From contig NZ_JBFRXN010000002.1 of the NCBI RefSeq assembly GCF_040947875.1, positions 3,162,001 to 3,226,000 on the forward strand: a stretch of DNA of 64,000 nucleotides, in the 5' to 3' direction. Below are positions 1-64,000 of this stretch, one piece after another. Source of the stretch: Pseudomonas sp. MYb118. Lineage in GTDB: Bacteria > Pseudomonadota > Gammaproteobacteria > Pseudomonadales > Pseudomonadaceae. The stretch's first letter is position 1; each line of letters starts with the position of its first letter. Position numbers and translations under genes: made by a program. The notes beneath the pieces are model-generated. The model was not told the origin of the DNA and made no database searches. It saw only the letters and a program-made list of their open reading frames with translations.

Positions 1-25
1 AAAAGCGCCGGAAGTGAAGTTCTGA
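1..25 (+). CDS. 3' end of an upstream gene, probably LemA family
   Basis: Only the last seven codons are in the window. The frame starting at base 2 reads KAPEVKF and stops with TGA at 23-25, which resembles the usual C-terminus of LemA proteins. LemA genes commonly sit directly upstream of TPM-domain genes, as here. The rest of the gene is outside the window, so this rests on context and seven residues only. Confidence 0.4.
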
Positions 26-66
26 GCTGAAGCCGGCCTGACGCATTCCCACGGATGAGGTTGCCA

Positions 67-819
67 ATGCGCGTGTTGAAAGTGGGCCTGGTGCTGTTGT
101 TGTGGGTGTTTGCCCTGACGGCCCGGGCCGAGTTGAATTTCCCGCAGTTGACCGGGCGGGTAGTGGACAACGCCCAGATGATCGAGCCGTCGGTGCGCGA
201 GCAACTGACGCAGCAGCTGGCGGCCCATGAGAATGCCACCGGCGAGCAGTTGGTGGTGGTCACCCTGCCGGACTTGCAAGGCGCCGAGATTGCCGACTTC
301 GGCTATCAGTTGGGGCGCCACTGGGGCATCGGCCAGAAGGACAAGAACAACGGCGCGCTGCTGATCGTGGCCCGCGCCGAGCGCAAGTTGCGGATCGAAG
401 TCGGTTATGGCCTGGAAGATCGCCTGACCGATGCGCAGAGTTCGGTGATCATCAACCAGGTGATCACCCCGGCGTTCAAGGCCGGCAACTTCAGCAAGGG
501 CATCAGCGACGGGGTCGCGGCGATGCTGGTGGTGCTGGGCGGCAGCCCGCTGGACGAGCCATCGACGGCCTATGAGTCGAACGGCGGGCAGGACGACTTC
601 GCCTCCCGTCACCCTGGGGTGTTCGTGTTTTTGGTGGTGCTGTTCATCCTGACCATCTTCGTCTTGCAGATGCTCGGCATCCTGCCGGCCGGTCGCGGCG
701 GTTCGGGCGGCTCCGGTGGCGGTTTTGGCGGCGGTGGTTTTGGTGGCGGCGGTGGAGGCGGGGGCTTCAGCGGCGGCGGGGGCAGTTTCGGGGGCGGCGG
801 TTCGTCGGGCGGCTGGTGA
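67..819 (+). CDS. TPM-domain secreted or membrane-anchored protein (YgcG family)
   Basis: 250 aa. Residues 1-21 form a signal peptide ending ARA before ELNFPQLTGRVVDNA. A TPM domain (about residues 25-150) follows, then one transmembrane helix (about 182-206), then a tail made almost only of Gly and Ser ending SSGGW, typical of YgcG-type proteins. An ATG at 55 is in frame, but GAGG at 57-60 is well placed for the ATG at 67, so 67 is chosen. It lies between the LemA-like tail and a second TPM gene, the common lemA-TPM-TPM arrangement. The molecular function of the family is not firmly established. Confidence 0.85.
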   Translation: MRVLKVGLVLLLWVFALTARAELNFPQLTGRVVDNAQMIEPSVREQLTQQLAAHENATGEQLVVVTLPDLQGAEIADFGYQLGRHWGIGQKDKNNGALLIVARAERKLRIEVGYGLEDRLTDAQSSVIINQVITPAFKAGNFSKGISDGVAAMLVVLGGSPLDEPSTAYESNGGQDDFASRHPGVFVFLVVLFILTIFVLQMLGILPAGRGGSGGSGGGFGGGGFGGGGGGGGFSGGGGSFGGGGSSGGW

Positions 820-847
820 TAACAATATTCGATGGGCACTTCTAGAC

Positions 848-1465
848 ATGGCATTACTGACTGAACACGAACAACGCAAGGTCGCCGAGGCGATTGCCCG
901 GGTCGAGCGCGACACCGACGCCGAGCTGGTCACGGTATTGGCCGCCCGCGCCGATGACTACGCGTACATTCCGTTGCTGTGGGCCAGCGTGCTGGCGCTG
1001 GTGGTGCCGGGTGTCGTGCATTACCTGACCGGCTGGCTGACCATGAACAGCCTGCTGCTGGTGCAGTGGGTCACCTTCATCGTGTTGTGCGTGCTGTTTC
1101 GCCTGCCGAAAATCACCACCCATCTGGTGCCGCGTTCGGTGCGCCACTGGCGCGCCTCGAACCTGGCGCGCCGGCAGTTCCTGGCGCAGAACCTGCACCA
1201 CACCGTGGGCAGCACCGGCATGCTGATCTTCGTCTGCGAAGCCGAGCGTTACGTGGAGATCCTGGTGGACGAAGGGATTTCTAGCCGGCTGGACAACCAG
1301 CACTGGGACGCCATCGTCGCGGCGTTCACCCAACAGGTGAAGCAGGGCCAGACCTTGCAGGGCTTCGTCACCTGCGTCGAGGCCTGCGGCGAGTTGCTCA
1401 AGGTGCACGTGCCGGTGACCCATGTGCGCAATGAGTTGCCGAATCGGTTGGTGGTGTTGGGTTGA
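848..1465 (+). CDS. Second TPM-domain membrane protein
   Basis: 205 aa from ATG 848 (MALLTEHEQRKVAEAI). The frame is open further upstream, but only as a shadow of the glycine-rich tail of the previous gene. The N-terminal 35 residues (VERDTDAELVTVLAARADDY) resemble the beginning of a TPM domain. Two hydrophobic helices follow at about residues 38-58 and 62-80, then a soluble C-terminal half. There is no signal peptide. No clear Shine-Dalgarno is visible, so it may be read by coupling from the gene 28 bases upstream. Pairing with a YgcG-like protein suggests a shared envelope role, which is inference. Confidence 0.75.
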   Translation: MALLTEHEQRKVAEAIARVERDTDAELVTVLAARADDYAYIPLLWASVLALVVPGVVHYLTGWLTMNSLLLVQWVTFIVLCVLFRLPKITTHLVPRSVRHWRASNLARRQFLAQNLHHTVGSTGMLIFVCEAERYVEILVDEGISSRLDNQHWDAIVAAFTQQVKQGQTLQGFVTCVEACGELLKVHVPVTHVRNELPNRLVVLG

Positions 1466-1491
1466 ACCCGATTTTATTAACAACCTAAACC

Positions 1492-1582
1492 CTGTAGGAG
1501 CGGGCTTGCCCGCGATGGCGGTGTGTCAGTCAAATCAGTGCTGGCTGGTCAATCGCTATCGCGGGCAAGCCCGCTCCTACAG
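1492..1582. repeat. REPIN (inverted REP pair)
   Basis: Two REP hairpins in opposite orientation (GTAGGAGCGGGCTTGCCCGC and its reverse complement) separated by about 45 bases, in the gap between the TPM gene and the methyltransferase. No coding potential. Confidence 0.9.
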
Positions 1583-1695
1583 GGGGGCTGCCCCGGATTC
1601 AGATCACCATTCGTAAATAACTGCGTGTCCTGCGCCGCCATCCCCCCTAAAATGCCCCCCATTCCCGATTCGCCGCGCCCGAGGCCGTTTTTTCC

Positions 1696-2910
1696 ATGTC
1701 TGTCACCGCCACACCCGCCAGCCCCGCGCCGGACCATCACGCCCAGTTCATCGACCTGCTGCAAGGCAGCCTCGAGGCCAATGCCTTCATCAAACTGGTG
1801 CTGGCCAAGTACGTCGGCAGCGAAGCCGACCTGCAGCGGGTGATCATCAAGCAACTGACGGTCAAGGATCAGCCCTGCCTGTCCTTCGTCTATCGCTACA
1901 AGACCCGCGACATCACCAAGAACCTGCCGCTGGCCGAAGGCGTGGCGAGCATTGCCGAGCTGTTGCCGGCCTCGTTCAAAAATGCGCATTTGTTGTCGCT
2001 GACCGACGAAGCCCAGCTGGAATACAGCAAAAAGGGCAAGTCTTCACTGTTCAAGAGCAAACCCCAGCAATTGCGTGAAGTGCCATCCACCGGGCACAAC
2101 CGCGAGAAAAACCGCTTTCTGGACCTCAGCCGGCCGTTTCTCGCTGACCTGGGCGTGACCAACGCCAAGCACGAGCTGATCCCGGCGATGTCGCGCAAAT
2201 GGAAGCAGATCAACAAGTTCATCGAAGTCTTCAGTCATGCGCTGACGTCCTCGCCGCTGGCGCTGGACCAGCCGGTGCGGGTCGCCGATTTCGGTTCGGG
2301 CAAGGGCTACCTGACGTTCGCGATCCACGACTACCTGCGCAACACCCTCAACGCTGAAGGCGAAGTGACGGGCGTCGAGCTGCGCGAAGACATGGTCACC
2401 CTGTGCAATGCCGCCGCGGCGAAGCTGGAGCACCCAGGCCTGGTGTTCAAATGCGGTGACGTGCGCAGCGTGGCGCCGAGCGAGCTGGAAGTGATGATCG
2501 CCCTGCATGCCTGCGACATCGCTACCGATTATGCGATCCACACCGGCATTCGCTCGGGTGCGTCGATCATCATGTGCTCGCCGTGCTGCCACAAGCAGAT
2601 CCGCCTGCAGATCCAGAGCCCGGTGCTGCTCAAGTCGATGCTGCAATACGGCCTGCACCTGGGCCAGCAGGCGGAAATGGTCACCGATAGCCTGCGCGCG
2701 CTGTTCCTCGAAGCCTGCGGCTACGAAACCAAGGTGTTCGAGTTCATCTCGCTGGAACACACCAACAAGAACAAGATGATCCTGGCGGTCAAACGCGCCG
2801 AGCCGGTGGACCCGGCGCAGTTGCTGGTGAAGATCCAGGAACTGAAGGATTTCTACCGCATCACCGAGCATTGCCTGGAGACGTTGTTGCGGGCGGATGG
2901 CTATCTGTAG
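1696..2910 (+). CDS. SAM-dependent methyltransferase (Methyltransf_32-like)
   Basis: 404 aa. The Rossmann-fold SAM motif I VADFGSGKGYLTF is at residues 196-208. VTGVELREDMV (acidic end of beta-2) follows, then LHACDIATDYAI and a cysteine-rich MCSPCCHKQIR segment near 293-303, typical of the Methyltransf_32 group. The N-terminal 180 residues are a separate, unrecognised domain. The substrate cannot be told from sequence. The stop codon TAG at 2908-2910 lies inside the first arm of a REP element, so the last two codons are REP sequence. It stands alone, with REPs on both sides. Confidence 0.8.
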   Translation: MSVTATPASPAPDHHAQFIDLLQGSLEANAFIKLVLAKYVGSEADLQRVIIKQLTVKDQPCLSFVYRYKTRDITKNLPLAEGVASIAELLPASFKNAHLLSLTDEAQLEYSKKGKSSLFKSKPQQLREVPSTGHNREKNRFLDLSRPFLADLGVTNAKHELIPAMSRKWKQINKFIEVFSHALTSSPLALDQPVRVADFGSGKGYLTFAIHDYLRNTLNAEGEVTGVELREDMVTLCNAAAAKLEHPGLVFKCGDVRSVAPSELEVMIALHACDIATDYAIHTGIRSGASIIMCSPCCHKQIRLQIQSPVLLKSMLQYGLHLGQQAEMVTDSLRALFLEACGYETKVFEFISLEHTNKNKMILAVKRAEPVDPAQLLVKIQELKDFYRITEHCLETLLRADGYL

Positions 2911-3021
2911 GAGCGAGCATGTCGAGGCGTCGAACCGTCGCGATGGTCGTCAACGATGACGTTGGCTGTCTGACACCCAGCGGTGTCTGCGCCACCATCG
3001 CGAGCATGCTCGCTCCTACAG
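2905..3021. repeat. REPIN, left arm with an apical insert and overlapping a stop codon
   Basis: The left arm starts CTGTAGGAGCGAGCATG inside the end of the methyltransferase gene and carries an extra block (TCGAGGCGTCGAACCG) between its half-sites. The right arm at about 2995-3021 is a normal REP. It separates the methyltransferase from the convergent permease gene. Confidence 0.8.
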
Positions 3022-3033
3022 GTGGGGATCGTG

Positions 3034-3924
3034 TCAGGTGGTGGCCACTGGCGTGGGCTTCACCGCCGTCTTGCGCCCCAGCATCACCGTGATGATCACC
3101 CCCACCGCGAACACCCAGGTGATCGGTTCGACGTGTTCACCGAAGAACAACGCGGAAAACGCGATGGTGAAGAAGATCTGCAGCAGCTGGATCTGACTGA
3201 CGCGGGCGATGCCGCCCATCGCCAGGCCGGCGTACCAGGCGAAGAAGCCGATGAACTGCGAGAACAGCGACACGTAACCGAACGCCCACCAGGTTTTCGC
3301 CGAGACTTCGCCCTGGTGTTGCAGCGCCAGGTACAGCACCGGGCCGATCAGCAGCGGTGTCGACAGCACCAGCGCCCAGCAGATCACCTGCCAGCCGCCC
3401 ATCTCCCGGGCCAGGCGACCGCCTTCGGCATAACCCAACCCGCCCACGGCAATCGCCCCGACCATCAGCAAGTCACCAGCCTGGATGCTGCCGGCGCCGC
3501 TGATCAGCGCATAACCCAGCACCAGTGCGCTGCCCAGCGCGGCGCAGGCCCAGAAGGCTTTCGACGGCCGTTCGTGGGACAACCACGCGGCGTACAGCGC
3601 CACGCACAAGGGTTGCAGGCCGTTGACCAGCGCGCCATGGGACGCTGGCAAGGTTTGCATGGCCCAGGCCGACAGCACCGGGAAACCGAGGATCACCCCG
3701 GCGATCACCAGGCTCAGGCCCTTGACCTGCTGCCAGGTCGGCCACTTTTCCCGGCGCCAGAGAAGCAAAAGTGCGGCCGGCACGGCGGCGAACAAGGCAC
3801 GGCCGAGGCCGTTCAACAACGGATGCAGTTCCTGCACGACGATGCGGGTGAAGGGCAGGGTGAGGCTGAAAATCACAACGCCGAGCAGGCCGAGGGCCAT
3901 GCCGGTGTTTTCGCGCGAGGACAT
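3034..3924 (-). CDS. DMT-superfamily permease with two EamA domains
   Basis: 296 aa, about ten predicted transmembrane helices arranged as two EamA repeats (first starts MALGLLGVVIFSLTLPFTR; second near GDLLMVGAIAVGGLGYAEG). The length is typical of the drug/metabolite transporter superfamily. It probably exports or imports a small metabolite at the inner membrane; the substrate cannot be predicted. The C-terminus is short and positively charged (GRKTAVKPTPVATT). It is a single-gene unit convergent with the methyltransferase. Confidence 0.85.
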   Translation of the reverse strand: MSSRENTGMALGLLGVVIFSLTLPFTRIVVQELHPLLNGLGRALFAAVPAALLLLWRREKWPTWQQVKGLSLVIAGVILGFPVLSAWAMQTLPASHGALVNGLQPLCVALYAAWLSHERPSKAFWACAALGSALVLGYALISGAGSIQAGDLLMVGAIAVGGLGYAEGGRLAREMGGWQVICWALVLSTPLLIGPVLYLALQHQGEVSAKTWWAFGYVSLFSQFIGFFAWYAGLAMGGIARVSQIQLLQIFFTIAFSALFFGEHVEPITWVFAVGVIITVMLGRKTAVKPTPVATT

Positions 3925-4037
3925 GATGGCTAACCAGATTCAGGGGTGGCAGGTAAGGCCTTCATCTAGCCATAAACCTTCGGGTTTACCCTGTTACAGA
4001 TGGGCACAGAGTTATCCGTACAGTTGAAGACCCCTCC

Positions 4038-4070
4038 CTGTAGGAGCGAGCTTGGTCCGGGCGGCGTTCC
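4038..4070. repeat. Single degenerate REP-like half-element
   Basis: CTGTAGGAGCGAGCTTGG is followed by TCCGGGCGGCGTTCCGAC instead of the usual TGCTCGCGAT. It starts like a REP but has a different second half, so it belongs to another repeat variant or is decayed. It lies upstream of the DJ-1/PfpI gene. Confidence 0.5.
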
Positions 4071-4177
4071 GACGATGAACGATGACTCGGTCCCAAGGTA
4101 ATAACAGGCTATTACCCACCCCTGCGGATAAAGACTACCTTCAATACTCCCAAGCACATCCCAGAGGAGTCCTGCCC

Positions 4178-4759
4178 ATGGCTGCCAAGAAAATTCTGAT
4201 GCTGGTCGGCGATTATGTCGAAGACTATGAAGTGATGGTGCCGTTTCAGGCCTTGCTGATGGTCGGTCACACGGTGCACGCCGTCTGCCCGGACAAGACC
4301 GCTGGCCAGACCGTACGCACGGCGATCCACGACTTCGAGGGCGACCAGACCTACAGCGAAAAACCAGGCCACCTGTTCGCCTTGAACTTCGATTTCGCCA
4401 AGGTCGCCGAGGCGGACTACGATGCCCTGTTGATCCCCGGCGGTCGTGCGCCGGAATACCTGCGCTTGAATGAAAAGGTCCTGGAGCTGGTGCGTGCCTT
4501 CGACAAGGCTGGCAAGCCGATCGCGGCGGTGTGCCATGGCGCCCAGTTGCTCGCGGCGGCGGGGATTCTCGAAGGTCGCGAGTGCAGCGCCTACCCGGCG
4601 TGCGCGCCGGAAGTGCGGCTGGCGGGTGGCAAGTTCGTCGACATTCCGGTGACGGACGGCCACGTCCAGGGCAATCTGGCCACGGCACCTGCCTGGCCGG
4701 CGCACCCGAACTGGCTGGCCGGTTTCCTCGGGTTGCTGGGGACGAAAATCACGCTGTAA
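4178..4759 (+). CDS. DJ-1/PfpI family protein
   Basis: 193 aa from ATG 4178, preceded by GAGGAGT at 4164-4170. The nucleophile-elbow motif AVCHGAQLL puts the family cysteine at C119, followed by H120. The conserved acidic residue lies early in the domain ([13 protein letters not shown], near E16). The overall layout fits the class I glutamine-amidotransferase-like fold. Members are described as proteases, glyoxalase III/deglycase-type enzymes or stress proteins; the exact activity here is unknown. A small ribbon-helix-helix gene follows 13 bases later and is probably co-transcribed. Confidence 0.85.
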
Positions 4760-4772
4760 CGAGGGACTTGCC

Positions 4773-5078
4773 ATGTGCGAGCTGTACGTCAAGGCCGATC
4801 CGATTCTCTACGAATCGCGCTCCCGCTCACTGCGCATCTGCGGCGTGGTAACCACACTGCGCCTGGAGAATCAGTTCTGGGACATCCTCGCCGAAATCGC
4901 CGAGGTCGATGGCATGACCACCAACCAGCTGATCGCCAAGCTGTATGAAGAGGTGATGGACTATCGTGGCGAAGTGGTCAATTTCGCTTCGTTCCTGCGG
5001 GTCAGTTGTACGCGTTACCTGAGCCAGCGGCGGGTGCAGGTGCCGGGGTTGGCGGTGGTGCGGTCTGGAGTGAAGTAG
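4773..5078 (+). CDS. Ribbon-helix-helix domain protein
   Basis: 101 aa. The central segment SLRICGVVTTLRLENQFWDILAE has the beta-strand/helix pattern of the RHH_4 family, followed by a second helix (TTNQLIAKLYEEVMD). The C-terminal SFLRVSCTRYL is conserved in these small proteins. It is likely a DNA-binding regulator, possibly acting on its own operon with the DJ-1/PfpI gene 13 bases upstream. The target is not known. Confidence 0.75.
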   Translation: MCELYVKADPILYESRSRSLRICGVVTTLRLENQFWDILAEIAEVDGMTTNQLIAKLYEEVMDYRGEVVNFASFLRVSCTRYLSQRRVQVPGLAVVRSGVK

Positions 5079-5091
5079 CCAGGACCGAGTC

Positions 5092-5168
5092 GACCCCATC
5101 GCGAGCAGGCTCGCTCCCACAGGAACTGACGACAAACCTGTGGGAGCGAGCCTGCTCGCGATGGGGCC
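5092..5168. repeat. REPIN with near-perfect arms
   Basis: Arms at about 5092-5122 and 5138-5168 are reverse complements of each other out to the flanking CCCCAT/ATGGGG. The spacer is only about 15 bases. It lies between the convergent RHH and TonB-receptor genes, so it could act as a bidirectional terminator-like hairpin; it lacks a T-run. Confidence 0.9.
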
Positions 5169-5193
5169 CTATCAGGCAACCCAAGAAGCGGGA

Positions 5194-7749
5194 TCAGAAG
5201 AACCGAGTCACACTCACCTTGGCATTGCGCCCCTGGCTCCACGCCCGCTCGCCGCTCAACGCCGGGCGGTAGTTTTCGTTGAACAGGTTGTCGATCGTCA
5301 GGTTGACCTCGGTGCCCTTGAGGTAAGACTGCTGCGGTTTCCAGTTGGCGAACAGGCTCTGCACGTTGTAGCGGTCATTGTCGTACTGGTCGTAGAACGT
5401 GTCACCCACGGTGTTTTTGCTGCTGCCGTACTTGTCGCTCGGCAGGCGGTCGGTCTGGCGCACGAATTCGCCTTGCCAGCCCACCTGGGCATCCCAGCTC
5501 GGGATCTTCACGCCCAGGGTCGCCACCCATTTCGCCGGTGGAATGTCACGCACCCAGACGTCCGGGCCCCACGGGTTGGTGTAGGCACCTTCGTGCTTGC
5601 CGGTAAACCATGAGTAGGACAACGCCCCGAACAGGTACGTCGAATCGTAGAAGCTTTCCACCTCGAAGCCCTTGATGGTCAGGCCGCCGATGTTGCGGTA
5701 GTTGCTCATCGGCAACTGGCCCTTGCAATCGCTGGAGATGGTGCCCCCAGTGTTCCACTGGTTCTCGCAGCCGATACCGGTGGCCTTGAAGATCTCGTCG
5801 TCGATCTTGTTGCGCACCAGCGTGGTACGGATCTGCACGTTGTCGTGCTCGGCGAACACGTTGGAGAAGCTGCTGATGTTACCGGCGCGCCAACCGGTGA
5901 TGCGCTCGGGGTCGAGGTCGACGCTGGTGGCCGGGCGGGTGCTGGAGTTCTGCACTTCGTATTGCTCGTCGATCACCGGCGCACGCCAGGTCTTGCTGTA
6001 GTCGACGAAGAACCCGGTGTTGGGCGTGGCCCTCCAGAACAACGACAGCCGTGGCGACCAACCGGTGTAGGTGCGGTCGCTGTAGTCGTGGCCGAACGCC
6101 GGGTCCGGGTTGGCGTAGATTGGCGCGTCGTTGGCTTCGCCCCGGTTGCGTACGTGGTCGTAGCGCACCGACGGCGTCAGGGTGAAGTCGCCCAGGGTGA
6201 TCGCGTCCTGCAGGTAGGCGCTGTTGGTATCGACCTTGCCGTGGGGCATGAACGAGGGCTGGAAGTGGCCGAAGTTGTACCTCGGCACGTTGTAGGTATT
6301 GCCCGGCATCCACATTTCGGTTTCGCGGTCGTGCTTGCGCATCTGCACGCCACTGGTCACTGCGTGGGCCAGTGGGCCGGTCTCGAACAGGCTGATGTTA
6401 CGCAACTCGATCACGCGATCCTCGTAGGAGGTGTCCATCTTGCGCCCACCGGTGGCCAGTTGGAAAAACGCCGTCTCATCACGCTCGTCGGTCTGCTCGG
6501 TCTTGGATTGCGAGTAGGTCAGTTCGAGGTTGACCAGGCGATTGTCCAGCGGCTGGTACTGGTACTTGGTCGACCAGGTGGTGTCTTCGGTTTCGCGATT
6601 GGCCAGGAAGCGCTTGAGGGCATTCTTATAGCCGTATTGCTTGATGTTCGCCGCCGTCGGCGGAGTTGGATAGGCCGTCGAGGAAAACGGCGTCCAGCGC
6701 TCGCTCTCGGAGTGGGAGTAGGTCACGCCCACGCTGTGTTCGTCGTTGAGGTGCAGGTTGAGGTTGAACAGCTGGCCGTCCAGGTCCAGGGCGCTGTTGG
6801 GCAGGCGCTTGGGATTGATCGGGTATTCGTTGCGCGTGTCGGGTGGGGTGCCCGCCAGCTTCATGTCGTCGCCATCGCGCTTGGTGATATAGACCAGCGC
6901 ATCGAGGCGACCGTCGTCGGTACGGCCGAACAGGGCCGAGCTGTAGGTTTGCTGATGGTCGTTGCTGCCATAACCGTACTTGACCATGGCGCCGCTGTTG
7001 CGGCCTTCCTGCAGCAGGTCCGGGGCGGTCTTGGTTTCCATGTGCACGGTCCCGCCGAAGCCGCCGTTGCCGGTGAACAGCGAGTGAGGGCCTTTCTCCA
7101 CTTCGATGCTCTTGATCAGCTCCGGCTCGATGAACACCGTGCCTTGCTGGTAACGCTCGAAGCCGCTCTTGGTGGCACCGTTGACGGTCAACGGCACGTC
7201 CTCGGCATCGCCCAGGCCCCAGATGTTGATGGTCTGGCCGCCGGGTTTGGGCGAGCCGCCCATGCTCACGCCGGGCAGGGTCGCCAGCAGGCTGGGGATG
7301 TTGCTGGGCTGGCGCCGGTCGATATCGGCCTGGGTCAGGGTCGAGCGGCCGACGGTGCTGGAGTCGACCTCGGTGCCGCTGCCGATCACGCTCAGGGCGT
7401 CCAGTTGAATGCCGTCGGCGCTGCTGGTCACCGGTTCCGTGGGCCGCACCACGTAGGTCTGGTTGACCTTGATCAGGTCGAAGGCGCTGTTGTCGAGCAA
7501 CCGGCGGATCGCTGTTTCTGCGCTGTACTCGCCATCGAGGGCGGGCGCCTTGAGGTTGCGGATCTGCTCTTCGTCGAACAGCAACTGGATTTTCGCCTGC
7601 TGGGCAATCTGGCTCAGCGACGTGGCCAGGGGCTGCGCCGGCAGGTGCAGGCTGATGGACTCGGCGTGGGCCTGGCCAAAAACCAGGCAGGCGGCGAGCA
7701 GGGTCGGACGAAGACAGGTGAGCGAACTAGGTGAAGGCACGCGAAACAT
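5194..7749 (-). CDS. TonB-dependent receptor with N-terminal signalling domain, heme/hemoglobin type
   Basis: 851 aa. The signal peptide ends AHA near residue 29. An STN (secretin/TonB short N-terminal) domain covers about 30-100, used by receptors that signal to an anti-sigma factor. The plug (about 130-240) contains GGQTINIWGLGD and the segment VEKGPHSLFTGNGGFGGTVHMETK, which matches the hemoglobin/transferrin/lactoferrin receptor class better than siderophore receptors. The beta-barrel follows with SKTWRAPVIDEQYE, similar to the FRAP-type motif of heme receptors, and ends in aromatic F-F. It sits downstream of sigma and FecR genes, so it is a cell-surface-signalling receptor resembling HasR. 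No hasA hemophore or exporter gene is in the window, so the ligand is not certain. Confidence 0.85.
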   Translation of the reverse strand: MFRVPSPSSLTCLRPTLLAACLVFGQAHAESISLHLPAQPLATSLSQIAQQAKIQLLFDEEQIRNLKAPALDGEYSAETAIRRLLDNSAFDLIKVNQTYVVRPTEPVTSSADGIQLDALSVIGSGTEVDSSTVGRSTLTQADIDRRQPSNIPSLLATLPGVSMGGSPKPGGQTINIWGLGDAEDVPLTVNGATKSGFERYQQGTVFIEPELIKSIEVEKGPHSLFTGNGGFGGTVHMETKTAPDLLQEGRNSGAMVKYGYGSNDHQQTYSSALFGRTDDGRLDALVYITKRDGDDMKLAGTPPDTRNEYPINPKRLPNSALDLDGQLFNLNLHLNDEHSVGVTYSHSESERWTPFSSTAYPTPPTAANIKQYGYKNALKRFLANRETEDTTWSTKYQYQPLDNRLVNLELTYSQSKTEQTDERDETAFFQLATGGRKMDTSYEDRVIELRNISLFETGPLAHAVTSGVQMRKHDRETEMWMPGNTYNVPRYNFGHFQPSFMPHGKVDTNSAYLQDAITLGDFTLTPSVRYDHVRNRGEANDAPIYANPDPAFGHDYSDRTYTGWSPRLSLFWRATPNTGFFVDYSKTWRAPVIDEQYEVQNSSTRPATSVDLDPERITGWRAGNISSFSNVFAEHDNVQIRTTLVRNKIDDEIFKATGIGCENQWNTGGTISSDCKGQLPMSNYRNIGGLTIKGFEVESFYDSTYLFGALSYSWFTGKHEGAYTNPWGPDVWVRDIPPAKWVATLGVKIPSWDAQVGWQGEFVRQTDRLPSDKYGSSKNTVGDTFYDQYDNDRYNVQSLFANWKPQQSYLKGTEVNLTIDNLFNENYRPALSGERAWSQGRNAKVSVTRFF

Positions 7750-7825
7750 TGAATCCCCCGGGTTGGCTTAAAGGCCAGAAAAGGCATGCGTACAAAACGC
7801 AGACCCGGAGGAAGACGTGGCAGGT

Positions 7826-7868
7826 AAAAAAAACCTCACATGCAAATGAAAAATATTCGCATGTGAGG
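7826..7868 (-). terminator. Rho-independent terminator between fecR-like gene and TonB receptor
   Basis: Perfect 10-bp arms CCTCACATGC (7834-7843) and GCATGTGAGG (7859-7868) are followed on the minus strand by eight T residues (7826-7833). It begins only about 5 bases after the FecR stop codon. It should end most sigma/anti-sigma transcripts before the receptor gene, which then needs its own promoter or readthrough. Confidence 0.85.
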
Positions 7869-7873
7869 ATTTT

Positions 7874-8833
7874 TCACCGTGCTTCGATGCGTAAACGGCC
7901 GTCCGCCAGGGCGACGGTCTTCACCGGGATCAATGCGGGCAGGGCGTGCAGCAGGGCATCGGGGTCGTTGACGTCGAGGTTGCCCGAGACCTTGAAACGC
8001 CCCACTTGCGGGTCGGCCAGCAGCACCGGCTGGGAACGGTAGAGGTTCAACTCGTCGACCAGGCTGGCCAGCTCGCGGGCGCGAAACGCCAGGTGCCCGC
8101 TGCGCCAGTCGGCGACTTGCCCGTCTGCCAGGGTCTGCTGTTGCAGGGTGCCGCTGGCCAGGTCGTAGACCGCCTGCTGCTGCGCGCCGAGCATCACCGG
8201 GTCGCGGCTGTCCGGGGCAAACGCGACCTGGCCGTGGGCGACACTCACCACCAGTTGCTTTTCCCCACGCCGCACATCGAAACCGGTGCCGACCACCCGC
8301 ACCGAGGCCTCGCCGGCGCGTACCCACAACGGGCGCTCCTTGTCGGGGGCGACTTCGATGTACAACTGGCCGGCTTCCAGAAACAGCTGGCGCTGCTGGC
8401 CGCTGAAATCGACGCGCACGCGGGTGTTGGCATTCACTGACAGGGTGCTGCCGTCCGGCAGGTCGAAGGTGCGCGCGCCTGTCGCCTGGGCGGTGATCTG
8501 TTGCTGATAAACCTCGTGGGACGTGCCCAGATTGAAGGCCAAAACCGCGCACACCAGCGCCGCCGCGACGGCCAGCGCCGGGCGCCAGGCTGGCGTCTTG
8601 CGCCGTGGCGTGAGGGGCACGGGCTTGTTCAACTGCTGCAGCTCGGCCAGGTCCGTCCACAAATGCTGAAAGGCGTGATAGGCCTTGGCGTGCTCGGGCT
8701 CGCTTAGCCACTGCTGGAAGGCCTGGCTCTGGGCGCTGCTGCGATCTTCCCGGTTGCGCACGAACCACACCGCGGCCTGGGCCTCGATGCTGTCGTCCGC
8801 CGGGTCGCTGTCAATGTCGTGAGGGTGGGTCAT
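7874..8833 (-). CDS. FecR-family anti-sigma factor / transmembrane sensor
   Basis: 319 aa from the ATG at 8833, which overlaps the sigma-factor stop codon as ATGA. This coupling is why 8833 is preferred over the upstream in-frame ATG at 8878. The N-terminal cytoplasmic domain (DUF4880-like; AAVWFVRNREDRSSAQSQAF) binds the sigma factor. One transmembrane helix follows a basic stretch (PRRKTPAWRPALAVAAALVC, about 92-110). The periplasmic FecR domain (GARTFDLPDGSTLSVNANT) would contact the receptor STN domain. Its role is to hold or activate the partner sigma factor according to ligand occupancy of the receptor. Confidence 0.9.
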   Translation of the reverse strand: MTHPHDIDSDPADDSIEAQAAVWFVRNREDRSSAQSQAFQQWLSEPEHAKAYHAFQHLWTDLAELQQLNKPVPLTPRRKTPAWRPALAVAAALVCAVLAFNLGTSHEVYQQQITAQATGARTFDLPDGSTLSVNANTRVRVDFSGQQRQLFLEAGQLYIEVAPDKERPLWVRAGEASVRVVGTGFDVRRGEKQLVVSVAHGQVAFAPDSRDPVMLGAQQQAVYDLASGTLQQQTLADGQVADWRSGHLAFRARELASLVDELNLYRSQPVLLADPQVGRFKVSGNLDVNDPDALLHALPALIPVKTVALADGRLRIEAR

Positions 8834-9366
8834 GCTGGCCGCTCCATGCCGTTGTCTTGATCCAGGCGTTGCTTGCAATGCAGCAGGGCAAAGGCGATGT
8901 GCTTTTCCACCATGCTCAGGGAAATGCCCATGCGCTCGGCGATCTGCGCCTGGCTCAACCCTTCGAAGCGGTGCAGCATAAGGGCTTCGCGGCGCCGTGG
9001 CGAGAGTTCGGCGAGCACACTCCTGAGGTGTTCCAGACGTTGCATGCGTTGCGCTCCGGCCAGTGGGTCGTGGTGCTCGTCGGTGGCGGGTTCCGGCTCG
9101 GCGTCATCGGCCGTGTGCACAATGTTGCGCACCTTCTGCCGGCGCCAGTGATCGCGCAGCAGGTTGCGCGCCATTTGGAACAGGAATGCCCGCGGCTGCT
9201 CGACCTTGGCGCGGTCGTCGTAGTCCAGCCATTGGGTAAAGACATCCTGGGTCATGTCGGCGGCGTCGCTGGGGTTATCCGTGCGTTTGCGCAGGTAATG
9301 CAGGATGTCCCCATAGAACCGACCGAAGAAATCGGCCGACTGTGGGTCGGGCGTGAGGCGAGGCAT
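8830..9366 (-). CDS. ECF sigma factor, FecI type
   Basis: 178 aa, the usual size. Region 2 (FGRFYGDILHYLRKRTDNPSDAADMTQDVFTQW, then PRAFLFQMARNLLRDHWRR) and region 4 (ELSPRRREALMLHRFEGLSQ, helix-turn-helix IAERMGISLSMVEKHIAFAL) are both intact. With the overlapping FecR gene and the TonB receptor it forms an iron/heme-responsive cell-surface-signalling system that should transcribe the receptor gene. An AT-rich Fur-box-like stretch lies 38-63 bases upstream of the start. Confidence 0.92.
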   Translation of the reverse strand: MPRLTPDPQSADFFGRFYGDILHYLRKRTDNPSDAADMTQDVFTQWLDYDDRAKVEQPRAFLFQMARNLLRDHWRRQKVRNIVHTADDAEPEPATDEHHDPLAGAQRMQRLEHLRSVLAELSPRRREALMLHRFEGLSQAQIAERMGISLSMVEKHIAFALLHCKQRLDQDNGMERPA

Positions 9367-9403
9367 GGATACCCTTCTTGACGAGGCGTAGTGTGCAAAG
9401 TCG

Positions 9404-9429
9404 TGAATGATATCGAGAATGATTACTAT
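9404..9429 (-). promoter_or_regulatory. Fur-box-like operator upstream of the sigma-factor gene
   Basis: GAATGATATCGAGAATGATT carries two copies of the AATGAT hexamer spaced by one helical step, matching the NATWAT-repeat form of Fur boxes. It is a short AT-rich island in GC-rich DNA just upstream of a FecI-type gene, where Fur control is expected. No alignment score was computed. Confidence 0.65.
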
Positions 9430-9497
9430 TTGTCTGCGGGCAAATGACGTTATTTGGCCATCAGGCCGTGTGCCGAATCATGCCGGGAGAAAAACCA

Positions 9498-9588
9498 CTG
9501 TGGGAGCGAGCCTGCTCGCGATAGCGCCGTGTCAGATGAAAATCATTTCGCTGACATACCGCAATCGCGAGCAAGCTCGCTCCTACAG
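9498..9588. repeat. REPIN
   Basis: Inverted pair GTGGGAGCGAGCCTGCTCGC / GCGAGCAAGCTCGCTCCTAC with about 40 bases between, lying between the sigma-factor promoter and the end of the DUF4917 gene. Confidence 0.9.
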
Positions 9589-9619
9589 GGGTGGGTGTTT
9601 GCATGTTGGTGCGGTGTTC

Positions 9620-10639
9620 TCAGACCTCCACCGGCACCGCCAGCTTCGGATTGCCCAGTGCATGGCTCTTGGAGTCGAAGAAGCGCAGCTGCGATCCCGT
9701 GCCCTCGAACAACTTCGCGTAATGGCGCTTCTGGTGCTGGATGAACGCCTTGCTGCGCGGGTAGATCGAAATCGCCAGCAACGCAGGTTTTGCCTGGCGC
9801 AGGGCCTGGATCACATGGTTGTCCTGCTCGTTCAGCCCGTGGCCGAACAGGCACAGGCCCTCGTGGTGGCCCATCAACTGATCGAAGCAGAACGACAGGT
9901 AATCCGAGCTGCGAATGGTCCGCAGCTTGTCGGCACTGGTCCCTTCGTTGACGAACAGCGGCACGTCGTCCAGCGTCTTGATGGTGTTGTTGATCGCGAA
10001 ATTGCCCAGCAACGTACCCTCGGTCGAGGTCATCCGGCGCGCCGTGCCGTCCTGGTTGCGCACCAGGTGCAGGCCGCCGTGCAGGTACAGCACGCGGGTC
10101 TTGTCGGTGGCCGTGGCGCCGAGGTCGAAGCCTGGCTCGGTGCCGTGGAACAGGTCGTCGAGGGTGTCCGGTCGATGCTGGATCGCCCAGTGGTTGAGCA
10201 GGTCGTAATTGGTGGTGAACACCGTGCGGTAACGCGACAGCTCCTGGTTGAGGGTGTCGAGCGTCGCGGGCGCCACCAGTCGCCAGGGAATGTGCACGGC
10301 GTGCACGGCGTTGATCAGCGCTTCCTTGATCGCGTAGTAGCGATTGCGCGGCGCCGCGGAGCTGACGGCCAGGGCCTTGTTCACCCGGCTGGTGGTTTTC
10401 AGCGCGCCCAGCACCTGTTCGAAACTGCGGGTCTGCAGGGCATCGAACACGCTCAGCTCGGACGGGCTCAGGGGCTTGTCCTCGACCGTGCGTGCGTTTT
10501 CGAACAGCGAGTCGTAGCCAAAATCGTCCCACACCGCGCGGCTGGCGCCGTTGCCCAGCAGCAGGCCGCTGATCGAGGCGCTGGCGCGCAAGGCGTTCCA
10601 GTCTTCAAGTTGGGCATCGACATCCTGGAAATCGGTCAT
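9620..10639 (-). CDS. DUF4917 protein with SIR2-like NAD-binding motifs
   Basis: 339 aa. Motifs in order: [12 protein letters not shown] (residues 26-37, like the SIR2 GAGAS phosphate-binding loop), [11 protein letters not shown] (about 140-150, like the TxNxD motif), YLHGGLH (about 184-190, position of the catalytic HG in SIR2-like enzymes) and [14 protein letters not shown] (about 263-276, like the GxSLSD motif). These suggest a SIR2-fold NAD-binding or NAD-hydrolysing domain. The family name DUF4917 is from recognition; its activity is not established to my knowledge. It is a single gene divergent from the alcohol dehydrogenase. SIR2-like NADases are common in antiphage systems, but no partner gene is adjacent. 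Confidence 0.7.
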
Positions 10640-10700
10640 TGCGGTTGTTGTCTCAAAAAGCCAAAGGTCGGATAGGTGGCGACTTTATCACGACACGTCC

Positions 10701-10732
10701 TTGAGCCAGATCAAGTCAATCATTGGCCAATG
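10701..10732 (+). promoter_or_regulatory. Candidate ANR/FNR box and adjacent perfect palindrome upstream of the alcohol dehydrogenase
   Basis: TTGAGCCAGATCAA (10701-10714) matches the ANR consensus TTGAT-N4-ATCAA with one mismatch and lies 74 bases before the ATG, compatible with a class II site. CATTGGCCAATG (10721-10732) is a perfect 12-bp palindrome of unknown use, possibly an operator. Both are in the 148-bp gap between divergent genes. Confidence 0.4.
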
Positions 10733-10787
10733 GGTCGATTCTTCCGGTTACCGCCGCACAGACGGCCCCCGACCTGGAGACGCGCTC

Positions 10788-11936
10788 ATGAGCAGCACCT
10801 TTTTCATCCCCGCCGTGAACATCATGGGCAACGGTTGCCTGGACGAAGCCATGGACGCCATTCGCAATTACGGCTACCGCAAGGCGCTGATCGTCACCGA
10901 CGCCGGGCTGGCCAAGGCCGGGGTGGCGGCAATGATCGCCGAGAAGCTGGCGCTGCGTGACGTCGACTCGGTGATTTTCGACGGGGCCAAGCCCAACCCG
11001 AGCATCGCCAACGTCGAAAGCGGCCTGGGCCTGCTCAAGGAAAGCCGTTGCGATTTCGTCGTGTCGCTGGGCGGCGGTTCGCCCCACGACTGCGCCAAGG
11101 GCATCGCCCTGTGCGCCACCAACGGCGGGCAGATCCGCGATTACGAAGGCGTCGATCAGTCGAGCAAGCCGCAACTGCCGCTGATCGCCATCAACACCAC
11201 CGCCGGCACCGCCAGCGAGATGACCCGTTTCTGCATCATCACCGACGAAACCCGTCACGTGAAAATGGCCATCGTCGACCGCAACGTCACGCCGCTGTTG
11301 TCGGTCAACGACCCGGCCTTGATGGTGGCCATGCCCAAGAGCCTCACCGCCGCCACCGGCATGGACGCACTGACCCACGCCATCGAAGCCTACGTGTCCA
11401 CGGCGGCGACGCCTATCACCGATGCCTGCGCGCTCAAAGCCATTACCCTGATCAGCAACAACCTGCGCCTGGCCGTACGCGACGGCAGCGACATCGGCGC
11501 GCGGGAAAACATGGCCTATGCGCAGTTCCTCGCCGGCATGGCGTTCAACAACGCCTCGCTGGGCTACGTGCATGCCATGGCCCACCAGTTGGGCGGTTTC
11601 TATGATCTGCCCCATGGCGTGTGCAACGCCGTGTTGCTGCCCCATGTGCAGAGCTTCAACGCGATGGTCTGCGCCGACCGCCTGACCGACGTCGCCCACG
11701 CCATGAGCGCCGACATCCGTGGCGTCAGCCCGGAAGAAGGCGCCCAGGCTGCCCTCGCGGCGATCCGCAGCCTGGCCAAGGACGTCGAGATTCCCGCCGG
11801 CCTGCGGGCCCTTGGCGCACGGCTCAACGACATCCCGACCCTGGCCAGCAACGCCCTCAAGGACGCCTGCGGCCTGACCAACCCACGGGCGGCGGACCAG
11901 CGGCAGATCGAGGAGATTTTCCTCAGCGCGTTTTGA
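10788..11936 (+). CDS. Iron-containing (group III) alcohol dehydrogenase
   Basis: 382 aa from ATG 10788 with CTGGAGA at 10774-10780; upstream in-frame ATGs overlap the divergent gene's 5' region and lack support. The NAD-binding [11 protein letters not shown] and the [12 protein letters not shown] motif are typical of the family, as are the metal-binding segments [13 protein letters not shown] and [27 protein letters not shown]. It oxidises a primary alcohol or polyol with NAD; the exact substrate is unknown. A LysR regulator starts 70 bases downstream on the same strand and may control it. Confidence 0.9.
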
Positions 11937-12006
11937 CCCGCGCGCGGTTCGGGCGCAAAGGGCGTTATGCTGCGTCCTCGCCCGAGCCGAAACCGCCGAG
12001 TCCCCG

Positions 12007-12915
12007 ATGCTGCAAAAAAGCCTGATCCGCCGCCTCGACCTGATCACCCTGCAGTTGTTCGTCGCCGTCCACGAAGAAGGCACGCTGACCCGTGCGGCGG
12101 CGCGCGAGGCCATTGCGGTGTCGGCGGCGAGCAAGCGGCTGATGGAGCTGGAAGAGGCGCTGGGCATCAGCCTGTTCGTGCGCCAGGCCAAAGGCATGAC
12201 CCTGACCCCGGCGGGCGAGACGCTCTTGCACCATGCCCGGCAGATGTTGTTCAACGTGGAAAAAATGGGCCTGGAACTGGGCGAGCACAGCCACGGCATC
12301 CGCGGTTATGTGCGCATGCTCGCCAACCTGTCGGCGATCATCCAGTTCCTGCCCGAAGACCTGCGCGACTTTTCCGAGCGTCATTCGCAGGTCAAGACCG
12401 ACCTGGAGGAGCGCCCTAGCAGCGGGGTGATCCAGGGCGTGCTCGACGGCGTGGCGGACCTGGGCATCTGCTCCAGCGACAGCGACGTCAAAGGCCTGCA
12501 CAGCGTGGTGTATCGCCAGGACCAACTGGTGGTGCTGATGCTGCCGGACCATCCACTGGCCGGCCGCGCCAGCCTGGCCTTCGCCGATACCCTGGACAGC
12601 GACTACGTCGGCCTGCATTCGGCCAGCTCCATCAACATGCGCACCCACGCCGCCGCGCGCAAGGCCGGCAAGGTGTTGCGCCTGCGCATTCACGTGCCGG
12701 GGTTCGATGCGATGTGCCGGATGGTCCAGGCCAACATGGGCATCGGCATCCTGCCGCAGAAGGCCTACGAACTGTTCGGCCGGGCGCTGGGCCTGCACGC
12801 GGTACCGCTGACCGACGACTGGTCGGACCGGGCGTTGATCCTGGTGGTGCGCGATGAAGCGGCGTTGTCGCCGGTGAGTCGGTTGTTGTTTGAGCATTTG
12901 CGGGGACAGGCCTGA
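12007..12915 (+). CDS. LysR-family transcriptional regulator
   Basis: 302 aa. The winged helix-turn-helix (residues 1-60; LQLFVAVHEEGTLTRAAARE, then SAASKRLMELEEALGISLF) is followed by a LysR substrate-binding domain (about 90-290) ending VSRLLFEHLRGQA. The effector is unknown. It lies directly after the alcohol dehydrogenase on the same strand and before a REP array that separates it from the CoA-transferase operon. Either neighbour could be its target. Confidence 0.9.
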   Translation: MLQKSLIRRLDLITLQLFVAVHEEGTLTRAAAREAIAVSAASKRLMELEEALGISLFVRQAKGMTLTPAGETLLHHARQMLFNVEKMGLELGEHSHGIRGYVRMLANLSAIIQFLPEDLRDFSERHSQVKTDLEERPSSGVIQGVLDGVADLGICSSDSDVKGLHSVVYRQDQLVVLMLPDHPLAGRASLAFADTLDSDYVGLHSASSINMRTHAAARKAGKVLRLRIHVPGFDAMCRMVQANMGIGILPQKAYELFGRALGLHAVPLTDDWSDRALILVVRDEAALSPVSRLLFEHLRGQA

Positions 12916-12935
12916 TTGTCGGGTTGGATGTCCCG

Positions 12936-13052
12936 GCCTCTTCGCGAGCAAGTCGAATCGTCGCACCGCCGCTCCCACAGGGTTATGCGTCGAACACAAA
13001 TCAAACTGTGGGAGCGGCGGTGCGACGATTCGACTTGCCCGCGAAGGGGCCC
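12936..13052. repeat. Extended REPIN with a conserved apical insert
   Basis: Arms 12941-12980 and 13006-13045 are reverse complements over 40 bases with one mismatch, far longer than a normal REP. Between the two half-sites of each REP lies an extra block TCGAATCGTCGCACCG. Similar blocks occur in REPs at about 2919 and 20849. Confidence 0.85.
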
Positions 13053-13059
13053 GCCCATC

Positions 13060-13572
13060 CAACATCACTGCGCCTGACACACCGCCATCGCGAGCAGGCT
13101 CGCTCCCACAATGGCCCGCGCCGAACACAAATCCCGGGACACCCCGAACCCTGTAGGAGCGAGCTTGCTCGCGATGAGGCCCGCTAATCCAACATCGCTG
13201 GCGCCTGACACACCGCCATCGCGGGCAAGCCCGCTCCCACAATGGCCCGCGCCGAACACAAATCCCGGGACACCCCGAACCCTGTAGGAGCGAGCTTGCT
13301 CGCGATGAGGCCCGCTAATCCAACATCGCTGGCGCCTGACACACCGCCATCGCGGGCAAGCCCGCTCCCACAGTGGCCGGCGCCGGACACAAAATCCGGG
13401 ACACCCCGAAACCTGTGGGAGCGAGCTTGCTCGCGATGAGGCCCGCCCATCCAACATTGCTGCGCCTGACATACCGCCATCGCGAGCAAGCCCGCTCCCA
13501 CAGTGGTCCGCGCCGGACGCAAAAACCGGGACACCTCGAACCCTGTGGGAGCGAGCCTGCTCGCGATAGCGG
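13060..13572. repeat. Tandem array of four REPIN units (about 131-bp period)
   Basis: REP arms beginning CTGTAGGAGC or CTGTGGGAGC recur at 13151, 13282, 13413 and 13543, each paired with an inverted arm about 65 bases before. The inter-arm DNA is also repeated (for example CAACATCGCTGGCGCCTGAC and CCGGGACACC), so whole units were duplicated. Units 1 and 2 are almost identical and units 3 and 4 more diverged. The rest of the gap, 13573-13700, holds no gene; a purine-rich AAGAGGTACC before ATG 13701 serves the CoA transferase. Confidence 0.9.
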
Positions 13573-13700
13573 CCCTGAGCCCACCGCCACACCCAGAGCG
13601 TTCGCATTTCACGAACGCCCCTTGCCAACTGAAGGTTGGATTCCAGCCGCCGCCGTCCTCTAGCCTTGGAGCCAATTCCAAGAACAAGAGGTACCCCGCG

Positions 13701-14894
13701 ATGACTGCCCCCTTAAGTGCAATCAAAGTGATCGAAATCGGCACCCTGATTGCCGCGCCGTTCGCCGCGCGCATGCTCGCCGAGTTCGGCGCCGAGGTGA
13801 TCAAGATCGAAGCCATGGGCCAGGGCGACCCGCTGCGCAAATGGCGCAAGCTGCACGAGGGCACCTCGTTGTGGTGGTACCTGCAATCGCGCAACAAGAA
13901 GTCCCTGGCGCTGAACCTCAAGTCCAGCGAAGGCATCGAACTGGTCAAGCAACTGGCGAGCAGCGCCGACGTGCTGATCGAAAACCTGCGCCCCGGCGCC
14001 CTGGAAAAACTCGGCCTGGGCTGGGACGTCCTGCATGCCATCAACCCCAACCTGACCCTGGTGCGCATCTCCGGTTATGGCCAGACCGGCCCGTACCGTG
14101 ACCGTCCGGGATTCGGCGCCATCGGCGAGGCCATGGGTGGCATTCGCTACACCACCGGCACGCCGGGTTCGCCACCGGCGCGGGTGGGTGTCAGCCTCGG
14201 CGATTCGCTGGCGTCGCTGCACGCGGTGATCGGTGCGCTGATGTCGTTGCTGCGGGTCAAGACCGGGCAGGGCGGCGGGCAGGTGGTCGATGTGTCGCTG
14301 GCCGAAAGCGTGTTCAACGTCATGGAAAGCCTGGTGCCGGAATACGACATGCTCGGCCATGTGCGCGAGCGCAGCGGCGGGGCCTTGCCGGGCATCGCGC
14401 CGTCCAATACCTACCTGACCGCCGACGGCGCCTACGTGGTGATCGCCGGCAACAGTGACCCGATCTACAAGCGCCTGATGGAAACCATCGGCCGCCGCGA
14501 CCTTGCCGACGCGCCGGAATTCGCCCATAACGACGGGCGCGCCGCACGCAGCAACATGCTCGACGCCGCCATCACCCACTGGACCAGCAGCCTGCCGATC
14601 GACGAAGTGCTGGCGGCCCTGGAAGCGGCCGAAGTGCCGGCCGGACGCATCTACTCGGTGGCCGACATCGTCGCCGACCCGCACTATCAGGCGCGGGACA
14701 TGCTGCTCAACGCCGACCTGCCCGGAGGCGTGCAGGTGAAGATGCCGGGCATCGTGCCCAAACTCTCCGAAACACCTGGTGGCGTGAACTGGTCCGGGCC
14801 GAGCCTGGGTCAGCACACCCACGGCATTCTCGCGGGCCTGGGCCTGACGGATGCGGACATCGAACGCCTGAAAACCCATGGGGTGGTGCAATGA
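13701..14894 (+). CDS. Class III CoA-transferase (CaiB/BaiF family)
   Basis: 397 aa from ATG 13701 with AGAGG upstream; the frame is open further 5' only through REP sequence. The N-terminus VIEIGTLIAAPFAARMLAEFGAEVIKIE and the GYGQTGPYRDRPGFGAI segment are family hallmarks. The expected catalytic aspartate is D168 in VSLGDSLASL. It transfers CoA between carboxylic acids. Its stop overlaps the start of an HMG-CoA-lyase-like gene by 4 bases, so it probably makes the CoA thioester which that lyase cleaves. Confidence 0.9.
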   Translation: MTAPLSAIKVIEIGTLIAAPFAARMLAEFGAEVIKIEAMGQGDPLRKWRKLHEGTSLWWYLQSRNKKSLALNLKSSEGIELVKQLASSADVLIENLRPGALEKLGLGWDVLHAINPNLTLVRISGYGQTGPYRDRPGFGAIGEAMGGIRYTTGTPGSPPARVGVSLGDSLASLHAVIGALMSLLRVKTGQGGGQVVDVSLAESVFNVMESLVPEYDMLGHVRERSGGALPGIAPSNTYLTADGAYVVIAGNSDPIYKRLMETIGRRDLADAPEFAHNDGRAARSNMLDAAITHWTSSLPIDEVLAALEAAEVPAGRIYSVADIVADPHYQARDMLLNADLPGGVQVKMPGIVPKLSETPGGVNWSGPSLGQHTHGILAGLGLTDADIERLKTHGVVQ

Positions 14895-15817
14895 TTACAG
14901 ACTTTTCGCAAACCCTGATCGTCCAGGAGGTTTCGCCCCGCGACGGCCTGCAGATCGAACCGACCTGGGTGGAAACCACCGACAAAATCGCGCTGATTGA
15001 TCAACTGTCGTTGGCCGGTTTCAGCCGCATCGAAGCCGGTTCGTTCGTCTCGCCCAAGGCCATCCCGGCCCTGCGTGATGGCGAAGCGGTGTTCACCGGC
15101 ATCGCCCGGCAAACGGGGGTGATCTACGTCGCCCTGATCCCCAACCTCAAGGGCGCGCAACGGGCCCTGGCGGCAGGCGCTGACGAGCTGAACCTGGTGA
15201 TGTCGGCGAGCCAGACGCACAACCTGGCGAACATGCGCATGCGCTGCGAAGACTCGTTGGCGGCGTTCGGCGAAATCGTCCAGTTCGCAGGTAACACCCC
15301 GGTGCGCCTCAACGGCAGCATCGCCACCACGTTCGGCTGCCCCTTCGAAGGCCGGATTGATGAAGACCGTGTGCTGCAAATCGTCGACGCCTATCAGGAG
15401 CTGGGCATCACCGGCATCACCCTGGCCGACACCACCGGCATGGCCAACCCGCGTCAGGTCGATCACTTGGTGCGGCGGGTGCTGCAACGGGTGGCCGTCG
15501 CGGACCTGACCCTGCATTTCCACAACACCCGCGGCCTGGGCCTGTGCAACGTGCTGGCCGCCTACGAGGCCGGTGCCAGGCGCTTCGACGCCGCCCTCGG
15601 TGGCCTGGGTGGCTGCCCGTTTGCGCCGGGTGCCTCGGGCAACATTTGCAGTGAAGACCTGGTGAACCTGTGCGACGAAGTCGGCATCCCCACCGGTATC
15701 GACCTGCCGCTGCTGCTCAAGTTGTCCCGCGGCCTGCCCGCACTGCTGGGCCACGAGGTCCCGGGGCAACTGGCCAAGGCCGGACGCAACTGCGACCTGC
15801 ACCCGATACCGTCCTGA
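14891..15817 (+). CDS. Hydroxymethylglutaryl-CoA lyase family protein
   Basis: 308 aa; start ATG overlaps the CoA-transferase stop (ATGA). DRE-TIM barrel metallolyase: VQEVSPRDGLQIEP carries the metal and catalytic Arg-Asp, LHFHNTRGLG the metal-binding histidines, and GGLGGCPFAPGASGN the catalytic cysteine C242. Family members cleave 3-hydroxy-3-methylglutaryl-CoA or similar 3-hydroxyacyl-CoAs to acetyl-CoA (or pyruvate) plus a ketoacid. It is not next to the leucine-degradation (liu) genes, so it may act on a different branched 3-hydroxy acid. Confidence 0.88.
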   Translation: MITDFSQTLIVQEVSPRDGLQIEPTWVETTDKIALIDQLSLAGFSRIEAGSFVSPKAIPALRDGEAVFTGIARQTGVIYVALIPNLKGAQRALAAGADELNLVMSASQTHNLANMRMRCEDSLAAFGEIVQFAGNTPVRLNGSIATTFGCPFEGRIDEDRVLQIVDAYQELGITGITLADTTGMANPRQVDHLVRRVLQRVAVADLTLHFHNTRGLGLCNVLAAYEAGARRFDAALGGLGGCPFAPGASGNICSEDLVNLCDEVGIPTGIDLPLLLKLSRGLPALLGHEVPGQLAKAGRNCDLHPIPS

Positions 15818-15894
15818 TCGACGGCGCCGAAAGCCACACAACCAGACAACAAAAACAATCGGACACCCACGGGAAGTCCGCCTGGAGAAACACT

Positions 15895-17226
15895 ATGAGC
15901 CTCAATGTCATGGAGGCGGGTGCGAACCCGTCCGTCAATCACGACGAAGAAAAAGCCCTGGTCAGCAAGGTCGCCTGGCGCCTGATGCCGCTGATCATGG
16001 TCTGCTACCTGTTCGCGTTCTTCGATCGCATCAACATCAGTTTCGCCAAGTTCCAGTTGCAGGCTGACCTGAGCCTCAGCGACACCGCCTATGGCCTGGG
16101 CGCCGGGCTGTTCGTGGTCGGCTACGTGATCTTCGAAGTGCCAAGCAACATGATGCTGTACAAGGTCGGTGCGCGGCGCTGGATCGCGCGCATCATGATG
16201 TCGTGGGGGCTGGCCACCGCGCTGATGGTGTTCGTCACCAGCGAATGGCAGTTCTACGCGTTGCGCTTCCTGATCGGCGCGATGGAGGCCGGTTTCGCCC
16301 CAGGCGTCCTGTATTACCTGACGCTGTGGTTCCCGCAGCATTATCGCGGGCGCATCACGTCCATGCTGTTCCTTGCCTCCGCGTTTGCCGGTCTGGTCGG
16401 CGCGCCGTTCTCCGGCCTGGTGTTGCAGCATCTGGATGGCGTGATGCAGATGCGCGGATGGCACTGGCTGTTCCTGCTCGGCGGCGTGCCGTGCATCGGC
16501 CTGGGGGTGCTGGTGCTGACCCTGCTCAAGGACCGCATCGAAGACGCCCACTGGCTGACGCCGGCGGAGAAAACCCTGCTGGCCAGCCGCATTGCCCACC
16601 ATGAGCCACACAAGAGCGGCGGCTCGTTGCTCGCGGCGCTGCGCATCCCCGGCTTCCTGACCCTGGGCCTGATCTACTTCCTGATCCAGGTGGCGTCCTA
16701 TGGCCTGAACTTCTGGGCGCCGCAACTGATCCGCAGCGCCGGCACCGAGAGCCCGGTGATGATCGGCCTGCTGACGGCGATTCCGTACATCTGCGGGGCG
16801 ATCAGCATGGTGGTGATTGGCCGACTGTCCGACGCCACCGGCGAACGGCGCAAATTCGTCGCCGGCCTGGTCGCGGTGGGCGCCCTGGGCTTCTTCAGCG
16901 CCGGGATCTTCGCCAGCCACACCACCTTCCTGATCATCGCACTGGGCCTGCTCGGCGCCGGGATCATCGCCTCCATCCCGAGCTTCTGGACCCTGCCGCC
17001 GAAACTGCTGGCCGGGGCAGGTGCCGGCGCGGCGGGCGGCATCGCGGTGATCAACACCCTGGGCCAGTTCGGCGGCATCGTCAGCCCGGTCATGGTCGGG
17101 CGGATCAAGGACCTGACCGGCAGCACCACCCCGGCGCTGTACGTCATCGGCCTGTGCGCCCTGATCGCCGTCGCCCTGCTGATGTGGGGCCTGCCGCAGA
17201 AGTTGCGTACCCTCGATAAGATCTAG
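15895..17226 (+). CDS. MFS transporter, anion:cation symporter type
   Basis: 443 aa from ATG 15895 with CTGGAGAAA upstream. Twelve predicted helices. CYLFAFFDRINISFAKFQLQ at the start of helix 1 and the loop RWIARIMMSWG are typical of the ACS family (phthalate, tartrate, hexuronate and related carboxylates). It follows the CoA-transferase/lyase pair by 77 bases on the same strand, so it is likely the uptake system for the carboxylate those enzymes degrade. Confidence 0.88.
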   Translation: MSLNVMEAGANPSVNHDEEKALVSKVAWRLMPLIMVCYLFAFFDRINISFAKFQLQADLSLSDTAYGLGAGLFVVGYVIFEVPSNMMLYKVGARRWIARIMMSWGLATALMVFVTSEWQFYALRFLIGAMEAGFAPGVLYYLTLWFPQHYRGRITSMLFLASAFAGLVGAPFSGLVLQHLDGVMQMRGWHWLFLLGGVPCIGLGVLVLTLLKDRIEDAHWLTPAEKTLLASRIAHHEPHKSGGSLLAALRIPGFLTLGLIYFLIQVASYGLNFWAPQLIRSAGTESPVMIGLLTAIPYICGAISMVVIGRLSDATGERRKFVAGLVAVGALGFFSAGIFASHTTFLIIALGLLGAGIIASIPSFWTLPPKLLAGAGAGAAGGIAVINTLGQFGGIVSPVMVGRIKDLTGSTTPALYVIGLCALIAVALLMWGLPQKLRTLDKI

Positions 17227-17241
17227 GCACGCACACATCCC

Positions 17242-17332
17242 CTGTAGGAGCGAGCTTGCTCGCGATGGCGGAAAGTCAGTCAAAACACACATTGGCTGAT
17301 CCACCGCTTTCGCGAGCAAGCCCGCTCCCACA
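17242..17332. repeat. REPIN
   Basis: Inverted pair GTAGGAGCGAGCTTGCTCGC / GCGAGCAAGCCCGCTCCCAC with about 40 bases between, directly after the MFS gene. Confidence 0.9.
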
Positions 17333-17373
17333 AGATCAAAAGCGGCCACCCCCAACCCTTCGAGGTCATACGC

Positions 17374-17790
17374 GTGCTCACCAGCCTCAACCACCTGACC
17401 CTCGCCGTCACCGACCTCAATCGCAGCGTGGCGTTCTATCGCGACCTGTTGCAACTGCAACTCCACGCCACCTGGGACAAGGGTGCCTACCTGTCGTTGC
17501 CCGGCCTGTGGTTATGCCTTTCCCACGATCCCCTGCGCAGCGCCGAACCCGCCGCCGACTACACCCATTACGCCTTTACTTGCAGTGAGCCGGATTTCCC
17601 GTCATTCGTGGCCCGTCTGCAGGCCGGCAACGTCGATCAGTGGCGCGACAACCACAGTGAGGGCGCCTCGTACTATTTCCTCGACCCGGATGGCCACAAG
17701 CTCGAGGTCCATGTGGGTGACCTGGCTTCCCGGCTGGCGGCCTGCCGGCAGGAACCGTATGCGGGGATGAAGTTCTTCGACGAGCAGTGA
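17374..17790 (+). CDS. fosA: FosA-type fosfomycin thiol transferase
   Basis: 138 aa with a GTG start at 17374 ([15 protein letters not shown]) and GAGG at 17362-17365. A vicinal-oxygen-chelate fold metalloenzyme that adds glutathione to fosfomycin using Mn2+ and K+. The metal ligands H7, H65 (DYTHYAF) and E111 (HKLEVHVGD) are present, as are the K+-loop and substrate residues S95, S99, Y101 and R120. The lysine that contacts the drug in P. aeruginosa FosA (K90) is replaced by R91 in QWRDNHSEG. It is a chromosomal, intrinsic gene with normal local composition, and no mobile element is next to it. Confidence 0.9.
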
Positions 17791-17856
17791 ATCGAATTCC
17801 CGAGACCTGATATAGACTTGCCGCCATTCACCAATCAGTTCAAAAGGATCTGTTCG

Positions 17857-18495
17857 ATGACCCCCTCGCTGTTGATGGCCGTTCTCGCCTCGGGTTTCAT
17901 CTATGGCATCACCCCCGGCCCAGGCGTGCTCGCGGTGTTTGGCATTGGCGCCGCACGCGGGCGGCGGGCCGGGGCGGGTTTTCTGTGCGGGCATCTTTTG
18001 GGCGACGTGGTCTGGTGCAGCACGGCGCTGATTGCAATTGTCGGCGCCCGGGAAATCGGCAGCAGCGCGTTTGACGTGCTGGGTGTGCTCAGCGGCTTGT
18101 ACCTGTTCTGGCTCGGCCTGCGCGCCGTGCGGGCCAAACGCAGCAGCGCCGATGCGCCTCAGGGCCCGGCGCGCCAGCCGTTCTGGCACGGCGTGCTGTT
18201 CGGCCTGACCAACCCCAAGGCCTACCCGGTGGCGGTGGCAACTTTTACCGCGTTGCTGTCCAGCCGCGCCGAGTTGCTCAATTGGGCGATGCTGCCGTGG
18301 CTGATCGTACTGAGCTTCGTCGGTGGCCTGTTGGCCTACGCCATTCTCGTCGGCATCGTCGGTGCGCGGCGGGTGCGCAGCCTCTATCAACGGCATGAAC
18401 TGTTGATCACCCGGTTGTGCGGGGTGATGTTCATCGGTTTTGCCATCAACGCCCTGGCACATGCGTTGCCGGGGCTGATGCCGAACAAGGCCTGA
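17857..18495 (+). CDS. LysE/RhtB family exporter
   Basis: 212 aa from ATG 17857 with AAAGGATC upstream. Six hydrophobic segments and the family signature ITPGPGVLAVFGIGAARGRRAG near the N-terminus. LysE-family proteins export amino acids or related small molecules across the inner membrane; the substrate is unknown. The next gene starts 4 bases after the stop, so the two are co-transcribed although functionally unlike. Confidence 0.9.
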   Translation: MTPSLLMAVLASGFIYGITPGPGVLAVFGIGAARGRRAGAGFLCGHLLGDVVWCSTALIAIVGAREIGSSAFDVLGVLSGLYLFWLGLRAVRAKRSSADAPQGPARQPFWHGVLFGLTNPKAYPVAVATFTALLSSRAELLNWAMLPWLIVLSFVGGLLAYAILVGIVGARRVRSLYQRHELLITRLCGVMFIGFAINALAHALPGLMPNKA

Positions 18496-18498
18496 GGC

Positions 18499-19848
18499 AT
18501 GCCAGGCAGAAACCCTGCGCCGCAGGCGAGCTATTTCGATCTGCTGCTGGACGCCGTTTGCGCCGTCGACAAGCAAGGCCGCTTCGTTTTTGTCAGCGCG
18601 GCCTGCGAGCGTATTTTCGGTTACACCGCAGACGAGTTGGTCGGCCAGCCGATGATCGAACTGGTGCACCCCGCCGATCGCCTGCGCACTCTGGAGGCGG
18701 CGCGGGAAATCATGGGCGGCGACCCCAAGCTCAACTTCGAAAACCGCTACGTGCGCAAGGATGGCCGGGTGGTGCATATCCTCTGGTCGGCGCGCTGGTC
18801 GGAGGTCGATCAACTGCGCATCGCCGTGGCCCGCGACATCACCGAGCGCAAGCAGGCCGAGTCGCGCCAGGCAGCGTTGTATGCGATTTCCGAGGCGGCC
18901 CATGCCGCGGAAGACCTGCTGGCGCTGTTCAAGCGCATCCACCTGATCATCGGCGAGTGGCTGCCGGCGCTGAATTTTTCCGTGGCGCTGTATGACGAAC
19001 ACTGCGCGCAGATCAACTTTCCCTATCACGTCGACGACCACGAACATCAGCCCGAGCAACCCGGCACCGTCACCGGCCGGCTGTGTGCCGAAGTGATCCG
19101 CACGGGCCTGCCGATCCTGCTGACGCCGGGGCAGGAGGACGCGCCGCAAGGGTTCGAAGAACTGGTCGCGGCCCAGCAGTCACCGTGCTGGCTCGGTGTG
19201 CCACTGAACTCGCAGAACGGCACCATCGGTGCGCTGATCGTCAAAAGCGTGGCCGGCGGTGAGCGCTACACCGAACAGGACAAGGAGTTGCTGCAATTCG
19301 TCTGCGCCCAGGTCGCCACCGCGATCGAACGCAAGCAACTGCATGCGCGGCTGCAACGCATGGCCCAGTACGATCAACTGACGCAACTGCCCAATCGCGC
19401 CTTGCTGCGCGACCGCCTCAAGGCCTCGCTGACCCTGGCCAAACTGGACGGCGGGCGCATGGCGTTGCTGTACGTCGATCTGGACCGCTTCAAGGAAGTC
19501 AACGACACCCACGGGCATGCGGTCGGCGACATGCTGCTGCAAGCGGTAGCCAACCGGCTCAAGGGCTGCGTGCGTGAAACCGACACCGTGGCGCGTATCG
19601 GCGGCGATGAGTTCGTGGTGTTGCTGCACAGCATTCGCACGGCAGAAGACGCCGACAACGTGGCCGGCAAAATCCGCTTGGTGCTGGCGCAACCGTTACG
19701 CCTGGATGGGCACAGCCTGAACATCCAGCCCAGCATTGGCGTCGCCAGTTTCCCCGACCACGGCACGGAAGAAAAACAACTGTTCCGACATGCCGACGAA
19801 GCCATGTACAGCGCCAAGCGGCAGCATCACCTCAGCCACAAGATCTAA
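18499..19848 (+). CDS. PAS-GAF-GGDEF diguanylate cyclase
   Basis: 449 aa. A PAS domain (about 13-115) ends with the PAC-type DITERKQAESRQA. A GAF domain (about 125-280) follows, then a GGDEF domain (about 285-445) with the active-site IGGDEF near 368. RETD lies five residues before GGDEF, so the c-di-GMP inhibitory I-site is intact and there is no EAL domain. No transmembrane segments, so it is a cytoplasmic sensor. It makes c-di-GMP in response to an unknown PAS/GAF signal. Confidence 0.92.
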   Translation: MPGRNPAPQASYFDLLLDAVCAVDKQGRFVFVSAACERIFGYTADELVGQPMIELVHPADRLRTLEAAREIMGGDPKLNFENRYVRKDGRVVHILWSARWSEVDQLRIAVARDITERKQAESRQAALYAISEAAHAAEDLLALFKRIHLIIGEWLPALNFSVALYDEHCAQINFPYHVDDHEHQPEQPGTVTGRLCAEVIRTGLPILLTPGQEDAPQGFEELVAAQQSPCWLGVPLNSQNGTIGALIVKSVAGGERYTEQDKELLQFVCAQVATAIERKQLHARLQRMAQYDQLTQLPNRALLRDRLKASLTLAKLDGGRMALLYVDLDRFKEVNDTHGHAVGDMLLQAVANRLKGCVRETDTVARIGGDEFVVLLHSIRTAEDADNVAGKIRLVLAQPLRLDGHSLNIQPSIGVASFPDHGTEEKQLFRHADEAMYSAKRQHHLSHKI

Positions 19849-19956
19849 GCCGTTCGTCGCATCATCGCCGATTTTTTCTAAACCTTTGCCGTGATGAAAA
19901 TTCTCACATTAGGCGGGCTCCTGCTCGCCGCGATCATCACCAAGAGGTAGAGAATC

Positions 19957-20115
19957 ATGCCTAACTCAAGAAACTCGAACTCGGGAAATTTCGCCAACGA
20001 TCGAACGAAGGCGACTGAAGCGGGTCGCAAAGGTGGGAAAACGACCACCACGACCGTCGATAAAGAACCGTCGAAAACGGAGACAGACCGCAAAGGCGGC
20101 CAGAAATCCAAATAG
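19957..20115 (+). CDS. Small KGG-motif stress-induced protein (con-10/YciG-like)
   Basis: 52 aa, too short for most ORF filters. It starts MPNSRNSNSGNFANDRTKA and carries two KGG motifs (EAGRKGGKT and TDRKGGQKSK), the hallmark of the con-10/general-stress KGG family. It is hydrophilic and probably intrinsically disordered. AGAGGTAGAG provides a ribosome binding site. Homologues accumulate in stationary phase or osmotic stress; the mechanism is unknown. A DUF4142 gene follows after a weak hairpin. Confidence 0.8.
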   Translation: MPNSRNSNSGNFANDRTKATEAGRKGGKTTTTTVDKEPSKTETDRKGGQKSK

Positions 20116-20141
20116 TGGTGACAGTCGTTTTGATTGAGAGG

Positions 20142-20163
20142 CGGGAGCGAAAGCTCCCGTTTG
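20142..20163 (+). terminator. Weak intrinsic terminator after the KGG gene
   Basis: CGGGAGC-GAAA-GCTCCCG with a stable GNRA-type tetraloop, followed by only three T residues. It likely attenuates rather than abolishes readthrough into the DUF4142 gene. Confidence 0.5.
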
Positions 20164-20189
20164 AATGTTCAAGAGAGGAGGGCGCGACC

Positions 20190-20693
20190 ATGAGCCGGAT
20201 GGCCACCCGAGTACGCAACGCCGGTTTTGCCACATTGCTGGGCCTGTGTGCCAACAGTGCCTTTGCCCAGACCCCCACCGAATTCATCAACGACGCCTCG
20301 GCCCAGGGCATGGCCGACATCGAAACCAGCCGCATGGCGCACCAGAAGTCGGAGTCGCGGGAGGTCAAGGACTACACCATCGTCGTCATCAACGACCGCA
20401 CCACCGCCAACCAGCACCTGGCGAAAATTGCCAAGCAACTGGACCTGCCCGTGGCACCGCGCGAAGAAGTGGTCGACAAGGCCAAGGCGCTGATGCCAGA
20501 AGTGAAAGAAGGCGATACCTTCGACCAGGCCTACGCCGCGAGCCAGGTGCAGACCACCGAGCAAGCCATCGAGCAGCTGCAACAGCAGGCGCAGACCACC
20601 GACATCCCCGAGATCAAGGCCTACGCCGAAGAAACCCTGCCCAAACTGCAAAACCACCTGCAGATGGCCAGGGCACTGCAGGCGAGCCGTTAA
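20190..20693 (+). CDS. Periplasmic DUF4142 protein
   Basis: 167 aa from ATG 20190 with GAGGAGGG ahead. The signal peptide ends NSAFA before QTPTEFIND. The mature part is a helical DUF4142 domain (ferritin-like helical bundle): FINDASAQGMADIETSRMAHQKS, then VKDYTIVVINDRTTANQHLAKIA. The family is often linked to stress conditions and has no proven function. Its position after the KGG gene supports a stress role. Confidence 0.85.
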   Translation: MSRMATRVRNAGFATLLGLCANSAFAQTPTEFINDASAQGMADIETSRMAHQKSESREVKDYTIVVINDRTTANQHLAKIAKQLDLPVAPREEVVDKAKALMPEVKEGDTFDQAYAASQVQTTEQAIEQLQQQAQTTDIPEIKAYAEETLPKLQNHLQMARALQASR

Positions 20694-20707
20694 GGACTTC
20701 ACCAACC

Positions 20708-20809
20708 CTGTGGGAGCGAGCCTGCTCGCGATGGTGGTCAACGATGACGCAGGCTACCTGAAAGTCCGCGTCGCCTGAACCACCCTCGCGAGCAGGCTCG
20801 CTCCCACAG
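20708..20809. repeat. REPIN
   Basis: Inverted pair GTGGGAGCGAGCCTGCTCGC / GCGAGCAGGCTCGCTCCCAC with a spacer of about 55 bases. Confidence 0.9.
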
Positions 20810-20831
20810 ATGTTTTGAACGCCTCAGGCCC

Positions 20832-20874
20832 CTGTGGTAGCGGGCTTGTCGAATCGTCGCACCGTCGCGATGAA
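20832..20874. repeat. Single REP with apical insert
   Basis: GTGGTAGCGGGCTT, then the block GTCGAATCGTCGCACCG, then TCGCGATG. This is the same insert as in the 12941-13045 element. No inverted partner is present. Confidence 0.7.
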
Positions 20875-20884
20875 GGCGACGCGG

Positions 20885-21295
20885 TCAACAATCATTCAAA
20901 TCAATCTTCTTCTTGCTGCTCACCGCCAAACTCACCAACGCCTGCACCTCGCCCTCACCCATGCTGCGATAGTGCTTGCGCAGCGCCTCCAACTGCTCGA
21001 GGTCGAGCAACTCCAGCCCCAGCATGGCGTTCTGCGCTTCCTTGTTCACCCGCAGCAGTTCATCGATCTTCAGATGCAGGATGTCCGTATCGCGGTTCTG
21101 CGTGTTCTGGATCAAAAACACCATCAGAAACGTGATGATCGTCGTCGAGGTATTGATGATCAGCTGCCAGGTGTCGTTGTAATCGAAAATCGGCCCACTC
21201 AACCCCCACAACCCAATCAGAATCAAAGCCCCCATGAACGTCCTGGGGCTACCGGCCCACAAGGCGAGCTTCTGCGAGATCTTTGCGAATTTCAT
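20885..21295 (-). CDS. Low-affinity iron permease family protein
   Basis: 136 aa. Two transmembrane helices (about 20-35 and 46-63; GALILIGLWGLSGPIFDYND and WQLIINTSTTIITFLMVFLIQN) are followed by NTQNRDTDILHLKIDELLR, characteristic of the Iron_permease (PF04120) family. The C-terminal third is charged. Iron transport by bacterial members is not well proven. It is a single gene convergent with the DUF4142 gene across REPs. Confidence 0.85.
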   Translation of the reverse strand: MKFAKISQKLALWAGSPRTFMGALILIGLWGLSGPIFDYNDTWQLIINTSTTIITFLMVFLIQNTQNRDTDILHLKIDELLRVNKEAQNAMLGLELLDLEQLEALRKHYRSMGEGEVQALVSLAVSSKKKIDLNDC

Positions 21296-21444
21296 TGCCG
21301 TGTTCCTTATTGGGATGCGCCTGAAGGTGTGACAGCGCGGGGGCTATGAAAATTCTGCTTACACTTGAGTCGGGTTGAGTAGGGCAGTTCGCATTCGACG
21401 CGGTATGGTAGCGGACCGCTTTTTCGCATCGACAGGAGAACGCC

Positions 21445-22215
21445 ATGACCTGGTCCGCCAAACAGTACGTCGCTTTCGAAGATGAACGCACCCGCCCGGC
21501 TCGCGACCTGCTCGCGGCCATCCCGCCCCGGGAGGTGCGCAGCGCCATCGACATCGGTTGCGGCCCGGGCAATTCCACCGAGCTTCTGGTCGAGCGCTTC
21601 GCCGGTGCCACGGTGCGCGGCGTCGACAGCTCACCCGACATGATCGAGGCCGCCCGCAAACGGCTGCCGCACATCCCGTTCGACACCGTCGACATCGCCA
21701 ACTGGAACGACAGCACCGCTTTCGACGTCATCTTCGCCAACGCCGTGCTGCAATGGTTGCCCGACCACGCAACCTTGCTGCCGTCACTGGCCGCACGCCT
21801 GACCCCAGGCGGCAGCCTGGCCATCCAGATGCCCGACACCCTCAACCAGCCATCCCACCGCCTGATGCGCGAAATCGCCGCTGACGGCCCATGGGCCAGC
21901 AAACTGAGCGACGCCAGCGCACAACGCACCCAAGTGGCGGCGGCAAGTGACTACTACGCCATGCTCAAACCGCATTGCAGCCGCGTCGACGTCTGGCACA
22001 CCACCTATCACCACCCGCTGGCGGGCGGCGCGTCAGGTATCGTCGAGTGGTTCAAGGGCAGTGGCTTGCGCCCGTACCTGCAACCGTTGAGCGAGGCCGA
22101 GCGAGCGCAGTACCTGGAGCGCTACCTCGCCGCCATCGAGCAGGTCTATCCAACCCTGGACGATGGCTCGGTGCTGCTGCCGTTCCCGCGCTTGTTCATC
22201 GTCGCGACCCGCTGA
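21445..22215 (+). CDS. tam: Trans-aconitate 2-methyltransferase
   Basis: 256 aa, normal length. It starts MTWSAKQYVAFEDERTRPARD with a class I SAM motif IDIGCGPGNSTELL and the specific segments FANAVLQWLPDH and SLAIQMPDTLNQPSHRLM seen in Tam. It methylates trans-aconitate, an aconitase inhibitor formed spontaneously from cis-aconitate, in the cytoplasm. Single-gene unit. Confidence 0.93.
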   Translation: MTWSAKQYVAFEDERTRPARDLLAAIPPREVRSAIDIGCGPGNSTELLVERFAGATVRGVDSSPDMIEAARKRLPHIPFDTVDIANWNDSTAFDVIFANAVLQWLPDHATLLPSLAARLTPGGSLAIQMPDTLNQPSHRLMREIAADGPWASKLSDASAQRTQVAAASDYYAMLKPHCSRVDVWHTTYHHPLAGGASGIVEWFKGSGLRPYLQPLSEAERAQYLERYLAAIEQVYPTLDDGSVLLPFPRLFIVATR

Positions 22216-22219
22216 AAGC

Positions 22220-22324
22220 TCATCGATCCTTCCGGCGGGCGCTCAGGTACTCGAAAAGAAATGAAGCAAAGCCGAACAGCCCGATCATCGAAACGATCAT
22301 GAGCCCCAACTCTGAGTTATCCAT
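22220..22324 (-). CDS. Possible 34-residue single-pass membrane protein
   Basis: The ATG at 22324 opens MDNSELGLMIVSMIGLFGF followed by ASFLFEYLSARRKDR and a TGA at 22220-22222, only 4 bases from the tam stop (convergent). It has a short acidic N-terminus, one hydrophobic helix (about 7-26) and a positively charged C-terminus, the layout of a small inner-membrane protein. A weak GAGA lies 5-9 bases upstream. No family recognised. It resembles in shape, but not in sequence, small subunits such as KdpF or CcoM. Confidence 0.5.
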   Translation of the reverse strand: MDNSELGLMIVSMIGLFGFASFLFEYLSARRKDR

Positions 22325-22700
22325 GCTGATCTCGGTGTGGAGGGTGAGCGGGCAGGGTAGGGGAGATTTGGGCGGGATTGATGTGGGGTTACGGAGTCTT
22401 TACGGGGGTGTGGGGATCTATACGCAAGTTATACGGGGGGGGACACGCAGCTTTTTGAAGCGACTATGGATTTGACATCGGCGACACCCCTGTTCAAAGA
22501 TCACCGCAAGAGCGCGAAATCTGTTGCCTTGCAGGGCGATAGCAGACGTAGGTACCTCAGCGATGCTGCAACATCGGTGTAAGGTGAGACCTCTTCATCC
22601 CATTTCCTGAGGATGCAAATATCAGGATTCAAATTCAAAAGGGCAGCTTCAAAGCTGCCCTTTTTCTTTGGCTACCCAAAAGACCTTGGGTGTCGCCGTT
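22325..22700. other. Intergenic stretch: possible small-RNA gene ending in a terminator
   Basis: No ORF with support. A perfect -35-like TTGACA is at 22472-22477 with only a poor -10 downstream. Between 22510 and 22665 there is a small hairpin (CGATG-CTGCAA-CATCG, about 22561-22576), three GGA trinucleotides in short A/T-rich contexts, and a strong terminator. This layout would suit a small RNA on the plus strand, but I do not recognise a family. Confidence 0.3.
22637..22665. terminator. Bidirectional intrinsic terminator
   Basis: AAAAGGGCAGCTT-CAA-AGCTGCCCTTTTT: a GGGCAGCTT/AAGCTGCCC stem with an A-run on one side and a T-run on the other, so it can end transcripts from both directions. On the minus strand it lies 36 bases after the DUF3077 stop. 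Confidence 0.85.
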
Positions 22701-22991
22701 TCACTGCTGACCGTCGGTCTTCATTGGCGGCCATCGGCTCAGCACTTTCTGCACATCATCGACAACCGCCTTGCTCATCGACGTTAAATGATGCGCGGCC
22801 CAAGCGTGGCGGTCGCTGTCCCGCGAGTACGCGGCGTCGACGGTCAGCAGCCTGGCCAGGTGGAGCAGATCCGATACTTGCTCCAGGGCATCGACGATGG
22901 GCACGCCGCGGTTCACTCGGAACAGTGGTTCGTTGTTGCAGTAGTGGAAGGGGGTGAGGCCGATGGTCGTTAGTCTGGGGTCGTCGCTCAT
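22701..22991 (-). CDS. DUF3077 family protein
   Basis: 96 aa. TTIGLTPFHYCNNEPLFRVNRGVPIVDALEQVSDLLHLA is the family core. The function is unknown; such genes are multicopy in Pseudomonas and often found in accessory regions. A strong ribosome binding site CGGAGGTGACGT precedes the ATG. Upstream on the same strand is a structured leader with an anti-Shine-Dalgarno sequence complementary to that site (see the C4-like RNA), so translation is probably repressed by antisense pairing. Confidence 0.75.
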   Translation of the reverse strand: MSDDPRLTTIGLTPFHYCNNEPLFRVNRGVPIVDALEQVSDLLHLARLLTVDAAYSRDSDRHAWAAHHLTSMSKAVVDDVQKVLSRWPPMKTDGQQ

Positions 22992-23129
22992 ACGTCACCT
23001 CCGTTCGAAAAGCTGCTCAAGGATTGAGCTGCGATTTGGGAGGGCGCGGTGGAATTGATTTCTTTGGAATTGGGTGTTGGCTTGGGCATAGATGGAACTC
23101 CGATGCTATTCGAAAGGGACCATCACCAT

Positions 23130-23292
23130 CTCGCTACCAAACGGAGGGTGGTGGCCATACGAAGGTTGGTAGACCGGGCATCGGAGCCGGCGCCCCCGAA
23201 AGAGCCCTTCGCATGGCCACCATAAAATACGACCCAGAGGAGGGCCGAAACAGGTGACGCTATGCGTCGATGCGGAGGGTCTACCAAACCCC
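23130..23292 (-). ncRNA. C4-antisense-like leader RNA upstream of DUF3077
   Basis: On the minus strand, 17-base arms TGGTGGCCATGCGAAGG (23222-23206) and CCTTCGTATGGCCACCA (23165-23149) pair with one mismatch around a 40-base loop. Directly 3' of the stem is CACCCTCCGTT (23150-23140), which complements the DUF3077 Shine-Dalgarno AACGGAGGTG (23005-22996) with one bulged C. Copies of CTACCAA/TTGGTAG at 23134, 23164 and 23281 allow alternative pairings. This is the layout of phage P1/P7 C4 RNA, in which a processed leader represses the downstream gene. Family assignment is by motif logic, not by a covariance-model hit. Confidence 0.6.
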
Positions 23293-23535
23293 GATCACTG
23301 GTTTTGTCAGTGACGGAAAAACGATAAATCCCACCCCAAAAACGCACAAGCCGGCGGATTCTCACGTAACCGTAGGCAACGACGCAAGGTGTTGTAGCTT
23401 TCACGAGGTGTCTGGAGGGCGTGCTTAAACAGAAGTGTTTGAGGCAAATCCCGGGTACAAAAAAACCGGCCATTAGGGCCGGATTCTTGACTTGCATCCC
23501 CCGTCATACCGACGTTTGGAACGTGGTCTGAGTGG
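23287..23535. repeat. Left copy of a ~248-bp direct repeat (tRNA-flank duplicate)
   Basis: It starts CCCGATCACTG and ends GTCTGAGTGG, and is roughly 75-80 percent identical by eye to 25307-25554. It contains a terminator hairpin (23458-23486) and the strings GTAGGCAACGACGC, GTGTTGTAGCTTTCA and CTTGCATCCCCCGTCA shared with the right copy. The right copy abuts the CCA end of tRNA-Gly. After the left copy, TTCGGGTGGAGGAAA resembles a decayed tRNA 3' end. The two copies bracket the AbiE genes. Confidence 0.85.
23458..23486 (-). terminator. Terminator hairpin in the left repeat copy
   Basis: CCGGCC-ATTA-GGCCGG with an A-run on its plus-strand left side (a T-run on the minus strand). It lies about 80 bases after the AbiE toxin stop and can end that transcript. 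Confidence 0.7.
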
Positions 23536-23564
23536 TTCGGGTGGAGGAAAATTACGCAGGTGTG

Positions 23565-24572
23565 TCAGGTAGCCGCTGCGTTCAGGAGAGTCTCGAGTTC
23601 TTCACATGCAGTCATCAGGTTATCGAACGCCGGAGGCGGACTGTCGAACATTCCACCTTCGAGCATCTTGTCGTAGTCCTTCGCCAGGTTATCGCGAGCT
23701 TTTCCAACTGGCACCAGGCGAAGATTGCCGCCCACTGCATGCCGGTAGTCGATGGTGGTGCCATCTGCAGCCTTCTCTACAAAGAAGCAGGACTTATGCT
23801 CTGCGACGCGTGCGGCAATGTCTCGCCGTGAAATAACTTGCTTGAACTCGTGGTTTTGCACGATGGCGTTCAGGTCATGCCAATGCCTGGCAAATCGCTC
23901 GCTCTTCAGGCGCTCCTGGACGCAGTACACATGCGCCGCTGTCGCTTTCTCCCAGAACGTACGCGCTACATCCATCACAATGGGGTTTGCCTCAGGAAAG
24001 ATGATGCCTTCCAGATGTGCGTGAACCATGTCGCACACAACATGATTGCGGCGGTGCGGCTCCCCTGTCGATCGGGCGCCGAACTCCAGCATGACCCTGG
24101 GCGTCACGTAATCATGGACCGGTGTTTTCGCAGGGTAGTGCAAGTACAGTTTGTCCCCATCCTGAACAAGTTCTGCCCCCGGCGCCTCCGCCGCCAGCGC
24201 ATCGGCCAGAGTCGGAAAAACCGACTGTTCTATCCAGCCTGGGAGAAGATCGCGGGCCTTGCTGCTCCACTTTCTGGCTTGACTACCACTGGGGGGAATC
24301 TCGCTTTGCGCCTCGGGCAAAAGCTGGCGAATGTCGTAGGTCAGATCAATGTCTTCCGAAAACCGATCAATCAGGCGGTACACCTTGGAAAGTGAGGTGC
24401 CACCCTTGAACGTCAGATGATCGCCCACGGGATCTGAGAAGATTTTTCCCAAGGTCCACACCACCCACAGGTCTTTTTCCAACAGGTACGCAGGGCGGCC
24501 AAGGTCGGAGGCTGCCTGGAGAATGACTTCCCTCTGGTCAGCTGAGGACAGCGAGAAGAAATAATCAGGCAA
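23565..24572 (-). CDS. AbiEii-type nucleotidyltransferase toxin
   Basis: 335 aa. The AbiEii/AbiGii toxin (PF08843) signature FKGGTSLSKVYRLIDRFSEDIDL is at residues 55-77 (GGTS 57-60; D75 and D77-region acidic pair of the nucleotidyltransferase fold). A later basic/acidic segment ERFARHWHDLNAI matches the family's R-x-HDL-like motif near 225. Its start overlaps the antitoxin gene by 8 bases, the normal AbiE arrangement. AbiE systems are toxin-antitoxin modules that can abort phage infection; toxins of this family modify tRNA ends with nucleotides. The cassette has no integrase. Confidence 0.88.
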   Translation of the reverse strand: MPDYFFSLSSADQREVILQAASDLGRPAYLLEKDLWVVWTLGKIFSDPVGDHLTFKGGTSLSKVYRLIDRFSEDIDLTYDIRQLLPEAQSEIPPSGSQARKWSSKARDLLPGWIEQSVFPTLADALAAEAPGAELVQDGDKLYLHYPAKTPVHDYVTPRVMLEFGARSTGEPHRRNHVVCDMVHAHLEGIIFPEANPIVMDVARTFWEKATAAHVYCVQERLKSERFARHWHDLNAIVQNHEFKQVISRRDIAARVAEHKSCFFVEKAADGTTIDYRHAVGGNLRLVPVGKARDNLAKDYDKMLEGGMFDSPPPAFDNLMTACEELETLLNAAAT

Positions 24573-25155
24573 TAAGAGTCACCTTCCCAATCATCGCCCC
24601 CATCCAGGAGGGTAGAACGGCTCGAAGGCTCATCAACCGCGACCACTCATGTTCGCAAAGCCGCCGATGCAATGCCTGGATCAAGCTGCTCGATTGTGAC
24701 TCGCCGAGCCAAGCCAGAGCGCGAATGGCCTCACCAGCGGCTGATGGTGCAACCATCCACTTAGGCGCATGTTTGATCTGAATCTCTGCCTTGCCAATTC
24801 TCAATGTGCGGGCACGACCACTGGTGAGAAACACTTGGCGCACGGGCACCTGCTGCGTCAGCCCGAGGTTGTTTGCAGCCTGTGCCCCACTCGACGTCAC
24901 CGTTTCGCTGGTTTTTTCAGCGAGAGCTTGAACAACTTTTTCCGGCTCTGGCGCACGGGTTCCGAACCGGCTCTTCACCGGCGCCACGTACATGCCGCGG
25001 CAGATACGTATCAACTTCCCCGACTTCGCCAGGCGCGAGAAAGCTTGGTCGACAGCGGCTCGACTGCCGAGGCTCAGAAATTCTCTGGGCGACAAGAGTT
25101 CACCTTCGGGCAAGGACTGGCTGCGCTGGTAAATAACTTCAGGAAGTTTCGACAT
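24565..25155 (-). CDS. AbiEi-like antitoxin / DUF6088 transcriptional repressor
   Basis: 196 aa. The N-terminal winged helix (SLPEGELLSPREFLSLGSRA, then AVDQAFSRLAKSGKLIRICRGMY) is the AbiEi antitoxin DNA-binding domain. The C-terminal part (VRQVFLTSGRARTLRIGKAEIQIKHAPKWM) is the DUF6088/AbiEi C-terminal domain. It should repress its own operon and counter the downstream toxin. A perfect 12-bp inverted repeat lies 27 bases upstream of the start, overlapping the likely promoter. Confidence 0.85.
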   Translation of the reverse strand: MSKLPEVIYQRSQSLPEGELLSPREFLSLGSRAAVDQAFSRLAKSGKLIRICRGMYVAPVKSRFGTRAPEPEKVVQALAEKTSETVTSSGAQAANNLGLTQQVPVRQVFLTSGRARTLRIGKAEIQIKHAPKWMVAPSAAGEAIRALAWLGESQSSSLIQALHRRLCEHEWSRLMSLRAVLPSWMGAMIGKVTLIA

Positions 25156-25181
25156 GACGGCACCGCTGTGGGGGTTGATGC

Positions 25182-25213
25182 AATGTCAGAAACTTATCAT
25201 GGTTTCTGACATT
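25182..25213 (-). promoter_or_regulatory. Palindromic operator and promoter of the AbiE operon
   Basis: Perfect arms AATGTCAGAAAC (25182-25193) and GTTTCTGACATT (25202-25213) with an 8-base spacer. On the minus strand, TTGAAC (25220-25215) and GATAAG (within the spacer) could be -35 and -10 with a 16-base gap, so a protein bound to the palindrome would block the promoter. AbiEi antitoxins are known to bind inverted repeats in their own promoters. Confidence 0.65.
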
Positions 25214-25306
25214 TGTTCAAATTTTAGCCAATTTCAGCAGGGATGTTTTGGGACATTAATGGCGCGCTCAAAAACCTCGCGATGAGTCGTGTGAGAGACG
25301 GCTACG

Positions 25307-25554
25307 GAACCCGATCACTGTTTTTCCAGTGACCGACAAACGATAAAACTCACTCCAACCACGCACAAGCCGGCGAATTCTTAGCTTTCCGTAGGCAACG
25401 ACGCTGGGTGTTGTAGCTTTCATGAAGTGTTTGAAGGGCGTGCTTAAGCAAAGGTGTTTGAGGCAAATCGCAGGCACAAAAAAACCGGCCATCGGTGCCG
25501 GTTTTCTTGATTTGCATCCCCCGTCAAAACAACGTGGGAACCTGATCTGAGTGG
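25307..25554. repeat. Right copy of the ~248-bp direct repeat, abutting tRNA-Gly
   Basis: Pairs with 23287-23535. It ends GATCTGAGTGG, with TGG being the complement of the tRNA CCA end, and it contains the tRNA's own terminator. The remaining 25156-25306 holds only the AbiE promoter region and no gene. Confidence 0.85.
25477..25505 (-). terminator. Intrinsic terminator of tRNA-Gly
   Basis: AACCGGC-ACCGAT-GGCCGGTT-type stem followed by a run of seven T on the minus strand, about 47 bases downstream of the tRNA 3' end. Confidence 0.8.
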
Positions 25555-25625
25555 AGCGGGTAGAGGGAATCGAACCCTCAACTAAAGCTTGGGAAGCTTT
25601 CGTTTTGCCACTAAACTATACCCGC
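25552..25625 (-). tRNA. tRNA-Gly (anticodon CCC)
   Basis: 74 bases including an encoded CCA. The acceptor stem GCGGGTA pairs with TACCCGC. The anticodon loop TTCCCAA (anticodon CCC) is closed by AAAGC/GCTTT, and the T-loop is GGTTCGATTCC. It closely follows E. coli glyU in layout. Its 3' side borders the AbiE-associated repeat, a usual integration position. Confidence 0.95.
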
Positions 25626-25704
25626 TCAGAGCGGGTGACTTTGTACCAGATGTGCGCCCGGAAATGAAGTTTTTCTTTTGTCTTGTACGTCAGGTTAACC
25701 GAGT

Positions 25705-25758
25705 CGCGGCTATCGCGAGCGAGCTCGCTCCTACATGAGCAGAGCTGCTCGCGATGGC
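25705..25758. repeat. Compact REPIN
   Basis: TATCGCGAGCGAGCTCGCTCC and, after a very short spacer, AGCTGCTCGCGATGG. The spacer between the arms is reduced to about 10 bases. Confidence 0.7.
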
Positions 25759-25764
25759 GCGGGT

Positions 25765-26649
25765 TCAGATGGCAAATGCATGGCGCTCCTGGACGAAGTG
25801 GTAACGCGGGCGGCTGGCCTGGGGCGAAGGTTTCAGGAAACCCAGCAGCGCATTGCGACTGTCGCGGCAGGCGGCCTTGTGTTCCATGTCGAGGAAGTGG
25901 CCGGTCGCTTCCACCGTGCTGAACGTGGCGTGTTGCACGTGATTGCCGAACAGCCGTGCATCGTCCACCGAGGTGTACTCGTCCCACTCGCCGTTGATGA
26001 ACAGCACCGGCACGTCGATTTTTTTCGCCGCATTGAAGTAGCACTGCCGGTCGTTGTGCAGCACGTCGTTGATGTGGAAGTGCATCTGCCCGTACTCGTG
26101 CTCGGCCAGGGAGCTGACGTGCCGGTAGTTGAAGCGCTTGAACAGCGACGGCAAGTGCTTGCCGATGGTGTCGTTCACCAGGTTGCCGACGCGGTCGCGG
26201 TCGCAGTTGCTCAGGTGTTCTACGCCGCGCTCGAGGTAGTCGAGCATGTGCGCATTGATCACCGGGGAGAACGAGCTGATCACGGCTTTTTCGATGCGCC
26301 GTGGCCGTTGTGACAACGCGGTCAGGGTCGCGGCGCCGCCCCAGGAAAACGACAGTACGTGTTCGGCGGCGAAGTGGTCGATCAACTCCAGGAGGATCTG
26401 CCCTTCGATCTCCTTGGTCAGCATTTTCTCGTGAAGGTTGTGGGCTTTTGACTTGCCCGCGTAGGGCTGGTCGTAGCACACCACGTTGAATTGCGGATGC
26501 AGGTTTTTCACGGTCTGTGCAAACGACGCAGTCGTGGCCATCGAGCCGTTGACCAGAATAATGGTCTTTTCTGCGGCGTCTGCGCGATAGAACTCCGTGT
26601 AAACCCGATACTGACCCTGTATATCCAGCACAGCGATTTCTGGCCTCAT
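25765..26649 (-). CDS. phaG: PhaG, (R)-3-hydroxydecanoyl-ACP:CoA transacylase / thioesterase-type hydrolase
   Basis: 294 aa from the ATG at 26649 (MRPEIAVLDIQGQYRVYTEF), with CAGGAG upstream; the longer frame to 26742 lacks support. An alpha/beta hydrolase fold with VNGSMATTASFAQTVKNLHP, the nucleophile elbow SFSWGGAATL, the acid in NGEWDEYTS and the base in GHFLDME. The start, the middle (GNLVNDTIGKHLPSLFKRFN) and the RHAFAI end match remembered P. putida PhaG closely. It links fatty-acid synthesis to medium-chain-length PHA synthesis. RhlA, which makes rhamnolipid precursors, is the nearest relative, and no rhlB is nearby. Confidence 0.92.
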   Translation of the reverse strand: MRPEIAVLDIQGQYRVYTEFYRADAAEKTIILVNGSMATTASFAQTVKNLHPQFNVVCYDQPYAGKSKAHNLHEKMLTKEIEGQILLELIDHFAAEHVLSFSWGGAATLTALSQRPRRIEKAVISSFSPVINAHMLDYLERGVEHLSNCDRDRVGNLVNDTIGKHLPSLFKRFNYRHVSSLAEHEYGQMHFHINDVLHNDRQCYFNAAKKIDVPVLFINGEWDEYTSVDDARLFGNHVQHATFSTVEATGHFLDMEHKAACRDSRNALLGFLKPSPQASRPRYHFVQERHAFAI

Positions 26650-26963
26650 GTCATAAGACTCCTGGCAAGCGGGTATGCGCGCAAAAGAGATTGCACGAGC
26701 TTTGTGACAGGTAGGCATATGCCTGGAATTTTGCGGGCCCATGTCGATCCATTGCAGTCCGGTCGACGGGTGTTGTTATTGGCGGGCAGTCTGCCGGTCT
26801 GAGGCGGAGCCTTGGGGCTCTCTAACCGACAAAAAGTTTCTTAGAGGTATGTGGTGACTCATCGGTCACATTTCGGCCGACGTCCTGATTCAAGCAGGGG
26901 ACCCTGGATCGCGCAAGTGCCGTTGGTAAATTGTTCGACAACATCTGCTGAGCGGTCGTCTGC
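26650..26963. other. Intergenic region upstream of phaG
   Basis: 314 bases with no credible gene. It holds two short hairpins: GAGCC-TTGG-GGCTC (about 26807-26820) and GTGAC-TCATCG-GTCAC (about 26854-26869). Both would lie in the phaG 5' leader or promoter. I see no clear sigma-70 or sigma-54 promoter. Confidence 0.5.
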
Positions 26964-27656
26964 TTAGATCAATTGAATCTCTTCGGTGCGCAAGGCGCGG
27001 TACTCGCCCGGTTTTAGCGCAGGATCGAGCAGCAGCGGGCCCATGGATTCGCGGTGCAGGCGCAGGACCTTGTTGTCGAAGTGGCCGAACATGCGCTTGA
27101 CCTGATGGTAGCGGCCTTCGACGATGCTTAGGCGCGCGGACCGCTCGCCCAGCAGCTCCAGGTGTGCCGGCTGGGTGGTCAGGTCTTCGAAGGCAAAGTA
27201 CAGGCCTTCGGTGAATTTCAGCGCGTATTCGGCGCCGATCACCTGCTCGGTCTCGACGTAGTAGACCTTGGGCAATTTGGTTTGCGGCTGGGTCAGGCGC
27301 CGTGACCAATTGCCGTCGTTGGTGATGATCATCAGGCCCGTGGTGTTGAAGTCCAGGCGCCCGGCGATGTGCAGGTCGTGCTTGTTCGGCTCCTGAATCA
27401 GGTCGAGTACGGTCGGGTGCTGTGGGTCGCGGGTGGCGCTCACGCAGCCGGCGGGTTTGTGCAGCATGAAGTAGCGCGCCGGCTTGCCGATCTGCAGCAC
27501 CTCGTCATCGACCTCGACACGGCTGAATTCCAGTACCTCGGCGTGCGGGTCGCTGACGATCGATCCGTCGATGCGCACGCGTTTTTCCACCAGCAACAGG
27601 CGCACCTGCTTGCGGTTGAAGCGTGGAAGGTTGCTGAGGAAACGGTCAACGCGCAT
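26964..27656 (-). CDS. rsuA: 16S rRNA pseudouridine(516) synthase
   Basis: 230 aa. An N-terminal S4 RNA-binding domain (MRVDRFLSNLPRFNRKQVRLLL) is followed by the RsuA/RluB/E/F catalytic domain with GRLDFNTTGLMIITNDG (catalytic Asp in GRLD) and LPKVYYVE. The length equals E. coli RsuA (231 aa). It modifies U516 of 16S rRNA during 30S assembly. RluE/F were considered, but RsuA fits the size and start better. Confidence 0.88.
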   Translation of the reverse strand: MRVDRFLSNLPRFNRKQVRLLLVEKRVRIDGSIVSDPHAEVLEFSRVEVDDEVLQIGKPARYFMLHKPAGCVSATRDPQHPTVLDLIQEPNKHDLHIAGRLDFNTTGLMIITNDGNWSRRLTQPQTKLPKVYYVETEQVIGAEYALKFTEGLYFAFEDLTTQPAHLELLGERSARLSIVEGRYHQVKRMFGHFDNKVLRLHRESMGPLLLDPALKPGEYRALRTEEIQLI

Positions 27657-27712
27657 GACGGGAATTCGACATCAAAGGGCCGCGCATCTTACGTGATCGG
27701 CCGGGCAACTGC

Positions 27713-27907
27713 TTACAACTGGGCTTCGACCTGCGCACAGCGCGGGCACAGGCAGGAGGCGTCGCGCAACTCCGCTGGCAGCGCTTCGAGCACCGCCGGG
27801 TCGATGCTCACGCCATAACACCAGCAGGGCCGGTCGGCGGTGCGCGGGTCGGCCAGGGTGCAGTCGTTGGCGGCGCCGCAGGCCGGGCAGAAATCAGGTT
27901 TGTTCAT
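27713..27907 (-). CDS. Small cysteine-rich CWC protein
   Basis: 64 aa. CPACGAANDC, RPCWCYGVSIDP and CLCPRCAQ give four pairs of cysteines around a CWC centre, matching the cysteine-rich CWC family. It probably binds zinc. The function is unknown. It starts 6 bases after the diguanylate cyclase stop on the same strand, so it is likely co-transcribed with it. Confidence 0.85.
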   Translation of the reverse strand: MNKPDFCPACGAANDCTLADPRTADRPCWCYGVSIDPAVLEALPAELRDASCLCPRCAQVEAQL

Positions 27908-27913
27908 GTAGGA

Positions 27914-29401
27914 CTATGCATAGCTGGTGTGAGGCATTTCTGCGCAAGTACGGTTGCGGCCCGATTGCTTGGCCCGGTACATCGCATGATCGGCCCTGGA
28001 GATCAGGGTGTGCAAGGTTTCATCCGGTTGCAAGGTACTCAGGCCGATGCTGACGGTCAATTGCAGGGCATGACCGTTGTAGGCATAACGCTGCTGTTCG
28101 ACATGCTGGCGAATTTTCTCGGCGATTTTCAGACCGGTCTCACCGTCGGTGTCCTTGAGCAGCACGATGAACTCTTCACCGCCCCAGCGGCAGACGATGT
28201 CGGCGTGGCGCAGGCAGCTTTGCAGGTCCCGGGCAAAACCGGCCAGCACCTGGTCACCGGCCAGGTGGCCATAGGTGTCGTTCAAGGCCTTGAAGTGGTC
28301 CAGGTCGAGCAGCATCGCGGTCAGCGGTTGCGGTTCGCGATGGGCTTCGTGCAGGGCCTGCGCCGCCAGCAGGTCGAAGCCGCGGCGGTTGGGCAATTCG
28401 GTCAGGCTGTCGAGCGTGGCCTGGGTCTGGATCTTGCCCTGGTAGCGACCGATCACCCGGTTGAGCAGGAAGAGCACGATCAGCGTGACCACCAGGCAGA
28501 TCAGCAGGTTGAGGTATAACGATTTGCGGATGTCACTCAAGGCGCCGTCTTCGCGCTTGTCGACGAACAGGTACCAGTTGAGCTCCGGGATGTAACGCAC
28601 GTTGAGGAAATGTCCCTGGCCCTGGCCGGAATATTCGTAGCTGCCGCTGTGCGGGTTGGGCAGCTGGCTGACCAGGCCTTTCATGCTGTCCAGCTCTCGC
28701 AGGGTCTGGCCGATGTGCGCGCCTTGCGGGCCACCGTCGGCGCCGGTCAGCACCAGGCGGCCGAAGTTGTCGACGAAAAACACGCTGCGCTGGTAGCGCT
28801 GCTGGTACTTGTCGATCAGCTTGATCACCGCATCGACGGTCAGGCCCACGCCCGCCGCGCCGATGAAGCGGTTGTCGTAGTCGTAGACTTTGTAGTTGAT
28901 GAAGAAGGTCAGGTTGTCGCGGTTGGCCAGGTCCGGGTCAACGTTGATTTCGTAGGTGTCGGCCATGTCGCGCACGCGGAAATACCAGGTGTCGCGGGGC
29001 TCATCGACCCGCACCTGCTTGAGCACACCCTTGGCGTGGTAGTAGGTCAGCGTTTCGTTGGAGACGAAAAACGCCGTGTAGGCGCCGTAGTGGGTCATGA
29101 CCTCGTTGAGGTAGCGGGTCATCTGCTCGGGGTTCTGCTCGCCGCCCACCACCCAGTCACGCATGAAGGTGTCACGGGCCATCATCGAGGAAATCAGGAT
29201 CGGGCGGACCAGGTCTTTCTGGATTTCCGAGTACACGGTGTCCGAGGTCAGCGGCAGCTCGGTGTTGACGATGCTGTCGCGGATCGAGTCGCGTGAGGCG
29301 TAGTAGCTCAGCAGCGAGGTGGCCAGGAAGCCGGCGCCCAGCAATACAACCAGCGTGAAAACCAGCGAACGTTGCGAATACAGCGGCGTGTGAAGCGGCA
29401 T
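27914..29401 (-). CDS. Membrane diguanylate cyclase with periplasmic Cache sensor
   Basis: 495 aa from the ATG at 29401. A transmembrane helix (about 9-31), a large periplasmic dCache-like domain (about 35-290; YSEIQKDLVRPILISSMMARD and WYFRVRDM are typical), a second transmembrane helix (SLYLNLLICLVVTLIVLFLL) and a cytoplasmic GGDEF domain with CRWGGEEF. The I-site RHAD lies five residues before the active site. It converts a periplasmic ligand signal into c-di-GMP. The alternative ATG at 29434 has no ribosome binding site. Confidence 0.9.
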   Translation of the reverse strand: MPLHTPLYSQRSLVFTLVVLLGAGFLATSLLSYYASRDSIRDSIVNTELPLTSDTVYSEIQKDLVRPILISSMMARDTFMRDWVVGGEQNPEQMTRYLNEVMTHYGAYTAFFVSNETLTYYHAKGVLKQVRVDEPRDTWYFRVRDMADTYEINVDPDLANRDNLTFFINYKVYDYDNRFIGAAGVGLTVDAVIKLIDKYQQRYQRSVFFVDNFGRLVLTGADGGPQGAHIGQTLRELDSMKGLVSQLPNPHSGSYEYSGQGQGHFLNVRYIPELNWYLFVDKREDGALSDIRKSLYLNLLICLVVTLIVLFLLNRVIGRYQGKIQTQATLDSLTELPNRRGFDLLAAQALHEAHREPQPLTAMLLDLDHFKALNDTYGHLAGDQVLAGFARDLQSCLRHADIVCRWGGEEFIVLLKDTDGETGLKIAEKIRQHVEQQRYAYNGHALQLTVSIGLSTLQPDETLHTLISRADHAMYRAKQSGRNRTCAEMPHTSYA

Positions 29402-29514
29402 GGCGATTCCGTTGGCAGTGACCCGTGGGAGCATTCTAGTGGCACTGCGCGGAAATAACTGCGCGATTTGCAGGGTGAATTGGTGGGAATCAGGACGGGG
29501 GGGGCTGTTGTAAT

Positions 29515-29584
29515 GCTATCGCGAGCAAGCTCGCTCCTACAGGTCGACGCTAACCCTTGTAGGAGCGAGCTTGCTCGCGATGAC
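29515..29584. repeat. REPIN
   Basis: Inverted pair GCGAGCAAGCTCGCTCCTAC / GTAGGAGCGAGCTTGCTCGC with about 18 bases between, in the gap before the allophanate hydrolase stop. Confidence 0.9.
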
Positions 29585-29610
29585 GGCAGATCAATCACCG
29601 CAATTTAAGA

Positions 29611-31377
29611 TCAGGCCCGCTCAGCCAGATAAGCCCGCCACCCCCCCAGATGGCTGATGTTCACCGCCCCCTCCAAGCCATACTGCTCGCAGATAAACCC
29701 GCTCTCCCAGCGGCCATCGGCCAACTGCACCTTGCCCAACCCCAGCGGTGCCGGAATGCCGGTAAGGAACGAGCCCAACTCGCTGCTCGGCAGCTCCCAG
29801 ACCTCCACGGCAATCGCCACGCCGCCGTCCTTGACCCGCACCATGCCCGGGCGAAACGGCGGGCCGCCGGCCAGGGCATACAACTGGTAGTCGGGCGAGC
29901 TGGAGGTGGTTTCAACCAGCGTCGCGCCGCGCCGCTTGAGTTGCCAGTTCAACGCCAGCCCATCCAGGTGCGCACCGCAAACCACCAACCGCGCGCGATC
30001 ATGGCGGGCGACGGTGGTAGGTGTCGACGCTGGCTGCTGGAACGCATCGGCCACGCTGAGCAGATACTGATCGGTGAACGCCCGGCCAAACAGGGTCACG
30101 CCCCACGGCAAGCCGTTGCCCATGAAACCGCTGGGCACCGCGACGGCGGCGTAGTCGAGCAGGTTCATGAAGTTGGTGTAGTAGCCCAGTTCCGAGTTGC
30201 GCAGGACCGGCTCGGCTTCCAGTTCAGCCAGAGTGACAGGCCGGCCGATGGTCGGGGTGACCACGCAATCGAGTCCTTCCATCGCCTGGTCGCACAGGGC
30301 CTTGAGCGCTTGCAGCCGATACTGCGCGCGGAAGGTTTGCACGCCGCTGACGGCCGGGGCCTTGGCCAGCACCGCCTGGATCACCGGCAGCACCGCTTGC
30401 GGATTGTGCTCCATCAACTCGCCCGCGACGCTGTAGCGTTCGGCCACCCAGGGGCCCTCATAGAGCAGGCGCGCCGCCTCGAAAAACGGCGACATGTCCA
30501 ACTCGACCGCCTCACCTCCCAGGGCCTTGAGCCGAGCGACCGCCTGGGCGAGCAGCCCCGACCCTTCGCTGCAACCGAAGAACTCCAGGTCCTGCGTGCG
30601 GGGTACGCCAAAGCGGAACGGCCGCGGTGTGCCGAACGCCGAGCCGTCGTTCCACATCGGGTTGCGGCGGCTGTACTCGTCGCGCGGGTCGAAGTGCGCG
30701 GTCAGCGCCAGCAACTGGCTGGCCTCGCGGGCGGTGGCGGTGAAGGTGGTCACGCAGTCCAGCGTGCGGCAGGCCGGCAGCACGCCAGCAGTGGAGATCA
30801 GGCCTTTGCTGGCTTTCATGCCCACCAGGTTGTTCAGCGCGGCGGGCACGCGCCCGGAGCCGGCGGTGTCGGTGCCCAGCGCGAAGCTGGCGACACCCAG
30901 CGCCACCGCCAGCGATGAGCCGGCGCTGGAGCCACCCGACGGGTACTCCGGCAACACGCTATTGGGGCACGCGCCATACGGCGAGCGACTACCGTTGAGG
31001 CCGGTGGCGAACTGGTCGAGGTTGGTCTTGCCCAGTGGGATCGCCCCCAGCGCCAGCAGTTGCTCGACGATGGTCGCCGATTGTGCCGGCACGTAGGCGA
31101 ACGCCGGGCAGGCTGCCGTGGTCGGGATGCCTGCCAGGTCGATGTTGTCCTTGATCGCGAACGGCACGCCATACAGCGGCAGGCTGTCGAGGTCGCGACC
31201 GTCGAGTGCGGCGAGGTACGGTTCCAGTTCCTGCACGCTGAGCAGGTGGATGAACAGGTGGTAGTCCGGGTTCAGCGCGGCGGCTTTTTCCCGCAGCGCC
31301 AGCAGCAGTTTGCGCGGTGTGGTGGTGCCGTCGCGGTAGGCTGCGCGCAGGGTGTCGAGGTGCAGGTCGATGTTCAT
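29611..31377 (-). CDS. atzF: Allophanate hydrolase
   Basis: 588 aa from the ATG at 31377. An N-terminal amidase-signature domain (about 1-430) has the Ser-cisSer-Lys triad: the serine loop GGSSAGSSLAVALGV and GTDTAGSGRVPAA. A C-terminal domain (about 465-588; LVVCGAHLDGLALNWQLKRR) is specific to AtzF/DUR1-type allophanate hydrolases. It hydrolyses allophanate to two NH3 and two CO2. It is the last gene of the guanidine/urea carboxylase operon, 24 bases after the carboxylase. Confidence 0.93.
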   Translation of the reverse strand: MNIDLHLDTLRAAYRDGTTTPRKLLLALREKAAALNPDYHLFIHLLSVQELEPYLAALDGRDLDSLPLYGVPFAIKDNIDLAGIPTTAACPAFAYVPAQSATIVEQLLALGAIPLGKTNLDQFATGLNGSRSPYGACPNSVLPEYPSGGSSAGSSLAVALGVASFALGTDTAGSGRVPAALNNLVGMKASKGLISTAGVLPACRTLDCVTTFTATAREASQLLALTAHFDPRDEYSRRNPMWNDGSAFGTPRPFRFGVPRTQDLEFFGCSEGSGLLAQAVARLKALGGEAVELDMSPFFEAARLLYEGPWVAERYSVAGELMEHNPQAVLPVIQAVLAKAPAVSGVQTFRAQYRLQALKALCDQAMEGLDCVVTPTIGRPVTLAELEAEPVLRNSELGYYTNFMNLLDYAAVAVPSGFMGNGLPWGVTLFGRAFTDQYLLSVADAFQQPASTPTTVARHDRARLVVCGAHLDGLALNWQLKRRGATLVETTSSSPDYQLYALAGGPPFRPGMVRVKDGGVAIAVEVWELPSSELGSFLTGIPAPLGLGKVQLADGRWESGFICEQYGLEGAVNISHLGGWRAYLAERA

Positions 31378-31401
31378 GAAGTCGGTCCTTATCAAATGGG
31401 T

Positions 31402-34400
31402 TCAGTCGAGTGCCAGCACCACGACACGCTGTCCGGCGCGCACCGCCGAACCCGGTTGCACGCGGATCTCGCGCACCACGCCAGCCGTCGGTGCGAGCAA
31501 TGGAATTTCCATCTTCATCGACTCCAGGATCACCAGCACATCGCCGGCGGCGACGCGGCTGCCGGGCTGCACCTGGACTTGCCAGAGGTTGCCGGCGATG
31601 TGGCTGTCGACGCTCATTTCGCCAGTGGCCAGCGGTGCTTCTTCGCTGGCTTCGACCAGCGCTTCGTCACTCTCGAAATGCGCCTGGCCGCTGGCGATCC
31701 AGCGTTCGCGTTCGGCGTTGAACGCGCCTTGTTGCTGGGCACGGAAGGCGCCGATGGTCTCGGCTTCCCGGGCGAGGAAGGCCTGGTATTCGGCGAGGTT
31801 CAACTGGCTATGTTCGATGTTCAGGTCGAAACGCCCAAGGGGGAAATCGCGACGGATGCGCAGCAGTTCGTCGGCGCTCACCGGGTAGAAGCGGATCTGG
31901 TCGAAGAAGCGCAACAGCCACGGCTTGCCATCGAATGCGGCGACGTCGCGGTAGCGGTTCCACATCTGCAGGGTGCGACCGACGAACTGATAACCGCCGG
32001 GGCCTTCCATGCCGTACACGCACATGTAGGCGCCACCGATGCCCACCGAGTTCTCTGCGGTCCAGGTGCGGGCCGGGTTGTATTTGGTGGTTACCAGGCG
32101 ATGGCGCGGGTCCAGCGGGGTGGCCACCGGCGCACCGAGGTACACGTCGCCCAGGCCCATCACCAGGTAGCTGGCGTCGAACACGGTGCGTTGCACTTCA
32201 TCGAGGTTGGGCAGGTCGTTGATGCGGCGGATGAACTCCAGGTTGCTCGGGCACCAGGGGGCGTCCTTGCGCACGGTGGTCATGTATTTCTCGATCGCCA
32301 ACTGGCAGGCCGGGTCATCCCAGGACAGCGGCAGGTGGACGATGCGCGACGGCACTTGCAGGTCTTTGGCAGCGCACACCGCGTCCCACTCACCGGCGAC
32401 GATGCCCAGCAGGTCGGCCAGCGGCAGTTGTTCAGGCTGGTAGTGCACCTGCAGCGAACGGATGCCCGGCGTCAGGTCGATCACGCCGTGCAGGTGTTTG
32501 CTTTCCAGCGCCTGCATCAAGGCGTGGGCGCGAAAGCGCAGGACCAGGTCGAGCTCGGGGGCGCCGATTTCCAGCAGCAGGTGGGTGTCACCGGACAGGC
32601 GTGCGACGAGGCGGGTGTCGGCTTGGCCGATGTCCAACACCACGGGCGACTCAATCTTCTTCTGTGAACCACCAACCTGTGGGAGCGAGCCTGCTCGCGA
32701 TTGCGGTGCAACAGGCAAAGATGTGTTAACTGACACACCGCCATCGCGAGCAAGCTCGCTCCTACAGGTGGTGTTCCAGTTCAGGGCCAGGGTGCGGGCG
32801 GTGGCCAGATCCACCGGCAAAAACTGCACCTTGTCCCCCGCCTTGAGTTGCCCCAACTGCCAGAGGTCCGCCTCGATCACCGTCACCGGGCACACGAAGC
32901 CACCCAGGCTCGGCCCATCGGGGCCGAGGATCACCGGCATGTCGCCGGTGAAATCCACCGCGCCAATCGCGTACGGGTTGTCGTGGATATTCGAAGGATG
33001 CAGGCCCGCTTCGCCGCCGTCGGCGCGCACCCACTCCGGCTTCGGCCCGATCAGGCGCACGCCGGTGCGGCTGGAGTTGAAATGCACTTCCCACTGGGTG
33101 TCGAAGAAGGTGCCGATGTAATTTTCGGTGAAGTACTCGGGCGCGCCGTGGGGGCCATAGATCACCCGGATCTGCCGCACGGCCGGCAAGTCGCCGAGCT
33201 GTTCTTCAGGCAGCTGTTGCCCGGAGTTGCGATCATTCAGGCCCGGCACGTGCAACACATCGCCGGCGCGCAGGGCCCGCCCGCCGTGGCCGCCGAACTG
33301 GCCGAGGGTAAAGGTGCTTTTGCTGCCCAGGTAGTCCGGCACTTGCAGGCCACCGCGCAGGCACAGGTAGCTGCGCGCGCCGGCGCCGGCAATGGTGCCC
33401 AGGCTCAAGGTAGCGCCTGCCGGGATCAGCAGGGCGCGGTTCATCGCCACCGCTTCGCCGTCGAGCGTCAACGGGATCCGAGCGCCGGTCACCGCCACCA
33501 CGGCCTCGCAATTGAAGCGCAGCAGCGGCCCGCTCATGGTGATTTCCAGCGCGGCGGCGCCTTCTTCATTGCCCAGCAAACGGTTGCCCAGGCGCAGCGC
33601 ACGGCTGTCCATCGGCCCCGACGGCGGCACGCCCACGGCCCAGTAACCGAGGCGGCCGGGGTAGTCCTGAATGCTGGTCTGGGTGCCGGCGCTGAGCACT
33701 TCGAAGGTGTTGGCCTGATAGACCAGATGCTCCAGGCAACGGGTCCACGGCTGGCCGCTGGCGAACGGCGTATCGAGCACAATCTGGCGCAGGTAGTCGC
33801 GGTTGGTTTCCACGCCGTACAACACGCTGTCACCGAGTGCCTGGTGCAGGTCGGCCCGGGCTTGCTCGCGGGTCGGCGCCCAGCAGATGACCTTGGCGAT
33901 CATCGGGTCGAAGTAGGGCGGGATCTCGCAACCGGCCTCGACCCAGGTGTCGATGCGCAACCGTTGGCCATCGGCCGCAGGAAAATCGACGGCCGTGAGC
34001 AGGCCTGGGCTCGGCTGGAAATCGCGCCCCGGATCTTCGGCGTACAGGCGTGCCTGGATCGCATGGCCGCAGGCTTTCAAGCCCTGGCTCAGCACGCTCA
34101 GTGGCAGCAGGTCACCGGCCGCCAGCTCGACCATCCAGCGCACCAGGTCCACGCCCCATACCTGCTCGGTGACTCCGTGCTCCACTTGTAGGCGGGTGTT
34201 CACTTCCAGGAAGTAGAAGCGCTGGCCTTCGCTGTCGAAGACGAACTCCACGGTACCGGCGCTGCGGTAATTGACCGCCTTGGCCAGTTTGATCGCCGCC
34301 GCGCACAGCTCGTCGGCCATGCCTTCGGGCAGGTTCGGCGCCGGGGTTTCCTCGAGCACTTTCTGGTTGCGCCGTTGCACCGAACAGTCGCGTACGCCCA

Positions 34401-35067
34401 GGGCGATCACCTCGCCGCGACCGTCGCCGAACACCTGCACTTCCAGGTGACGGGCGCGCTGGATGTACTTCTCGATGAACACACCGGCGTCGCTGAAGTT
34501 GTTTTGGCCCAGGCGCTTCACCGCGTCGAAGGATTCGCTCAGCTCGGCGGCGTTGCGGCACACGCGCATGCCGATGCCACCACCGCCGGCGGTGCTCTTG
34601 AGCATCACCGGGTAACCGACCTGCTCACCGGCACTGAGCGCCGCGTCGAGGCTGTCGAGCAATTCGGTGCCTTCGAGCATCGGCACGCCGTGTTGTTTGG
34701 CCAGGGCGCGGGCGGTGTGCTTTAGGCCGAATACCCGCAACTGTTCTGGCGTCGGGCCGATGAAGGCCACGCCTGCCGCTTCGCAGGCCTCGGCGAACGC
34801 GGCGTTTTCCGAGAGGAAACCGTAGCCGGGGTGGATCGCCGTGGCGCCGCTGGCCTTGGCGATGGCGAGGATCTTGTCCACCGCCAGGTAGGTGCCGGCC
34901 GCCGCGCCTTCGCCCAGGCTGTGGGCTTCATCGGCTTGCAGGATGTGCAGGCTGGCGGCATCGGCTTCGGAATACACCGCCACGCCACCGACGTGCAAAT
35001 CGTGCAGGGTGCGCAGGATGCGGCAGGCAATGGCGCCACGGTTGGCAATCAGGACTTTTTCGAACAT
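31402..35067 (-). CDS. Biotin-dependent guanidine/urea carboxylase, carrying an in-frame REPIN
   Basis: 1221 aa. Order: biotin carboxylase/ATP-grasp (about 1-450; GGGGIGMRVCRN glycine loop), AHS2/KipA-type carboxyltransferase part (about 455-765; GTQTSIQDYPGRLGYWAVGV), AHS1/KipI-type part (about 810-1030), and a C-terminal biotinyl domain with ESMKME (biotinyl K1185). Between the two carboxyltransferase halves, residues about 767-797 ([10 protein letters not shown] to SLPQVGG) are encoded by a REPIN. Annotated family members are 'urea carboxylases', but those in operons with DUF1989 genes and a ykkC riboswitch act on guanidine, giving carboxyguanidine. Apart from the insertion the frame is intact, so activity is likely if the linker tolerates 31 extra residues. 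Confidence 0.92.
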   Translation of the reverse strand: MFEKVLIANRGAIACRILRTLHDLHVGGVAVYSEADAASLHILQADEAHSLGEGAAAGTYLAVDKILAIAKASGATAIHPGYGFLSENAAFAEACEAAGVAFIGPTPEQLRVFGLKHTARALAKQHGVPMLEGTELLDSLDAALSAGEQVGYPVMLKSTAGGGGIGMRVCRNAAELSESFDAVKRLGQNNFSDAGVFIEKYIQRARHLEVQVFGDGRGEVIALGVRDCSVQRRNQKVLEETPAPNLPEGMADELCAAAIKLAKAVNYRSAGTVEFVFDSEGQRFYFLEVNTRLQVEHGVTEQVWGVDLVRWMVELAAGDLLPLSVLSQGLKACGHAIQARLYAEDPGRDFQPSPGLLTAVDFPAADGQRLRIDTWVEAGCEIPPYFDPMIAKVICWAPTREQARADLHQALGDSVLYGVETNRDYLRQIVLDTPFASGQPWTRCLEHLVYQANTFEVLSAGTQTSIQDYPGRLGYWAVGVPPSGPMDSRALRLGNRLLGNEEGAAALEITMSGPLLRFNCEAVVAVTGARIPLTLDGEAVAMNRALLIPAGATLSLGTIAGAGARSYLCLRGGLQVPDYLGSKSTFTLGQFGGHGGRALRAGDVLHVPGLNDRNSGQQLPEEQLGDLPAVRQIRVIYGPHGAPEYFTENYIGTFFDTQWEVHFNSSRTGVRLIGPKPEWVRADGGEAGLHPSNIHDNPYAIGAVDFTGDMPVILGPDGPSLGGFVCPVTVIEADLWQLGQLKAGDKVQFLPVDLATARTLALNWNTTCRSELARDGGVSVNTSLPVAPQSRAGSLPQVGGSQKKIESPVVLDIGQADTRLVARLSGDTHLLLEIGAPELDLVLRFRAHALMQALESKHLHGVIDLTPGIRSLQVHYQPEQLPLADLLGIVAGEWDAVCAAKDLQVPSRIVHLPLSWDDPACQLAIEKYMTTVRKDAPWCPSNLEFIRRINDLPNLDEVQRTVFDASYLVMGLGDVYLGAPVATPLDPRHRLVTTKYNPARTWTAENSVGIGGAYMCVYGMEGPGGYQFVGRTLQMWNRYRDVAAFDGKPWLLRFFDQIRFYPVSADELLRIRRDFPLGRFDLNIEHSQLNLAEYQAFLAREAETIGAFRAQQQGAFNAERERWIASGQAHFESDEALVEASEEAPLATGEMSVDSHIAGNLWQVQVQPGSRVAAGDVLVILESMKMEIPLLAPTAGVVREIRVQPGSAVRAGQRVVVLALD
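32676..32768. repeat. REPIN inside the carboxylase coding sequence
   Basis: CCTGTGGGAGCGAGCCTGCTC at the left and GCGAGCAAGCTCGCTCCTAC at the right form a standard inverted REP pair, 93 bases = 31 codons. No stop codon occurs in the carboxylase frame across it. Confidence 0.93.
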
Positions 35068-35369
35068 GGCATAACCCCCGGAGGCGATTGCACATCAGCC
35101 TCGACCTGGGTTGCGGGCCGTCCCGCAGTTTTTCGATCAGCGCCGGGGTCGTCCTCGGCGGGGAAACTCACAATGAGCACCTGAATCTGCTCTTTGTGGG
35201 AGCGAGCCTGCTCGCGATGGTGTATCAGGTACAAAAATGTTGGCTGACACTCCATCGCGAGCAGGCTCGCTCCCACAGAGGGAAAGGGCGCGGAGTGCTT
35301 ATTTTTTGAGGCACTGCCCCGATCTGGCCTGGCACAGCGCAAACAACCACCGCCGCAAGCGCATCAGTT
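35068..35369. other. 302-bp gap between carboxylase and DUF1989 gene, with REPIN
   Basis: A REPIN occupies 35195-35278 (GTGGGAGCGAGCCTGCTCGC and its inverse, spacer about 35 bases). No ORF or promoter is recognised in the rest. The operon probably reads through; the hairpins could change mRNA stability between the upstream transporter/deiminase part and the downstream carboxylase/hydrolase part. Confidence 0.8.
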
Positions 35370-36011
35370 TCAGTTCCATACCAGAAGCTCCGCAGGCGTC
35401 GGGTTGTAGGCGTTGCACGGGTTGTTGAGTTGCGGGCAGTTGGAGATCAGCACGATCACGTCCATCTCGGCCCGCAGGTCGACGTACTTGCCCGGCGCCG
35501 AAATGCCGTCTTCGAAGGTCAGGCCGCCGTCGGCGGTGACCGGTACGTTCATGAAGAAGTTGATGTTCGGCCCGATGTCGCCCTTGCCCAGGCGGCCGTC
35601 GTGGACGCAGGCGCGCAGGTAGTTGTCGCGGCAGCTGTGCATGTAGCGTTTTTCCAGGGCATAGCGCACGGTGTTGCTCTCTTGCGCGCAGGCGCCGCCC
35701 AGGGTGTCGTGGCGTCCACAGGTGTCGGCGACGATGGTCAGCATCGGCTTGCCGAGGTTGGAATACAGCACGCTGCCGGTGCTCAGGTACACGCTGTTCT
35801 GCCGGCGCAGGGTGCGCTGCACGTCGTAGCGTTCCTTGGGGTTGGCCACGCTGTAGAACAACGTGTCGACGGCCTGGTTGCCTTCGAGGTCGAGGATGCG
35901 CAGGGTCTGGCCGGCCTTGACCTCCATCAGCCAGGGTTCGCCGGCCGGGATGGTGGCGCGGTAGACCGCGGTTTCCGCAAGTTTTTCAGCAGTGGCGATT
36001 GCGAGTGACAT
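35370..36011 (-). CDS. DUF1989 protein, carboxyguanidine deiminase subunit (urea carboxylase-associated protein 2)
   Basis: 213 aa. DUF1989 fold: [30 protein letters not shown], then the cysteine-containing [18 protein letters not shown] and [18 protein letters not shown]. Long called urea carboxylase-associated protein 2; homologues in such operons are subunits of carboxyguanidine deiminase, which turns carboxyguanidine into allophanate. Its partner gene lies 11 bases upstream. Confidence 0.85.
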
Positions 36012-36022
36012 GGCAGCGATCC

Positions 36023-36748
36023 TCAGGCGAACAGGCGGTCGGTGTTGATGAAGCCGCGCTCGTTTTCCGGGCGCGAGGTGCGGCAGTGTTCGGCGACGCT
36101 GGCGTCGGCGTTCATCCAGCTGAGCTTCAGCGGTTTGGGCGCGTACTGCGGCGACGGGTCCATCGGGTGCTGCAACGCGGTCAGCACCACCAGGGTGTCC
36201 ATCGGTGCGTACAGCTCGATGTAGTCGCCGGCCTTGGAGTTGCCTTCGATGAAGTGGAACTGCCCGGCCTCATCGACATCCACGCGACTGAACAGGTTGA
36301 GGGTCATCAGCAGGTCCGACAGGCCCAGGCCCCACTTGCCCAGTTCCACCAGCAGGTTATCGGTGCCGTTGCGGAAGAAACCGTTGCGCAGTTCCTGGTA
36401 ACGACCGGCGCCGTACTTGTGCGCCACTTCTTCAGCGCACAGCACGCCGCCGAAACTGTCGCTCCAGCCGCAGGTGTCGGCGGTGATCGCCGCCAGCACC
36501 CGGCCCATGTCCGAATACAGGCAGTGGCCGCTGGTGAGCTTGGCGGTGTGCTGGCACTTGAGGCTGTCGGGCAGGTTCAGGCGTTCGGTTTTTTCATGGG
36601 CGTTGAGCAGCGTCAGGCTGACGTTGGCGCCGCCGCGCAGGTCGGTCAGGCGCAGCAGTTGGCCGCGCTTGAGCACGAAGGAGCGATGGCCGCCGCCGGG
36701 CAGGGTTTCTTCGGCGAACGGTGGGAACAGTTGAGTCGAATCAGTCAT
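36023..36748 (-). CDS. DUF1989 protein, carboxyguanidine deiminase subunit (urea carboxylase-associated protein 1)
   Basis: 241 aa. Start [33 protein letters not shown], with [14 protein letters not shown] and [20 protein letters not shown] typical of UAAP1. It forms the deiminase with the neighbouring DUF1989 protein (family knowledge). Which of the two is called CgdA or CgdB I cannot say, so no symbol is given. It is 13 bases downstream of the ABC ATPase gene. Confidence 0.85.
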
Positions 36749-36761
36749 GGGAAAACTCCTC

Positions 36762-37550
36762 TCAAGCGGTACGAAGCGCGCCTGCCAGTACGGGCGGCAA
36801 GGCGTCGACGGCGGCGCGTTGGGCGCGGCGGTCGCTGTTCAAAGGGATGTCGTAGGTGATGCGTGCGCCATAGGCGCCGGGGGCGTGCGGGTCGAGGCGA
36901 ACCTTGTCGAACACCAGCAGGCGTGTGCCCAGGCTGAAGCCTTCGGACAGGTCGTGGGTGACCATGAACACCGTCAGCTGCGTCTCGCGCCACAGCTCCA
37001 GGAGCAGGGCGTGCATGTCCTTGCGGATGCCCGGGTCGAGCGCGCCGAACGGTTCGTCGAGCAGCAACACGCGGGGTTTCATGATCAGCGCCTGGGCGAT
37101 GGCCAGGCGTTGCTGCATGCCGCCGGAAAGCTGCGCCGGGTACTTGTCCAGCGCGTGGCCCAGGCCGACCTTGTGCAGCAACACCGCAGCCTGTTCGCGT
37201 GCATCTTTTTTCGCCCGGCCAAACAGCCGCCCGAGCAACGGCGAGCGCGGCAGTTCGAGGCCGAGGGCGACGTTGTCCAGCACCGATAAATGCGGGAACA
37301 CCGAGTAGCGCTGGAACACCACGCCACGGCTCGCGTCCGGTTCGCTGGCCAGGGCCTGGCCGTCGAGCAGGATCTCGCCGCGACTGGCGCGCTCCTGGCC
37401 TAGCAGCAGGCGCAGGAAGGTCGATTTGCCGCAACCGGAGGCGCCGACCAGGGTGCAGAATTCGCCCTCGTTGACGTTCAGGTTCAAGCCTTCGAGCACC
37501 ACCTGGTCGGCGTATTGCTGCCAGACGTTCTTGACGCTGATGAAGCTCAT
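36762..37550 (-). CDS. ABC transporter ATP-binding protein (NitT/TauT type), guanidine/urea operon
   Basis: 262 aa. Walker A GASGCGKST, ABC signature LSGGMQQRLAIAQAL, Walker B VLLLDEPFGALD and the switch histidine in VTHDL are all present. It energises uptake through the adjacent permease, whose gene overlaps it by 4 bases. Its place in a riboswitch-controlled operon suggests guanidine as substrate. Confidence 0.92.
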   Translation of the reverse strand: MSFISVKNVWQQYADQVVLEGLNLNVNEGEFCTLVGASGCGKSTFLRLLLGQERASRGEILLDGQALASEPDASRGVVFQRYSVFPHLSVLDNVALGLELPRSPLLGRLFGRAKKDAREQAAVLLHKVGLGHALDKYPAQLSGGMQQRLAIAQALIMKPRVLLLDEPFGALDPGIRKDMHALLLELWRETQLTVFMVTHDLSEGFSLGTRLLVFDKVRLDPHAPGAYGARITYDIPLNSDRRAQRAAVDALPPVLAGALRTA

Positions 37551-38362
37551 GCCCGTGCTCCTTCATACCAGGGAAACGCACGTTGGGTCAGGCGCTTGAG
37601 GCCCCAGTCCATCAACCAGGCGAGCAGGGTGATCCACACCACGTACGGCAGGATGACGTCCATCGCCAGGTAACGCCGCACCAGAAAAATCCGGTAGCCC
37701 AGGCCGTCGGTCGAAGCGATGGCCTCGGCCGCAATCAGGAACAACCAGGCCGAACCGAGCATCAGCCGCAGCGAGATCAGCAGCCGCGGCAGCAATTGCG
37801 GCAGCACCACGCGCAGCATCAACGTCCAGGTCGAGGCGCCGAGGGTCTGAGCCTTGATCAGCAACTCCACGGGAATTTCCCGCGCCCGCTGTTCCAGGTC
37901 CCGCGCCAGGGCCGGGGTGATGCCGATCACGATCAGCATCACTTTCGACAATTCGCCCAGCCCAAACACGATGAACAGAATCGGCAGGATCGCCAGTGGC
38001 GGCACCATCGACAGCACCGTCAGCAGGGGCGACAACGGCGCACCGAACAGCGGCAGGGTGCCGGCGGCGATGCCCAGGCACAGTCCGGCCAGCGCGCTGA
38101 TGCCCAGGCCAATGGCCAGGCGTTGCAGGCTCGAAGCGGTGTCCTGCCACAGCAGGAAGTCCCCGGTGCGCGTGTCCGCCGTGAACGCCAGGCGCTTGAC
38201 CGCATCGGCCATTTGCACGGCGCTGGGCAGCAGCTTGTCGTTGGGGTTTTCCGTCAGCCGTTCGGCCGAGCCCATGAAGTAGGCGAACAGCACCAGGGCG
38301 AACGGCAGGATCACCAGCAACAGGCGACTGGCGCGATCCGGGTGACGATTGATCAGGCGCAT
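37547..38362 (-). CDS. ABC transporter permease, guanidine/urea operon
   Basis: 271 aa, about six transmembrane helices. The EAA-loop-like segment EIPVELLIKAQTLGASTWTLMLRVVLPQLLPRLLISLR is typical of NitT/TauT-type permeases. A long periplasmic loop follows helix 1 (ERLTENPNDKLLPSAVQMAD). It forms a 4-base overlap with the ATPase gene and is 15 bases after the binding-protein gene. Confidence 0.9.
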   Translation of the reverse strand: MRLINRHPDRASRLLLVILPFALVLFAYFMGSAERLTENPNDKLLPSAVQMADAVKRLAFTADTRTGDFLLWQDTASSLQRLAIGLGISALAGLCLGIAAGTLPLFGAPLSPLLTVLSMVPPLAILPILFIVFGLGELSKVMLIVIGITPALARDLEQRAREIPVELLIKAQTLGASTWTLMLRVVLPQLLPRLLISLRLMLGSAWLFLIAAEAIASTDGLGYRIFLVRRYLAMDVILPYVVWITLLAWLMDWGLKRLTQRAFPWYEGARA

Positions 38363-38377
38363 GGCCAGGTCCTCTTC

Positions 38378-39445
38378 TTACAGCTTGGCGTCGGCGGCCA
38401 TTTGCACGTAGCTGGGGTCGAAGCGCAGCTTGAGATTGCCGGTGTCGCCGCTGGTCACGCCGTTGGCGAAGGCCATGCCGACCGCGCTGGTGTCCTTGGC
38501 GCCTTCACCCAGCAAGCCGTGCTGGAAGGAGAACTCGGCGACCCGGCGCATGGTTTCCGGCAGCTGTTTACTGGTGGCGAAGGCCAGGGCTTCCTGCGGG
38601 GTGGCGAACAGCTTGGTGGTGTCCAGTTGCGCCTGGAAGCCTGCGAGGTCGGTACCCGAAGCCTTGGCCATGTGTTCGAGCGCGGCCTTGCTGGCGGCGT
38701 TCTTCGCGTTCATCAACTCGACCACTTCGAACCAGGCGCCGGTCAGGGCCTTGCCCAGGGCCGGGTTGTCCTTGAGGGTGGCGCTGTTGACCACCATCAT
38801 GTCCATGATTTCGCCGGGGATCTGGCTGGAGTTGAACACTTCGGTCACGCCGGGCTTGGCCTTGATGTCCGAAAGCATCGGGTTCCAGGTGGTCACGGCA
38901 TTGACCTGCTCGGTGTTGAACGCGGCGGAGATGTCGGCGTCGGAGGTGTTGACCACTTTCAGGTCTTTCTCGGTGAGGTCCACCGAGTCCAGCGCGCGGG
39001 CCAGCAGGTAGTGGGACACCGACAGTTCCACCAGGTTGACGTCCATGCCCTTTAGGTCGCTGACCTTCTTGCCTTCACCCTTGAGCACAACGCCGTCGTT
39101 GCCGTTGGAGAAATCGCTGACGATCAGCGCGGTGCTGTCCACGCCACCGGCGGCGGGAATGGTCAGCGCGTCCATGTTGGTCATGGTGCAGCCATCGAAC
39201 TGGCCGGCGGTGTACTGGTTGATCGACTCAACGTAGTCGTTGAGCTGTACCACGTCGATCTTGATGCCGTACTTCTTCGCCCATTTGTCGACGATGCCCT
39301 GGCTGCCGGCGTACTCCCATGGCATCCAGCCGGCGTAGATGGTCCAGCACACGCTGAAATGGTCTTTCTGGGCGGCTTGCGCCGAAAAGCTCACGACGGC
39401 GGCGAAGGCGGCGGCAAGCAGGGCGGGTAAACGAAGCTGGGGCAT
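38378..39445 (-). CDS. ABC transporter substrate-binding protein, guanidine/urea operon
   Basis: 355 aa from the ATG at 39445 (CTGGAG upstream); the longer open frame runs through the riboswitch and is not coding. The signal peptide ends SAQA near residue 25. The mature protein (KDHFSVCWTIYAGWMPWEYA) belongs to the NitT/TauT-like binding proteins found with urea carboxylase operons. It is the first gene of the operon and directly follows the riboswitch, so uptake is the first controlled step. Confidence 0.9.
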   Translation of the reverse strand: MPQLRLPALLAAAFAAVVSFSAQAAQKDHFSVCWTIYAGWMPWEYAGSQGIVDKWAKKYGIKIDVVQLNDYVESINQYTAGQFDGCTMTNMDALTIPAAGGVDSTALIVSDFSNGNDGVVLKGEGKKVSDLKGMDVNLVELSVSHYLLARALDSVDLTEKDLKVVNTSDADISAAFNTEQVNAVTTWNPMLSDIKAKPGVTEVFNSSQIPGEIMDMMVVNSATLKDNPALGKALTGAWFEVVELMNAKNAASKAALEHMAKASGTDLAGFQAQLDTTKLFATPQEALAFATSKQLPETMRRVAEFSFQHGLLGEGAKDTSAVGMAFANGVTSGDTGNLKLRFDPSYVQMAADAKL

Positions 39446-39501
39446 GGTGGTTCTCCAGTTGATCTTGGGCGGACAGGACGGCAGCGGCACCGTGAACGGT
39501 G

Positions 39502-39600
39502 GCTTGTCTCCCGGGCTTTTGTCCCGCCGTGTAACCTCAACTGGAGGTCGCCAACTCTCGGACCAGCCACTCGTATCAACGAGCCGGAACCCTAGTCGGC
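39502..39600 (-). ncRNA. Guanidine-I (ykkC) riboswitch
   Basis: Minus-strand conserved blocks in the right order and spacing: CTAGGGTTCCG (39595-39585), CTGGTCCGAGAG (39566-39555), ACACGGCGGGAC (39532-39521) and AAAAGCCCGGGAGAC (39520-39506). These are the hallmark ykkC aptamer sequences. It lies 57 bases upstream of the binding-protein ATG. The downstream TGTCCGCC (about 39470) is complementary to the aptamer's GGCGGGACA with one mismatch, a possible expression switch (inference). Class I aptamers turn expression on when guanidine binds. Confidence 0.93.
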
Positions 39601-39655
39601 CATTTGCAAATTGTGGTGCCGCGAACCTGTGATGACTCCTGCACGGCTTTGCTAA

Positions 39656-39671
39656 AGCGAGAGGCGTGCCA
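39656..39671 (-). promoter_or_regulatory. Sigma-54 promoter of the guanidine operon
   Basis: TGGCACGCCTCTCGCT matches the -24/-12 consensus TGGCACG-N4-TTGCW at all but one position, with the GG and GC elements correctly spaced. It lies about 56 bases upstream of the riboswitch. It implies RpoN plus an activator such as NtrC (nitrogen limitation). I found no convincing NtrC site upstream; TGCACCGCGATGCA at 39758-39771 is too short. The rest of the 39446-39887 gap has no gene. Confidence 0.75.
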
Positions 39672-39887
39672 AGTTGTTGCAGGCCTTGCGGTTCGGGCCA
39701 TTGCCTGCGTCGGTGCGGGGGAGGTGGGTGGTTGCCTGCGTCGAGATGGTGCGGCCGTGCACCGCGATGCAGCATTGCTGGCCGCTGATCCGAAGCCCGG
39801 CAGGGGTGCGGCACTCGCGTCCTGAAAGCCAGTCAAAACAGATGTCAGCCGGTCCTGTGTCGGCTGCTGGTCTTTCAGGAGGCCGCC

Positions 39888-40130
39888 ATGTTTCGTCGAC
39901 TGTTGCTGGGTGTCGTGCTCGGCGTCGGGCTGTCCGGCTGCTACTACTACGCCGGCTCCTACGACGTGTATTCCTCGCCTTACTACACCCCAGGCTACGC
40001 GCCTTATTCTTACTACTACGGCCCCCGTTATTACTATGGTCCGCGCTTTTATGGGGGCTATCGCTACTACTATTGGGGCGGCCACGGCCCGCGTTATTAC
40101 GGCGGTGGATACCGAGGGTGGCACCATTAA
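39888..40130 (+). CDS. Small tyrosine-rich lipoprotein
   Basis: 80 aa. The signal peptide with lipobox LSGC puts the lipid-attached cysteine at residue 18. The mature part is mostly Tyr, Gly, Arg and Pro (YYYGPRYYYGPRFYGGYRYYY type). CAGGAGGCC precedes the ATG. No known domain. Likely anchored in the outer membrane. A larger paralogue with a similar leader (CAGGAGGCCGC before ATG) lies 168 bases downstream, which argues that both are real genes. Confidence 0.75.
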   Translation: MFRRLLLGVVLGVGLSGCYYYAGSYDVYSSPYYTPGYAPYSYYYGPRYYYGPRFYGGYRYYYWGGHGPRYYGGGYRGWHH

Positions 40131-40298
40131 TCAAAGCGTGAATAGATGAAAAACCTTTCATCGGCGAGATGTTTCAACTTGTTGCAGTGACGCACCAGAT
40201 TTCGAATTCGATGTCTGATCTTTCGACAGTCCCAGAAAGAATCGACTGTCGCTCGCCAGCGTCGCTGGTGTGGCTCACTCGCGGTCCAGGAGGCCGCT

Positions 40299-40748
40299 AT
40301 GTATCGCCGACTACTTCTCATCGCTGTGCTTGGTTTGTCTGTAGGTGCTTGCGTGCCCTATGCCGATGGGGGCAGCTACTACAGCTCCGAGGTGTATTCA
40401 TCCCCGGCGCCGTATTACTCCGGTGGCGGGGCTTATTACTCCAATGGCGGTTACTACACGGCGCCGCGCCGCTACTACTCACCGCCCGCGCGGTATTACC
40501 AGCCAACGCCGCGCTACTACGTTCAACCGCGGGTCTATCAACCGGCCCCGCGTTACTACCAGCCTTCCCCACGATACGATTACCGCGCGCACCAGAGCCG
40601 CGGCTGGGACAACCATAGCCGCAGCGGTTGGGACAACCGCAACAGGGGCGGGTGGAACAACGACTACCGGGGCGGGGGACGCGACAGCCATCGAGGTGGG
40701 CGCGGCGACGGTCGCGGCGATCATGGTGGGCGAGGTGGGCATCGGTAA
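40299..40748 (+). CDS. Tyrosine-rich then Arg/Gly-rich lipoprotein
   Basis: 149 aa. The signal peptide MYRRLLLIAVLGLSVG is followed by lipobox cysteine C18. Residues about 25-95 are repeats of YY, PRYY and QP; residues about 100-149 are RGW/RGG/GGR repeats, strongly basic. It is probably intrinsically disordered, and the Tyr/Arg composition is of the sort known to mediate weak multivalent binding (inference). Paralogue of the gene at 39888-40130 with an extra C-terminal basic tail. Confidence 0.75.
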   Translation: MYRRLLLIAVLGLSVGACVPYADGGSYYSSEVYSSPAPYYSGGGAYYSNGGYYTAPRRYYSPPARYYQPTPRYYVQPRVYQPAPRYYQPSPRYDYRAHQSRGWDNHSRSGWDNRNRGGWNNDYRGGGRDSHRGGRGDGRGDHGGRGGHR

Positions 40749-40770
40749 TTTCGGGCCAATGTAATCCTCA

Positions 40771-40860
40771 TGTGGGAGCGGGCTTGCTCGCGAAAGCGGT
40801 GTACCAATCGGCAAAGATGCTGACTGAAACGCCGCTTTCGCGAGCAAGCCCGCTCCCACA
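40771..40860. repeat. REPIN
   Basis: Inverted pair GTGGGAGCGGGCTTGCTCGC / GCGAGCAAGCCCGCTCCCAC with about 40 bases between; the GCTTTC/GAAAGC flanks also pair. Confidence 0.9.
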
Positions 40861-40867
40861 TTCGTTA

Positions 40868-41980
40868 TCAGTGATCCTGCAAATCCGCCAGCGGATGCCG
40901 CCCCTCCCAGACCTTGTGGAAATGCGCTTCCACCACCGCCTCCGGCACCGTATTGATATCCGACCAATGCCAATGCGGCTTCTGATCCTTGTCGATCAGC
41001 CGCGCGCGCACCCCTTCGCTGAATTCCGGATGACGGCAGCAGTTCAAACTCAAGGTGTATTCCATCTGGAAAACCTGGGCCAGTGACAGGTGGCGGGCGC
41101 GGATGATCTGTTCCCACACCAGGTGCGCGGTCAGGGGCGAACCTTCGGTCATGGTCCGGGCGGCGCGGCTGAGCAGCAGGTCGCTGCTGTCGCGCTGCTG
41201 GCTGATGGCCTTCCAGGCGCAACGCACATCGCTGACATCCAGAAGCTCATCAATCTGCGGGCGACGCGGCAGCCACTGGGCGTCGGGCAGTTGCGCGGCG
41301 GCTTCCTGTTGCAAGGCCTTGAGCAGGCTGTTGAGCTGCATCGCCGTCTGTTCCTGCCAGTTCAATTGCAGCAGGCCTTCGATCAGCGCCGGTTGCTGTT
41401 CATCGAGCAGAAAGCGGTCGGCCAGCCCCAGGTCGATCGCGTCCCGGCCGTTCATGTGCGCGCCGGTCAGGCCGAGGAACAGCCCGAGCTTGCCGGGCAG
41501 GCGCGACAGGAACCAACTGGCGCCGACGTCCGGGTACAGGCCGATACTGATTTCCGGCATCGCCAGGCGACTGCTCGGCGTGACGATGCGAATGCTCGCG
41601 CCTTGCAGCAGGCCCATGCCCCCACCTAGCACGTAACCATGGCCCCAGCAGATCAAGGGTTTGGGGTAGGTGTGCAGGTTGTAGTCCAGGCGATATTCCG
41701 CCGCGAAGAAGTGCGCAGCCAGGGGCGGCACCTCACCGGGGTGGGCGCGACAGGCTTCCACCAGGCTGCGCACTTCACCGCCGGCACAAAAGGCCTTGGC
41801 GCCGTTGCCACGCAACAGCACGCAGACGATCTGCGGGTCCTTGGCCCAGGCGTCCATCTGGTCGCGCAGGGCGTTGATCATCGGCAGGCTCAAGGCATTC
41901 AGGGATTTCTCGGCGTCCAGGCTGGCGATGCCCAGGCGTGCGCCGTCGGTGCCGGTGTGTTCTTCGAAGTGCAGATTCAT
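40868..41980 (-). CDS. Enoyl-CoA hydratase/isomerase family, 3-hydroxyisobutyryl-CoA hydrolase-like
   Basis: 370 aa from the ATG at 41980, with GAGGTCACG upstream. A crotonase-fold core (KAFCAGGEVRSL and PLICWGHGYVLGGGMGLLQGA oxyanion-hole segments; MPEISIGLYPDVGASWFLSR) plus the long C-terminal ECH_2 extension (SEGVRARLIDKDQKPHW) typical of 3-hydroxyisobutyryl-CoA hydrolases of valine catabolism. The size agrees. It stands alone, so the pathway is not confirmed by context. Confidence 0.85.
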   Translation of the reverse strand: MNLHFEEHTGTDGARLGIASLDAEKSLNALSLPMINALRDQMDAWAKDPQIVCVLLRGNGAKAFCAGGEVRSLVEACRAHPGEVPPLAAHFFAAEYRLDYNLHTYPKPLICWGHGYVLGGGMGLLQGASIRIVTPSSRLAMPEISIGLYPDVGASWFLSRLPGKLGLFLGLTGAHMNGRDAIDLGLADRFLLDEQQPALIEGLLQLNWQEQTAMQLNSLLKALQQEAAAQLPDAQWLPRRPQIDELLDVSDVRCAWKAISQQRDSSDLLLSRAARTMTEGSPLTAHLVWEQIIRARHLSLAQVFQMEYTLSLNCCRHPEFSEGVRARLIDKDQKPHWHWSDINTVPEAVVEAHFHKVWEGRHPLADLQDH

Positions 41981-42112
41981 CGTGACCTCGATCGGGAATT
42001 TGAGGATTAAGTATGATCGCTGTGTGGGAAAGTGCCGGATCTGCGTCAGATCAATTGACAAGCGTGATGGGCTTTCCTAGGGTTCGCCCCATTGTTTTTG
42101 CCGGGTATGACC

Positions 42113-42805
42113 ATGACTGCTGACGACCGTATCAAACTCGAACCGAGCTGGAAGGAGGCACTGCGTGCTGAGTTCGACCAGCCCTACATGGCAGAGTTGC
42201 GCAATTTCCTGCAACAGGAGCGCGCGGCCGGCAAAGAGATCTATCCACCGGGCCCGCTGATTTTCAACGCGCTCAATTCCACGCCGCTGGACAAGGTCAA
42301 GGTGGTCATCCTCGGCCAGGACCCGTATCACGGCCCGGGCCAGGCCCATGGCCTGTGCTTCTCGGTGCAGCCGGGCGTGCCGGCGCCGCCGTCGCTGGTG
42401 AACATCTATAAAGAGCTCAAGCGCGACCTGAACATCGACATCCCCAATCACGGCTACCTGCAAAGCTGGGCCGACCAGGGCGTGCTGATGCTCAACACCA
42501 CCATGACCGTGGAGCGCGCCAACGCCAACGCGCACAAGGACAAGGGCTGGCAGTTTTTCACCGATCGGATCATCGAAGTGGTCAGCCAGCAACAGCCGCA
42601 CCTGGTGTTCATGCTGTGGGGCTCCCATGCCCAGAGCAAACAGAAGCTGATCGATGCCACCAAGCACCTGGTGCTGACCTCGGTGCACCCGTCGCCGTTG
42701 TCGGCGTATCGGGGCTTTCTGGGTTGCGGGCACTTCAGCCGGACCAACAAGTTTCTCGAGCAGAATGGCGAGACGCCGATCGAGTGGCGGTTGCCGCCGC
42801 TCTAA
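42113..42805 (+). CDS. ung: Uracil-DNA glycosylase
   Basis: 230 aa from ATG 42113 ([17 protein letters not shown]); an ATG two codons upstream is possible. Family 1 UDG motifs: [15 protein letters not shown] with catalytic D70, the uracil-binding [11 protein letters not shown] region, and [17 protein letters not shown] with the catalytic histidine and DNA-intercalation loop. It removes uracil from DNA in base-excision repair. Confidence 0.95.
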
Positions 42806-42810
42806 AAAAA

Positions 42811-42876
42811 ATCGCGAGCAGGCTCGCTCCCACAGGAAAATGCATTCCAATGTGGGAGCGAGCCTGCTCGCGATTG
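42811..42876. repeat. REPIN following ung
   Basis: ATCGCGAGCAGGCTCGCTCC and its inverse with about 22 bases between, preceded by an eight-A run directly after the ung stop. It lies between the convergent ung and abrB-like genes and may act as a transcription barrier. Confidence 0.9.
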
Positions 42877-42889
42877 ATTCACCCAGATT

Positions 42890-43930
42890 TCAGTCCGAAG
42901 CGGAATCCCGATTCCAATACCGAAACAACGGCTCCGCCAAGAACAGCACGAACAACAACCGCATCACCTGCATCGCCGTCACCAGCGGTACCGACAATTG
43001 CAGGGTCTCGGCCGTCAGGCTCATCTCCGCGATCCCGCCGGGCATCATGCCCAGGGTCAGCGAGCGCAGGTCCAAATGCGTCAACGCACTCAAGCCCAAT
43101 GCCGCCGCCGTGGCGATCAGCATGGTCAGCGCCGTGCCGATCAGGGTACGGCCCATGAATGAGGGCGCGCGGCGGAAAAACTGCCGGTTGAAATGACAGC
43201 CCAGGCCACTGCCGATCAGCCACTGGCCAATCTGGCTGCCGCCGTTGGGCAGGCTGATGTGCAAGTCCCAGGCGATGCTCACCGCCGCCGTAACCAGCAG
43301 CGGCCCGAACAGCCACGGGTTGGGTTGGCGCAGACGTTGCCACAGCCAGGCCGCCAAAGCGCCCGCCGGGAACAGGATGGCCAGCCACCACCAATTGACG
43401 GCGGCTGGATGAAACACCGGTGCGCCGTCCCCCAGCAGGTACTTGAAGGCAGCCGGTACGCACAGCACCACCACCAGCACCCGCAGGCTCTGGCCCGCCG
43501 CGACACGGCTGAGCACCGCGCCGTTACGCGCACCGAGGTTGACCATCTCGCCGGAACCGCCCGGCATGCTGGAGAAAAACGCGGTGGCGCGATCCTCGCC
43601 GGTGCGCCGCATCAACCACACGCCGACCACGGCGGACAGGCTGGTGACCAGCGCACCGAAGAAGATCAGGCCGAAGTGGCTCATGACCTGCTCGATCACC
43701 ACCGGGGTGAAGTGCAGTCCAATGCCAATGCCGACCACCCATTGGCCGCACTTGCGGCCGCCTGGGATTTCCGCCAGTTGCCACGGCGTGAGGCAGCGCA
43801 CCAGGATGATCGCCAGTAGCGAGCCGACCATCCATGGCAGCGGCCAGCCCACCAGGCTGGCCAGGTAACCGCCCAGCGCGCCGACCAGCGGCGTGCCCCA
43901 CCAGGCGCTCAAGGGTGTTCGATCAGACAT
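42890..43930 (-). CDS. AbrB-family membrane protein
   Basis: 346 aa (ATG 43930, MSDRTPLSAWWG; a second ATG lies two codons upstream). Two repeats of the AbrB membrane module (PF05145): SLLAIILVRCLTPWQ..GGRKCGQWVVGIGIGLHF and ..NGGSQIGQWLIGSGLGCHFN, each ending in a MPGG-like motif (SMPGGSGEMVNLG; MMPGGIAEMSLTAE). About ten helices. Often mislabelled ammonia monooxygenase. It overlaps tctA by 8 bases, so it is part of the tricarboxylate-transport operon; its role there is unknown. Confidence 0.85.
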   Translation of the reverse strand: MSDRTPLSAWWGTPLVGALGGYLASLVGWPLPWMVGSLLAIILVRCLTPWQLAEIPGGRKCGQWVVGIGIGLHFTPVVIEQVMSHFGLIFFGALVTSLSAVVGVWLMRRTGEDRATAFFSSMPGGSGEMVNLGARNGAVLSRVAAGQSLRVLVVVLCVPAAFKYLLGDGAPVFHPAAVNWWWLAILFPAGALAAWLWQRLRQPNPWLFGPLLVTAAVSIAWDLHISLPNGGSQIGQWLIGSGLGCHFNRQFFRRAPSFMGRTLIGTALTMLIATAAALGLSALTHLDLRSLTLGMMPGGIAEMSLTAETLQLSVPLVTAMQVMRLLFVLFLAEPLFRYWNRDSASD

Positions 43931-45437
43931 CGGCAACCGCGCGACGAGCGAGCGAACGTTTACGCCAGATCCGCAGCAGCGGCAGCGACAGCATCACGAT
44001 GGTCAGCACCCAGACACCGACGGTGATCGGGCTCGACCAGAGGATTTCCAGCGCACCGTTGGAGATCGACAGGGCGCGACGCAGGTTCTGCTCCATCAGG
44101 CCACCGAGGATGAAGCCCAGCAGCACTGGCGACAACGGGAAATCCATCTTGCGCAAGATGTAGCCGAAGATGCCGATGCCGACCATCAGGAACAGGTCGA
44201 AGGTGGTCGCGTGCACTGCGTAGACGCCGATCCCGGTGATGATGGCGATCACCGGCACCAGTGCCCAGTTCGGCACGGCGAGGATGCGGGTGAAGATGCG
44301 GATCATCGGGATGTTGAGGATCACCAGCATGATGTTGGCGATGAACAACGAAGCGATCAGGCCCCAGACGATGTCCGGTTGCTGTTGGAACAGCAGCGGG
44401 CCCGGGGTGATGTTGTACAGCGACAGGGCGCCGATCATCACCGCAGTGGTGCCCGAACCTGGCACGCCGAGGGTCAGCATCGGTACCAGCGCGCCGCACG
44501 CCGAAGCGCCGATGGCGGTTTCCGGTGCTGCCAGGCCGCGCATGTCGCCCTGGCCGAAGGTGCCCTTGGCGCCAGCGATGCGTTTTTCGGTCATGTAGGC
44601 CACGGCGCTGGCCAGCGTTGCGCCGGCACCCGGCAGCACGCCCATGATGAAACCGAACAGGCCGCAACGCAGGTTCACGATGAACACCGCCGACGCTTCC
44701 TTGAGGTTGAACATCATGCGCCCGGTGGCTTTCACCGCTTCCTGGCCGCGATGGGTTTTTTCCAGCAGCAGCAGGATTTCACTGATGGAGAACAGGCCCA
44801 GCACCAGCACCACGAACTGAATGCCGTCGGTGAGGTGAATGTTGTCCCCGGTGAAACGGTACACGCCGCTGTTGGCGTCGATGCCGACCGTCGACAGGAA
44901 CAGGCCGATCAACGCGGCGATGAACGTCTTCAGCGGACGATCACCGGCCATGCCGCCCAGGCAGACAATCGCGAACACCATCAGTACGAAATATTCCGCC
45001 GGCCCGAAGGCAATCGCCCATTTCGCCAGCAGCGGCGCGAACAGCACCATGCCGCAGGTGGCAATGAACGCACCGATGAACGAACTCCACGCCGACAGCG
45101 ACAACGCCACGCCAGCTAGGCCCTTGCGCGCCATCGGGTAGCCGTCCAGGGTGGTCATCACGGTGGAAGCTTCGCCGGGGATGTTCAGCAGGATCGAGCT
45201 GATCCGCCCGCCGTACTCGCAACCCAGGTACACCGCCGCCAACAGGATCAGTGCCGACTCCGGTGGCAGGCCGAGGGCGAAAGCGATCGGGATCAGCAAT
45301 GCCACGCCGTTGATCGGGCCCAGGCCCGGCAACAGGCCGACGACGGTGCCGATCAGGGTGCCGGTCAGCGCCGTCACCAGGTTGTAAGGGCTCAGCGCAA
45401 CGCCGAAACCCTGGCCCAAATAGCCAAGCGTATCCAT
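43923..45437 (-). CDS. tctA: Tripartite tricarboxylate transporter, large permease subunit
   Basis: 504 aa, about eleven to twelve transmembrane helices. The TctA signature GTLIGTVVGLLPGLGPINGVALLIP is near the N-terminus, with a second GxxPGxG copy in FIMGVLPGAGATLASAVAYM. Normal length for TctA. It works with TctB and the periplasmic TctC to import citrate or a related tricarboxylate using an ion gradient. Confidence 0.95.
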   Translation of the reverse strand: MDTLGYLGQGFGVALSPYNLVTALTGTLIGTVVGLLPGLGPINGVALLIPIAFALGLPPESALILLAAVYLGCEYGGRISSILLNIPGEASTVMTTLDGYPMARKGLAGVALSLSAWSSFIGAFIATCGMVLFAPLLAKWAIAFGPAEYFVLMVFAIVCLGGMAGDRPLKTFIAALIGLFLSTVGIDANSGVYRFTGDNIHLTDGIQFVVLVLGLFSISEILLLLEKTHRGQEAVKATGRMMFNLKEASAVFIVNLRCGLFGFIMGVLPGAGATLASAVAYMTEKRIAGAKGTFGQGDMRGLAAPETAIGASACGALVPMLTLGVPGSGTTAVMIGALSLYNITPGPLLFQQQPDIVWGLIASLFIANIMLVILNIPMIRIFTRILAVPNWALVPVIAIITGIGVYAVHATTFDLFLMVGIGIFGYILRKMDFPLSPVLLGFILGGLMEQNLRRALSISNGALEILWSSPITVGVWVLTIVMLSLPLLRIWRKRSLARRAVADV

Positions 45438-45438
45438 A

Positions 45439-45897
45439 TCAGTTCTCCAGGAACTCGAGCAGGCCCAATGGCAGCGGCACGTCCATCAACTTGTCGAACA
45501 GCAGGTACAGACCAATCGCCATGAACGTGGTGACCACCACGCTGGGCAGCCAGCGACCGCCATACAGGCGGGCCATGGGGATACCGATCAGGATGCTGCT
45601 GAGGATGAAACCCAGGGGCTCGAACAGCCCGGCGAAGATCAGCAAGAGCACGACGCACAGGCCGATCTTGTTCAGGGTTTCACGGTCCAGTTGCGGGTCG
45701 TCTTCGCTGTGCACGATGGGTGTCGGACGAAACGCCATGTACAGCAGCGCACAGCCCATCAGCCCCAGCATCAGCAGAGGAAAGGCCCGAGGCCCCACCG
45801 GTTCATAGGAATATTCGGCCTGATAAGGCCAGGCCATCAGCGCCAGGCCCAGACAGACCAGTAGCAGCACCGAGGCAAAAACACGTTGTAAGAGCAT
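45439..45897 (-). CDS. tctB: Tripartite tricarboxylate transporter, small permease subunit
   Basis: 152 aa from the ATG at 45897 with CAGGAG upstream. Four hydrophobic helices, typical TctB pattern with YEPVGPRAFPLLMLGLMG after helix 1. It ends one base before tctA. Confidence 0.92.
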   Translation of the reverse strand: MLLQRVFASVLLLVCLGLALMAWPYQAEYSYEPVGPRAFPLLMLGLMGCALLYMAFRPTPIVHSEDDPQLDRETLNKIGLCVVLLLIFAGLFEPLGFILSSILIGIPMARLYGGRWLPSVVVTTFMAIGLYLLFDKLMDVPLPLGLLEFLEN

Positions 45898-45914
45898 GGC
45901 AAACTCCTGTGCCA

Positions 45915-45935
45915 CGGCCCCGCCAGGCGGGGCCG
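45915..45935 (-). promoter_or_regulatory. Intercistronic hairpin between tctC and tctB
   Basis: CGGCCCCGCC and GGCGGGGCCG form a very GC-rich stem with a minimal loop, no T-run. It lies right after tctC and could protect the tctC mRNA and lower tctB/tctA expression, as needed for an abundant binding protein (inference). Confidence 0.6.
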
Positions 45936-45955
45936 CAGCCGCTAGACAGAGACGA

Positions 45956-46933
45956 TCACTGAATCAGGCCGAACTCTTTGGCCAGCACTTTGTAGTCGGC
46001 CACCTGTTTCTTCACGTAGGTGTCCAGCTCCGGGCCGGTCATGGCGAACGGGAACAGCTCGCGCTGATCGCGCAGCTTGGCGAACTCGTCGGAGGCCAGC
46101 AGTTTGTCGAAGGACTCTTTCCACCAGGCGTAGTCTTCATCGCTGACCTTCGGCCCCAGGTAGAAGCCGCGAACCACCGGCCAGACGATGTCGTAGCCTT
46201 GTTCCTTGGCGGTCGGGATGTCTTTCATTTCCGGCTCGTCCAGGCGCTTGTCGGAGAACACCGCCAGCAGGCGCATGTCACCGCTGAGGATGTGCGGCAT
46301 GGAGTCGGAGATGTCGGTACTGCCGACCTGGATGTGGCCGCCGAGCAGTGCGGTGGCGATTTCACCGCCGCCTTCGAGGGCGACGTAACGCAGGTCACGT
46401 GGGTTGATCCCGGCGGCCTTGGCGATCAGTGCGGTTTGCATCCAGTCCTGGCTGCCGACGGTGCCGCCGGAACCGATCACCACCGAGCTTGGATCTTTCT
46501 TCAGCGCCTTGACCAGATCGTCCAGGGACTTGTAGGGCGAATCGTTTTTCACCGCGATGGCGCCGTAGCTGGTGCCGACTGCCGCCAGCCAGCGCACGGC
46601 GTTTTCATCGAAACGACCGAACTTGCCCTGGGCCAGGTTCAGCAGCGAGCCGCTCGACCAGGCCACCAGGGTGCCGGCGTCGGCCGGGCGCTGCGCCACG
46701 ACCGCGTTGTATGCCACTGCGCCAACACCACCGGGCATGTAGGTCACGCGCATCGGCTTGGTCAGCAGTTTTTCGTTGACCAGCGCGCTCTGCGCCAGTT
46801 TGCAGGTCAGGTCGAAACCACCGCCCGGCGAGGCAGGGGCGATGCATTCCGGGCGTTTCGGCTCGGCCATCAGTTGGCCGGCGAACAGCACGCAGCTGGC
46901 GGCGAGGGCGAAACGGCGCAGTGATCTATTCAT
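45956..46933 (-). CDS. tctC: Tricarboxylate-binding periplasmic protein (Bug family)
   Basis: 325 aa from the ATG at 46933 with GGAGAT upstream. The signal peptide ends QLMA before EPKRPECIAPASPGGGFDLTCK, the Bug/TctC family start that contacts the carboxylate. YMPGGVGAVAYN and GSGGTVGSQDWMQ are family motifs. It delivers the substrate to TctAB. First gene of tctCBA-abrB, divergent from tctDE. Confidence 0.93.
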   Translation of the reverse strand: MNRSLRRFALAASCVLFAGQLMAEPKRPECIAPASPGGGFDLTCKLAQSALVNEKLLTKPMRVTYMPGGVGAVAYNAVVAQRPADAGTLVAWSSGSLLNLAQGKFGRFDENAVRWLAAVGTSYGAIAVKNDSPYKSLDDLVKALKKDPSSVVIGSGGTVGSQDWMQTALIAKAAGINPRDLRYVALEGGGEIATALLGGHIQVGSTDISDSMPHILSGDMRLLAVFSDKRLDEPEMKDIPTAKEQGYDIVWPVVRGFYLGPKVSDEDYAWWKESFDKLLASDEFAKLRDQRELFPFAMTGPELDTYVKKQVADYKVLAKEFGLIQ

Positions 46934-47331
46934 GGTTATCTCCACGGGAGTTGTTGTTTTTGGGATGTTTCAGGTGCGGCGATTTCGCGTAGCGCAGCCG
47001 AAATCGGCGCTGACACGCGTAAACGATGGGGTGCGGACAAAGGAGGGCGGCGTGGAAGCCTGAAGCTGTGTGGACAGCATGGCGCGATACCTCGGTTATT
47101 GTTCTTATTGGTGAAAACGCTTCGTGGCGTTTTTCGGGCGCAGCAACAAATGGCCGGAATGGGCAGACAGAAACATTCCGTTACCTGACTCTAACCAGCG
47201 AACCTTTCGCTAACCTTTCAGTAGGCTTTCAGCAACCTTTCAACCGGCCTTTGGCGATTTTTAGGGCTTCACAGCGACGGATGCGGCGGTACACTCCGCG
47301 CGGTTGAACATCCCCAATGAGGTAAAAATCC
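46934..47331. other. tctC-tctD divergent control region
   Basis: 398 bases with no supported gene. It must hold the promoters of both operons. The main structure is a set of 11-bp direct repeats near 47201-47245 (separate entry). A GGTAAAA-like leader precedes tctD, whose ribosome binding site is AATGAGGTAAAA. Confidence 0.6.
47201..47245 (+). promoter_or_regulatory. Four 11-bp direct repeats, likely TctD operator
   Basis: AACCTTTC at 47201, 47212 and 47234, and AGGCTTTC at 47223, all exactly 11 bases apart, about 90-130 bases upstream of tctD. OmpR/PhoB-family regulators bind direct repeats with an 11-bp period on one DNA face, so this is a probable TctD site. Confidence 0.65.
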
Positions 47332-48003
47332 ATGCGTGTTCTGCTCGTCGAAGACCATCTGCAGTTGGCTGAAAGTGTCGCCCAGGCACTCAAGAGCACC
47401 GGCCTGACCGTGGATGTGCTGCATGACGGCGTGGCCGCCGACCTGGCATTGAGCAGCGAGGAGTACGCCATGGCGATCCTCGACGTCGGCCTGCCACGCA
47501 TGGATGGTTTTGAAGTGCTGGCGCGTTTGCGCACCCGCGGCAAGAACCTGCCGGTGCTGATGCTGACCGCCCGTAGCGACGTCAAGGACCGGGTTCACGG
47601 CCTCAACCTGGGCGCCGACGATTACCTGGCCAAACCTTTCGAGCTGACCGAGCTCGAAGCCCGGGTCAAGGCGTTGCTGCGCCGCAGCGTGCTCGGCGGC
47701 GAGCGGCTGCAGACCTGCGGCGTGCTGGCCTACGACCTGGACACGCGCCGCTTCACCCTGGGCGACGAACTGCTGACGCTGACCTCCCGCGAGCAGGCGG
47801 TGCTCGAAGCGCTGATCGCCCGTCCGGGTCGGGTAATGAGCAAGGAACAACTGGCGGCTCAGGTGTTCGGCCTGGATGAAGAGGCCAGCCCCGACGCCAT
47901 CGAGATCTACGTGCACCGTTTGCGCAAGAAACTCGACGGCCAGCCGATTGCCATCGTGACGTTCCGTGGGCTCGGCTACCTGCTGGAAAGCCGCGATGCA
48001 TAA
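47332..48003 (+). CDS. tctD: OmpR-family response regulator
   Basis: 223 aa. Receiver domain with phospho-acceptor D51 (AILDVGLPRMDGF), switch T79 and K101 (LAKPFELTELEAR). A C-terminal winged-helix domain (TSREQAVLEALIARPGRVMSKEQL, IEIYVHRLRKKL, FRGLGYLL). It overlaps the sensor kinase gene by 8 bases. With tctE it should induce tctCBA in the presence of tricarboxylates. Confidence 0.92.
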   Translation: MRVLLVEDHLQLAESVAQALKSTGLTVDVLHDGVAADLALSSEEYAMAILDVGLPRMDGFEVLARLRTRGKNLPVLMLTARSDVKDRVHGLNLGADDYLAKPFELTELEARVKALLRRSVLGGERLQTCGVLAYDLDTRRFTLGDELLTLTSREQAVLEALIARPGRVMSKEQLAAQVFGLDEEASPDAIEIYVHRLRKKLDGQPIAIVTFRGLGYLLESRDA

Positions 48004-49381
48004 GCCCAGCAGCCTGCGCTGGCGGTTGCTGTGGAACCTGGCGTCGCTGCTGGTGGTGTTGATGCTGGCCAGTGGCTTGAGTGCTTACTGGAACGGGCGC
48101 GAAGCCGCCGACACCGCCTATGACCGCACCTTGCTGGCCTCGGCGCGGACCATTGCCGCTGGCGTGTCGTCACGCGATGGCAGCCTCAGCGCCGACGTGC
48201 CCTACGTGGCCCTGGACACTTTCGCCTACGACAGCGCCGGACGGATTTTCTACCTGGTCAACGACATCAACCAGAAGCTGATTTCCGGCTACGAAAACCT
48301 GCCGCCACCACCGCCCGGCACGCCACGCACCGATGATTACCCGGCGCTCGCCCGCTTCTACAATGCCACCTATCAGGGGCAGAACGTGCGGGTGGTCAGC
48401 CTGCTCAAGCCGGTGAGCGAGCCGAACATGAACGGCATGGCGGAAATCCGCGTGGCCGAAACCGATGAAGCCCGGGTCAGCATGGCCCGCAGCCTGGCGG
48501 CCGATACCTTGCTGCGCCTGGGCATGCTGGCGATTGGTGCACTGTTGATGGTGTGGTTCGCCGTGAGCGCCGCGCTGCGTCCGCTGGAGCGTTTGCGCAC
48601 GGCGGTGGAAGAGCGGCAACCCGACGATTTGCGGCCATTGCCGCTGGTGGAAGTGCAGCACGAGTTGTGGCCACTGGTGCGGGCGCTCAACCACTTCACT
48701 GAGCGCCTGCGCGGCCAGTTCGAGCGCCAGGCGCAATTCATCGCCGATGCCGCCCATGAACTGCGCACGCCACTGGCGGCGCTCAAGGCGCGGCTGGAAC
48801 TGGGACTGCGTTCCAGCGAGCCGCAGACCTGGCGCGACACCCTGCAAACGGCGGCCCAGGGTACCGACCGTCTGACCCACCTGGCCAATCAGTTGCTGTC
48901 GCTGGCGCGGGTCGAGAACGGCGCCCGAGCCATCGCCGAAGGCGGCGCGCAGTTGCTCGACCTCAGCCAACTGGCCCGCGAGCTGGGCATGGCCATGGCG
49001 CCGCTGGCCCACGCCCGCGGTGTCGCCCTGGCGCTGGAGGCGGACGAGCCGGTCTGGCTGCGCGGCGAGCCTACGCTGCTCAACGAGCTGTTGAGCAATC
49101 TGGTGGACAACGCCCTGGCCCATACGCCGCCCGGCGGCAATGTGATCCTGCGGGTGTCGGCACCGGCGGTGCTGGAAGTCGAGGACGATGGGCCGGGAAT
49201 TCCCCTGGAGGAGCGCGACCGGGTGTTCGAGCGCTTCTACCGACGCAACCAGCAAGTCGCCGGCTCCGGCCTTGGCCTGGCGATCGTCGGCGAAATTTGC
49301 CGCGCGCACCTGGCGCAGATCAGCCTGCACGATGGCGAACAGGCCGGTTTGAAGGTGCGCGTGAGCTTTATTGCCGGCTAA
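47996..49381 (+). CDS. tctE: Sensor histidine kinase of the tricarboxylate system
   Basis: 461 aa from ATG 47996. Transmembrane helices at about 10-32 and 171-194 bound a TctE-type periplasmic sensor domain (EAADTAYDRTLLASARTIAAG). HisKA has phospho-acceptor H254 in DAAHELRTPLAALKARLELG. The HATPase_c boxes are LVDNALAHTPPGG, VEDDGPGIP and GSGLGLAIV. It phosphorylates TctD in response to external citrate-like ligands. Confidence 0.92.
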   Translation: MHKPSSLRWRLLWNLASLLVVLMLASGLSAYWNGREAADTAYDRTLLASARTIAAGVSSRDGSLSADVPYVALDTFAYDSAGRIFYLVNDINQKLISGYENLPPPPPGTPRTDDYPALARFYNATYQGQNVRVVSLLKPVSEPNMNGMAEIRVAETDEARVSMARSLAADTLLRLGMLAIGALLMVWFAVSAALRPLERLRTAVEERQPDDLRPLPLVEVQHELWPLVRALNHFTERLRGQFERQAQFIADAAHELRTPLAALKARLELGLRSSEPQTWRDTLQTAAQGTDRLTHLANQLLSLARVENGARAIAEGGAQLLDLSQLARELGMAMAPLAHARGVALALEADEPVWLRGEPTLLNELLSNLVDNALAHTPPGGNVILRVSAPAVLEVEDDGPGIPLEERDRVFERFYRRNQQVAGSGLGLAIVGEICRAHLAQISLHDGEQAGLKVRVSFIAG

Positions 49382-49395
49382 GGCCCGTTGACCAA

Positions 49396-49498
49396 CCTGT
49401 AGGAGCGAGCATGCTCGCGATGGTGCCCCAGACACCGTTGGGAATCAGACAGCCAGCGTTATCGTTGACGACCATCGCGGGCAAGCCCGCTCCCACAG
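49396..49498. repeat. REPIN
   Basis: GTAGGAGCGAGCATGCTCGC and the inverse GCGGGCAAGCCCGCTCCCAC with a spacer of about 60 bases. Confidence 0.85.
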
Positions 49499-49527
49499 AA
49501 GATCAAAATCAAAAGCCTTGCATGAAA

Positions 49528-49556
49528 CCTGTAGGAGCGAGCTTGCTCGCGATGCA
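49528..49556. repeat. Single REP
   Basis: GTAGGAGCGAGCTTGCTCGC followed by GATG, unpaired, just before the HDOD gene's 3' end. Confidence 0.85.
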
Positions 49557-49570
49557 GGCGACGCGGTCGA

Positions 49571-50392
49571 TCAATAAAACATCGACCGTGACTCTTCAAG
49601 ATCGCTGCACATCGCTTCGTTTTCCGGGTCAATCCCCAGCTTTTTGAACGCCGGCACGCTGAACGGGTCGATCCGGGCAATGGCGTGATCGGTGTCCTTG
49701 TAGCAATACAGGCTGGCCACCTGCACCAGATCGACGTAATCGGCGTGCTCGGATTCGCGCTTGAAATCCAGGTACAGCCCCGGAACCTGCACCAGCATTT
49801 CCGGGAACTCCCAGACCCGCAGCAGCTTTTCGCCCAGCACCGGGTGGATATGGTCAATGACGTGGTTGAGGCTGACCGGGTCTGACAGCAGCTCGAAGTG
49901 ATCTTCGGCGTAGGTCAGGATCGGCAATACGCCAATCTGATGCACCAGCCCACCGAGCGCGGCCTGATCGGGCTTGAGTTGGGTATAAGTGCGGCACAGC
50001 GCGTAGCTGACCCCGGCGATTTCCAGGCTTTTGCGCCAGACATCACGCATTTTTTTCTCCACCACGTCGGAACGCGCGTGGAAAATCTGCTCCATCACCA
50101 GGCCAATCGCCAGGTTGCTGCTGTAGTTGACGCCCAGACGAGTGATGGCCGTGTGCAGGTCCGTGACTTCCTGGGTCGCGCGCAGCAGCGGGCTGTTGAC
50201 CACCTTGATCAGCCGCGCGGACAGCGCGGCGTCACGGCCGATCACCTTGCTCAGGTTACTGACACTGATTTCCGGATCTTCAGCGGCCTTGCGAATCTCC
50301 ATGGCCACTTCCGGCAACGTTGGCAGAACCAGGTCATCGTTGTCGATGGCCTCAACCAAATCCTGTTGGATCTTATCCGCCAGCTCACTCAT
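49571..50392 (-). CDS. HDOD-domain protein
   Basis: 273 aa, a single HDOD domain (about 15-215): LPTLPEVAMEIRKAAEDPEISVSNLSKVIGRDAALSARLIKVVNSP is diagnostic. The canonical HD dyad is degenerate, so it is a non-enzymatic relative of HD phosphohydrolases. HDOD proteins act in signalling, motility or stress regulation; the partner here is unknown. It starts 34 bases downstream of ygfZ on the same strand. Confidence 0.9.
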   Translation of the reverse strand: MSELADKIQQDLVEAIDNDDLVLPTLPEVAMEIRKAAEDPEISVSNLSKVIGRDAALSARLIKVVNSPLLRATQEVTDLHTAITRLGVNYSSNLAIGLVMEQIFHARSDVVEKKMRDVWRKSLEIAGVSYALCRTYTQLKPDQAALGGLVHQIGVLPILTYAEDHFELLSDPVSLNHVIDHIHPVLGEKLLRVWEFPEMLVQVPGLYLDFKRESEHADYVDLVQVASLYCYKDTDHAIARIDPFSVPAFKKLGIDPENEAMCSDLEESRSMFY

Positions 50393-50426
50393 TTGCGTTC
50401 TCTAGGTGTTGCGACAAGTGTTGCCG

Positions 50427-51368
50427 TTAACTCTGGATTTCGCGATCGCGATCCAGTTCATACGGCAGGTCGAGCAAGTGCAGGGCCGGCCCTTCCAGTG
50501 TGCCCAGATGGACGTCACCACTTTCTGCGGCTTCGGCTTGCAGCACGGCCAGCAGTTCAATGTTGTGCCCGGTGTTCGCGGCAATCACCACTTCGCCGAT
50601 GGAACTGCCATGGGTCGGCGAAAACAGCGGTGTGCCAGGTTCCGGCAGTTGATCGGCGGCAAGGCTCAGGCGATACAAGCGGCGCTTGAGTTTGCCCAGG
50701 TACTGCATGCGCGCAACGATTTCCTGGCCGGTGTAGCAGCCTTTCTTGAAACTCACGCCACCGACGGCTTGCAGGTTGAGCATCTGTGGGATGAACAACT
50801 CGCGGGTGCCCGCCATGACCTGGCCAATCCCTGCGCGGATCTGGCCCAGCAGCCATTGGTTGAGATCACCTTCAGCCAGCAGGGCGGACAATTTGCCCTT
50901 GATGGCGTCGGCCTGATCGGCAGCCACCCAGAGTTCGGCACGGCCGGGTGACACGCGCACGGCGATCAATTCGTCGTTACGCACGACGCTGTCGGTGTCG
51001 GCTGGCAATTCCAGGCCCAGGCTGATCAGGGCAGCATCGCCATGGTTGACGCCGAAACGCACCCACGCGGCACTTTCATCGGTCAGTTTTGACTTGGAGA
51101 ACACCGCGTACTTTTTCAGGTCCGCCAGTTGCGGCTCCAACAGCCCGCTGGCCATGGCCATGAGCACGCCGTCCCCTTGCAGCAGGATGCGGAAACTCGA
51201 TTGCATCCGGCCTTTCTGCGTGCAGCGCGCGCCCAGGCTGGCCCGGCTGTCGCTCAGGTAGTTGAGGTTGCAGGTCAACTGCCCTTGCAGGTATTTGGTG
51301 GCATCCACGCCGCGAACCGCGAGAACGCCTTCGTGTGAGAGGGTGCAGAAAAAAGCAGAATCGGCCAT
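50427..51368 (-). CDS. ygfZ: Folate-binding Fe-S cluster maintenance protein YgfZ
   Basis: 313 aa from the ATG at 51368; upstream in-frame ATGs run into the divergent sdhE promoter. A GcvT-like fold with the YgfZ signature KGCYTGQEIVARMQYLGKLKR, catalytic C211. It uses tetrahydrofolate to help repair or build certain Fe-S enzymes. It is divergent from sdhE, itself a succinate dehydrogenase assembly factor, a common pairing. Confidence 0.92.
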   Translation of the reverse strand: MADSAFFCTLSHEGVLAVRGVDATKYLQGQLTCNLNYLSDSRASLGARCTQKGRMQSSFRILLQGDGVLMAMASGLLEPQLADLKKYAVFSKSKLTDESAAWVRFGVNHGDAALISLGLELPADTDSVVRNDELIAVRVSPGRAELWVAADQADAIKGKLSALLAEGDLNQWLLGQIRAGIGQVMAGTRELFIPQMLNLQAVGGVSFKKGCYTGQEIVARMQYLGKLKRRLYRLSLAADQLPEPGTPLFSPTHGSSIGEVVIAANTGHNIELLAVLQAEAAESGDVHLGTLEGPALHLLDLPYELDRDREIQS

Positions 51369-51517
51369 GGGACATCGCAGGGTGAAAAGTCTGGGTGACA
51401 TCATAAGGGGGCGACCATGAAATGGATAGTTCACAAAAGGTCGGGTGTAGCCGACCAAAGCCGACTGTTCGACACAGGCCAGGCCTGTATACTTGCCGCC
51501 TATTTGAGGAGCGCTCC

Positions 51518-51772
51518 ATGGTCGAAGATGTTGAACTGAATCGCCTCTACTGGCACAGCCGCCGCGGCATGCTTGAGCTTGACGTGTTGCTGGTGCCGTT
51601 CGTGAAAGAGGTCTACCCGCACCTCAACGACGTGGATCGCGCCTGCTACGTGCGCCTGCTCGAATGCGAAGACCAGGACATGTTCGGCTGGTTCATGGAG
51701 CGCAGCGAGTCCGAGGATCCGGAGCTGCAGCGCATGGTTCGCATGATCCTGGATCGTGTCCAGCCCAAGTAA
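51518..51772 (+). CDS. sdhE: Succinate dehydrogenase flavinylation factor SdhE
   Basis: 84 aa from ATG 51518 with GAGGAGCG upstream; the frame is open further 5' but only through the promoter. The RGxxE motif is present as RRGMLELD (R16, G17, E20), followed by [16 protein letters not shown]. It promotes covalent FAD attachment to SdhA. A good -10-like TATACT lies about 30 bases upstream. Confidence 0.93.
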
Positions 51773-52208
51773 TACCTTCGAATGCCGCTGGCAGGCCTCA
51801 CGGCGGTTGCTGGCGGCGTATCTCTCGGCCCAGCTGTTCGCGCTGGGCGCTTTGTGCCTTCTTGCCATACCGTTCTGGGCCAGTCTGCCGGGCGTTTTGT
51901 GCTGCCTGCTGCACGCGGCCTGGACGCTGCCACGGCAGATCCTGCTGACGCACCCCGGCGCCTTTCGCGGCTTGCGTCGCGATGCGGATGGCTGGCAACT
52001 GTGGAATCAGGCGCAGGGCTGGCAGGCGGTGCAGTTGCGCCCGGACAGCCTGGCGCTGCCGTTGATCGTGGTGCTGCGCTTTCGCTTGCGCGGCGAACGG
52101 CGAGTCCGGGCGATCTGCGTGCCCGCGGATTCGCTGACGCCGGATGTGCACCGGCGCCTGCGGGTCCGACTGACGTTCAGCCGACGTAGGTGGGCGGCAC
52201 CAGGATAG
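51756..52208 (+). CDS. YgfX/CptA-family membrane protein
   Basis: 150 aa with a GTG start at 51756 overlapping sdhE by 17 bases. Two transmembrane helices near the N-terminus ([19 protein letters not shown] and [14 protein letters not shown]) and a soluble C-terminal domain ([17 protein letters not shown]). The sdhE-ygfX pair is conserved in gamma-proteobacteria; a toxin-antitoxin role has been proposed for the E. coli pair. Its 3' end overlaps the convergent nadB by 32 bases. Confidence 0.85.
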
Positions 52209-53793
52209 TGTCCAGTGCCACGGGCAGCATGTTCGGGTAGTCGAGGGTGTAATGCAGGCCGCGACTCTCCTTGCGCTCCATGGCCGACAAAATCATCAGC
52301 TCGGCCACCTGGGCCAGGTTGCGCAGCTCGATCAGGTCGCGACTGACCTTGTAGTTGCTGTAGAACTCGTCGATTTCATCGAGCAACAACTGCACGCGGT
52401 GCTGCGCCCGCGCCAGGCGCTTGTTGGTACGCACGATGCCGACGTAGTCCCACATGAACCGACGCAATTCATCCCAGTTGTGCGCAATGATCACGTCTTC
52501 ATCCGAGTCGGTGACCTGGCTCGCGTCCCAGACGGGCAGGGCGACGGGCATGGACACCTGCGGCAACTGCTCGACAATGTCCGCTGCCGCCGAACGCGCA
52601 TAGACGAAGCACTCCAGCAGCGAGTTGCTGGCCATGCGATTGGCGCCGTGCAGGCCGGTGAAGCTGGTTTCGCCAATGGCATACAGCCCCGGCACGTCGG
52701 TGCGGCCCTGCTGGTCGACCATCACGCCGCCGCAGGTGTAGTGCGCGGCAGGCACCACCGGGATCGGCTGTTTGGTGATGTCGATGGAAAACTCGAGGCA
52801 GCGCTCGTACACGGTCGGGAAGTGCGACTTGATGAACGCTTCCGGCTTGTGGCTGATGTCCAGGTAGACGCAGTCCACGCCCAGGCGCTTCATTTCATGG
52901 TCGATGGCCCGGGCGACGATGTCGCGCGGGGCCAGTTCGGCGCGGGGGTCGAAGCGCGGCATGAAGCGCTCGCCGTTGGGCAGCTTCAGGTGGGCGCCTT
53001 CACCCCGCAGGGCCTCGGTGACCAGGAAGCTCTTGGCCTGTGGGTGATACAGGCAAGTGGGGTGAAACTGGTTGAACTCCAGGTTCGCCACCCGGCAGCC
53101 CGAACGCCAGGCCATGGCGATGCCATCGCCACAGGCGCCGTCCGGGTTGCTGGTATAGAGGTAGACCTTGGCGGCGCCACCGGAGGCGAGGATCACGAAA
53201 CGCGCGCCATAGGTGTCGACTTCACCGGTGCCACGATTGAGCACGTAGGCACCGAGACAGCGATCGCCTTCCAGGCCCAGGCGTTTTTCGGTGATCAGAT
53301 CGACCGCCACCCGCTGTTCCAGCAGCTCGATGTTGGAGCGTTCCCTGGCTTTGTCGAGCAGGGTGCGGAAAATCGCCGCCCCGGTCGCGTCGGCGGCGTG
53401 GATGATGCGTCGATGGCTGTGGCCGCCTTCGCGGGTCAGGTGGAACTCGAAACCACCGTCTTCATTGCCGGAATGGTCATCACGGGTGAACGGGACGCCC
53501 TGGTCGATCAGCCACTGGATCGCTTCCTTGCTGTGCTCGACGGTAAAACGCACCGCTTCTTCGTGGCACAGGCCGCCACCGGCATTGAGCGTGTCGTCGA
53601 CGTGGGATTCGACGGTATCGGTGTCATCCAGCACCGCAGCGACGCCGCCCTGGGCCCAGAACGTCGAGCCATTGGCGAGGTCGCCTTTGCTCAAGACGGC
53701 GATGCGCAAATGACCGGGCAGGGTCAGCGCAAGACTCAAACCGGCAGCGCCGCTGCCAATCACCAGAACATCGTGTTGAAACTGTTGGCTCAT
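52177..53793 (-). CDS. nadB: L-aspartate oxidase
   Basis: 538 aa from the ATG at 53793. FAD-binding [16 protein letters not shown], then [24 protein letters not shown] and [19 protein letters not shown], and the ARRMLG-type active-site region [15 protein letters not shown] and [24 protein letters not shown]. It oxidises L-aspartate to iminoaspartate, the first step of NAD synthesis. Divergent from algU. Confidence 0.95.
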
Positions 53794-54070
53794 TTCAGGA
53801 TTCCGCTCAAAGCGACCCGGGTCGGGGTAGGCGCCAGACTTCTGCAACGGCGAGTCGGGCAGCCACACAGCCCACTAGTATATAGAGGGGGGGATCGGCA
53901 CAATAGCCGGGCATACATGGCATTGTGAAACTACAGTGACAGGATCAGTCTGACGCTTCGTCGGATGATTTTCAGCGCCGTTTGGCGGCCAGGCGACTGT
54001 ATCGTGGATTTAACAGTATTTTTCCATTCCAGGTTGCACAATGTCCGTGTGGCACTGTTACAAATATTTG

Positions 54071-54098
54071 GAACTTTTGCCAAAGGCCCAAGATCAAT
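54071..54098 (+). promoter_or_regulatory. Distal AlgU (sigma-E type) promoter of algU
   Basis: GAACTT (54071-54076), 17-base spacer, TCAAT (54094-54098). The -35 matches the AlgU consensus exactly and the -10 partly (consensus TCTGA). Confidence 0.55.
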
Positions 54099-54264
54099 AG
54101 TCCGTTGCCTGAATCAAGGGACAGCGTCGGCGCCAGTGGAGGATTGCAGTTTGATTCCGACTGTCGAATCCGATGACAAGATAATTCGCGCGGCCGGGGT
54201 AAACCCGAGCTGCGCTTTTCGTGCGTGCCAGATCAGAGCCCGCAGGAAACTTGCTTGGAGGGGA

Positions 54265-54291
54265 GAACTTTTGCGAAAAGCCCGAGTCTAT
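54265..54291 (+). promoter_or_regulatory. Proximal AlgU (sigma-E type) promoter of algU
   Basis: GAACTT (54265-54270), 16-base spacer, TCTAT (54287-54291), 60 bases before the algU ATG. This fits the autoregulated promoter known upstream of P. aeruginosa algU. Confidence 0.75.
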
Positions 54292-54350
54292 GTTTGCAAG
54301 TCTGGTCGTTTAGCTATGCAAGCTTCCTCCGAGCGTATCGAGGAGAGTTC

Positions 54351-54932
54351 ATGCTAACCCAGGAAGAGGATCAGCAGCTGGTCGAGCGCGTTCAACGCGG
54401 CGACAAGCGAGCTTTCGATCTGCTAGTGCTGAAATACCAGCACAAAATTCTCGGGTTGATCGTGCGTTTCGTGCACGACACCCATGAAGCCCAGGATGTG
54501 GCGCAGGAAGCCTTCATCAAGGCGTACCGTGCACTTGGAAATTTTCGCGGAGACAGCGCGTTTTATACGTGGCTTTACCGCATCGCCATCAACACGGCGA
54601 AAAACTATCTGGTTTCACGCGGCCGTCGGCCGCCGGATAGCGATGTCAGTTCCGAGGATGCAGAGTTCTACGATGGCGATCATGGCCTCAAGGATCTCGA
54701 GTCGCCAGAACGGGCTTTGCTGCGGGATGAGATCGAAGGCACTGTCCATCGGACCATCCAGCAATTGCCGGAAGATTTGCGTACGGCTTTAACTTTACGT
54801 GAATTCGATGGTCTGAGTTACGAGGACATTGCGAGCGTCATGCAATGTCCGGTGGGTACCGTGCGCTCCCGGATCTTCCGCGCCCGGGAGGCCATCGACA
54901 AAGCCCTGCAGCCGTTGTTGCAGGAAAACTAA
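54351..54932 (+). CDS. algU: Envelope-stress ECF sigma factor AlgU (RpoE)
   Basis: 193 aa from ATG 54351 with GAGGAGAG upstream, identical in length to P. aeruginosa AlgU. Region 2 (DLLVLKYQHKILGLIVRFVHD, DVAQEAFIKAYRALGNFRGDSAFYTWLYRIA) and region 4 (LPEDLRTALTLREFDGLSYEDIASVMQCPVGTVRSRIFRAREAID) are intact. It drives alginate and envelope-stress genes and is held inactive by MucA. First gene of algU-mucA-mucB-mucD. Confidence 0.97.
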   Translation: MLTQEEDQQLVERVQRGDKRAFDLLVLKYQHKILGLIVRFVHDTHEAQDVAQEAFIKAYRALGNFRGDSAFYTWLYRIAINTAKNYLVSRGRRPPDSDVSSEDAEFYDGDHGLKDLESPERALLRDEIEGTVHRTIQQLPEDLRTALTLREFDGLSYEDIASVMQCPVGTVRSRIFRAREAIDKALQPLLQEN

Positions 54933-54963
54933 AGACAGCGGCGACAGCCAAGAGAGGAACGCC

Positions 54964-55551
54964 ATGAGTCGTGAAGCCCTGCAGGAATCGCTGTCCGCAG
55001 TGATGGATAACGAAGCGGACGAATTGGAATTGCGTCGGGTATTGAATGCCATCGACGATGTTGAAACCCGTGAAACCTGGGCTCGTTATCAGATCGCTCG
55101 GGCAGCGATGCACAAGGATCTGCTGCTTCCACGTCTGGATATCGCAGCGGCGGTTTCTGCTGCACTGGCTGACGAAGCCGTGCCGGCAAAAGCGTCCCGT
55201 GGTCCATGGCGCAGCCTGGGTCGTCTGGCCGTAGCCGCCTCGGTCACTGTTGCTGTATTGGCGGGTGTTCGCCTGTACAACCAGGACGAGATCGCCGGTG
55301 TCGAACTGGCTCAGCAATCCTCCCAGCCAGGTCTGGCCGTTCCTCAGGTCAAAGGCCCAGCCGTATTGGCAGGCTATAGTGAGAGTTCGGAAGCGCCTGG
55401 CCCGATGGCCAATGGCGTATTGCAAGGTCAGCCGGGCTGGAACGATCAGCGGTTGCCAGGTTACTTGCGCCAACACGCTCAACAGGCTGCAATGAAAGGA
55501 ACTGAGAGCGCGCTCCCTTACGCTCGTGCGGCAAGCCTGGAAAACCGTTAA
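54964..55551 (+). CDS. mucA: Anti-sigma factor MucA
   Basis: 195 aa from ATG 54964 with GAGAGGAAC upstream. The cytoplasmic sigma-binding domain (about 1-78; REALQESLSAVMDNEADELELRRVL) is followed by a transmembrane helix (about 86-104) and a periplasmic part that MucB shields from AlgW. The reading frame is intact, so the strain should be non-mucoid at this locus. Confidence 0.96.
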   Translation: MSREALQESLSAVMDNEADELELRRVLNAIDDVETRETWARYQIARAAMHKDLLLPRLDIAAAVSAALADEAVPAKASRGPWRSLGRLAVAASVTVAVLAGVRLYNQDEIAGVELAQQSSQPGLAVPQVKGPAVLAGYSESSEAPGPMANGVLQGQPGWNDQRLPGYLRQHAQQAAMKGTESALPYARAASLENR

Positions 55552-55559
55552 GGAGGATC

Positions 55560-56516
55560 ATGCGCGCCATACCTCTACTTTCGCTTCTGCTCAGTGGCTG
55601 GTTCATTGTTCCAGCCCACGCCGACGAGGCTCAGGACTGGTTGACCCGTCTTGGCCAGGCCGAGCAGCAGCAAAGCTTTCACGGCACCTTTGTTTACGAG
55701 CGTAACGGTAGTTTTTCTACCCATAACATCTGGCATCGCGTCCAGGACGGCAAAGTCCGCGAGCGGATTCTCCAGCTCGACGGCTCTGCCCAGGAAGTCG
55801 TACGTGTTGATGGGCGTACTCAATGCGTGAGCGGGCTTCTCATGGCGGGACTTGGGGACTCTCCCAATTCCGCCGCTCGTACACTCGATCCTCAAAAGCT
55901 GAAAAACTGGTATGAACTTGCTGTCATTGGCAAGTCGCGCGTAGCCGGTCGTCCGGCGGTCATCGTTTCCCTGAAACCTCGCGATCAGCACCGCTACGGT
56001 TTCGAGTTGCATCTGGACAAGGAAACCGGCCTGCCGCTCAAGTCGTTGCTGCTGAACGATAAAGGCCAGTTGCTGGAGCGTTTCCAGTTCACCGAGCTCA
56101 ATACCTCCGATGTGCCTTCCGATAATGAGCTGCAAGCCGGCGCGGATTGCAAGGCGATCGCGCTCGACAGCGACAAGGCTTCAGCCGGCAAGGCTGCCCA
56201 GTCCTGGCGCTCGGACTGGTTGCCAGCGGGCTTCGAATTGACCAGCAGCACTTCGCGCAAGGACCCGCAGACCAAGACTCAAGTCAGCAGCCTGATGTAC
56301 GACGATGGCCTGGCTCGTTTTTCGGTGTTTCTCGAACCGTTGAATGGCGCGTCGGTCGTCGATACGCGTACTCAGTTGGGCCCGACGGTTGCCGTATCCC
56401 GTCGCCTGACGACACCCAACGGCGACATCATGATCACCGTGGTGGGTGAAATTCCCATAGGCACCGCTGAACGGATCGCGCTGTCCATGCGCTCCAATGC
56501 CACTGCAACCCAGTAG
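55560..56516 (+). CDS. mucB: Periplasmic AlgU regulator MucB
   Basis: 318 aa. The signal peptide ends PAHA before DEAQDWLTRLGQAEQQQSFHGTFVY. A two-domain MucB/RseB fold. It binds the periplasmic part of MucA and protects it from proteolysis. It starts 8 bases after mucA. Confidence 0.95.
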   Translation: MRAIPLLSLLLSGWFIVPAHADEAQDWLTRLGQAEQQQSFHGTFVYERNGSFSTHNIWHRVQDGKVRERILQLDGSAQEVVRVDGRTQCVSGLLMAGLGDSPNSAARTLDPQKLKNWYELAVIGKSRVAGRPAVIVSLKPRDQHRYGFELHLDKETGLPLKSLLLNDKGQLLERFQFTELNTSDVPSDNELQAGADCKAIALDSDKASAGKAAQSWRSDWLPAGFELTSSTSRKDPQTKTQVSSLMYDDGLARFSVFLEPLNGASVVDTRTQLGPTVAVSRRLTTPNGDIMITVVGEIPIGTAERIALSMRSNATATQ

Positions 56517-56579
56517 TGAGCCAGTATCGAAATGTTTCGTGAGCATTTCAGTTTGCAAATACCCCTGAATTTTCTTATA

Positions 56580-56612
56580 GGTCAGAGCCCCTCGGCTCTG
56601 GCCTTGTTTGTT
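56580..56612 (+). terminator. Terminator-like hairpin between mucB and mucD
   Basis: CAGAGCC-CCTC-GGCTCTG followed by GCCTTGTTTGTTG, a stem with a moderately T-rich tail. It probably reduces readthrough into mucD. It sits where other pseudomonads have mucC. Confidence 0.55.
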
Positions 56613-56697
56613 GTTCCCGGAACAAAAATACCGGCGTATCGTTCCCGGTGTTCCTTGATCCATATCGCTTAACCATGCTCGTCTTAACGGGAGCCGT

Positions 56698-58122
56698 ATG
56701 TCGATACCTCGCTTGAAGTCTTATCTCACTATCTTTGCCACCGTGCTGGTGCTAGGGCAGGCCGTTGCTGCAGAAGCAGTCGAACTGCCTGACTTTACGC
56801 AACTGGTCGAGCAGGCCTCGCCTGCCGTGGTGAACATCAGTACCACGCAGAAACTGCCTGACCGCAAGGTCAGCGACCAGATGCCCGACCTCGAAGGCTT
56901 GCCGCCGATGCTGCGCGAGTTCTTCGAGCGCGGCATGCCGCAGCAGCGTTCGCCGCGCGGTGGTCGCCAGCGTGAAGCGCAGTCGCTGGGTTCGGGTTTC
57001 ATCATTTCGCCTGATGGCTACATTCTCACCAACAACCACGTGATCGCCGATGCCGACGAAATCCTCGTTCGCCTCGCCGACCGTAGCGAGATGAAAGCCA
57101 AGCTGGTAGGCACCGACCCTCGTTCCGACGTGGCCTTGCTGAAAGTCGAAGGCAAGGATCTGCCAGTGCTCAAACTCGGCAAATCCCAGGACCTGAAGGC
57201 CGGCCAGTGGGTCGTGGCCATCGGTTCGCCCTTCGGTTTCGACCATACCGTGACCCAGGGCATCGTCAGTGCCGTGGGCCGCAGCCTGCCGAACGAAAAC
57301 TACGTGCCGTTCATCCAGACCGACGTGCCGATCAACCCGGGTAACTCCGGCGGCCCGCTGTTCAACCTGGCGGGTGAAGTGGTGGGGATCAACTCGCAGA
57401 TCTACACCCGTTCCGGTGGCTTCATGGGTGTGTCGTTCGCGATCCCTATCGACGTGGCCATGGATGTTTCCAATCAGCTCAAAAGCGGCGGCAAGGTCAG
57501 CCGTGGCTGGCTGGGTGTAGTCATCCAGGAAGTGAACAAGGACCTGGCCGAATCGTTCGGTCTCGAGAAACCGGCCGGTGCGCTGGTGGCGCAGATCCAG
57601 GATGACGGCCCGGCAGCCAAGGGCGGCCTGCAGGTGGGCGATGTGATCCTGAGCATGAACGGTCAGCCGATCGTCATGTCTGCCGACTTGCCGCATCTGG
57701 TGGGCGCGTTGAAGGCGGGTGCCAAAGCCAACCTGGAAGTGATCCGCGAAGGCAAACGCAAAAACGTCGAAGTGACCGTGGGTGCCATCCCGGATGACGG
57801 CGACGAGCAGGCCTCACTGTCGAAATCCAGCACCGAGCGCAGCAGCAACCGCCTGGGTGTGTCGGTGGCGGAGCTGACGGATGAACAGAAGAAATCCTAC
57901 GACCTCAAGGGTGGCGTGGTGATCAAGGAGGTTCAGGACGGCCCTGCGTCCCTGATCGGCCTGCAACCTGGCGACATCATCACTCACCTGAACAATCAGG
58001 CGATTGGGTCGGCCAAGGAGTTCACCGACATCGCCAAGGCGCTGCCGAAGAACCGCTCGGTGTCGATGCGGGTCCTGCGTCAGAATCGCGCCAGCTTCAT
58101 CACCTTCAAACTGGCTGAATAA
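56698..58122 (+). CDS. mucD: DegP-like periplasmic serine protease MucD
   Basis: 474 aa. The signal peptide (about 1-26) is followed by a trypsin-like protease domain with catalytic triad H114 (TNNHVIAD), D144 (RSDVALLKV) and S217 (PGNSGGPLFN), then two PDZ domains (about 265-360 and 380-470). It degrades misfolded envelope proteins and dampens AlgU signalling. 181 bases separate it from mucB, with no mucC between. Confidence 0.96.
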   Translation: MSIPRLKSYLTIFATVLVLGQAVAAEAVELPDFTQLVEQASPAVVNISTTQKLPDRKVSDQMPDLEGLPPMLREFFERGMPQQRSPRGGRQREAQSLGSGFIISPDGYILTNNHVIADADEILVRLADRSEMKAKLVGTDPRSDVALLKVEGKDLPVLKLGKSQDLKAGQWVVAIGSPFGFDHTVTQGIVSAVGRSLPNENYVPFIQTDVPINPGNSGGPLFNLAGEVVGINSQIYTRSGGFMGVSFAIPIDVAMDVSNQLKSGGKVSRGWLGVVIQEVNKDLAESFGLEKPAGALVAQIQDDGPAAKGGLQVGDVILSMNGQPIVMSADLPHLVGALKAGAKANLEVIREGKRKNVEVTVGAIPDDGDEQASLSKSSTERSSNRLGVSVAELTDEQKKSYDLKGGVVIKEVQDGPASLIGLQPGDIITHLNNQAIGSAKEFTDIAKALPKNRSVSMRVLRQNRASFITFKLAE

Positions 58123-58143
58123 GCTGGTTGTTGGTTGAACAAA

Positions 58144-58173
58144 AAACCGCCTCGAATGAGGCGGTTTTTTTTT
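58144..58173 (+). terminator. Strong Rho-independent terminator after mucD
   Basis: AACCGCCTC-GAAT-GAGGCGG followed by nine T residues, 24 bases after the mucD stop. It ends the algU operon. Confidence 0.95.
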
Positions 58174-58179
58174 GAGTCC

Positions 58180-58282
58180 CTGTAGGAGCGAGCTTGCTCG
58201 CGATGGAATCACAAACACCGAGGGGTATCAGATACCCCTCCATTATCGTTAGCGACCATCGCGAGCAAGCTCGCTCCTACAG
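58180..58282. repeat. REPIN with an inner palindrome
   Basis: REP arms GTAGGAGCGAGCTTGCTCGC and inverse at the ends. The spacer contains its own inverted repeat GAGGGGTATC-A-GATACCCCTC, so the whole element can fold into one long structure. Confidence 0.9.
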
Positions 58283-58289
58283 GGGGCGG

Positions 58290-59723
58290 TTAGCCCATCA
58301 TGTCCTTGATCATGCGCTCCTGTTCCATCAGCTCCCGTTGCCGCGCGTCGATGCGCGAGGACAGCGGGAAGTTGCTGCCGGCCTTGCGCTTGGCGAAGTC
58401 CAGTTGCTGGATGGCCTGGCGGTAGTCGCCGACCAGTGCGAAGTATTCGGCGCGGGCCTGGTGCAGGCCGATGATGTTGCCTGACAGGCCGCGAGTTTCC
58501 GCCACCATGTACCACACGTCCGGATCGTCCGGGCGGGACTTGAGCAGGTTTTCCAGGGCTTTCTCGGCATCCGCTGCACGGTTCTGCTTGAGCAGCAGGT
58601 CGACGCGCACCTGATTGAGCGGGTAGTTGCCGGGGTACTGGCTGAGCATCCGGTCGACTCGGGTCTGGGCGTCCGGCAGTCGGTTGTTGGTGATGTCCAG
58701 GTCGATCTGGGCGAGGTTATAGATGATCTCGTTCGGCGACTTGGCCAACAACTGCTTGAGGTTCTCCCGCGCTTCGTTGAGCTGTCCGCCCTTGATCTGG
58801 GCGATGGCCAGGCCATAGCGTGCCACATCATTTTTCGGGTTTTCGTCCAGCTGTGCGCGAAAGCGTTTGGCGCCCAGGCCCGGGGTTTCCTCGTAGATCA
58901 GTTGGACCCGGGCCCGAATCAGCTGATAACGCACACTGTCTTCGATACCGCCCGGCCTGGCCTGCTCGGCGCGGTTGCGGGTGTCGGCAATCCGCGATTC
59001 GGTGACCGGGTGAGTCAGCAGGAATTCCGGTGGCTTGGCGTCGAAACGATACTGGCGCGCCAGACGTTCGAACATGGTGGGCATCGAGCGTGGATCGTAA
59101 CCGGCCTTTTCCAGATTGAGGATGCCGATCCGGTCGGCTTCCTGCTCGTTCTGGCGCGAGAAGCGACGTTGCTCCTGGATTGCCGCCGCTTGCGTGCCGG
59201 CAATCGCCGCGATCCCGGCGTCACCGGCACCGGCGGCGGCAATCACGATGCCGGCCAGCAGTGCAGCCATCATCGGCACCTGCATGCGTTGTTGAGCTTC
59301 AACACCCCTGGCGAAGTGGCGCTGGGACAAGTGGGCCAGTTCGTGCGCCATCACCGAGGCATATTCGCCTTCGGTCTGGGCATTGAGAAACAGGCCGCCG
59401 TTGACCCCGACGATCCCGCCCGGCGCTGCGAAGGCGTTGAGTTGCGGGCTGTTGATCAGGATGAACTCCAGGCGCCGGTCGTTGACCTGGCTGGTTTCCA
59501 CCAGGCGATAGACGCTCTGTTCGACGTAGTCCTTGAGTTGTGGGTCGTTGAGCTGCGAGACCTGGCTGCGCAACAGGGCGAGCCAGGCGCGGCCCAACTG
59601 GTATTCCTGTTGTGGCGAGACAATGGCAGAACTGGCGTCACCAAGTGACGGCAGGTCGTCGGCGAAGCCCGGTGAGGCGAGCAGGCAAGCGAGCGTCAGC
59701 AGGGTAGGGCGCAGAAAGGTCAT
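58290..59723 (-). CDS. M48 family metallopeptidase with TPR repeats (BepA/YfgC-like)
   Basis: 477 aa from the ATG at 59723; a TTG start at 59744 is less likely. The signal peptide ends PGFA before DDLPSLGDAS. The zinc-binding HELAH motif is at residues 127-131, with the third ligand in the NEQEADRIGI segment. The C-terminal half (about 300-470) contains TPR-like repeats. Like BepA it should be periplasmic and handle outer-membrane protein (LptD) assembly quality control; next to mucD this fits envelope maintenance. Confidence 0.88.
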   Translation of the reverse strand: MTFLRPTLLTLACLLASPGFADDLPSLGDASSAIVSPQQEYQLGRAWLALLRSQVSQLNDPQLKDYVEQSVYRLVETSQVNDRRLEFILINSPQLNAFAAPGGIVGVNGGLFLNAQTEGEYASVMAHELAHLSQRHFARGVEAQQRMQVPMMAALLAGIVIAAAGAGDAGIAAIAGTQAAAIQEQRRFSRQNEQEADRIGILNLEKAGYDPRSMPTMFERLARQYRFDAKPPEFLLTHPVTESRIADTRNRAEQARPGGIEDSVRYQLIRARVQLIYEETPGLGAKRFRAQLDENPKNDVARYGLAIAQIKGGQLNEARENLKQLLAKSPNEIIYNLAQIDLDITNNRLPDAQTRVDRMLSQYPGNYPLNQVRVDLLLKQNRAADAEKALENLLKSRPDDPDVWYMVAETRGLSGNIIGLHQARAEYFALVGDYRQAIQQLDFAKRKAGSNFPLSSRIDARQRELMEQERMIKDMMG

Positions 59724-59821
59724 GCACAAAGCCTTAATCGACAAAGACCTTACTGTAGCCGGACAGTACGCTTCGGACCAGATATTCTAAGCCGCTCGAC
59801 CACCTCACCCGGAGTAACGCA

Positions 59822-60061
59822 ATGACCGACGCTGTAGCCCATGACGCCGAACTGGACGCCAGTGGCCTGAATTGTCCGTTGCCGCTGCTCAAGGCCAAGC
59901 TGGAGCTCAATCGGATGGCCAGCGGCGCTGTGCTCAAGGTTACCGCTACCGATGCGGGGTCGCAGCGCGACTTTCGCACCTTTGCCCGATTGGCCGGTCA
60001 CACCCTGCTGCGCGAAGAAGATGAAGCGGGCGTCTACCGCTACTGGTTGAAAAAAGCCTGA
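59822..60061 (+). CDS. TusA-family sulfurtransferase
   Basis: 79 aa. ELDASGLNCPLPLLKAKLELNRMASG carries the CPxP motif with the sulfur-carrying cysteine near residue 18. Likely a sulfur-relay protein. The pairing with a PerM-like permease 32 bases downstream is conserved in Pseudomonas. It may not be the tRNA-thiolation TusA itself, as the genome usually has another copy. Confidence 0.87.
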   Translation: MTDAVAHDAELDASGLNCPLPLLKAKLELNRMASGAVLKVTATDAGSQRDFRTFARLAGHTLLREEDEAGVYRYWLKKA

Positions 60062-60093
60062 AAATTGCCGTGTTCGTTTTGTAAGGAATTTTG

Positions 60094-61164
60094 ATGTTCA
60101 AAGTGTTGCGCGACTGGATTCAGCGTTATTTCTCCGATGAAGAAGCGGTGGTGCTGGCGGTCCTGCTGTTTCTGGCGTTCACCGCCGTCCTGACCCTGGG
60201 CGGCATGCTGGCGCCGGTGTTGGCGGGAATGGTGCTGGCGTACCTGATGCAAGGCCTGGTGGTCACGCTCGAGCGTCTGCGTGTGCCGGGCGGCATGGCC
60301 GTGGGGTTGGTGTTCGCGCTGTTCATGGGGGTGCTGATGGTGTTCATCGTGGTCCTGGTGCCTTTGCTCTGGCATCAACTGATCACGCTGTTCAACGAAT
60401 TGCCCGGCATGCTCGCTAAGTGGCAGTCGCTGCTGTTGCTGCTGCCCGAGCGTTACCCGCACCTGGTGTCCGACGAACAGGTGCTGCAGGCCATCGAGGT
60501 GGCGCGTGGCGAGATCGGCAAGTTTGGCCAATGGGCGCTGACGTTCTCGCTGTCGAGCCTGCCGCTGCTGGTCAACATCATGATCTACCTGGTGCTGGTG
60601 CCGATCCTGGTGTTCTTCTTCCTCAAAGACCGGGAAATGATCGGGCGCTGGGTGCGTGGCTACCTGCCCCGTGAGCGCACGCTGATCACCCGTGTCGCCC
60701 ACGTCATGAACCGGCAGATCGCCAATTACATTCGTGGCAAGGTCATCGAGATTTTCATCTGCGGTGGCGTGACCTACATCGGCTTTGCCGTGCTGGGCCT
60801 CAATTATGCGGCGTTGCTGGCGCTGCTGGTCGGTATCTCGGTGGTGGTGCCCTACGTCGGGGCCGTGGTGGTGACCGTGCCGGTGCTGCTGATCGCGTTG
60901 TTCCAGTGGGGCTGGAGCGATCAGTTCATCTACCTGATGGCGGTCTACGGGATCATCCAGACGCTGGATGGCAACGTGCTGGTACCGTTGCTGTTCTCGG
61001 AGGCGGTCAACCTGCACCCGGTGGCGATCATCTGCGCGGTGCTGTTGTTTGGCGGGCTTTGGGGGTTCTGGGGGATATTCTTTGCGATTCCGCTGGCGAC
61101 CTTGTTCAAGGCCGTTCTGGATGCCTGGCCGCGGAATGAGCCGGTGGTGGCGCCGTTGCTCTAA
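60094..61164 (+). CDS. AI-2E/PerM family transporter
   Basis: 356 aa from ATG 60094 with AAGGAATTTT upstream. About eight helices. It starts with FLAFTAVLTLGGMLAPVLAGMVLAYLM and ends with the family motif VAIICAVLLFGGLWGFWGIFFAIPLATLFKAV. The family includes the AI-2 exporter TqsA and PerM; the substrate is unknown. Confidence 0.88.
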   Translation: MFKVLRDWIQRYFSDEEAVVLAVLLFLAFTAVLTLGGMLAPVLAGMVLAYLMQGLVVTLERLRVPGGMAVGLVFALFMGVLMVFIVVLVPLLWHQLITLFNELPGMLAKWQSLLLLLPERYPHLVSDEQVLQAIEVARGEIGKFGQWALTFSLSSLPLLVNIMIYLVLVPILVFFFLKDREMIGRWVRGYLPRERTLITRVAHVMNRQIANYIRGKVIEIFICGGVTYIGFAVLGLNYAALLALLVGISVVVPYVGAVVVTVPVLLIALFQWGWSDQFIYLMAVYGIIQTLDGNVLVPLLFSEAVNLHPVAIICAVLLFGGLWGFWGIFFAIPLATLFKAVLDAWPRNEPVVAPLL

Positions 61165-61187
61165 ATCTTCGTAGAGGCTGATGGCCT

Positions 61188-61254
61188 CATCGCGAGCGAG
61201 CTCGCTCCTACAGGTTGATCGTATTCCCCTGTAGGAGCGAGCTTGCTCGCGATG
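61188..61254. repeat. REPIN
   Basis: CATCGCGAGCGAGCTCGCTCC and the inverse GTAGGAGCGAGCTTGCTCGC with about 20 bases between, separating convergent perM-like and bcp genes. Confidence 0.9.
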
Positions 61255-61277
61255 ACGTCCGAAAGAACGCCGCTAAA

Positions 61278-61751
61278 TCAGGCCTTGTTCAACGCCTGCG
61301 CCGCCGCCAGAACGGCATCCACATGCCCCGGCACTTTCACACCACGCCATTCCTGGCGCAGCACACCGTTCTTGTCGATCAGGAACGTGCTGCGATCCAC
61401 GCCCATGTATTCCTTGCCGTACAGCTTCTTCAGCTTGATCACATCGAACTGCTGGCACAGCGCTTCTTCCTTGTCGCTGATCAGCTCGAAGGTGAAGCCC
61501 TGCTTGGCCTTGAAGTTCTCGTGGGATTTCAGGCTGTCGCGGGACACGCCGAACACTTCGGTGTTGGCGGCCTTGAACGCATCCAGCTGATCGCGAAAGC
61601 CCTGGCCCTGGGTCGTGCAACCCGGGGTGCTGTCTTTCGGATAAAAGTAGATCACCACCTGCTTGCCCTTGAGGCTGGCCAGGGTAATGGTCTGCCCGCT
61701 GGTGGCGGGGGCTTCGAAGTCGGCAACCGGTTGGTCGATGGCAACGGCCAT
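61278..61751 (-). CDS. bcp: Thioredoxin-dependent thiol peroxidase Bcp/PrxQ
   Basis: 157 aa. The peroxidatic cysteine C45 is in YPKDSTPGCTTQGQGFRDQL. Position 50, which is the resolving cysteine in E. coli Bcp (CxxxxC), is Gln here, so this is the one-cysteine or atypical form. It reduces hydroperoxides in the cytoplasm. It follows gcvR by 10 bases, the normal Pseudomonas order. Confidence 0.93.
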   Translation of the reverse strand: MAVAIDQPVADFEAPATSGQTITLASLKGKQVVIYFYPKDSTPGCTTQGQGFRDQLDAFKAANTEVFGVSRDSLKSHENFKAKQGFTFELISDKEEALCQQFDVIKLKKLYGKEYMGVDRSTFLIDKNGVLRQEWRGVKVPGHVDAVLAAAQALNKA

Positions 61752-61761
61752 GAAAGCTTCC

Positions 61762-62322
61762 TTACATTGGGTTCTGTGGGCGCCACGGTTCGATCAGGGC
61801 GTCCAGATTCAGGGCGTCGGCGAAGTCCAGGAACTGATCGCGCAACCAGCTGATTTGTACGCCTGCCGGCAACGTGACGGTGAACGTGGCGTTGAGCATG
61901 GTGCCGCCGGTTTGCGGTGCCTGGTAGGTATCGCAGGTCAGGTTCTCCAGCTCCACGTGGTGGTCCATGAAGAACTGGCACAACTCGTTGATGATGTCGG
62001 AGCGATAGGCCGAGCTGACGTAAGCGACGTACGGCAGGGCCTGAGGACGGTTTTCCAGTGCCGCGCTACGCACCACGTTGGCCGTGAAGGCGTACTTCTT
62101 GGCGAGGGTCGGCAGGCTGCCTTCCAGGCGGGCAAGGGCGTCCCAGCTGCCGGAGACTTCGAGGACCAGCGCACTGCACTCGCCGTGACGGGTCAGGCGG
62201 GAGGTAACCACGGCGCAGCGGTTTTCATGGCTGGCGCGGCACAGGACGTTAGTCAGCTCCATGGGGTTGGCGCCGAGGGCACTGATGACAAGGAATTGTT
62301 CGCGAACTGTGGGGGTGGACAT
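61762..62322 (-). CDS. gcvR: Glycine cleavage system regulator GcvR (ACT domains)
   Basis: 186 aa with two ACT domains: EQFLVISALGANPMELTNVLCRASHENRCAV (about 8-80) and LPYVAYVSSAYRSDIINELCQFFMDHHVELENL (about 95-170). E. coli GcvR binds GcvA and represses gcv genes in response to glycine. Divergent from dapA, as usual in the genus. Confidence 0.9.
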   Translation of the reverse strand: MSTPTVREQFLVISALGANPMELTNVLCRASHENRCAVVTSRLTRHGECSALVLEVSGSWDALARLEGSLPTLAKKYAFTANVVRSAALENRPQALPYVAYVSSAYRSDIINELCQFFMDHHVELENLTCDTYQAPQTGGTMLNATFTVTLPAGVQISWLRDQFLDFADALNLDALIEPWRPQNPM

Positions 62323-62651
62323 GCAGCGTTCCTAAAACGATGAGCGGTCGATACTTGCAAGGGCTTTTTTGACCGGGAGCGAGCCTGTGAATGCGAATTC
62401 GGAAATACCGGGCCCGAGGGTTGCAAGGTGCTCCGGTATGGCGGGAGCGGGGGCTGGCAACGCTGGATCGGGGCTCGTGATGCCGAAAATGGAGGCTGGA
62501 ACCCGGCGTGGGAGCTGTTCAGTACCAATCAAAGTCTGAAGGGTAGCGAAAAGCGGCGCCAAGGGGAATGGCGGCAGCGCAGTACTTCGCTTGTACAAGC
62601 ATCTTGGCGCCAGTACCATTACGGCTCTCTTTTTCCGGCAGGAGCGGTTGC
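62323..62651. other. gcvR-dapA divergent promoter region
   Basis: 329 bases, no supported gene. An open frame at 62428-62655 runs into dapA and has no ribosome binding site. A candidate dapA promoter is TTGTAC (62591-62596), 17-base spacer, TACCAT (62614-62619). CAGGAGCGG at 62639-62647 is the dapA ribosome binding site. Confidence 0.5.
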
Positions 62652-63530
62652 ATGATTGCGGGCAGTATGGTGGCACTGGTCACACCAATGGATGCACAGG
62701 GTCGTCTCGACTGGGACAGCCTGAGCAAACTGGTGGACTTTCACCTGCAAAACGGCACCCACGCCATCGTGGCGGTCGGCACCACAGGTGAATCGGCGAC
62801 GCTGGACGTCAATGAACACATCGAAGTGATTCGTTACGTGGTCAAGCAGGTCGCTGGGCGCATTCCGGTCATTGCCGGCACCGGCGCCAACTCGACCCGC
62901 GAAGCCATCGAACTGACCACCAACGCCAAGACCGCTGGCGCCGATGCCTGCCTGCTGGTGACGCCGTACTACAACAAGCCGACCCAGGAAGGCCTGTACC
63001 AGCACTTCAAGGCCATTGCCGAAGCCGTCGACATCCCGCAGATCCTCTATAACGTGCCTGGCCGTACCGCGTGCGACATGCAGGCCGAGACCGTGATCCG
63101 CCTGTCGACCGTGAAGAACATCATCGGTATCAAGGAAGCCACCGGCGACCTGGACCGTGCCAAAGCCATCCTCGACGGCGTGAGCAAGGACTTCATCGTG
63201 CTCTCCGGCGACGACGCCACGGCAGTCGAGCTGATCCTGCTGGGCGGCAAGGGCAACATTTCGGTGACCGCCAACGTGGCCCCGCGCGACATGGCCGACC
63301 TGTGCAACGCCGCGCTCAAGGGCGACGCTGTCACGGCTCGCGCGATCCATGAAAAGCTCATGCCGCTCAATAAAACCCTGTTTATCGAATCCAACCCTAT
63401 TCCCGTGAAATGGGCACTGCACGAGATGGGCCTGATGCCGGACGGTATCCGTCTGCCGCTCACCTGGCTCAGTGCCGCCTGTCACGAACCGCTGCGGCAG
63501 GCCATGCGCCAGTCCGGCGTCCTGGTTTAA
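62652..63530 (+). CDS. dapA: 4-hydroxy-tetrahydrodipicolinate synthase
   Basis: 292 aa from ATG 62652. TIM-barrel lyase with [10 protein letters not shown], catalytic Y133 ([13 protein letters not shown]) and Schiff-base lysine K161 ([10 protein letters not shown]). It condenses pyruvate with aspartate semialdehyde, the first committed step to lysine and diaminopimelate. It is followed 17 bases later by bamC, a conserved pair. Confidence 0.96.
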
Positions 63531-63547
63531 TTGAGGAAGCATTACGC

Positions 63548-64000
63548 ATGAAGCGATTGGCCGGACTTTCCGCACTTGCCTTGATTATCTCCAGCACCAG
63601 TGGCTGTGGATGGGTCTGGGGCCCGGAAGGTTATTTCCGCGACCGCGGTAGCGATTACCTGGAAGCGCAACAGACTGCACCGATGCAATTGCCTTCGGAC
63701 GTCACCACCTCCAAGCCTCTGGATCCGCTGTTGCCGATTCCGCGTAACGTGGCGGACGACACTGCCAAGGGCGAGTACATCGTGCCACGTCCGCAGCCGC
63801 TGTCCGCCGCTGCCGACGCCAGTGCCTACTCGCTGCAGAAAACCGGCGATTCGCGCTGGATCGTGGCCCAGAACCCGCCGGCCGAAGCCTGGCCTGTGGC
63901 CGTGCAGTTCTTCCAGGACAACGGTTTCCGCCTGGATGAGCAACGCCCGCAGACCGGCGAATTCACCACCACCTGGCAGCGTTCCGATGAGCTTTCCGCC
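63548..64000 (+). CDS. bamC: Outer-membrane assembly lipoprotein BamC (5' part)
   Basis: The first 151 codons are in the window and the frame is open to the edge. Signal peptide [19 protein letters not shown] with lipobox TSGC (lipidated C20), then the extended N-terminal segment ([29 protein letters not shown]) that binds BamD, then the start of the first helix-grip domain ([22 protein letters not shown]). Part of the BAM complex. Also called NlpB/DapX from its place after dapA. Confidence 0.93.

Follow-up and report, generated by a model that had tools for sequence, protein, structure and literature searches.

The stretch joining the two carboxyltransferase lobes of guanidine carboxylase in Pseudomonas looks, from comparison of sequences, like a recurrent landing site for translated mobile DNA. 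The window, a 64,000 nt stretch of the Pseudomonas sp. MYb118 genome that was analysed here, contains one occupant of this site, a REPIN inserted in frame (Table 1), whilst the same linker elsewhere in the genus harbours palindromic repeats of several kinds, which differ in type and orientation even between closely related species.

A REPIN within a conserved reading frame

The element consists of two inverted arms of 34 nt, which display 91 % complementarity and are separated by a gap of 27 nt. Each arm contains the 20-mer REP core GGGAGCGAGCNTGCTCGCGA, with 0 mismatches in one and 1 in the other; the window as a whole has 37 sites for this core at ≤3 mismatches, against 0.05 expected from shuffling. 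Two inverted REPs that flank a spacer and can fold into a hairpin are the hallmark of a REPIN, and by sequence and structure the element is classed as such. REPINs are, however, characteristically extragenic, and this one sits within a conserved ORF; the intragenic place is the anomaly.

A prior sequence-only reading of this DNA had claimed an inverted REP pair inside the carboxylase coding sequence that keeps the frame, adds no stop and lies between the carboxyltransferase halves. All of this is upheld: the ORF is open across the element, and as Pfam places CT_A_B upstream and CT_C_D downstream of it, the residues it encodes lie in the linker. Nor is there a frameshift that would make the gene a pseudogene, as the reading frame is intact. 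The same reading had envisaged two stable hairpins; the predicted mRNA fold is instead a single long hairpin of −81.8 kcal/mol (shuffles −45.2, SD 4.1; 0/200 as low; z −9.0). Its statement that REPINs elsewhere in the window are intergenic holds as far as tested; just one further REP pair (17239–17336) was flagged as potentially genic and in frame, and it falls between the genes at 15670–17226 and 17374–17790. The window additionally contains an array of eight REP cores, with alternating orientation and regular spacing, at 13088–13566.

Table 1. Location of the element, its host gene and associated operon features within the window
Feature	Position	Strand	Basis
REPIN inserted in frame, residues about 767–798	32675..32769	.	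Inverted repeat and REP core counts
REPIN arm with GGGAGCGAGCCTGCTCGCGA core at 32681–32700	32675..32708	+	Inverted repeat, core counts
REPIN arm with AGGAGCGAGCTTGCTCGCGA core at 32744–32763	32736..32769	-	Inverted repeat, core counts
Guanidine carboxylase, 1221 aa; biotin carboxylase, CT_A_B, CT_C_D and biotinyl domains	31402..35067	-	Pfam, TIGR02712 urea_carbox, Asp705, operon guanidine riboswitches
Interdomain linker as extracted, residues 766–805, 120 nt	32653..32772	-	Anchored tblastn extraction
CT_A_B domain, upstream lobe, residues 478–749	32821..33636	-	Pfam PF02626; coordinates converted from residues
CT_C_D domain, downstream lobe, residues 823–1042	31942..32601	-	Pfam PF02682; coordinates converted from residues
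Guanidine-II riboswitch, just upstream of carboxylase	35113..35160	-	Rfam RF01068, 45 bits
Guanidine-I riboswitch, upstream end of operon	39506–39606	-	Riboswitch match
Allophanate hydrolase, next operon gene	29611..31395	-	TIGR02713, 774.7 bits

The enzyme and its operon

The carboxylase scores 1886 bits against TIGR02712 (cut-off 1304) and possesses the domain set of urea-carboxylase-type enzymes. Homologues of UAAP1 and UAAP2 are encoded upstream, and the operon includes both a Guanidine-II riboswitch and an allophanate hydrolase gene, as befits a guanidine carboxylase. This arrangement is ordinary, since the same riboswitch split is described in enterobacteria, where Guanidine-I accompanies importer and deaminase genes and Guanidine-II accompanies carboxylase and allophanate hydrolase (PMC12186494). 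The same source reports that an aspartate replaces asparagine at the substrate-determining site of guanidine carboxylase. A search for an Asp/Asn column returned none under a strict rule, and residues 349 and 705 under a relaxed one. Asp705 is present in 8/8 Pseudomonas sequences compared (including that of the window) and 26/26 outgroup sequences, with Asn at this position in 11/13 paralogues and, by alignment, in yeast 3va7; residue 705 may be the published substrate-determining position. With regard to overall architecture, the CT_A_B part matches PxpC over residues 456–759, and the yeast enzymes 3va7 and 5i8i align with the carboxylase over nearly their full length. In 5-oxoprolinase, the related lobes are separate proteins, PxpB and PxpC.

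REPs of the host genome

High copy number is a further mark of REPINs, and the host genome contains 2195 exact copies of the 19-mer core GGAGCGAGCNTGCTCGCGA, with 0 for the reversed control. It also encodes two PF01797 (Y1-transposase) proteins that exceed the Pfam cut-off, the gene for each having REP pairs on both sides. Because of these flanking REPs, both are taken to be RAYTs rather than other Y1 transposases, and they would thereby provide the REP-flanked RAYT genes associated with REPINs. The best other REPIN of the same genome is 86 % identical to the element, versus 82 % for the best orthologous linker, although this comparison alone is weak, since the own-genome sample was enriched for similar peptides.

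A census of 624 kb of this genome (28 chosen 20 kb stretches plus the window), which detects only elements that keep the frame of a gene, yielded 123 REP clusters, of which 119 were evaluated. Five were flagged, comprising the carboxylase, one intergenic cluster and three single cores with 4 mismatches that by eye appear to be chance; the carboxylase is therefore the sole in-frame REP cluster inside a gene (1/119). Separately, 150 of 1017 candidate REP-peptide matches were scored, and 14 had open frames of at least 300 aa, including the carboxylase. The other 13, 12 of which were also inspected individually, were rejected as in-frame genic REPs, as none combines coding-like codon use on both sides with an open frame through the element. 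A search of large proteins with the REP peptide gave two matches amongst nine candidates, namely the protein encoded in the window and a single urea carboxylase; since such a search needs shared words, it is no evidence that other proteins of this kind do not exist. Outside the carboxylase, own-genome REPINs of 81 nt are open in the relevant frame in 104 of 124 readings.

Occupation of the linker across the genus

Amongst 199 sampled genomes of the genus (G numbers), 108 possess an orthologue at ≥78 % identity, 15 of these as split matches. Together with 80 named loci, three loci of a second genus in the same family and two repeats, these make up 193 loci (L numbers) with 167 distinct linkers; some named loci derive from the same assemblies as sampled genomes, and identical linkers were counted once. 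Between fixed anchors, linkers range from 0 to 885 nt (0 to 295 residues), with a median of 93, and all but 1 of the 167 have a length that is a multiple of three. Repeats are generally known as a source of misassembly, yet with the frame open in the window and 166/167 linkers from many assemblies in multiples of three, there is a negligible chance that faulty assembly produced the insertion or that it marks a pseudogene.

An inverted-repeat score of ≥12 (calculated on the first 300 nt only for linkers over 300 nt) is reached by 122/167 linkers, compared with 0/13 paralogue and 0/26 outgroup linkers. Repeat cores are found at 0–1 mismatch in 135/167 (112 exact, 23 with one); at up to three mismatches 145/167 match one of 15 motifs and 22/167 match none, counts that are not independent of the linkers, as the motifs were written after these had been read. 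For random control segments from the flanks, matches number 0/1640 at ≤1 mismatch and 61/1640 at up to three, whilst for paralogue and outgroup linkers combined they number 0/39 at ≤1 and 5/39 at three. Of 71 typed elements, 56 have matching arm types, against 17.9 expected if the two arms were independent.

The sequence-only reading had expected the inserted residues to be absent in relatives. This is not the case, as a palindromic-repeat motif occurs at the same place in 38/38 of the next-best matching genomes (L002–L039), albeit only at 3 and 2 mismatches in L034 and L036, respectively, and often of a different type from that of the window. Thus, the interpretation survives as regards an in-frame REPIN in the linker of a guanidine-type carboxylase, but not as regards a single odd insertion. 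It had also named, as counter-evidence, homologues without a REP that have the same residues; no repeat-less linker was seen with the residues of the window's insert.

Several linkers are of unusual composition. Tandem arrays of translated REP units, in frame and up to 295 residues, are found in L099 (G094; 885 nt), L095 and L256 (348 nt) and L094 (321 nt). In L289–L291, from another genus of the family, linkers of 261–303 nt contain, in a single reading frame, both REP-like repeats and repeats of the CTCTCCC type. A short TCGAATCGTCGCACCG-like insert (or its complement) appears by eye to lie inside one REP arm, in frame, in L009, L011, L013, L182, L205 and L231. L100 (G175) alone has a linker length not divisible by three, and its gene falls into two open frames, of 864 and 471 aa.

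Kinds of occupant

Six classes were defined by stem, under names that are specific to this analysis: REP (116 linkers), CTCTCCC (9), TTTAGCCGCGA (7), GGCGAGGG (6), TAGCCCGGATG (5) and GACCGG (2). A description of these as six unrelated classes was dropped, because TTTAGCCGCGA, GGCGAGGG and GACCGG carry GTGG or GTAG ends in the manner of REPs, and may be distant members of that family. Accordingly, at least three kinds without evident similarity are counted: REP-like, TAGCCCGGATG and CTCTCCC.

The linker repeats mostly belong to the host's own families, with reversed controls being 0 in the host copy counts. TAGCCCGGATGNAATCCGGG is found in 16/80 genomes and in none of the other 64, with the five hosts of TAGCCCGGATG linkers containing 55, 77, 105, 126 and 58 copies. 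GGAGCTGGCNTGCCAGCGA is found in 42/80 genomes; nine of the ten searched hosts of CTGG linkers have 31–499 copies and G078 only 8, with three further hosts of CTGG-labelled linkers lying outside this count. GGCGAGGGRGCTTGCYCCCG is found in 35/80 genomes, and the hosts of full GGCGAGGG elements, G083 and G171, have 412 and 203 copies, respectively. The exact CTCTCCC pattern CTCTCCCNNNNGGGAGAGGG reaches 122–318 copies in the other genus (three genomes), with 13 in G113, 8 in G063 and 0 in G054 and G148; the linkers of the last two contain related repeats.

Turnover on the gene tree

On a FastTree tree built from the coding flanks, with the linker left out, the six classes require 18 changes over 135 labelled tips, or 25 over 154 tips when motif-less linkers are counted, whilst the three broad kinds require 9 and REP core type 42 over 109 tips. 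In 50 label shuffles the values were at least 24 (vs 18), 41 (vs 25) and 50 (vs 42 for core type). Class labels follow the tree in part, yet change often. Of 51 sister pairs, eight have elements of different classes and a further 19 differ by REP core, a count that leaves out one pair differing only between two CTCTCCC-class motifs (28/51 with that pair). The sisters L062 and L079, with flanks 94.2 % identical and a support of 100, have a TAGCCCGGATG and a REP-like element, respectively; L020 and L206, with flanks 95.4 % identical and a support of 100, have a GGCGAGGG and a REP element. In both L020 and L023 a REP-like tail, GCTCCCACAGG, is retained behind the other element.

Opposite orientations of a shared loop

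A loop of 31 nt recurs in 36 distinct linkers, a weak match in L094 being left out; it has one orientation in 25 and the opposite in 11, and the arms around it switch amongst CGAG, CTGG and CGGG types. Depending on the strictness of matching, 4–5 changes of orientation are needed on the tree. With L094 included, the six changes over 37 linkers equal the smallest value of 200 shuffles (mean 9.6), and thus orientation follows the tree only weakly. Inversion is clearest when L225 (P. fluorescens PS833) is compared with L227 (P. lini CC269): the two have the same arms, and loops that are identical at 30/31 positions after inverting one, with flanks 93.1 % identical and a support of 100. An inverted loop of 43 nt, at 98 %, is similarly found in L185 and L226, where the arms differ.

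Of 39 genomes searched, 13 have the 31 nt loop at the carboxylase, four of them inverted relative to the gene, and in 11 of the 13 a second copy (≤2 mismatches) was not found. In most cases it is therefore unlikely that a second copy was reinserted in the opposite direction, whilst a donor copy that was later lost may account for some opposite-orientation loops. In G039 the loop is absent at the carboxylase and 13 related copies occur elsewhere.

The shared loop with its switching arms, together with the lack of a second copy in those 11 genomes, is what would be expected had one REPIN entered the ancestral gene and been inherited vertically, with arm differences arising by gene conversion with genomic REPs and little true replacement. 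Such a history is unlikely for the site as a whole, as the dissimilar REP-like, TAGCCCGGATG and CTCTCCC elements need their nine changes and REP scars lie beside another element; the sisters L062 and L079, joined with full support, refute it as a complete explanation. For a sub-lineage, vertical inheritance of one REPIN can hold on the present sequences.

Were the element inverted, 78 of 83 two-arm linkers would stay open, versus 54.5 expected from shuffled loops. This bidirectional openness was rejected as a sign of selection, since z drops to 3.3, 1.4 and 1.1 when related loops are grouped into 26, 7 and 4 clusters, respectively, and 81 nt REPINs elsewhere in the own genome also give 88/104.

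The paralogue and a putative role for the element

A paralogue of the carboxylase (~54 % identity; L109, L110 and L292–L302) has a linker of exactly 81 nt, with no element, in 13/13 cases, and outgroup linkers (n=26) are 48–84 nt. Ten of the 13 paralogue genomes also carry the guanidine-type gene, and in 7/10 its linker has a repeat motif. Tolerance alone falls short of explaining an element-free paralogue linker in 13/13; perhaps this linker packs against its enzyme.

One may ask whether the element is instead kept for a putative role, with its hairpin slowing ribosomes for lobe folding or tuning the ratio of carboxylase to allophanate hydrolase, or with the palindrome binding a protein. The strength of the predicted hairpin and the 112 linkers with an exact motif would suit such a role, as would loop identity, which for loops of opposite orientation (0.82) matches that within each orientation (0.83 and 0.85) and so speaks against the peptide as the conserved entity. 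Set against this, 22 linkers have no motif, linkers of 0–54 nt exist, and the freshness of the elements is accounted for by replacement. Slow loop evolution (0.83 vs 0.64 at third positions) was also discarded as a sign of function, as similarity had guided the choice of loops and values of up to 0.889 occur in 10-codon windows of the flanks. On balance, maintenance for function is an unlikely explanation.

Discussion

The explanation favoured here, and held to be probable, is that a dispensable tether tolerates in-frame insertions, whilst its occupant is replaced, given new arms and flipped through REPIN mobility and recombination. The stretch joining CT_A_B and CT_C_D in Pseudomonas guanidine carboxylase would be dispensable because both lobes presumably fold on their own, and stop-free insertions in multiples of three should therefore be tolerated. 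REPINs suit such a linker, since the length of the 81 nt kind is divisible by three and most of its readings in the relevant frame lack stops. The linker would be entered by elements from repeat families of the host itself, after which arms may be swapped for other types, loops inverted between inverted arms and whole elements replaced, sometimes with scars left behind. These events are seen as between-species patterns; at the molecular level, a RAYT may act on single strands, the template may be switched or the arms may recombine. Selection would then chiefly remove frame-breaking events, leaving the window's REPIN as the present occupant of its species and the added linker peptide probably neutral. 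The observations themselves comprise recurrent occupation, frame keeping, repeats that are mostly abundant in the host, type switching and opposite orientations between species. A more elaborate proposal, that the element is a live, reversible coding switch whose loop flips within populations to give two linker peptides (GARSDTASTSS-like and EEVDAVSDLAPS-like), with the palindrome rather than the peptide being maintained, is improbable.

In-frame REPs inside ORFs are already known. For GTAG/CGTC REPs, monomers and dimers lie wholly within ORFs, with dimers or groups adding 20–30 residues; flexible linkers or loops are proposed as tolerant places, and different REPs occur at about one recB site in two Xanthomonas species (PMC3733652). 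The carboxylase resembles these cases in having REPs within an ORF and in the proposed tolerance of a linker, but differs in that one site of one enzyme is affected genus-wide, by several classes; sister species may differ in the type present, and loops occur inverted. The words 'urea' and 'carboxylase' are absent from the main text of PMC3733652, the intragenic cases of which are listed in its supplement. Rickettsia palindromic elements are likewise translated in frame, in genes that are likely functional, and are spread over many genes (PMC10969869, PMC3733652), whereas here the carboxylase is the only case in the own-genome sample; moreover, its element matches Pseudomonas REPs, with the likeness to the Rickettsia elements drawn from descriptions. 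REPINs of strain SBW25 are symmetrical REP doublets with a spacer, linked to RAYT genes and with excision seen in reads, and only 14 16-mers of 1067 occurrences of the three commonest overlap genes (PMC3116915). The doublet structure is alike, but the window's REPIN differs in being inside conserved coding sequence; the word 'inversion' is absent from the main text of PMC3116915. Inverted repeats within the protein-coding genes of Nematomorpha mitochondria (PMC6649704) concern different genomes and different elements. In the titles and abstract openings of the matches listed, supplements aside, no report was found of REPs in urea or guanidine carboxylase, or of REPIN loop inversion. Amongst these matches, what is apparently new is recurrent capture and in-place inversion within one linker.

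The guanidine carboxylase linker is a clear exception to the rule of extragenic REPINs, and preserves, at a single position of a protein, a natural archive of the many times that mobile palindromes were inserted in frame, replaced or inverted. REPIN turnover, arm exchange and loop inversion thereby become measurable against a gene tree, and the 0 to 295 residues seen amount to a test of how much extra sequence the interdomain tether of a biotin carboxylase accepts. The contrast between the guanidine-type enzyme and its paralogue is the best lead to why the former is the target.
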